Shown here: in pieces, positions 1 to 33,670 of the stretch
Layout of the letters: every line of letters begins with the position of its first letter
How positions within the stretch are numbered: the stretch's first letter is position 1
Assembly: GCA_016208355.1 (NCBI GenBank)
Contig: JACQYE010000031.1
Span: forward strand, 1 to 33,670
From: Chloroflexota bacterium
GTDB lineage: Bacteria > Chloroflexota > Anaerolineae > Anaerolineales > Villigracilaceae
DNA length: 33,670 nt
Direction: 5' to 3'
Made by a program: the position numbers and the translations under genes
Notes under the pieces: model-generated
Told to the model about the DNA's origin: nothing
Database searches by the model: none
The model's input: only the letters and a program-made list of their open reading frames with translations

Positions 1-109
1 GGCGGGGAAAGGGATGGCGTTATGATCCAGACTTCAGTGGTTCATGCCTCCTGTAGCCCCTACGGGTTTGCAAAGTTGGCGGTTGGTTACCACAGTAATC
101 TTCCATGGT

Positions 110-1297
110 TTATGGCTGGGGCGTGGACGGCGTGTACTCGTACAGCACGTCGCCCAGATTCTCGTCCCAGCGGGCAGGGTGGGCGCGGTCGGCCATTTCT
201 GCCAGGGCTGCCAGCGAAGCGAGTTTTCCGGCCAGGCCGCCCCCCGGATAAGCCCAGTCCCTGATCTCCAGCCAGTCTTCCGGCTGGGTGTTGGCCGGGT
301 TGTCGGGGAAATCCAGCCCGGAAGAGGCGGTAAACTGTTGAAGGTAAACACGGTCCGGGTTCAGGCGCACCCAGCGCAGCAGCGCCGCGAAGCGGAAGCC
401 CTGGAAGGCCTGGTGGATATGAGGCTTGTCTACAGCCACCTGGGCGTGGTCGCTCCGGGCAAAGACCAGCATGACCTTCATATCGGGGGTTTTCAGCGCC
501 AGGTCCATGTAGCGCGGTGGGGACTGGCGGAAGGCCCAGGCTTCGGCGGCTTCCTGCGGGGTGGCCAGGTCAGCTGGCCAGGTCTCGGATGTCAGCACAC
601 CGTTATCGAGCAGGGCCTGGGTGAGTTTCACCGAATAATAGCGCTTGCCGAACATCTGCGGCACCTGCCAGCCGAAGAGTTGGTCAGCCTCGCCCGGGAG
701 GCCGTCTCCGTCCAGGTCGAGATAGGGTCGGCCAATGAAATGGCTGTTCTCGTCTGTGTATTCTGCGTCCCAGCGCAGGGTGCCATAGTTGACGGTCAGC
801 TCCGACGGGCTGTACCCGGCGGGATAGGCGTAGAACGGGTTCTGGACCGGCAGGCCGTCCTCATCGTAGTGGCCGATTTCCAGGCTGGACAGGGTATCCA
901 CGGTGGGGTTCTCTTGCCCGACAAAATACTCCACGCCGATCAGTCCGATGGAGGTGAAATCGGGTTCGGTCATGAAACCACCCGCTTCGGTGAAGAATGG
1001 CGAGACGATTACCACCACGCCTGCGCCTTCCGGGAAGCGCGGCGTCTCCGGGTAGGCCACCAGCACGGCGATCTCCCCGATACCTTCTGATGTGATGGTT
1101 GTCGTCAGCGTTTTACCGCTCAGGGAGGCCTGCTCGCAATCCTCCGGGCAGGAGAGGGGGTCCTCGAACGCGCCGCAGACGCCGTCTCCGCAGCCGGGCA
1201 CGGCGGTAGGAATCTCGGTCCCGGACGCGGCAGGGGCGCAGGCGGCCAGGAGCAGCCCGGTGAGGGCGAGCAGGATGAGGGTCCGGCAAGTACGCAT
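110..1297 (-). CDS. Secreted lipoprotein with CGDGVCxxxxDPxxCPxDC motif and DxDGDG calcium-binding-like loop, unknown function
   Basis: ORF 110..1399(-); likely start at the internal Met (1297, MRTCRTLILLALTGLLLAAC) preceded by GGAGGA; lipobox LLAAC; CGDGVCGAFEDPLSCPEDC; DLDGDGLPGEAD. Confidence 0.75.
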   Translation of the reverse strand: MRTCRTLILLALTGLLLAACAPAASGTEIPTAVPGCGDGVCGAFEDPLSCPEDCEQASLSGKTLTTTITSEGIGEIAVLVAYPETPRFPEGAGVVVIVSPFFTEAGGFMTEPDFTSIGLIGVEYFVGQENPTVDTLSSLEIGHYDEDGLPVQNPFYAYPAGYSPSELTVNYGTLRWDAEYTDENSHFIGRPYLDLDGDGLPGEADQLFGWQVPQMFGKRYYSVKLTQALLDNGVLTSETWPADLATPQEAAEAWAFRQSPPRYMDLALKTPDMKVMLVFARSDHAQVAVDKPHIHQAFQGFRFAALLRWVRLNPDRVYLQQFTASSGLDFPDNPANTQPEDWLEIRDWAYPGGGLAGKLASLAALAEMADRAHPARWDENLGDVLYEYTPSTPQP

Positions 1298-1310
1298 TGT
1301 TTCCTCCAAA

Positions 1311-1321
1311 ACCTGACAGGT
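1311..1321. repeat. 11-bp palindrome ACCTGACAGGT
   Basis: Read directly; ACCTG-A-CAGGT; same core as two copies at 1418-1445. Confidence 0.6.
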
Positions 1322-1354
1322 GTCATATTGCAGAGTTGACCGAAACACGATAAG

Positions 1355-1360
1355 ATTATA
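1355..1360 (-). promoter_or_regulatory. Putative -10 box (TATAAT on minus strand) of the lipoprotein gene
   Basis: attata on plus strand, about 58 nt upstream of the start at 1297; -35 weak. Confidence 0.35.
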
Positions 1361-1417
1361 GTGCCATGCTGAGAATTCTGTTAGTGTTCCTTCTGGCAAA
1401 CGCAGCGTCAGATTAAG

Positions 1418-1451
1418 CCTGACAGGTGAATCATACCTGCCAGGTTTTTTT
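1418..1451 (+). terminator. Inverted repeat CCTGACAGGT-gaatcat-ACCTGCCAGG followed by T7; attenuator/terminator-like or paired operator
   Basis: 9/10 complementary arms and T-tract, 36 nt upstream of the aminotransferase ATG. Confidence 0.45.
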
Positions 1452-1486
1452 ATTCGCTGTGTTCAAATCCAACATAAGGAGAACGA

Positions 1487-2716
1487 ATGCAGACACCCTG
1501 GGAATATCGCTATTCCTATCGTGCCCAGCGGATGGGGAGTTCCGTCATCCGCGAACTGCTCAAACTGACCGAACAGCCGGACATTATTTCATTTGCAGGC
1601 GGGCTGCCGGCGCCGGAGGTCTTCCCGCTCAAGGAATTCCGGGAAGCCTGCAACGTGGTGCTGGATACGTGCGGAGCGCAGGCTTTGCAGTATGGCACCA
1701 CCGAGGGCTACCGGCCTTTGCGTGAGATGATCGCCCGCCATGCGGGGCGCTACGGAATCGAAGTGACGGCGGAAAATATCCTCATCACCTCCGGGTCGCA
1801 GCAGGCGCTGGATTTCATCGGGCGGCTGTTCATCAACAGCGGCGACCATGTGCTGGTGGAATCGCCCACTTACTTGGGAGCGCTGCAAGCCTGGAACGCG
1901 TATGGGGCAAATTATATCTCGGTGCCGTCTGACGAGAACGGCATGATCGTGGACGAACTGGAGAAAGCCCTGCGGGTCGGGCCGAAGTTCATTTACGTAC
2001 TGCCCAACTTCCAGAATCCAACCGGCTCGACCCTGACCCTGGACCGCCGCAAAAAACTGGTGGAACTGGCCGACAAGTATGGTGTGCCAATCGTGGAGGA
2101 TGACCCCTACGGGCAACTGCGATTCGAGGGGGAGCACCTGCCCTCGGTGGTCTCCCTGGACAGTGAGTTCCGCGGGCCGAACGGCGGCCATTACAGCGGC
2201 AACGTCATCTACTTGAGCACTTTCTCGAAACTCCTGGCTCCCGGCCTGCGCCTGGCGTGGATCATCGCCCCGGAGGAGGTCATCCGCAAGATCGTCATGG
2301 CCAAGCAGGCCGCCGACCTGCACACGGCCACTTTCAACCAATTTGTAGCCTACGAGGTGGGCAAGGGCGGGTTCCTGGATGAGCATGTCAAGTTCATCCG
2401 CCAGGTTTACAAGGAACGCCGCGACATGATGCTGGAGACGATGGACGAGACTTTCCCCTCCGAGGCGCGCTGGACACATCCGCAGGGAGGCATGTTCCTG
2501 TGGGGCATCCTGCCCGAAGACATGGATGCCGCAGATGTTCTGAAGAAAGCCATCGAGCGCAAGGTGGCCTTTGTGCCGGGCGCGTCGTTCCACCCGAATG
2601 GCGGGGGGAAGAATACCATGCGCATCAATTTCTCATATTCCAAGCCGGAGGTCATCCGCGAAGGCATCACCCGGTTAGGTATGTTATTGAAGGAACTGGT
2701 AGCGGAGAAGAAGTGA
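1487..2716 (+). CDS. PLP-dependent aminotransferase, LysN/MocR-aminotransferase-like (2-aminoadipate transaminase type)
   Basis: 409 aa; ISFAGGLPAPEVFP, YGTTEGYRPLRE, NFQNPTGSTL, STFSKLLAPGLRLAWI motifs of class I aminotransferases. Confidence 0.9.
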   Translation: MQTPWEYRYSYRAQRMGSSVIRELLKLTEQPDIISFAGGLPAPEVFPLKEFREACNVVLDTCGAQALQYGTTEGYRPLREMIARHAGRYGIEVTAENILITSGSQQALDFIGRLFINSGDHVLVESPTYLGALQAWNAYGANYISVPSDENGMIVDELEKALRVGPKFIYVLPNFQNPTGSTLTLDRRKKLVELADKYGVPIVEDDPYGQLRFEGEHLPSVVSLDSEFRGPNGGHYSGNVIYLSTFSKLLAPGLRLAWIIAPEEVIRKIVMAKQAADLHTATFNQFVAYEVGKGGFLDEHVKFIRQVYKERRDMMLETMDETFPSEARWTHPQGGMFLWGILPEDMDAADVLKKAIERKVAFVPGASFHPNGGGKNTMRINFSYSKPEVIREGITRLGMLLKELVAEKK

Positions 2717-2783
2717 CGGTTCCTGAGTACTAATCCTCACCCATCCCCCCTGCCCCTTCCCAATATGGGAGGGGGTGTAAATT

Positions 2784-2835
2784 CGAAAAATAGGGTGCGA
2801 GCAGGCGCAGAGCGCCGCTCGCACCCTATTTTTCG
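2784..2835. terminator. Very strong bidirectional hairpin between convergent genes
   Basis: CGAAAAATAGGGTGCGAGC / GCTCGCACCCTATTTTTCG, 19 bp perfect, plus inner GGCGC-aga-GCGCC; A-tract and T-tract on the two arms. Confidence 0.85.
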
Positions 2836-2848
2836 CGCTTTATTCAAA

Positions 2849-4104
2849 TTACTCGCGCACGTAGGGGACGTATTCGGCGCGCGCCAGTCCCTGCTCGATG
2901 GCTTTTGTCGCCACGGCGTGAGCCACCGCCTCATGGAGTTTCCGGTCCAGCGGGCTGGGGACGAGCTGGTCGTCCGGCGTCTGGGCGGCGATGGCCCCGG
3001 CGGCAGCCACCAGCATTTCGTGGGTGATGCGCGGCGACCAGGTGTCCACCGCGCCGCGGAAGATGCCGGGGAAACCCAGCACGTTGTTGACGGACTTGCC
3101 ATCAGCGGCGAAGGCCGCACCGGCTTTGCGCGCCGCTTCGGGTTCGATCTCCGGGCGTGGGTTGGAGAGCGCCAGGATGATCTGTCCTTTGCGCACCATT
3201 TCGGGTTTGATCAGGCCCGGCGCACCGGTGGTGGCGATGACGATGTCGCAGTTTGCCATGATCTCCTTCAAATCCGAGCGCTTGCCGCCGTTGGATTCGT
3301 GGCGTGTGAGGGCGTCTTCGTTCAAGTCCGCGCCGTAGACCGGGTTGCCGGTGATGCGCATGAGCATCTTTGCAATGGCATTCCCGGCCGCGCCCAGACC
3401 AACCTGCCCGATGACCGCCTTTCCCAGGTCGCGCCCGGTCTTGCGGGCGGCCACCGTCAGCGCGGCGGTCGTGACGACGGCTGTGCCGTGCTGGTCGTCG
3501 TGCAACACAGGAATATCGAGTTGTTTCTGGAGTTCTTCCTCGATCTTGAAACAACGCGGGGCGGAAATATCTTCCAGCTGGATGGCGGCAAAGGTAGGGG
3601 CGATGGCCGCCACGATTTTGATGATCTCGTCGGCGTCCTTGGTGTTGACCAGGATCGGCACCCCCGAAAGCCCCTCACGATGGCGACCATGTGGCAGGTC
3701 GAAGTGTAGGAACGCGCCAGTTTTGGGTCCTTGGCGATTTTCATGCAGACTTCGGCCACACCCGGCGTGTAGACCCGGCGCAGGGTGGTGATGGAGTCGA
3801 TCTGATAGCGCGAGCGGACGGCGATCTTGCCCTTCAGGTGCAGGGCCATCACCTCGTCGCGCACATCCAGCAGGCGCGTGCCACGGTTGCGGCGAATGGC
3901 CTCCAGTACGATCTCCAGATGCTTTTCATCGTCTGCGAAAATGGTGATGTCGCGTACCACCTGCGTGGAGGTCTCATTGAGCAGTTCGATGCTGCCCACG
4001 TGCCCTCCCACGACGGTAATGGCCGTCAGCAGGCGGCCAAACGTGCCCATTTCCTGGCTGTTGACCACCCGCACGATGCGTAAAATCTTGTCTTCCCAAC
4101 TCAT
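2849..4104 (-). pseudogene. NAD(P)-dependent malic enzyme with N-terminal ACT domain, disrupted by internal deletion plus frameshift
   Basis: N-terminal half in ORF 3457..4104(-) up to ...RSYTSTCHMVAIV; C-terminal half in another frame, ORF 2849..3661(-), GVPILVNTKDADEIIKIVAAIAPTFAAIQLEDISAPRCF...; the intervening DGTAVLGLGxxGPxxxxPVMEGK segment is absent. Confidence 0.85.
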
Positions 4105-4161
4105 ATTTACCTCGATGTGATGTAAGATTCCGGGGGCGCAAGAGCGCTTCCGGTTGGATGA

Positions 4162-5142
4162 CTAACCTCCAATTTCGCTCATCACACGATTCAGGGGGAT
4201 TTCCCCTTCGGCCAGGCCGTGTCCCCAGGGCTTACTCCAGACTCCGTCCAGGACCAGGGTACGGAGTTCCTCCAGCGTGGCGCCTCCGCGCAGGGGCGTC
4301 AGGAGGTCTATTTCATGTTCGCGCAGCAGGCACATGCGCAGGATTCCGTCGGCGGTGAGGCGGGCACGCGTACAATCGGCACAGAAGGGTGCGCTGACGG
4401 ATGAAATAAAACCGACATCCCCTTTCGCTCCAGGGATGTGGAAGACGCGCGCTTCCCCGTCGAGTTTCCCATCGTTTGCAGGCGCAAGCGGACCGAGAGT
4501 CTGCTCCACGCGTCCGATCATTTCCTCGGCTGATACCATCTGCCCGGTCTGCAGGTCTGTAGCCCCGGCGAAGGGCATCATCTCGATGAAGCGTACCTGC
4601 CAGGGATGTTCGATGGTCAGGCGCGCCAAGTCTGTCACGTCTTCTTCATTGTAACCGCGCACGATGACAGCGTTGAGTTTGACCGGCGCCAACCCGGCCT
4701 GTTCAGCGGCCAGGATGCCCTCCCAAACGTCCTCGATATCGCCCCAGCGGGTGAGACGTTTGAACTTGGCGGGGTTGAGGGTGTCGAGGCTGACGTTGAC
4801 GCGCTTCAGCCCGGCCCCGGCCAGGGGTCCGGCAAGTTTCGACAGGAGCACGCCGTTGGTCGTCATGGTAACGTTGCGGATGCCGGGCGTCCCGGCGATG
4901 CCGCGTACGATGTCCACCACGTTGAGGCGCACAGTCGGCTCGCCTCCCGTCAGGCGGATCTTGTCGAATCCCAGGTTGGCGAACAGGCGCGTCAGGAGCA
5001 GGATTTCATCATCCTGCATCATTTCCGCGTTGGGCCGGAAGGTCATCTCCTCCGGCATACAATACACACAGCGCAGGTTGCAGTGGTCGGTAAGCGAGAT
5101 GCGCAGGTAATGGATTTTTCGTCCGAATCGGTCAAAGGCCAT
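4162..5142 (-). CDS. moaA: GTP 3',8-cyclase (molybdenum cofactor biosynthesis)
   Basis: Radical SAM CNLRCVYCMPEE, LTGGEPTVR, C-terminal CADCTRARLTADGILRMCLL cluster motif, C-terminal GG. Confidence 0.95.
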   Translation of the reverse strand: MAFDRFGRKIHYLRISLTDHCNLRCVYCMPEEMTFRPNAEMMQDDEILLLTRLFANLGFDKIRLTGGEPTVRLNVVDIVRGIAGTPGIRNVTMTTNGVLLSKLAGPLAGAGLKRVNVSLDTLNPAKFKRLTRWGDIEDVWEGILAAEQAGLAPVKLNAVIVRGYNEEDVTDLARLTIEHPWQVRFIEMMPFAGATDLQTGQMVSAEEMIGRVEQTLGPLAPANDGKLDGEARVFHIPGAKGDVGFISSVSAPFCADCTRARLTADGILRMCLLREHEIDLLTPLRGGATLEELRTLVLDGVWSKPWGHGLAEGEIPLNRVMSEIGG

Positions 5143-5240
5143 AGGTCCTCACAAATACCAGTAAAAGCAGGTTGATTATAACAAAACAATCCTCTTGCCA
5201 ACCCGAAACTGCCGCCAAAATGATTGCAATTGGATATTGG

Positions 5241-6146
5241 CTATACCCTCACCTTGAGGAACATTTCCCCGCAGGCCATGGAGTATTCACCCCCGGATCC
5301 GTCCTCTGACATGTCCCACCAGGCCGAGAGCAGGCTGTGACAGATTGCCCAGGCATGCAGGCGCCCAGGGTCGAAGCCCAATTCTTCACTCAGGATTTTG
5401 ATGCGCCGTTCGGTCACTTGCAAGGCATTGGGGCGTTTGATGAATTCGTCCCAGGGATTGAGCAACAGGGGAGCCGGTTCGTACTCGTCTGCGCCGATGA
5501 CGCCCTTCGGGTCAATCACCAGCCAGCCGCGTTCCGAGTCCAGGATATTGAAGTGGTGGCAGTCGCCGTGCAGGACAACCGGTTCACGCAAATCGGCAAA
5601 CAGATCGGGGAGCAGGCTTTCGGCTGTTTCCACCAGCCGACGGGGGAAAGGCCCGGTCCCGCCGCCGAAGCGCGGGCGAAGTTTCTTCAGTTCATCGAAC
5701 CATCCCTTGAGCGTAATCAATGGTTCGTTTGCGGGCGCGGGCCGCCAGAGTCGTTTCATCACGCGGGCAGCAATGGCAGTCTGTTCCTCGTCCCTGCCAT
5801 GTTTGTGGAGCATCGTGCCGGGGCGCAGGCGCTCGATGACCAGCATTCCGGCTTCCGCATCGGCTTCGTAGAGGCGGCAGGCGCCCTCCCCGTTGTAGAG
5901 CCGCAGGGCGGCAATCTCGCTGGTCAACTCGCGGTTGGGGACACCAATCTTCAGGATGCAGTCCGTTCCGTCGCGGCGGCGGGCGGGAGCAACGTAGTTG
6001 TAGGAAAGGCCGGGGACTGCTGGACCAGGTTCCAGGTCCCAGCGCGCCGCGGCCTCTGCGATGAGACCGGGCAGGCGCTCCAGCCAGCCTGCGCCTTCAG
6101 GGAAGGCGTTCAAGATGCGGGTGATGAAATCGGGAGACAGGTACAT
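5241..6146 (-). CDS. Aminoglycoside/hydroxyurea kinase-family phosphotransferase (APH(6)/StrB-like)
   Basis: VVLHGDCHHFNILDSERGWLVIDPKGVIGADEYEPAPLL; start placed at MYLSPDF (6146) because a minus-strand TATAAT lies at 6172-6177. Confidence 0.85.
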   Translation of the reverse strand: MYLSPDFITRILNAFPEGAGWLERLPGLIAEAAARWDLEPGPAVPGLSYNYVAPARRRDGTDCILKIGVPNRELTSEIAALRLYNGEGACRLYEADAEAGMLVIERLRPGTMLHKHGRDEEQTAIAARVMKRLWRPAPANEPLITLKGWFDELKKLRPRFGGGTGPFPRRLVETAESLLPDLFADLREPVVLHGDCHHFNILDSERGWLVIDPKGVIGADEYEPAPLLLNPWDEFIKRPNALQVTERRIKILSEELGFDPGRLHAWAICHSLLSAWWDMSEDGSGGEYSMACGEMFLKVRV

Positions 6147-6171
6147 GGGGAAAGTCACATGGGGCAGGGCG

Positions 6172-6177
6172 ATTATA
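6172..6177 (-). promoter_or_regulatory. Putative -10 (TATAAT) for the APH-like gene
   Basis: attata on plus strand, 26 nt upstream of the ATG at 6146. Confidence 0.35.
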
Positions 6178-6268
6178 CTGCCTGCCAAGGGGATTTATGT
6201 ACTGCTTGACTCTCTCTTGACTTTTGTTCATAATGGATTTACCGTTGCCCAAAAAGGAGAAGCACGCC

Positions 6269-7900
6269 ATGAAGCGTTCACCCTGGTTCAGAAAATTGAC
6301 CACCTTTGGCTTTGCCCTGACGTTGATCGTTCTGGGGCTTTTACCGGCGCTGCCCGCCGCGGCTGACGATGAATTCCCCCAAGAAAATGCCTGGTCGCGC
6401 GCCACGCCATCAATCGTTTGGTGTGATGACCCGGAGTCCACAACCACCCTCGAGGTGCATATCGTCGGGCGGAACGACGTGGCCCGGGTCTGGATCACCG
6501 GCCTGGTGTGGTCCGACGACGAAGGACGCGTTGAACTCTATGACGACGGTACGCACGGCGACCCGGCTGCTGGGGATGACGTTTTTACCCTGGGCGGAGT
6601 CGTCCTCCCCTGCAATCCGGATTTTGTGGAAGGCCAGGGCGGGTATGACCGCTGGATGGGCATGCTGCGGGTGGAACTCGATAACGGCACCCAGACCGGG
6701 AACAACTACGGCATATCTGCCGGGGTGGTGCACACAGACTATAAAGGCGTTTTTTCGGTGCAGGATTTCGGCAGCGGGCTTTCGGCCACTGCCTACGCCT
6801 TCTTTATCCAGGACAGCAGCTACGAAGTCATGGACGGCTACCCGATTGCCTCGGTAACGTGCGGGAAGAGTAATTTCATGGCCTATCGCAAACTCTATAG
6901 TGTCCTGCCGGATGCCTTCGATTTTGCCATGGTCATGCCCGGGCTGCAGATTTTCCGCCCCGCTGACCTGGCCGAGAACGTGCCCTACGACGTGCTCGTC
7001 TCCAATTCGGTCGAACACATTGGCATGGATATTATGGACAATACTGCTGAGTTTGGTTCGGCAGGGCGGTTGAAGAGCGCCATCTATCACTCGTTCGGCG
7101 AACTTTCCATCTTCGATCACGAAGTCGCCCACACCTGGGGGGCGGCCATCGGCCAATCGTTGGGCCTCATCAACGAGGACTGGGATGTCAACCAGGGGCA
7201 TTGGAGCGAAATGACGGATATCGAAGGCCAATTGGGCGCTTATTACTTCGACCCCTCCGGAGCCATTGGCCACTTTGCCTATAACGGCGATGATACCTGG
7301 CGGCTGATCCCCAATTACGAAGTGGAGCCATACTCCCCGCTCGAACTCTATATTATGGGTCTGATCCCGCCGGAGGAAGTGCCGCCCGTCCACATCCTGA
7401 ATGCCCCCAATACCACTGACCAAAGCAGCATCGCCGCATCTTATCAGACGGTCACGATTGACCAGATCATCCAGGCGGAAGGCGGGCCGCGCAGCCCAAC
7501 GTACGCCGAGTCGCAAAAGGACTTCACCCTGGCTTTCATCGTCACCCAGGATTTACCTTACAACGATGCTGCTTACGCCTACTTCTCGCTGTTGGCCCGT
7601 TCCCTGGAGACAACGGATCCGCCGGATGGCTGCTGCTCCGCTCCTTTCTTCTGGGCTACCGGTGGACGCGCCACCCTGACCTCGCTCCTGCCGCTTGATA
7701 TGCCTGATCCGCTGGCCCAGCCTGAACTGCCCGCACCCAGCGAGACGCCTTTCACCCAGGTCGAAACTGAAGAATCCCCAGTAATCATTTCCCCAACCGA
7801 GGAATCCGAGGCCGCCTCTCCGTTTTGCTTCAGTTCTGCCCTGATGGGATTACTGGTTGTGCCAGTCTTATGGGTGGTTTTGCGAAAGAAGAGCGCGTAG
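6269..7900 (+). CDS. Secreted, C-terminally anchored HExxH putative metalloprotease
   Basis: Signal peptide MKRSPWFRKLTTFGFALTLIVLGLLPALPAAA; FDHEVAHTWGAAIG; C-terminal SPFCFSSALMGLLVVPVLWVVLRKKSA (TM plus basic tail). Confidence 0.7.
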   Translation: MKRSPWFRKLTTFGFALTLIVLGLLPALPAAADDEFPQENAWSRATPSIVWCDDPESTTTLEVHIVGRNDVARVWITGLVWSDDEGRVELYDDGTHGDPAAGDDVFTLGGVVLPCNPDFVEGQGGYDRWMGMLRVELDNGTQTGNNYGISAGVVHTDYKGVFSVQDFGSGLSATAYAFFIQDSSYEVMDGYPIASVTCGKSNFMAYRKLYSVLPDAFDFAMVMPGLQIFRPADLAENVPYDVLVSNSVEHIGMDIMDNTAEFGSAGRLKSAIYHSFGELSIFDHEVAHTWGAAIGQSLGLINEDWDVNQGHWSEMTDIEGQLGAYYFDPSGAIGHFAYNGDDTWRLIPNYEVEPYSPLELYIMGLIPPEEVPPVHILNAPNTTDQSSIAASYQTVTIDQIIQAEGGPRSPTYAESQKDFTLAFIVTQDLPYNDAAYAYFSLLARSLETTDPPDGCCSAPFFWATGGRATLTSLLPLDMPDPLAQPELPAPSETPFTQVETEESPVIISPTEESEAASPFCFSSALMGLLVVPVLWVVLRKKSA

Positions 7901-7970
7901 ACACGCTTCGGGTAAGATATTCACCTTGACCGATCCCGAATACAATGATCTTGGTTAGGCTCTTCCCTAT

Positions 7971-8020
7971 GACCCCTGCCCCAAACCCTTCCAGCATTGG
8001 GAAGGGGCCGGGGGGGTGGG
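7971..8020. repeat. C-rich/G-rich imperfect inverted repeat, related to 2736-2778
   Basis: CCCCTGCCCC...CCCTTCC-agcattg-GGAAGGG...GGGGGGGTGGG. Confidence 0.45.
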
Positions 8021-8070
8021 CAAGGATCATTCCTTGCTTTTCCAAATCCCAAGACTATTTTCGGGATAAC

Positions 8071-9348
8071 TCAGGTAATTAATTCCCCAACCAATCCGTT
8101 CCCATCCAGGTTTATCAATTTCACCGCCTCCAGCCGGTTCCAGCGTGGTTCGGTGGCAGTGGCTCTAACGCGCAGGTAATTATCTGTCAGCCCTTCCACC
8201 TTCCAGCCGGAGTCGCTTAGCTGGCTGGTGGATTCCCACAGCACGGGGAGCGTCTGGCCGATGAAGAGGCGGCGATAGGCTGCGCCCGATTCTGCCAGGG
8301 CGGCGCGCAGGCGGGCGCTGCGGGCTTTGGCAATGTCACCGCGGATGTGTCCCTTCATGCGCGCCGCGGGCGTTCCGGGCCGCGCCGAGTAGGTGAAGAC
8401 ATGCCCTCCGGCAAACTCCAGCGCTTTGACAAAGTCCAACGTTTCGGCGAACTCCGCCTCCGTCTCGCCGGGGAAGCCGGTGATGATATCCGTGGTGATG
8501 GCGACGCCGGGGATGGCCGCCCGCGCCCTCCGGACCAGCGCGGCAAAGGCCTCGGGGGAGGTTTTGCGGGCCATGCGCCGGAGCACTGCCGCGCTGCCAG
8601 ATTGCAGCGGCAAGTGCAGGTGGCGGCAAAGATGCGGATTTGACCACAGGCCAAAGAATTCTGCGTCCAGGTCCCAGGGTTCGAGCGAGGAGAGCCGCAG
8701 GCGTGGGGGGGCGGTGCGCGCCAGGAGCGCAGACACCAGGTCCGCGAGGCGTTGCGAGGGAGTGAAGTCCTGTCCCCATGCGCCGAGGTGGACGCCGGTC
8801 AGGACGATCTCCTGCGTCCCACCGTCGAGGGCGGATTTCACATCGGCCAGGACGGCCTCCACCGGGCGGGAGCGCGAGTCGCCACGCGCCAGGGTGGTGA
8901 TGCAGAAGGTGCAAGCATTGTTGCAGCCGTCCTGCACCTTGATGAAGGCGCGTGTGCGGGTGCGCAGACCGGGCAGCGGCTGGCGGGCCAGCGGCTCGAG
9001 GTCGAAGAATTCGCCCGGCAGGCCGAGCAGGTCGGCTGCAAGGGAGTCTTTTTCCGGGTTTGGCACGACGCGGGTGACGCCGGGCAATTCGGCGGTTTTA
9101 TCGGGTTCGAGGGTAGCCCAGCAGCCGGTGGCGATGATTTGTTCCACGCCCAGGCGGTTGGCCCGGCGGATGGCGGCGCGTGAATCGGCGGCCGCCTCGG
9201 AAGTGACCGTGCAGGTGTTGACCACCGCCAGGTCCGCTTCGGACGCGGAGGGGACGATCTCGTGCCCGGCTAGGCGGAACTGTCGGGCGATTTGTTCGAT
9301 TTCCGCCTGGTTGAGGCGGCAGCCGATCGTGTCGAGGTAGACTTTCAT
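8071..9348 (-). CDS. mtaB: tRNA t6A37 methylthiotransferase MtaB-type
   Basis: MKVYLDTIGCRLNQAEIE, VNTCTVTSEA, GCNNACTFCITTLARGDSRSR radical SAM motif, TDIITGFPGETEAEF. Confidence 0.92.
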   Translation of the reverse strand: MKVYLDTIGCRLNQAEIEQIARQFRLAGHEIVPSASEADLAVVNTCTVTSEAAADSRAAIRRANRLGVEQIIATGCWATLEPDKTAELPGVTRVVPNPEKDSLAADLLGLPGEFFDLEPLARQPLPGLRTRTRAFIKVQDGCNNACTFCITTLARGDSRSRPVEAVLADVKSALDGGTQEIVLTGVHLGAWGQDFTPSQRLADLVSALLARTAPPRLRLSSLEPWDLDAEFFGLWSNPHLCRHLHLPLQSGSAAVLRRMARKTSPEAFAALVRRARAAIPGVAITTDIITGFPGETEAEFAETLDFVKALEFAGGHVFTYSARPGTPAARMKGHIRGDIAKARSARLRAALAESGAAYRRLFIGQTLPVLWESTSQLSDSGWKVEGLTDNYLRVRATATEPRWNRLEAVKLINLDGNGLVGELIT

Positions 9349-9350
9349 CG

Positions 9351-9992
9351 TCAGGGCTTGTACACCACAAAATTATCGAAACTCACCTCCACCCCGCCTT
9401 CGTCGAGCGAACCGGCAATCAGCCCGGCGTCGCCGCGGGGGAAGGAGGTATCCTCGGTCAAGGCGACCATTTGCCCGTTGATGTAGCCGGTCAGGGTGGA
9501 GCCGATGCAGTCGAAACGCAGGCGATTGATGTTCTCGCCGTGGGCAATGGCGGCATTGTAGGCCATCATTTCCTGGCCGAGCAGGGAGACTTCGCCGCTG
9601 CTCACCTTGCCAATCGCGTAATACCCGTCACTGGAGATGACGAAGAAATAGAAATTGACCTCGTCCGTGCAACGGCAGACCAGCCCGTACAGGTTCGCTT
9701 GCGGACCTGCCAGCCGGGCCGCGTCGGTCTCGATTTGAACGTCCCGGTAGGCGTGCCCGGAGAGCGCCCACATCTGGAAGGAAGCCCGGGTCACAGAGAT
9801 GGTGTATGCGCCGTCAGAATAGGCGTATGCTCCATCGCTGGATGCGTATACCGGCCATCCCCCGGAAGTATCGGTGAAATCGTCCCAGAAGAGACGCCCG
9901 CCGGAGGCTGTTGCCAGGTCGGTGAGGAAGGAAGATTGACAAGCGGAGAGAGTCAAAAGCAAAAAGCAAAAAACAAAAAGGCTTCTTTTCAT
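9351..9992 (-). CDS. Lipoprotein with LamG/DUF1080-like beta-sandwich, unknown function
   Basis: Lipobox LTLSAC; FWDDFTDTSGGWPV...VSFDNFVVYKP pattern; overlaps the TPR gene by 4 nt. Confidence 0.7.
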   Translation of the reverse strand: MKRSLFVFCFLLLTLSACQSSFLTDLATASGGRLFWDDFTDTSGGWPVYASSDGAYAYSDGAYTISVTRASFQMWALSGHAYRDVQIETDAARLAGPQANLYGLVCRCTDEVNFYFFVISSDGYYAIGKVSSGEVSLLGQEMMAYNAAIAHGENINRLRFDCIGSTLTGYINGQMVALTEDTSFPRGDAGLIAGSLDEGGVEVSFDNFVVYKP

Positions 9993-11395
9993 GGGAAATA
10001 CTGCTCCAGTAACCGGTTTGCCTGCCAGCCGAAGGGACCCGCAGGGTCGAGGGCGAGTGTGTCCACCAATTTGTCGTAAGCCTGTGAATTCTGTCCCGAT
10101 TCCAGGTAGGCCAGCGCCAGGTGGAAGTGCGAGGCGGGTTCCTGCGGGGCGAGTTCGATGGCTTTCAGCAGGTGGGTCTCAGCCTCCACCTGCGCGCCGA
10201 TTCGTATGGCAATCCGCCCGGCGATGTCGTAGGTCAGCCAGTCGTCGGGGGCGAGGCGAAGCAACTGGCGGGCGGCCACCAGGCCGGTGTTTTCCACGTC
10301 GGTGTCGTTCTCCAGGCTGAAGAGTGCCAGGGCGCGCCAGGCAGCGGGGTCTTCGGGAGCGAGTTCCACTGCGCGGCGGTAGTGCTGTGAGGCTGTAAGC
10401 AGGTCGCCGGAGGCGGACGCGGCGTCACCCAGGGAGACCTGCCAGACGGAATTTTCCGGCTCGAGGGCGGCGGCTTTCTCGTAGGCGGCAAGCGCCTTTT
10501 CCGGCTTGCCCTGGCGCATCCAGTACAACCCGTCCAGGGCCTGGATGCTGGCAGACTGCGGCTCCAGGAGAAGCGCCCTCGCCAACTGCGTACGGCCATC
10601 CTGACCCTGCTGCTGGCGCGCCTCGCCGAGCCAGGCCCAGGCCTCGGCGTATTCCGCGTCGGCTTCGATGGCGCGGCGGAAGGCTTCGGCGGCCAGGTCC
10701 CATTCGCCGAGGAAGGCCAGCGCCCGCCCGGAGACGGTGAACTGATAGGCGCGGTCCTCGACGAGGAAAGCGCGGTTGAGTTCGGCGCGCAGGGCCTGGA
10801 CGGTTTCGTCCATTTCCGGGTCGAGGGCGGCGGCCCGCATCAGTTCGGGCAGGGCTTTTTCGGGGGCTGTGGCGGCCAGCAGGAGGCCGAGTTGATAATG
10901 CGCCTCGGCATCCTCCGGCGCGAGCGCAAGCGCCTGATACAGATATTCTATGGCCTGGGGGAGATCCTCTCCCCGTCGGGAGGCCTGCGCCAGACGCAGG
11001 TATGCGCCTGCTGAAGGGTCAATCTGCAGGCTTTGCTCCCAGGCGCGGATGGCGGCGGCTTCGTCTCCCAGCGCAGCGAGGGCGTCGCCATAAGCCAGCC
11101 AATCGGACAGGGAAAGAGCCTGGCGGGACTCCCCTTTCGCGAACCAGAAGATAGCCTGTCCCGCGTCCCCGGCCAGCCAGAAGGCTTGCCCGGCCTGTCC
11201 GCACAGGCCGGCGCGCCAGGGGATGCGGGCGGCGGCCGCGGCGTAGGCGGAAGCGGCCGCGGCGTAGTCCCCGGCGGCCTCGAAACGGCGGGCAGAATCC
11301 AGGTCCGCGGCGCCTGCCAGGGGGCGCGGGGCCAGGATGATTGTCAACAAGAGGAGCAGGATGAGGGTTTGCCGCAGGCCGAAGGTCTGGTTCAC
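9989..11395 (-). CDS. Tetratricopeptide-repeat secreted/membrane-anchored protein (GTG start)
   Basis: Signal peptide then repeated A-x-Y-x-L-G / A-x3-A-x2-L-x-P TPR pattern; start codon read as GTG (cac at 11393-11395). Confidence 0.88.
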   Translation of the reverse strand: MNQTFGLRQTLILLLLLTIILAPRPLAGAADLDSARRFEAAGDYAAAASAYAAAAARIPWRAGLCGQAGQAFWLAGDAGQAIFWFAKGESRQALSLSDWLAYGDALAALGDEAAAIRAWEQSLQIDPSAGAYLRLAQASRRGEDLPQAIEYLYQALALAPEDAEAHYQLGLLLAATAPEKALPELMRAAALDPEMDETVQALRAELNRAFLVEDRAYQFTVSGRALAFLGEWDLAAEAFRRAIEADAEYAEAWAWLGEARQQQGQDGRTQLARALLLEPQSASIQALDGLYWMRQGKPEKALAAYEKAAALEPENSVWQVSLGDAASASGDLLTASQHYRRAVELAPEDPAAWRALALFSLENDTDVENTGLVAARQLLRLAPDDWLTYDIAGRIAIRIGAQVEAETHLLKAIELAPQEPASHFHLALAYLESGQNSQAYDKLVDTLALDPAGPFGWQANRLLEQYFP

Positions 11396-11402
11396 AGTCG
11401 TT

Positions 11403-11408
11403 ATTATA
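11403..11408 (-). promoter_or_regulatory. Putative -10 (TATAAT) very close to the TPR gene GTG
   Basis: attata on plus strand, 8 nt from the start codon. Confidence 0.3.
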
Positions 11409-11518
11409 AAGCACAGGCGGCCTGTCTGGATTCCGGGCAGGTTTCGGAATATATACTTTTTATGCCTGCTAAAATCGCGAAACTACTATAGCCTTTGCGC
11501 CTAAAATGGTATAAACTA

Positions 11519-11549
11519 AGGGTACGTCATCATATACAGGCGGTACCCT
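11519..11549 (+). promoter_or_regulatory. Inverted repeat AGGGTAC-N17-GTACCCT ending exactly at the kinase start codon
   Basis: 7-bp perfect arms, 11519-11525 and 11543-11549; ATG at 11550; SD-like AGGCGG in the loop. Confidence 0.55.
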
Positions 11550-13895
11550 ATGAGTTTGTTTTTCGGTCAAATCTTCACGCTCCTGACGGCCCCGCCGGGG
11601 AATTTCATTTACCATATTGTTCTGGCTTTCTCCATTGCCGGGGCCTTGCAGGGGGCGATCCACCACTGGCGGACGAGCGGATTCCCCCAGGTGCGGCGGA
11701 CAGTGATCGGGCTGGGCATCTTGCTGGGATTGCAGTTTGTGCTTTTCCTCGTCAGTGGTTTGGCCTGGCAAGGATTGTTCGATCCGGGCGTGGCGCTACC
11801 GCCGCTCGACCGGGCTGTTTCCCTGCTATCGCTGGTCTGGATTGCCTGGCTGTGGGCTTTTCCGGCGCCTGTGCGCCTGGCCGACGCGGCCAGCGGTTTG
11901 CTCAGCCTGCTGGGTTTGACGCTCTTCGGCCTGACTTACGTGTTCAATTTCAAAGGGGCGACGGGCGGTTTCAACGCCTCGATCTTCGAGACCATCTGGC
12001 AGGTCCTCAGCCTGGCGGTGGTTTTGCTGGGTGGGGTGGGGTTGTCCCTGCGGCGGCCCAACGGCTGGGGCAACGGCCTGGCGATGCTCATCCTGGCTTT
12101 CCTGGGACACCTGGCCACCCTGGCCTGGCCTTTGGAAGGAGACTACCCCGGTTTCCTGCGGGTAGGCCACCTGGCAATGTTCCCCATCCTGCTGACGCTG
12201 ACCCAGCGTTTCCCTTCTTTACAGGGAAAGGAACACCGCAAGCCAACGAGCACGAAGCGCAAAGCAAAAGCAGAGGAGTCGGCACAGCAGGAGCGCCGGC
12301 GCTACAGCACTGACCCGAAGACTTTCCAGTCCCTCATCAGCCTGGCGGCCGAGGCCTCCTCGGAGAAAATCTGTAATTACCTGACACGCGGCATCGCCCA
12401 AGCCATGCTGGCTGACTTGTGTTTCCTGTTGATGATTGACAATGATAAGAATCTGACAATCACCTGCGGCTACGACTTGATCCGCGAGGAAAGCCTGGCA
12501 GGTACGACCGTGGACAAGGATGCCATCCCGCTGCTTTCCAATGCCATCCAACGCGGCCGCCCCCTGCGCTTGCCGGCCAGCAGTACATCCTCGGACTTGA
12601 AAGGCCTGGGACAGGTGCTTGGCTTGAGCAACGCCGGTCATCTCCTGAGCGTGCCGATCGTCTCGCACGAGCGCGGACCGTTGGGCGGGATCCTGATCCT
12701 GTCACCGTATTCCAACCGCCTGTGGAGCGCCGAGGACCAGACCTATCTTTCCAACGTTGCTCCGCTGCTGCTCCCGGTGCTGGAACGCGGCGAGCGTATT
12801 GCAGCCCTGGAGATGGAACGCGATAGCGCCCGGCTGGAGGCCAAGTCGGCGCAGCAGGAAGCCCTGGAGATAAAGCGCAAGTCAGAGGAGGCCATCAAGG
12901 AAGCCGGGACCTCGGGCGGGAAGACTACCCAGTCACAATCGCAGGGCGAGAATATGGCCGCCCTGCTGGTAATGCAGGAAGAGGCGCAGAAGACGATCGC
13001 GCAACTGCGCAGCGAAAACGAGCAGTTGCGTCTTTCAGGCATTTCCCTGCCCGATGGCTCCGACCAACTGGAACGCGACCTCCGCCAGACTTTGGAGGAG
13101 ATGGCGCGTATGCAAAATTCCCTGGCCGAGGCCAATATCAAGATCCTGGAACTGGAAAGCCGTCCTACGTTACCCATCACCAGCGAGCAAGTGGAAGTGA
13201 TTGCCTCTATTTCTCAGGAATTGCGCCAGCCGATGTCATCCATTGTTGGTTACACTGACCTGCTGCTCGGCGAATCGGTTGGCATCCTGGGAGCGCTCCA
13301 GCGCAAGTTCGTTGAACGAATCAAGGCCTCCACGGAACGTATTGGCGGCCTGGCGGACGACCTCATCCAAATCACCAACCTGGACACCGGTCACATGGAA
13401 TTCAAGCCTGAACTGATTGACTTGAATCTCATCATTGATAATGCCATGGCTTACACCAGCACGCAGATCAGGGAAAAGAACATCACCCTGCGGCTGGATA
13501 TCCCTGAGTCCCCGCCGCAGGTGGAAACCGACCGGGACGCCCTGCAACAAATCCTCATCCACCTGCTCCAAAACGCCACCGCTGCCACCCAGACGGAGGG
13601 CACCATCACCCTGCGCGTCCAGGTGCAGGAGGATGAAGGCAAAAATTTCCTTTCCATCCAGGTAGCGGATACCGGCGGTGGGATCGCCTCCGATGATATC
13701 CCGCGCGTCTTTTCCCGGCGCTACCGGGCCGAGCATTCCCTCATCCAGGGGGTGGGCGACACGGGCGTTGGCCTGTCCATCGCCAAAACGCTGGTGGAGG
13801 CCCAGAGCGGACGCATCTGGGTCGAAACGGAAGCAGGCTCAGGGTCCATGTTTAGCGTTATCCTGCCTGTCCTCCCGGTGGAAGTGGAAGAATAA
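11550..13895 (+). CDS. 7TM-GAF-coiled-coil sensor histidine kinase homolog with H-box His replaced by Gln
   Basis: Hydrophobic N-terminus with about 7 TMs, GAF-like region, ISQELRQPMSSIVGYTDLLL (SQELR instead of SHELR), N-box LLQNATAA, G-boxes VADTGGGI and GVGDTGVGLSIAK. Confidence 0.9.
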   Translation: MSLFFGQIFTLLTAPPGNFIYHIVLAFSIAGALQGAIHHWRTSGFPQVRRTVIGLGILLGLQFVLFLVSGLAWQGLFDPGVALPPLDRAVSLLSLVWIAWLWAFPAPVRLADAASGLLSLLGLTLFGLTYVFNFKGATGGFNASIFETIWQVLSLAVVLLGGVGLSLRRPNGWGNGLAMLILAFLGHLATLAWPLEGDYPGFLRVGHLAMFPILLTLTQRFPSLQGKEHRKPTSTKRKAKAEESAQQERRRYSTDPKTFQSLISLAAEASSEKICNYLTRGIAQAMLADLCFLLMIDNDKNLTITCGYDLIREESLAGTTVDKDAIPLLSNAIQRGRPLRLPASSTSSDLKGLGQVLGLSNAGHLLSVPIVSHERGPLGGILILSPYSNRLWSAEDQTYLSNVAPLLLPVLERGERIAALEMERDSARLEAKSAQQEALEIKRKSEEAIKEAGTSGGKTTQSQSQGENMAALLVMQEEAQKTIAQLRSENEQLRLSGISLPDGSDQLERDLRQTLEEMARMQNSLAEANIKILELESRPTLPITSEQVEVIASISQELRQPMSSIVGYTDLLLGESVGILGALQRKFVERIKASTERIGGLADDLIQITNLDTGHMEFKPELIDLNLIIDNAMAYTSTQIREKNITLRLDIPESPPQVETDRDALQQILIHLLQNATAATQTEGTITLRVQVQEDEGKNFLSIQVADTGGGIASDDIPRVFSRRYRAEHSLIQGVGDTGVGLSIAKTLVEAQSGRIWVETEAGSGSMFSVILPVLPVEVEE

Positions 13896-14621
13896 ATGCG
13901 GATTGTGCGGCAGGTCCTGCCGGGTATCCTCGTTGCCCTGGTTTCCGTTGTTCTCATCCTGGGCGGTTTTACCCTCTCCCTTGCTGAGGGGAACGTGACC
14001 GCGCCAACCCGGACCCTGACCCAGACCCAATCGCCGACTGTCACTCCCACCTGGCAGCCTTTTACGCCACCTCCTCCTTCTCCCACCGTTCCCTCTCCGA
14101 CCACGACCCTTACCCTGCCTCCCCCGCCCACGACCTGCCCGCCGCCAGCGGGCTGGGTTGCCTACGGGGTACAGTTCGGCGACACGCTGGAGGTGTTGGC
14201 GACGCGTTACCATACCAGCGCCGAGATGCTCCTCCAGGCCAATTGCCTGGTTTCCGACAGTCTCCTGCCTGACAGCGTGCTCTACGTCCCGCCCGTGTCC
14301 ACCCGTACCCTGGCGCCGTGCGGGCCGCCGCCTGGATGGGTGTTGTACCCGGTCCAACCCGGCGATACACTCTATCGTCTCAGCCTGGCCTACGGGATCA
14401 CCGTCCGGCAATTGCAAAATGCCAACTGCATGGGTAATTCTACGATCATCATCGTCGGCAAATGGATTTACGTGCCGCCCTGGGCGCCTCACACCCCCTC
14501 GCCGACAAGCACTCAGGTTTTCACCCCCACATCCACCTGGACCGTTATCACGCCTTATACCCCAACCTCCACTGGAACGCCTACGGACACGCCCACGGCC
14601 ACTACTGTTACGCCACCATGA
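13896..14621 (+). CDS. Membrane-anchored protein with two LysM domains and Thr/Pro-rich linkers
   Basis: GVQFGDTLEVLATRYHTSAEMLLQANCL and PVQPGDTLYRLSLAYGITVRQLQNANCM; ATG directly abuts the kinase stop. Confidence 0.9.
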   Translation: MRIVRQVLPGILVALVSVVLILGGFTLSLAEGNVTAPTRTLTQTQSPTVTPTWQPFTPPPPSPTVPSPTTTLTLPPPPTTCPPPAGWVAYGVQFGDTLEVLATRYHTSAEMLLQANCLVSDSLLPDSVLYVPPVSTRTLAPCGPPPGWVLYPVQPGDTLYRLSLAYGITVRQLQNANCMGNSTIIIVGKWIYVPPWAPHTPSPTSTQVFTPTSTWTVITPYTPTSTGTPTDTPTATTVTPP

Positions 14622-14648
14622 CCCGGGGACCTGGCTGCCTCGCACCTT

Positions 14649-15647
14649 ATGCGTTCCCGACTGTTCTTTACTTGCGCCATGCTCTTTTTCCTGCCCGCCT
14701 GCGGTATTAACCAGGCGGGCCAACCCACCTCGCTGCCGACGGTGACGCTCCCGCTCAACCCCACGCCATCCCTGACTCCTTTCCTGCCGGACGGGGAAGG
14801 TTCCTTATCTATACCGACGCGTCCCTTCCCAACCCTTGCTGTTCTTCCCATCAGCACCGAGACGCCCCCGCCTGCAGAACTGATCCCGCTCCCGGCGGGC
14901 CAGGTGAGCATCCTCCTGCTTGGTTCGGACCAGCGCCCGGGTCGCAGTGATTTTCGCACCGACGTGGTTGTACTGATGATCCTCCGCGCCGACGGAGCGG
15001 TCAGCCTGGTCTCCTTCCCGCGCGACCTCTATGTCTACCTGCCGGGCCGGAGTATGAGTCGTATCAATGCGGCTTATGAATATGGAGGCTTCGAACTGTT
15101 CGCCCAGACCTTGGACTACAATTTTGGTCTCCGCCCTGACCATTTCATCTTGACCAATTTCAGCGGCTTCATGGCCATCGTGGACAGCCTGGGCGGTGTG
15201 GACGTAAACGTCGGCCAGGCGCTTTCCGACGCCCGTACCGGCTACCCCGACGGATTCACCGTCTATGCCGGTATCGTCCACATGGACGGCGAGACCGCCT
15301 TATGGTACATCCGCTCGCGTGCCACCTCCAACGACTTCGACCGTTTGCGCCGCGCCCAGGAAGTGCTGGTGGCCATCGGGCAGAAATTGCTTACCCTCCA
15401 GGGATTGGCACACATCCCCGAACTCTACCAGGCCTACCAGGGAACAGTTGTCACCGACCTGAGCGTGGACGGGTTGCTCGCCTTCCTGCCGCTGCTGCAA
15501 GGGGCGGACGTCAATCGGGTGAGCCGCTACGCCATTGCCCCGCCTCTGGTCACGCCATGGATCGAGCCATATACGGGTTCCTATTACCTGCTCCCTGATC
15601 CGCTTGCCATCCGGGCCATACTCCAGCAAGCAGTCGGTATTCCATGA
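14649..15647 (+). CDS. LytR-CpsA-Psr (LCP) family lipoprotein
   Basis: Lipobox FFLPAC; ILLLGSDQRPGRSDFRTDVVVLMIL, SFPRDLYVYLP, RINAAYEYGG, VDSLGGVDV, ALWYIRSRATSNDFDRLRRAQEVL. Confidence 0.9.
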   Translation: MRSRLFFTCAMLFFLPACGINQAGQPTSLPTVTLPLNPTPSLTPFLPDGEGSLSIPTRPFPTLAVLPISTETPPPAELIPLPAGQVSILLLGSDQRPGRSDFRTDVVVLMILRADGAVSLVSFPRDLYVYLPGRSMSRINAAYEYGGFELFAQTLDYNFGLRPDHFILTNFSGFMAIVDSLGGVDVNVGQALSDARTGYPDGFTVYAGIVHMDGETALWYIRSRATSNDFDRLRRAQEVLVAIGQKLLTLQGLAHIPELYQAYQGTVVTDLSVDGLLAFLPLLQGADVNRVSRYAIAPPLVTPWIEPYTGSYYLLPDPLAIRAILQQAVGIP

Positions 15648-17110
15648 TGAAACGCCTTAGTTTCACCCTGCTCCTGTTGCTTACTGCCTGTGGGACCTCC
15701 GTGGGCTCCGGGGCCGGGCTTCCCCAGTCTACTCCCACACCTTTGTTCCTCGTTACGGTTGGGGAGGATGCGACACCCACCGCCACTCCCTTCCAACCGG
15801 TGCTTGACGAAACGGTCACCCCATTCGAACTTTTTCCAATCCCCCCGCTCTCTGGTACCCCGACTCCCTTCGCCCCGCCTGTCTTCGACCCGAACGCCGT
15901 CCTGCCCACCGCCGGGACGCCAGTTTCGTTCTATGCTCCGCCCTATGCCCCGAACCCGGCGGTTGTCCTCACCGACGACCAGACTGTCACCTTCCTCCTG
16001 CTCGGTTCCGACCAGCGCAGCAGCACCCAGACCTATTTTCGCACCGATATTCTCATCATCGCCGCCCTGCGGCCGGCCACCATGCAAGTCTCGCTCATCT
16101 CGCTGCCACGTGACCTGTACGTCTACATCCCTACTGTCGGCATGGACCGCGTCAACACCGCGTACGAATATGGCATCATGTACAACTATCCCGGCGGCGG
16201 CGCAGGCCTGCTAAAGGACACCATCCTCTACAACCTGGGTGTGCGCATTGACCATCTTGCCATCGTGGACTTCGACGGCTTCCGCAAGATCGTCAACACC
16301 CTCGGCGGAGTGGACGTGCCCGTCTACTGCGCGTACACCGATTGGCACCTCATCTCCCCGACTCTGGACCCGGAAAACGAAGATAACTGGGAGATGTACA
16401 CCGTTGGGCCGGGGCTGGTGCACATGGACGGCGACCTGGCGCTCTGGTACGCCCGTTCCCGCTCGAAGTCGTCCGATTTCGACCGCGGCCGTCGTTCACA
16501 GGAAGTCTTGCGCGCCCTTTACACCCGCGCTGTCTCGACCGACGCCATCAGCAAGATCTCCGAGTTATATGATGACGTCAGTTCCTCCGTCATCACAGAT
16601 CTGGGACTGGGCGACCTGCTTTCCCTGGCTCCCCTGGCCCTGGAAATGAACAACGCCGATATCCGCAGTTACTACGTCGGGCGCGGCTATGTCTCCAGTT
16701 GGATCACCCCGGGCGGCGCGAGTGTCCAACTCCCCAACGGCCCGGCCATCCAATCCATGATTCAGCAGGCGCTTGCCCCGCACGAAAAGGCTCCCGAAGA
16801 GGAGGCCTTGACCGTGGAGGTCCGCAACGGGACGGCTAATCCGGGCTGGGATGCCTTGGCTGCCGAGCGGTTGAACTATGCCGGTTACGAGACCCGTCTT
16901 GCCCCCGCCGACCGCACGGATTACGCCCAGTCCCTGCTCTACGACCTGACTGCATCGCCTGACCTGGCGCAGGTCGGCATACTGTTGTCCATGCTCGGCC
17001 TTGATCCGGCCGCTTTCGTCTCCGCGCCGACGCAAAGCGATGTACCTTACGTACTCATCCTGGGTAACGATTACCAGCCGTGCTTTAATCCGGCGGGCGC
17101 TACGCCGTAG
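15644..17110 (+). CDS. LCP family lipoprotein with C-terminal LytR_C-like domain
   Basis: Lipobox LLLLTAC; FLLLGSDQRSSTQTYFRTDILII, LPRDLYVYIP, RVNTAYEYG, VNTLGGVDVPV, ALWYARSRSKSSDFDRGRRSQEVL; C-terminal EEALTVEVRNGTANPGWDALAAERLNYAGY; ATGA overlap with the preceding gene. Confidence 0.92.
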   Translation: MMKRLSFTLLLLLTACGTSVGSGAGLPQSTPTPLFLVTVGEDATPTATPFQPVLDETVTPFELFPIPPLSGTPTPFAPPVFDPNAVLPTAGTPVSFYAPPYAPNPAVVLTDDQTVTFLLLGSDQRSSTQTYFRTDILIIAALRPATMQVSLISLPRDLYVYIPTVGMDRVNTAYEYGIMYNYPGGGAGLLKDTILYNLGVRIDHLAIVDFDGFRKIVNTLGGVDVPVYCAYTDWHLISPTLDPENEDNWEMYTVGPGLVHMDGDLALWYARSRSKSSDFDRGRRSQEVLRALYTRAVSTDAISKISELYDDVSSSVITDLGLGDLLSLAPLALEMNNADIRSYYVGRGYVSSWITPGGASVQLPNGPAIQSMIQQALAPHEKAPEEEALTVEVRNGTANPGWDALAAERLNYAGYETRLAPADRTDYAQSLLYDLTASPDLAQVGILLSMLGLDPAAFVSAPTQSDVPYVLILGNDYQPCFNPAGATP

Positions 17111-17149
17111 GCTGCTCCATATCCTGCTCTTGTTTCCAAGGGAATAAAA

Positions 17150-17911
17150 ATGGACAATCCTGTCATCCAAACCATGCTGAACCACCGCTCGGTGCGTAAA
17201 TACAAAAAAGACCAGCCCTCCGACGAAATCGTCGAGACCATCGTCCGCGCCGGACAGCAAGCCCCCTTCGCCTCGCAACTCTACAGCGTCCTGCTTTCCC
17301 GAAAGAAGAAAGCCCCCTTCGGCGCGCCGCTCTGGTTCATCATCTGCGTGGACTTGTACAAACTAGAGCGTTTTATGAAGATCCGCGGCTGGGAGGTGGT
17401 GACGAACGACCTGTCCCTGCTTTTCTTCGGCATCCAGGATGCGGCCTACATGGCGCAGAACATGGTGGTGGCAGGTGAAAGCCTTGGGTTGTTCTCCTGC
17501 TTCCTTGGCGCGGCGCCCTATCAAGCCGAGCGGATCGCCAGGGATTTCAAACTTCCGCCGCGCGTCTTCCCGCTGGTGGGACTGGTGATGGGCTACCCGG
17601 CGGAGGACTTCCCGCCCCGTCCGCGTTACCCGCTCTCGTTCACACTCTTCGAGGACCGGTATCCTGAGTTCACCGACGATGAAGTGGCCGCCGCGATGAA
17701 AGTGATGGACGATGGCTACCTGGCGCAGGGATATTATGTAAAGCAAAAAGCCAAAATTCCGATTGAAGTGGACAAGAAAGACGCCTTCACGTACGACAAC
17801 TATTCCTGGACCGAACACATTGCGCGCAAGTGGGGCCAGTGGTACCGCTCGCCGGAAGAATTGACGGAGCAGTTGCGCAAACGAGGTTTTGAAATAACGG
17901 GGAAAGAATAG
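17150..17911 (+). CDS. Nitroreductase family protein
   Basis: MLNHRSVRKYKKDQPSDEIVETIVRAGQQAPFASQ; MVVAGESLGLFSCFLG; LVGLVMGYPAEDFPPRPR. Confidence 0.88.
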   Translation: MDNPVIQTMLNHRSVRKYKKDQPSDEIVETIVRAGQQAPFASQLYSVLLSRKKKAPFGAPLWFIICVDLYKLERFMKIRGWEVVTNDLSLLFFGIQDAAYMAQNMVVAGESLGLFSCFLGAAPYQAERIARDFKLPPRVFPLVGLVMGYPAEDFPPRPRYPLSFTLFEDRYPEFTDDEVAAAMKVMDDGYLAQGYYVKQKAKIPIEVDKKDAFTYDNYSWTEHIARKWGQWYRSPEELTEQLRKRGFEITGKE

Positions 17912-17935
17912 AATTTTGCCGAAACAGATAATAAG

Positions 17936-17987
17936 ACTGCGGCGCATCCTGCCTTGAGCAAAGGAGGGGACAGGCGTGCGCCGCAGT
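17936..17987. terminator. Long hairpin between convergent nitroreductase and repeat-protein genes
   Basis: ACTGCGGCGCA / TGCGCCGCAGT 11 bp perfect, extended by CCTG/CAGG; no canonical T-tract directly after it. Confidence 0.45.
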
Positions 17988-18035
17988 TACTGGGAGGAAA
18001 AAAAGTTTGTATTTTTAGAATGAGACGTTCTCAGC

Positions 18036-19127
18036 TCAGATCGGATATTTGCTGGCTTTCAAATCTTCGAGGTCATTGAGATCAAGCCCTTCGGTGACCA
18101 ATTCCACCAATTCTTCGGCGTCGAGATCCGGGTAGGCAAGACGGGCATCCCGCAATGTTTCGAGGGCAATATCATGGTTCGCCAGTTCCACAAGAGAATC
18201 TGCATCGAGGTCGCTTAGTCCCACTGCATGCACAGCCTGGACGAACTCTGGCGTGACATTGTTGTTGGAGAGTTCGACCAGTTTATCCACATCCAGGTCC
18301 TGGATGCCTGCTTCGCGCATGGCTCTGATAAACCCGGGAGTCACATTGTGGTTTGATAGTTCAACGAGTTCATCCACATCCAGATCCTTGATCCCGGCCT
18401 CGCGCATACCAAGGATGAACTCCGGGGTGACATTGTGGTTCGAGCATTCGACCAGTTCATCCACGTCAAGGTCTTTGAGTCCTGCATCACGCATGGCGCG
18501 GATGAATTCGGGCGTGACATTATGATTCGAGCACTCGACCAGTTCGTCCACGTCCAGATCGTTGACCCCCGCTTCGTGCAGGGCATGGATGTACTCCGGT
18601 GTGACGTTATGGTTGGAAAGTTCGACCAGCTCATCCATATCAAGACTCTCCATACCGGCAGCGCGCAGTTCGCGGATGTGGTCGGGTGTGACGTTATGGT
18701 GGGAACATTCGATTAGTTCATCGAAATCAAGGCTATCCAGCCCGGCAGCGCGCATCTCGCGGATATATTCGGGAAGAACCCCCTGGATTCGCAGGTTGAT
18801 CAGTTCATCCAGTTCAACGTCATCGAAACCCAGGGTGGCAATCTCACGCACGAACCCGGCAGTGACATCATGCAGGCGCATCTCCTGCAATTCGGATAAC
18901 TTGACGCGCTCGATGCCCAGTTTGCGTAGTTCAGCCGCCAGGCTGGCGCCTTCGTTGGGCGAGTAGCCGGTGGCGGCCACCTCGGCCGGGTTCACCCGCC
19001 CCGGCTGGGGTTTCGGTCTGGGATTGCTGGCTGCCAAGGCCTTCAACAATTCTTCCCCCTGGGAGGCCGTGATTTTCCCTTGTGAGATCATCTCAAGCAC
19101 TTGCATTTGTTCACTTTGGGTTGGCAT
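18036..19127 (-). CDS. 29-aa tandem-repeat protein with N-terminal SHOCT-like helical motif
   Basis: MLEMISQGKITASQGEELLKAL-type N-terminus; repeat consensus NHNVTPEFIRAMREAGIKDLDVDELVELS. Confidence 0.85.
   Translation of the reverse strand: MPTQSEQMQVLEMISQGKITASQGEELLKALAASNPRPKPQPGRVNPAEVAATGYSPNEGASLAAELRKLGIERVKLSELQEMRLHDVTAGFVREIATLGFDDVELDELINLRIQGVLPEYIREMRAAGLDSLDFDELIECSHHNVTPDHIRELRAAGMESLDMDELVELSNHNVTPEYIHALHEAGVNDLDVDELVECSNHNVTPEFIRAMRDAGLKDLDVDELVECSNHNVTPEFILGMREAGIKDLDVDELVELSNHNVTPGFIRAMREAGIQDLDVDKLVELSNNNVTPEFVQAVHAVGLSDLDADSLVELANHDIALETLRDARLAYPDLDAEELVELVTEGLDLNDLEDLKASKYPI
18180..18875 (-). repeat. Eight 87-bp (29-codon) tandem coding repeats, with degenerate flanking units
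   Basis: Eight gapless 29-aa units from LHDVTAGF... to NNNVTPEF...SLVELA; a 28-aa ninth unit follows. Confidence 0.9.
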
Positions 19128-19143
19128 TTTCTCTCTCCTGTGG

Positions 19144-19530
19144 TTATCGGATTTCTTCGCCTAAAAGTGTGAGCAGGCGGGTGGCTTCCTGGACGTCAAC
19201 CTCTCCCTTACTGAGCCGGTTGAGTATCTCCTGACGGCGGGCTGCAATCTCGTCTTCCACCGGTTCGACCTCGTAGCCGAGTTCTGCGATGACCTCGTCC
19301 AGTTTGCGCCGGATGACCCAATAAGACTCTCCGGTGGCGCGTTCCATTTCCTTGACATTGCCGCGATTGTGGATGAATGTTTCCAGGAATTGCAGGCTTT
19401 CATTGGACAGGCGCAGAAAGGGGTTGATCTCATACAGGCCCACCACATTGGTCTCGCACTTTGTACAACTCAACTGCGTGACGACGAGTGGGGCGGAGCA
19501 ACTTGGGCATTTGCGGGGGATGACACTCAT
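19144..19530 (-). CDS. DUF2089-like zinc-ribbon/HTH regulator
   Basis: CPSCSAPLVVTQLSCTKCETNV zinc ribbon; LRLSNESLQFLETFIHNRGNVKEMERATGESYWVIRRKLDEVI helical/HTH region; C-terminal RQEILNRLSKGEVDVQEATRLLTLL. Confidence 0.8.
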   Translation of the reverse strand: MSVIPRKCPSCSAPLVVTQLSCTKCETNVVGLYEINPFLRLSNESLQFLETFIHNRGNVKEMERATGESYWVIRRKLDEVIAELGYEVEPVEDEIAARRQEILNRLSKGEVDVQEATRLLTLLGEEIR

Positions 19531-19547
19531 ATCTACCTCTTTGCGAG

Positions 19548-19576
19548 AGTCTAGCATGATATTGAGAATATGTCAA
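19548..19576 (-). promoter_or_regulatory. Sigma70-type promoter TTGACA-N17-TAGACT for the DUF2089-like gene
   Basis: -35 at 19571-19576, -10 at 19548-19553 (minus strand), start codon at 19530. Confidence 0.75.
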
Positions 19577-19580
19577 TAAT

Positions 19581-19617
19581 ATTGGCAATAAACCAAATAT
19601 ATTGGTTCATTGGCAAT
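19581..19617. promoter_or_regulatory. Symmetric triple palindrome ATTGGCAAT - AACCAAATATATTGGTT - ATTGGCAAT
   Basis: Two identical 9-bp palindromes centred at 19585 and 19613, with a third palindrome centred at 19599 exactly midway. Confidence 0.65.
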
Positions 19618-19702
19618 CTGCCTCCTGCCATCTATGCTGATGGACAATTCCACGGAACGGTTGAATCCAACCATTTCTTATCCACCTCTTACAACCCCAT
19701 GC

Positions 19703-19708
19703 TATAAT
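19703..19708 (+). promoter_or_regulatory. Putative -10 TATAAT for secA
   Basis: Exact TATAAT 23 nt before the ATG at 19731; -35 weak. Confidence 0.45.
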
Positions 19709-19730
19709 CCGCCCGAAAGGGTATTTCCTC

Positions 19731-22700
19731 ATGCTCCAGAGATTTGTCAAAGCCTTCGGGGGCGACCCCAATAAAAAAGAGATTGAAAAGACAACCGACA
19801 TCGTAGCGCAGGTCAACGCGCTGGAAGCAGACTTCGAGAAACTCTCCGATGATGAGTTGCGCCTCAAGACGGACGATTTTCGCTCCCGCCTTGCCTCCGA
19901 ACTGGACGGCATTCAGAATGCCGGTGAACGCCGTCAGGTCGAGCAGGCCGTCCTGGCTGACATGCTCCCGGAAGCCTTTGCCGCCGTCCGCGAGGCGTCA
20001 AAACGGACCATTGGTCAGCGCCATTTTGATGTCCAGATTATTGGCGGTACCGTCCTGCACCAGGGCAAGATCGCCGAGATGCGCACCGGCGAGGGCAAGA
20101 CGCTGGTTGCCACCCTGCCGGTATACCTGAATGCCCTGACCGGCCGCGGGGTCCATCTGGTGACTGTCAACGATTACCTGGCCCGCTACCAGGCCCGTTG
20201 GATGGCGCAGATCTACAACTTCCTGGGGCTTTCCGTCGGCCTGCTCCAGATGGCCTCCTCCACCGAGAACGGCAAGAAGGCCTTCCTGATCGACCTGACG
20301 AAGGAATCCTCGCGCGAAGACCAGCACCAGATGCGCCTGGTGGACAGAGTCGAGGCCTACCGCGCCGACGTCACCTATGGCACCAACGCTGAATTTGGTT
20401 TCGACTATCTGCGCGACAACATGACCATGCGCCTGGATGACCGCGTCCAGCGCGGCCACTACTTCTCCATCGTGGATGAAGTGGACAATGTGCTGATTGA
20501 CGAAGCCCGCACCCCGCTCATCATCTCTGGCCCGGCCTCTGGCGATGTGGAATGGTATGGCAAAATGGCCGTCCTCGTCCGCCAGCTTAGAGAGGAAGAT
20601 TACGAGGTCAGTGAAAAAGACCGCTCCGTGACCCTGACCGAGATCGGCACCGCCCATATAGAGCAACTACTCGGCCAGCCCTTGCGTGACCCCGACCGCC
20701 CCGAAGATGTGACCCCTGAGCAGGCGCGCCTGCTTGGCTACCTGGAGCAGGCCCTGCGCGCCCAGCACCTCTTCAAACGCAACAAGGACTACCTTGTCCA
20801 GGCCGGGAAAGTCGTTATCGTGGACGAGTTCACCGGGCGTCTGATGCCCGGACGTCGCTGGAGCGATGGCCTGCATCAGGCCGTGGAAGCCAAGGAAGGT
20901 GTCAAGGTCGAGCCGGAGAACGTCACCTACGCTACCATCACCCTGCAGAATTATTTTCGCATGTACGAGAAACTGGCCGGCATGACCGGCACGGCGCTCA
21001 CCGAAGCGGAAGAGTTCGACAAGATCTATAAACTGCCCGTCCTGCCCATCCCGACCAACCTGGAGTATCAGGCCTTCGGGTCCGAGGCGCCGCTGGTGGA
21101 GGTCAAAGACCGGGACGAAGAGGGGTACGAGTACGCCTATTTTGCCCGCAAAGACGATCCTGATAAAAACATCCTCTTCTGGAGGCGGAAAGATTACCCG
21201 GATGTCGTCTTCCGCACGGTGGAGGCCAAACTGCGCGCCATCGCCCGCGAGATTATCCGTGAAAATGTGCGCGGCCGGCCCCTGCTGGTCGGCACCACCT
21301 CGGTCGAATCCTCGGAACGCCTGTCGGGACGCCTGCGCTCTGAACCGGTTCGCCGTCTGCTGCAGGTGCTGCTCATCCGCCATGCCTGGCTGGAAGCCAA
21401 TGACCGTATCGAGGACGGCCGCGCAATCCAGGAATTGGAACTGTTCAACAAACCACTGGACCAAATGCGCCCCGAGGACCTGCGCCCGATGGCGAAAGAT
21501 CTCGGCCTGTCGCTCAACCCGGAAGACCCGGCCAACCTGGAGCGTTTGCTCTCTATCCTGAACCTGGAAAAGAGCGACGAAACCCGGCTGAAGTCGGTTT
21601 TGCAAGCGGGCGTCCCGCATCAGGTGCTAAACGCCCGCAAACACACCGAGGAAAGCCAGATCATCGCCGGGGCGGGCGCCTTCGGCGCGGTAACGATTGC
21701 TACCAACATGGCTGGCCGCGGCGTGGACATCAAACTTGGCGGCGAACTGGCCGAGGAGATCCTTGGTTCCGTCAACCGCGTCCTGCGCAAGGCCGGATAT
21801 GACGACCCCTTCGACATGACGCTCGAAGAACGTCGCCTCACCTTGCAGAAAGCCGATTCATCCCTCTTCGGCATCTACGAGGCCGAGGTCAGGCACTTCC
21901 TCCAGCACTTTGACGATATGGAGCGCGTGCGCGAACTCGGCGGCCTGCACGTTGTCGGCTCGGAGCGCCACGATGCGCGGCGCATTGATAACCAATTGCG
22001 CGGCCGCGCCGCCCGCCAGGGCGACCCCGGCGCATCTCGTTTCTACCTCTCCCTGGAAGATGACCTGATGCGCATGTTCGGCGGCGACCAGGTTAAAAAT
22101 GTCATGGCGCGCCTCAGCATTGATGACGACTTCCCGCTCCAGGCGCGCATGGTCAGTAATATGATCGAGCAGTCGCAACACCGGGTGGAAGGCTCGAACT
22201 TCGATGTCCGCAAGCACCTGCTCGAATATGACGATGTGCTCAATTCCCAGCGCATGCGCATCTACGACCAGCGCAACCGCGTCTTCGAGAAAAATGACCT
22301 GACCGAGGATGTGGATGAACTCCTGCGCGCCGAAGTTGAACGCCGCGTGGGCGAAGCCGCCTCCAGCGAGGAGTACTGGCGGCTGCTGGCCTGGCTTGAG
22401 CAGATACAGCCTCCTGTTCAAGCAGGCGGGAAAATATTCCCATCCTTCACCTACAGACTCCTCCTGGACGAACTCGGCACCGCGCCCGCGGACCCTTCGA
22501 CTGGCTCAGGGCGGCGCCTCGAACCTGCCGCGCTCGAACTGGCCGAGCGCGCCCTCGAAGCCGGTCACGATTACTTCCTGACCTGGGCGCTTGACCAGAT
22601 TGACCGCGCCGGGGAGGCGATCCAATCGCAGATTGACGAGCGCACCGAGGCTCTCGATACTTTCCTCGACGCCCTGCATGACCGCGACGAAACCGATACC

Positions 22701-23699
22701 CGCCGCCCGCAGGAAGTTGCCGAGGAACTGGTTTCCGCCCTCCGTATTCCACTGCGGTTGAGTAACGAACAAGCCGCCCAATTGCTAGACGACCCTGGCG
22801 CGCTGGTCAAGCCTTTGCGCGCGACGATATCCACGGCCATCACTGCGCTTGCCTTGAGGCGTCTGGTCGGCACAGTGGAGTATCGTTTCGGCGAACCGCT
22901 CGGGTTCGACCTGAACGAACTGCAATCCTTATCCTGGAAAGATGCCTCCGCCCGCATCGAAGAACGCCTGCGCGCCGCGTTGGAGGAGCGTCGCGAACGT
23001 CTGCTTGGTGCGGACGGGCAAATCGTCCGCGATGCGCGGTTGCTGTTGGAACGTCTCCCGGAAAGGGACGAGCAGACCAGCCTCCGCTTGTTGATGGGCA
23101 TGGCGCAGGGGTCACGCGCCCATTTCGACGCCAAAACCCACCGGCAGGTGCGGCAGGTGTTCACTCGGTTGCAATATGTTCATTATGTGGGTGAACTCCT
23201 GCGCCGCCGCGCCGGGGAGTCGCTGGCCGGGGAGGTGCTGGAGCACCTCAACCGGGGGCGCGCTGCTTTGGGCAACGCTTTTCATGAAGCAGAAGCCGTG
23301 CGGCTGGGACTCCCGGCTGATTCGCCGCAACTCGTCGAGACAGGGAAACGTATCCAGAACCAAATCTACCGCCAGGTGCTGCTGGGCGCCATCACCGAAC
23401 TATGGGTGGACTACCTGACGCGCGTCGAGGCCCTGCGTGTGTCGGTGGGGCTGGAGGCTTACGCCCAGCGTGACCCGCTGGTACAATACAAGAGCAGAGC
23501 TTCCGAAATGTTCCAGACCCTGCTGACTGACATCCGTGCGGCGGTCGTCAGCCGCATTTTCCTCTACCGGCCGCGTGCTGCCGCGGTGGCAGCGGAGGCG
23601 GAGACGACGGCCCAGGAAACGGGAGCAGACACCCGGTCCGGCAGCGAACCGGCGCAGGCCTCACGGTCAGATAAAAAGCGTAAACGACATCGTCACTAA
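19731..23699 (+). CDS. secA: Preprotein translocase ATPase SecA, unusually long (1322 aa)
   Basis: MRTGEGKTLVATLPVYLNAL, VTVNDYLARYQARWM, YGTNAEFGFDYLRDNM, DEVDNVLIDEARTPLIISG, TNMAGRGVDIKLGG, LRGRAARQGDPGASRFYLSLEDDLMR. Confidence 0.97.
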   Translation: MLQRFVKAFGGDPNKKEIEKTTDIVAQVNALEADFEKLSDDELRLKTDDFRSRLASELDGIQNAGERRQVEQAVLADMLPEAFAAVREASKRTIGQRHFDVQIIGGTVLHQGKIAEMRTGEGKTLVATLPVYLNALTGRGVHLVTVNDYLARYQARWMAQIYNFLGLSVGLLQMASSTENGKKAFLIDLTKESSREDQHQMRLVDRVEAYRADVTYGTNAEFGFDYLRDNMTMRLDDRVQRGHYFSIVDEVDNVLIDEARTPLIISGPASGDVEWYGKMAVLVRQLREEDYEVSEKDRSVTLTEIGTAHIEQLLGQPLRDPDRPEDVTPEQARLLGYLEQALRAQHLFKRNKDYLVQAGKVVIVDEFTGRLMPGRRWSDGLHQAVEAKEGVKVEPENVTYATITLQNYFRMYEKLAGMTGTALTEAEEFDKIYKLPVLPIPTNLEYQAFGSEAPLVEVKDRDEEGYEYAYFARKDDPDKNILFWRRKDYPDVVFRTVEAKLRAIAREIIRENVRGRPLLVGTTSVESSERLSGRLRSEPVRRLLQVLLIRHAWLEANDRIEDGRAIQELELFNKPLDQMRPEDLRPMAKDLGLSLNPEDPANLERLLSILNLEKSDETRLKSVLQAGVPHQVLNARKHTEESQIIAGAGAFGAVTIATNMAGRGVDIKLGGELAEEILGSVNRVLRKAGYDDPFDMTLEERRLTLQKADSSLFGIYEAEVRHFLQHFDDMERVRELGGLHVVGSERHDARRIDNQLRGRAARQGDPGASRFYLSLEDDLMRMFGGDQVKNVMARLSIDDDFPLQARMVSNMIEQSQHRVEGSNFDVRKHLLEYDDVLNSQRMRIYDQRNRVFEKNDLTEDVDELLRAEVERRVGEAASSEEYWRLLAWLEQIQPPVQAGGKIFPSFTYRLLLDELGTAPADPSTGSGRRLEPAALELAERALEAGHDYFLTWALDQIDRAGEAIQSQIDERTEALDTFLDALHDRDETDTRRPQEVAEELVSALRIPLRLSNEQAAQLLDDPGALVKPLRATISTAITALALRRLVGTVEYRFGEPLGFDLNELQSLSWKDASARIEERLRAALEERRERLLGADGQIVRDARLLLERLPERDEQTSLRLLMGMAQGSRAHFDAKTHRQVRQVFTRLQYVHYVGELLRRRAGESLAGEVLEHLNRGRAALGNAFHEAEAVRLGLPADSPQLVETGKRIQNQIYRQVLLGAITELWVDYLTRVEALRVSVGLEAYAQRDPLVQYKSRASEMFQTLLTDIRAAVVSRIFLYRPRAAAVAAEAETTAQETGADTRSGSEPAQASRSDKKRKRHRH
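22491..22512. repeat. Short CCTTCGAC...GCTCAGG-type repeat inside secA, translated as DPSTGSG
   Basis: gacccttcgactggctcagggc in frame in a non-conserved region of SecA. Confidence 0.55.
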
Positions 23700-24727
23700 T
23701 GAAAAAACCTGACGATTTTTACCGGGCTTTGCCCAAAGTTGAACTTCACCGTCACCTTGAGGGATCTTTACGTGTCAAGACGATGCTGGAGATTGCGCGG
23801 GCGCACGGCATTACCGTGCCAATTGGCACCGGTGAGTTGAGCAGCCTGGTGCAGGTGCAGGGGAGTGAGCCGTATACCTACCAGAATTTCCTGGCGAAGT
23901 TCAATACCCTGCGCATGTTCTACCGTTCGCCGGAGGTCATCTACCGGGTGACGCGCGAGGCCGTGGAAGATGCGGCGCGGGATAATATCCACTACCTGGA
24001 ATTGCGTTTCACACCGGTGGCCTTGAGCCGCGCCGAGCGTTTCCCGCTGGGCGATGTGATGGATTGGGTTTGCGAAAGCGCCCAAAAGGCGGCGCGTGAG
24101 TTTGGCATAAAAGTGGGGTTGATCGCCTCGGTCAACCGCCACGAGAGTGTTGAACTGGCCGAGCAGGTGGCCTGGCTGGCCGCGGACCGGAAATCCCGCA
24201 GCATCCTGGGGCTTGACCTGGCTGGCAATGAGGCCGAGTTCCTCGCCGGGCCGTTCCTGGGTGTGTTTCGTGAGGCGCACCAATCGGGACTGCACCTGAC
24301 CATCCATGCCGGGGAGTGGAGCGGGGCGGAGAACGTGCGCGAGGCGATTGACGTGCTGGGCGCGGAGCGCATCGGGCATGGGGTGCGGGTGATGGAGGAT
24401 TTGGAAACGGCGGCGCTGGCGCGTGAGCGGGGGACGGCTTTTGAAGTCTGCGTAACGAGCAATCACCAGACCGGGGTGGTGAAATCGCTGGAGGCGCACC
24501 CGTTAATAAAAATGGTCACAGCCGGGTTGAACGTGACCCTGGCGACCGACGATCCATCCATTTCACAGATCATGCTGTCCGATGAATACCGTCGCGCCTG
24601 TGAAGACCTGGGAATGTCAAGGACCACCCTGAAAGAGCGGATCCTGGCTGCAGCGCAGGCTTCCTTCCTGCCTGAAGCTGAGCGGGAGCCACTGGTACTA
24701 AAATTCCATAAAGAACTGGACATCTAG
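23699..24727 (+). CDS. add: Adenosine deaminase family protein
   Basis: LPKVELHRHLEGSLR, IHAGEWSGAENVREAIDVLGAERIGHGVR, TLATDDPSIS; TAATG 1-nt overlap with the secA stop. Confidence 0.92.
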   Translation: MKKPDDFYRALPKVELHRHLEGSLRVKTMLEIARAHGITVPIGTGELSSLVQVQGSEPYTYQNFLAKFNTLRMFYRSPEVIYRVTREAVEDAARDNIHYLELRFTPVALSRAERFPLGDVMDWVCESAQKAAREFGIKVGLIASVNRHESVELAEQVAWLAADRKSRSILGLDLAGNEAEFLAGPFLGVFREAHQSGLHLTIHAGEWSGAENVREAIDVLGAERIGHGVRVMEDLETAALARERGTAFEVCVTSNHQTGVVKSLEAHPLIKMVTAGLNVTLATDDPSISQIMLSDEYRRACEDLGMSRTTLKERILAAAQASFLPEAEREPLVLKFHKELDI

Positions 24728-24735
24728 AAAGCCAG

Positions 24736-24804
24736 CCACAAAATCCGCAGGACGGTGAAGGCGCTCCTTTACGCCCTGCGGCTCTCTGTGGTGAAATATT
24801 CACC
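24736..24804 (+). promoter_or_regulatory. Structured leader/terminator region upstream of aconitase
   Basis: CCACA...TGTGG outer, CCGCAGG/CCTGCGG and GTGAAGG/CCTTTAC inner stems, then perfect palindrome GGTGAA-ata-TTCACC (24790-24804). Confidence 0.5.
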
Positions 24805-24821
24805 GCCAAAGGAGTGCAACG

Positions 24822-27542
<2,721 letters not shown>

Positions 27543-27548
27543 TCGTTT

Positions 27549-27575
27549 GGGGCGGGAACCTCCCGCCCCTCTTTT
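27549..27575 (+). terminator. Rho-independent terminator after acnA
   Basis: GGGGCGGG-aacct-CCCGCCCC-TCTTTT. Confidence 0.8.
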
Positions 27576-27615
27576 ATCCGTATTGTTATGAAGAAGAAAG
27601 TTTACTGGTGAAATA

Positions 27616-28191
27616 ATGACTCCTACAACCCCCGAACAAATCCGCGACTTTGTCATCGCCGCGCATGGAGATTTCGAAAAAGTCAAGTCCATGCTGGCGG
27701 AAATTCCCGAACTGTTGAACGCAGCTCATCCGTGGAGCGAAACCGACCACGAGACGGCATTGATGGCTGCGGCGCAGGTCGGTAATCGGGTCATTGCCGA
27801 ATACCTCCTCAAGTGCGGTGCGCCTCTGGATATTTGCACGGCGGCCATGCTGGGAAGAGGCGAGGCGGTAAAAGCCCAACTGGCAAAAGACCCCAAGCTC
27901 ATCCATGCTCGCGGCGCACATGGGATTCCATTGCTGGCCCATGCGGCGATGAGCGGCGATGTTGCCCTGGTCAGGATGCTGGTGGAATCGGGAGCTTCGG
28001 AAGGCCTGGCATTTGCCTTGCACAATGCCGTGCTCTTCCACCACGATGACCTTGTCCGCTGGCTGTTGGAGAATACCCAGCCCGATCTATCATGGAAAAA
28101 CTGGCAGGGGAAGACTGCTCTGGCAGTTGCCCTCGAAGGAGGGGTTGAAAGTACGGCGGCATTATTGAAAGAGCACGGAGCGACGGTGTGA
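27616..28191 (+). CDS. Ankyrin-repeat domain protein
   Basis: ETALMAAAQVGNRVIAEYLLKCGAPLDI, LLAHAAMSGDVALVRMLVESGAS, GKTALAVALEGGVESTAALLKEHGA. Confidence 0.85.
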   Translation: MTPTTPEQIRDFVIAAHGDFEKVKSMLAEIPELLNAAHPWSETDHETALMAAAQVGNRVIAEYLLKCGAPLDICTAAMLGRGEAVKAQLAKDPKLIHARGAHGIPLLAHAAMSGDVALVRMLVESGASEGLAFALHNAVLFHHDDLVRWLLENTQPDLSWKNWQGKTALAVALEGGVESTAALLKEHGATV

Positions 28192-28206
28192 GTACCTGAG
28201 TTTCCG

Positions 28207-29291
28207 GTGCAAAACCAGCCTCTTCCTTTTGGAGAACCATTGTCTGTTACCCCGCTTCACATCAACAAGTCGCGCCTCTGGCAGAGCATCGAACAACTTG
28301 CCGAAAAAGGTGCCACGCCTGATGGCGGTGTCTGCCGCCTGGCGCTTTCGGATGCGGAGAAGGAAGGCCGGGACCTCGTTTGCGCCTGGCTGCGCGAACT
28401 CGGGCTGGCCCTCCGGGTGGATCGGGTCGGTAATATCATTGCCATCCGCCCAGGGGTCCGGGAGGAAGATCCTGTGTTGATGGGTTCGCACCTGGACACG
28501 GTCAGCACCGGCGGGCGGTTCGACGGGGCGGCGGGCGTGCTGGCCGGGCTGGAGGTCCTGCGTGTGCTCGAAGAGCGCGGTGTCCGTACCGACCGGCCAT
28601 TGGGGCTGGTGGCATTCACCAACGAGGAAGGCGCCCGCTACACCACCGACATGATGGGCAGCCAGGCCTTCTGCGGTGGGTTGACCGTGGAGCAGGTCTG
28701 GGCGATCCGCGGGCTGGATGGAAGCCTCATCGGCGAAGAACTCCAGCGCATCGGCTATGCCGGGGATTTCCCGTGCGGCGTCACCAAACCGCACGCTTAC
28801 CTGGAAATGCACATCGAACAGGGTCCGTTGCTCGACCGCGAGCGCATCCACATCGGCGCGGTGGAGGCCATCACCGGCATCACTTGGCTGGAGGTGACCG
28901 TTCGCGGCGCGGCCAACCATGCCGGGACAACGCCGATGGACAGCCGCCGGGATGCAGGTCTGGCCGCGGCGCGCATCGTCGCCGCGCTGCCGGACCTGGC
29001 CTCTGCCATCCCCAACCAGCGTGTTACTTGCGGACGGTTTTCTGTCGCGCCGGGGGTGGTCAACGTCATCCCGAATGAGGCCATTTTTACGGTTGATCTG
29101 CGTAATGGCGATTCCGCACGCTTGCAGGAAGCCGAACAATATTTCACCACTCTCGTGGAACAGATTGCCGCCCGGTCGGGTGCCGGGACGGGGTGAGCCA
29201 CAGCCCGGCCGAATATTCCAGCCCGGAAGACCTGGAAGCCGGGGCAAATGTGCTCCTGCACACAGCCCTGCGGCTGGCAAGGTCGGCCTGA
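28207..29291 (+). pseudogene. M20-family amidase/hydrolase (N-carbamoyl-amino-acid hydrolase / allantoate amidohydrolase-like), disrupted by C-terminal internal deletion plus frameshift
   Basis: GSHLDTVSTGGRFDG, AFTNEEGARY, EMHIEQGPLLD, GAANHAGTTPMDSRRDA in ORF 28207..29196; conserved C-terminus [33 protein letters not shown] continues in another frame (29193..29291). Confidence 0.82.
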
Positions 29292-29318
29292 CCTTGGGTT
29301 GTAGGTGAACCAAAACGG

Positions 29319-29340
29319 AACCGGCAATCAGCCGGTTTCA
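29319..29340 (+). terminator. Hairpin AACCGGC-aatca-GCCGGTT, probable terminator
   Basis: 7-bp perfect stem followed by a T-rich stretch. Confidence 0.55.
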
Positions 29341-29460
29341 CTTTAAGAGATTGTCATCCGGTGGTGTTCTGTTAGCGGATTGTTAGGCACAAACCTCCTG
29401 AATGCTGTATCTTTTCACCAGCATAGTGTTCTAAACAGCATAAAGGAGACCGGGTATCTC

Positions 29461-30123
29461 ATGTTTTCCAAACTGCTCTACGAAATCGGACGCGTCGCCA
29501 TCACCTCGTACGTGCGTTTGATGCTCAAGTTAGACGTCCGCTGGCACGAGAATTTGCCGGAGGGGCCGGTTTTATTTGCCTCCAATCATCCCAGCACCAC
29601 TGACCCGATTTTCATCCAGGTTCTTCTTTCCAAGCCGTTGAGTGTGATGATCACTTCCAAAGTTTTCAGTATTCCGCTCCTGGGTGCGTACATGCGGAAG
29701 ATGAAACAGATTTGCGTCACACCGGGGCAGGGGGAAGCGGTACTTACAGAGGCGCACCGAACCCTGGAAGCAGGCCGTTCGGTGGCGATTTTCCCCGAAG
29801 GACTGATCAGCCCTGCGGACGGATTCCACGCTCCCCGCTCGGGGGTGGCGCGGCTGGCGCTCAAGACTGGGGTCCCGGTGGTGCCGCTCGGGATTTACCT
29901 TTCCGAGAAAGGCTGCAAACGCATCCCGACCAACCTGGAAGGCGAACCGGATATCGTCACCTGGTACGTGCGCGGGCCGTACGCCATCACGATTGGCAGG
30001 CCCCTGCGTTTCAGCGGAGACTCCAACGACAAGCCGCTGGTCCGGCGCACGGCAATAAACATCATGGATCATATCCGCCTCCTGGCGCAGGAAAGCCGCC
30101 GGCGGGTGCTGAAACTGGCATAG
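29461..30123 (+). CDS. 1-acyl-sn-glycerol-3-phosphate acyltransferase (PlsC-like)
   Basis: SNHPSTTDP (HX4D), FPEGLISPADG, VPVVPLGIYLS; start placed at MFSKLL after AAAGGAGA. Confidence 0.85.
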   Translation: MFSKLLYEIGRVAITSYVRLMLKLDVRWHENLPEGPVLFASNHPSTTDPIFIQVLLSKPLSVMITSKVFSIPLLGAYMRKMKQICVTPGQGEAVLTEAHRTLEAGRSVAIFPEGLISPADGFHAPRSGVARLALKTGVPVVPLGIYLSEKGCKRIPTNLEGEPDIVTWYVRGPYAITIGRPLRFSGDSNDKPLVRRTAINIMDHIRLLAQESRRRVLKLA

Positions 30124-30133
30124 GATAGGAATG

Positions 30134-30157
30134 AGACCGGCGATGAGCCGGTCTTTT
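30134..30157 (+). terminator. Rho-independent terminator after the acyltransferase gene
   Basis: AGACCGGC-gatga-GCCGGTCT-TTT. Confidence 0.75.
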
Positions 30158-30251
30158 GTCAGAGTTTCCCGCTCCTGCCAATGAATCCAGTCCTCCGTTG
30201 GTGAGCCCAGGGGGGAATCCGATTAAGTGATGATTCTCACCTTAAAACAAG

Positions 30252-30262
30252 TTGTCAGGCAA
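30252..30262. promoter_or_regulatory. FadR/GntR-type operator O1 (TTGTCAGGCAA)
   Basis: Near-palindrome fitting the GTnnnAC-type FadR-subfamily pattern with one deviation; abuts the -35. Confidence 0.5.
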
Positions 30263-30291
30263 TTGACATCCAATCCCTTTTTTGCTACACT
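30263..30291 (+). promoter_or_regulatory. Promoter TTGACA-N17-TACACT of the purine-deaminase operon
   Basis: -35 at 30263-30268, -10 at 30286-30291, exact 17-bp spacer. Confidence 0.8.
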
Positions 30292-30299
30292 ATGGGTGT

Positions 30300-30314
30300 A
30301 GTTGTCAGACAACT
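30300..30314. promoter_or_regulatory. FadR/GntR-type operator O2 (AGTTGTCAGACAACT)
   Basis: 6-bp perfect arms around CAG; fits TTGTnnnACAA. Confidence 0.65.
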
Positions 30315-30335
30315 AGACAGTTTCCCTTTTCCACC

Positions 30336-31721
30336 ATGCCAACCCTTTTGATTAGAAACGCGACCGTGCTTGTCACAATGGATGACCACCAGCGGGAGAT
30401 TCCCGATGGTGGTCTTTTTATCCGGGATGGGTTCCTTTCGCAGATAGGCCCGACGAATGAGCTGCCCGCCTCGGCTGACGAAGTGCTCGACCTGAGCGGA
30501 CACCTTGTCCTGCCGGGATTGGTCAACACGCACCACCATTTCTACCAGACCCTGACGCGCGCCGTCCCGGCCGCGCAGGATGCAAATTTATTCAACTGGC
30601 TCAAGACGCTCTACCTCATCTGGGCGCGGCTGACCCCCGAAGATATTTTCATCTCCACCCAGACTGCCCTGGCTGAACTGGCGCTCTCCGGCTGTACCAC
30701 CGCCTCCGACCACCTGTATCTTTTCCCCAACGGCTCGAAACTGGACGACGAAATTGCCGCGGCGAAAGAGATTGGCGTCCGCATCCAGGCTTCACGCGGC
30801 TCGATGTCGCTGGGCGAATCGAAAGGCGGACTCCCGCCCGATTCAGTGGTGGACACGGAAGAGAACATCCTGGGCGACTCCCAGCGGCTTATCGAAACCT
30901 ACCACGACCCGAAACCGGGCGCGTTCGTCCAGGTGGTCCTGGCCCCCTGTTCGCCCTTCTCGGTGACCGGGGAACTGATGAAACAATCCGCCGCGCTGGC
31001 GCGGCAGTACGGCGTCCACCTGCACACCCACCTGGCCGAGACCGAAGATGAGGAGCAGTTCTGCCTGCAAAAGTTTGGCTATCGCCCGGTCCCGTACATG
31101 CAGTCGGTGGATTGGGTGGGGGAGGATGTCTGGTACGCGCACGCGGTCTACGTCAGCAGCGACGAGGTTAAAACCTTCGCGAAGCATGGCTGCGGCGTGA
31201 CGCATTGCCCATCGTCGAACATGCGCCTGGCCTCCGGGATTGCTCCCATAAAAGAATATCTTGCCGCAGGCGTGAAAGTTGGCCTGGGCGTGGATGGGTC
31301 GGCTTCCAACGACGGTTCGCACATGCTGGCAGAAGCGCGTCAGGCCATGCTCTTATCCAGGTTGCGTGAAGGAATCACCGGCTTCTCGCTCTCGAACGAC
31401 CCGTCCCGCAGCCTGATGACTGCCCGCGAGGCTCTGCGTCTTGCCACGCGCGGCGGGGCCGCGGTGCTGGGACGGTCCGACATCGGCAGCCTCGAAGTCG
31501 GGAAATGCGCAGACTTTTTCGCCATCAATCTCAACCGTCTCGACTATGCCGGAGCGCTGCACGACCCGGTCGCCGCGGCGGTCTTCTGCCACCCGGTCCG
31601 CGCCGACTATACATTTATCGGCGGCAGGTGCGTGGTCCGGGAAGGGCAGTTGGTCACGGTTGACGAACAGAAATTGGTCGAACGGCACAACGAAGCTGCC
31701 AGGCGATTGGTGGGAGGCTGA
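30336..31721 (+). CDS. 8-oxoguanine deaminase-like amidohydrolase (TrzA/AtzA superfamily)
   Basis: PGLVNTHHHFYQTLTRAVPAAQDANLFNWLKTLY, HTHLAETEDEE, VGLGVDGSASND; start at MPTLLIRNA (30336). Confidence 0.85.
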   Translation: MPTLLIRNATVLVTMDDHQREIPDGGLFIRDGFLSQIGPTNELPASADEVLDLSGHLVLPGLVNTHHHFYQTLTRAVPAAQDANLFNWLKTLYLIWARLTPEDIFISTQTALAELALSGCTTASDHLYLFPNGSKLDDEIAAAKEIGVRIQASRGSMSLGESKGGLPPDSVVDTEENILGDSQRLIETYHDPKPGAFVQVVLAPCSPFSVTGELMKQSAALARQYGVHLHTHLAETEDEEQFCLQKFGYRPVPYMQSVDWVGEDVWYAHAVYVSSDEVKTFAKHGCGVTHCPSSNMRLASGIAPIKEYLAAGVKVGLGVDGSASNDGSHMLAEARQAMLLSRLREGITGFSLSNDPSRSLMTAREALRLATRGGAAVLGRSDIGSLEVGKCADFFAINLNRLDYAGALHDPVAAAVFCHPVRADYTFIGGRCVVREGQLVTVDEQKLVERHNEAARRLVGG

Positions 31722-31722
31722 C

Positions 31723-32040
31723 ATGCTGGAGATTTTGCCAGAGTGGCTTATTCCGGTCATTTTTGGCTGGCCGACAGTGATTGCCTCGCTACTTGTGTCG
31801 CTCGCGGGCCTGGTTACGAAGAAAGCCTGGCTGCTAATTGTTGGAGGGTTCCTGGCTGCCCCATTCACATTTTTTACAAGTTTGTATGGCAACCTTTGCT
31901 CGCTAAATTTTCTTTTGCCACTATTCCAGTTCGGGGCAGCGTATGCCATTCGCCGGGAGAAGGTGCGCCTTGCCTGGTTGTCTTTGTTGCCACTGACGAT
32001 CGTTCTCGTCGCGCTAGGTTTTATTGTCTTGGTACAGTGA
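31723..32040 (+). CDS. Small multi-pass membrane protein, unknown function
   Basis: 105 aa, mostly hydrophobic: MLEILPEWLIPVIFGWPTVIASLLVSLAGLVTKK... Confidence 0.65.
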   Translation: MLEILPEWLIPVIFGWPTVIASLLVSLAGLVTKKAWLLIVGGFLAAPFTFFTSLYGNLCSLNFLLPLFQFGAAYAIRREKVRLAWLSLLPLTIVLVALGFIVLVQ

Positions 32041-32048
32041 TCCAAGTG

Positions 32049-32549
32049 ATGAGCGCTACCCATGAACCCCTCCTGAAGAAATACCTGCAACTCCCCGACC
32101 GGCTGGAGGCCGCCATTGCCGGGTTGAGCGAAGCCGACCTCGACCTGACCAAAAACGATGGCTGGCCCATCCGGGCCTACGTCCACCACACTGTCGAGGG
32201 CGAGTTAATGTGGCAGTTGTTCCTGCGCGCCATCCTGGGCCAGGACGGGATCGAGATCCCGATTGCCTGGTATTTCGGCCACGAACAGGAGGAGTGGGGG
32301 CGGCGCTGGGTATACGGGAAAAGGGCCGTCGGTCCAACCCTGGCGCTCTTCCGCGGCAGCACGGCCACGCTGGCCGAACTCTTGCGAAACGTTCCGCCCG
32401 AAGCCTGGGATCATTTTGGACGCGTCACCTGGCCGGGCGATGAGAAAGAAACCCGCCTGACCGTCCGCGATATTGTCCTGATGCACATCCGCCACATGGA
32501 CGGCCACACCGCCGACATCCGAACCATTCGTGAATTGCACGGAGCCTAG
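32049..32549 (+). CDS. DinB-like four-helix-bundle protein
   Basis: LPDRLEAAIAGLSEADLD...VHHTVEGELMWQLFL...DIVLMHIRHMDGHTADIRTIRE; metal-ligand-like His positions. Confidence 0.75.
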   Translation: MSATHEPLLKKYLQLPDRLEAAIAGLSEADLDLTKNDGWPIRAYVHHTVEGELMWQLFLRAILGQDGIEIPIAWYFGHEQEEWGRRWVYGKRAVGPTLALFRGSTATLAELLRNVPPEAWDHFGRVTWPGDEKETRLTVRDIVLMHIRHMDGHTADIRTIRELHGA

Positions 32550-32560
32550 AAGAGGAGATC

Positions 32561-33670
32561 ATGACGCCGCCTGCCAACTCCAAGAACCTGATTGACGTTG
32601 CCATGGGCCGCAAACCGGCCGACCTGGTAATCCGGCACGGGACGTGGGTTTGCGTGCAATCCGGCGAATTCGTCCCCGATACCGATATTGCTGTCAAGGA
32701 CGGGCGCATTGCCTATGTTGGCCCGGACGCTTCACACACCATCAAGAAGGAAACGGTGGTGATTGACGCCGAGAACAAGTACCTTGTCCCTGGCCTGCTC
32801 GACGGACACGTGCATGTCGAATCGAGCATGCTCACCGTTACAGAGTTCGTGCGCGCCGTCCTGCCGCGTGGTACCACTGGCCTGTTCATTGACCCGCACG
32901 AGATCGCCAACGTCTTCGGCTTGAAGGGCGTGCGCTTGATGGCCGACGAAGCCGCCCGGCAGCCCATCCACGTCTGGGTGCAGGTGCCATCGTGTATTCC
33001 CTCCGCACCCGGGCTGGAGACCTCCGGCGGCGAGATCACACCGGACGACGTAGCCGGGGCGCTGGCCTGGGACCAGGTCATCGGCCTGGGCGAGATGATG
33101 AATTACCCCGGCGTGGCTGCTGCGGACGCGAAGGCCCTCGCCGAAATGGATGCTGCCCGGCGCGCCGGCAAGGTCACTGGCGGGCATTATGCCTCCCCGG
33201 ACCTCGGTCCTGCCTTCCATGCCTACGCCGCGGGCGGCGCTGAAGACGACCACGAAGGCACGCGCCTGGACGATGCCATCGCCCGCGTCCGCCAGGGGAT
33301 GAAGGCCATGCTGCGATATGGTTCGGCCTGGCAGGATGTGGCCTCCCAGGCGGCCGCCATCACCAAGCTCGGCCTTGACCCGCGTCATTTCATCCTGTGC
33401 ACAGACGACTGCCACGCCGAGACGCTGGTGAGCGAAGGCCACATGGACCGCGTGGTGCGCCACGCTATTTCCCTGGGTCTCCCGCCGATGACTGCGATTC
33501 AGATGGCGACCCTCAATACAGCCGAGCATTTCGGCCTCGCGCGCGAGATCGGCCAAATTGCCCCCGGCCGCTGGGCCGACATCCTGCTGGTGGACGATTT
33601 GAGGGATTTCCGCGCCGAACTGGTCATTGCAAAAGGACAAGTCGCTGCTGAAAGCGCCGGACTGGTGATC
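32561..33670 (+). CDS. ade: Adenine deaminase, runs off the window end
   Basis: Open frame from ATG 32561 (AGAGGAGATC upstream) with no stop in the window: LLDGHVHVESSMLTVTEFVRAVLPRGTTGLFIDPHEIANVFG, ILCTDDCHAETLVSEGHMDRVVRHAI, MATLNTAEHFGL. Confidence 0.93.
   Translation, partial: MTPPANSKNLIDVAMGRKPADLVIRHGTWVCVQSGEFVPDTDIAVKDGRIAYVGPDASHTIKKETVVIDAENKYLVPGLLDGHVHVESSMLTVTEFVRAVLPRGTTGLFIDPHEIANVFGLKGVRLMADEAARQPIHVWVQVPSCIPSAPGLETSGGEITPDDVAGALAWDQVIGLGEMMNYPGVAAADAKALAEMDAARRAGKVTGGHYASPDLGPAFHAYAAGGAEDDHEGTRLDDAIARVRQGMKAMLRYGSAWQDVASQAAAITKLGLDPRHFILCTDDCHAETLVSEGHMDRVVRHAISLGLPPMTAIQMATLNTAEHFGLAREIGQIAPGRWADILLVDDLRDFRAELVIAKGQVAAESAGLVI

Follow-up and report, generated by a model that had tools for sequence, protein, structure and literature searches.

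The protein encoded at 11550..13895 is best read as a member of an ancient pseudo-histidine kinase clade that spans class Anaerolineae. It keeps the HisKA-type DHp-CA architecture and carries Gln556 in place of the phospho-acceptor His. Its gene sits in the window, by which we mean the whole 33,670-nucleotide stretch of DNA analysed; the source genome is a draft of 205 contigs and 90.6% completeness, whose closest named relatives belong to Anaerolineales. The evidence presented here comes from comparing sequences. The parts of the protein discussed below are as follows.

11550..13895, + strand: putative pseudo-histidine kinase gene, 781 aa (ORF list, Pfam, homologue matches)
11550..12200, + strand: N-terminal membrane region, residues 1-217, about 7-8 predicted helices (hydropathy peaks; low-confidence model helices)
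12315..12794, + strand: GAF-like input domain, about residues 256-415 (model pLDDT about 80; Pfam GAF at the equivalent place in homologue L104)
12729..13157, + strand: long helical linker, probably coiled coil, residues 394-536 (model, low confidence)
13182..13385, + strand: DHp (HisKA) helices, residues 545-612, with near-invariant ELRQPMSSIVGYTDLLLGESVGILGALQRKF (Pfam, alignments)
13215..13217, + strand: Gln556 codon CAG, phospho-acceptor position (DNA reading; alignment to solved kinases)
13227..13229, + strand: Gln560 codon, H+4, the phosphatase T/N position (family alignment)
13533..13892, + strand: CA (HATPase_c) domain with altered N box, His671, Asn675 and Ala679 (Pfam, alignment)
Residues 707-712 and 734-742, + strand: G1 box DTGGGI and G2 box GVGDTGVGL of the CA domain (alignment)

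In the Pfam search of the window protein, HisKA matched residues 548-614 (E 1e-11, 45.2 bits against a cut-off of 26.9) and HATPase_c matched residues 661-774 (E 3e-22, 79.5 bits against a cut-off of 26.4), while the GAF-like region gave no GAF match. A structure model built from seven sequences was poor (mean pLDDT 54, pTM 0.31, DHp region below 50), and its PDB matches were therefore not used as structural evidence.

Glutamine at the acceptor site and the history of the family

At the H box the codons run gcc tct att tct cag gaa ttg cgc cag ccg atg tca tcc att, which encodes ASISQELRQPMSSI. As the preliminary description of this DNA had proposed, Gln556 occupies the acceptor position, where it aligns on the phospho-acceptor His of solved kinases such as HK853. 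His is found at this site in 100% of 100 diverse HisKA domains (PMC3510030), in 40/40 of our ordinary HisKA kinases (all those with an aligned site), and in the other HisKA proteins of the source genome wherever they could be aligned.

Matches at E <= 1e-60 occur in 112/201 genomes of the order Anaerolineales. Loci were taken from many of these genomes as well as from further orders of class Anaerolineae, giving a sample of genomes, and open frames within them were detected and aligned with a DHp-CA profile. After duplicate removal, 141 family proteins and 43 ordinary kinases remained, 40 of the latter aligned at the acceptor site. Across the family this site is Q in 110 proteins, N in 11, His in 5, S in 4, and K, E, A, T or L in the other 11, so that 136/141 are non-His. 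The 88 Anaerolineales members comprise 74 with Q and none with His; the 53 members from elsewhere in the class include 36 with Q, 9 with N, 5 with His and 3 with S. A conserved non-His acceptor residue across orthologues, the hallmark of a pseudo-histidine kinase, is thus present in one supported clade. That His is absent from the whole order sample, and that the five His members are nested among non-His relatives, answers the question raised in the preliminary description, whether Gln is fixed in a clade; it supports the view given there that the protein would be a pseudo-kinase with its ATP boxes kept and H-box autophosphorylation lost.

The preliminary description had named sequencing error as the finding that would overturn this. 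Six relatives from named records, 56-74% identical to the window protein, carry Gln in 6/6 cases, and homologues in many separate genomes encode it by both CAA and CAG. Sequencing error is therefore ruled out, and the use of two codons indicates that the residue, not merely the codon, has been kept. A decaying or wrongly assembled gene, with Gln as a recent mutation or an error, has nothing in its favour beyond the draft state of the genome; the frame is open and without stops, conservation is strong and gene linkage is preserved. We give this explanation practically no credence.

Trees were computed without the acceptor-site and H+4 columns. The family forms a single branch apart from the ordinary kinases, with support of 100/100 in the careful tree of 102 proteins and an SH-aLRT of 100 in the quick tree of 184. 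In both trees the minimum is four switches between His and non-His; rooted on the ordinary kinases, these amount to one loss and three regains of His; when regain is forbidden, the careful tree requires 12 losses. The pattern is most simply explained by one old loss of His followed by up to three regains. Regain is likely rather than proven, given that His is easier to lose than to regain, that L180 comes from a single genome, and that many inner branches are weak. Codons of the Asn members (AAC or AAT) lie one base from the CAC of the His members.

The His-bearing members L180, L237, L247, L244 and L250 branch from among relatives carrying Gln, Asn or Ser, and their genes continue to adjoin a LysM gene. 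From their placement, the catalytic His may have been regained in these proteins.

The H+4 position and the ATP site

Ordinary HisKA kinases carry T or N at H+4, the phosphatase residue; the window protein carries Gln560. The substitution divides the family: H+4 is Gln in 83/88 Anaerolineales members and T in 50/53 members outside the order. With Gln at both the acceptor site and H+4, the window's order has changed kinase and phosphatase residues alike. In CrdS, N375T retains partial phosphatase activity, and that of N375Q is not measurable (PMC3510030). Anaerolineales members probably cannot dephosphorylate a response regulator.

These residues bear directly on whether the protein might be a dedicated phosphatase, one that has lost kinase activity and still removes phosphate from a response regulator. 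An acidic residue at H+1 is retained in nearly all family members, and this, together with the Thr found at H+4 outside the order, is what such an enzyme would keep. Within Anaerolineales the Gln at H+4, equivalent to the inactive CrdS substitution, speaks against it, and we downgraded a phosphatase-only role there on that ground. For the window protein we regard it as very unlikely, and as more possible for relatives outside the order.

The ATP site had been described as looking intact, and in part it is. The N, G1 and G2 boxes are present, and the window protein retains N675, D707, G709, G711, G739 and G741. It also bears three family-specific changes that qualify the claim: the first N-box Asn is His671, the adenine-side Tyr is Ala679, and the first G of G2 is Asp737. 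Across the family the first of these positions is mostly His within the order, the second is Ala, Cys or Val, and the third is Asp or Glu. The core of N675, D707, G709, G711, G/S739 and G741 is jointly intact in 71/88 order members and 46/53 other members of the class; a broken G2 box occurs in 15/88 order members, and the majority of these retain the DHp motif. The window protein may bind ATP, and the intact core in most order members means that nucleotide binding or turnover may still matter.

This core is also an argument that the protein could act as a kinase in trans, binding and using ATP to phosphorylate a His on a second kinase within a mixed dimer, or to phosphorylate itself at a different residue. 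Tyr568 (139/141) and Asp570 (133/141), both highly conserved close to the acceptor site, are compatible with such chemistry. The altered N-box Asn, adenine-side Tyr and G2, and the broken G2 of 15/88 order members, count against it. We consider a trans-acting kinase unlikely.

A conserved DHp surface and linkage to cell-wall genes

Conservation in the family extends to a stretch where ordinary kinases vary. Over residues 573-590, which cover the hairpin and the beginning of helix 2, mean conservation is 3.27 bits in the family and 1.38 in ordinary kinases; for the H-box helix the values are 3.33 and 2.72. Some of this contrast is expected, since the ordinary kinases are paralogues that differ in their partners, and it is safer to compare how the regions rank within each set. 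By that measure the hairpin and start of helix 2 are the least conserved stretch measured in ordinary kinases. At the HK853-RR468 interface, four of the five positions rewired in PDB 4jas map to near-fixed residues 564, 567, 571 and 590, and the fifth maps to residue 593, which varies within the order. The pattern fits one conserved partner and is not proof that this partner is a receiver; conservation spans the whole motif and does not single out receiver docking.

Two orthologues from one genus (L023 and L024; genus g8, family f2) lack the H-box/DHp segment altogether and have a degenerate G2, with an LCP gene still close by. Even the docking surface is therefore dispensable in one genus.

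Three further genes follow the kinase gene on the same strand.

13896..14621, + strand: LysM protein with a hydrophobic N-terminus, its start abutting the kinase stop codon (ORF list, Pfam)
14649..15647, + strand: LCP (LytR-CpsA-Psr) protein 1 (ORF list, Pfam)
15644..17110, + strand: LCP protein 2 with a LytR_C domain (ORF list, Pfam)

LCP1 starts 27 bases past the LysM gene, and LCP2 overlaps LCP1 by 4 bases, so that the kinase, LysM, LCP1 and LCP2 genes look like one operon. The TPR gene upstream of the kinase is divergent, and a promoter scan ahead of the operon gave nothing above chance. Elsewhere in the window, 18036-19127 on the minus strand encodes a protein of many near-identical ELVELSNHNVTPEFIRAMREAGLKDLDVD-type repeats.

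To count linkage in the order we used loci with more than 3.5 kb downstream and scored LysM and LCP genes within 5 kb on the same strand. LysM and/or LCP genes lie downstream in 57/59 order loci (54 with LCP, 43 with LysM), so the association noted in the window is a conserved one. Outside the order LysM is found in 34/47 loci and LCP in 5/47; linkage to LysM thus holds across the class, and linkage to LCP is mainly a property of the order. It is this gene linkage that suggests a cell-envelope role for the window protein.

The absence of a response regulator beside the kinase gene, also remarked on earlier, extends to the whole contig, where no receiver domain was found, though the genome holds more than 50 above the cut-off. 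Nor was a receiver gene consistently near the kinase gene in the related loci examined, and an adjacent response regulator was accordingly rejected.

Other arrangements occur in the family. In L160 (6199-8525, +) and L162 (3298-8073, -), both of family f3, a putative pseudo-kinase whose acceptor residue is Ala or Ser adjoins a complete two-component pair, a receiver protein and a true His kinase encoded after it; no LysM/LCP gene was found nearby. In two Gln members, L252 (4792-7185, -) and L259 (4887-7199, -), the pseudo-kinase module is fused to an N-terminal receiver domain and to GAF and PAS regions.

Taken together, we think it reasonably probable that the window protein is a pseudo-histidine kinase whose DHp-CA module serves as a conformational docking platform for a conserved partner, tuning an envelope pathway. 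The membrane and GAF-like input part would drive the DHp-CA module, in which Gln556 would preclude autophosphorylation at the usual position. Instead, an incoming signal, perhaps together with bound nucleotide, would alter the way in which the conserved DHp helices engage a fixed partner (a receiver domain or a different kinase), and this docking would tune a cell-envelope pathway whose LysM and LCP proteins share the apparent operon. A binding-only transducer is the most economical reading, with DivL as precedent.

Extended to the whole family, the argument becomes more tentative. The Anaerolineae proteins could have dropped phosphotransfer at their origin and been kept since as binding-only transducers coupled to LysM-LCP wall genes. 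Later steps would then have been loss of the phosphatase residue in one order, disappearance of the ATP lid or DHp segment from some lineages, and return of the catalytic His in up to three. Several elements of this picture were absent from the preliminary description: the second Gln, at H+4; the changes in the ATP pocket; the near-invariance of the DHp helix and hairpin; the two orthologues without DHp; and how large and old the family is.

Relation to known histidine kinases and pseudo-kinases

Like ordinary HisKA sensor kinases such as HK853 of Thermotoga maritima, the window protein has HisKA and HATPase_c above the cut-off and a clear DHp-CA match. Unlike them, it lacks the acceptor His and the T/N at H+4, and its first N-box Asn and adenine-side Tyr are replaced. 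RetS of Pseudomonas aeruginosa is a regulator that binds another kinase; it is a hybrid protein and retains a His. RetS structures 6dk7 and 6dk8 match the window protein in sequence at E ~1e-20, and the likeness lies in the DHp-CA part as a binding module.

A search of the open literature for Gln-type pseudo-histidine kinases, or for an Anaerolineae kinase-LysM-LCP link, returned DivL, a pseudokinase version of Corynebacterium glutamicum ChrS, and otherwise unrelated work. DivL is the sole natural pseudo-histidine kinase detailed in the literature searched. The window family is large and ancient, belongs to another phylum, and has two catalytic positions changed in succession, with a few His members. 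It forms a natural series, with His, Asn, Ser or Gln at the acceptor site, T or Q at H+4, and the ATP lid or DHp segment present or absent, and is suited to asking how a histidine-kinase fold functions when phosphotransfer is gone and whether a dead kinase can be revived. For Chloroflexota, the family also suggests a regulator with ties to the LysM and LCP wall proteins.

DivL of Caulobacter crescentus (PDB 4q20) matches the window protein at E 2.7e-20. Both are HisKA-type DHp-CA proteins with a fixed non-His acceptor residue, with the other boxes largely retained and a conserved patch around the site. In DivL, Tyr replaces His, the boxes are kept and an ATP analogue is bound weakly; the protein is inactive both as a kinase and as a phosphatase; it nonetheless binds DivK~P, which it senses through its DHp-CA part (PMC4211667). 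The differences are equally clear. The acceptor site is Tyr in DivL (Ala in one species) and Gln in the window protein; input to DivL comes through PAS domains, whereas the window protein has a membrane and GAF-like input part and no Pfam match to PAS. DivL is alphaproteobacterial and binds DivK, whereas the window protein is from Chloroflexota, is linked to LysM and LCP genes, and has Gln also at H+4. By analogy, the window protein would act like DivL but is not a DivL.
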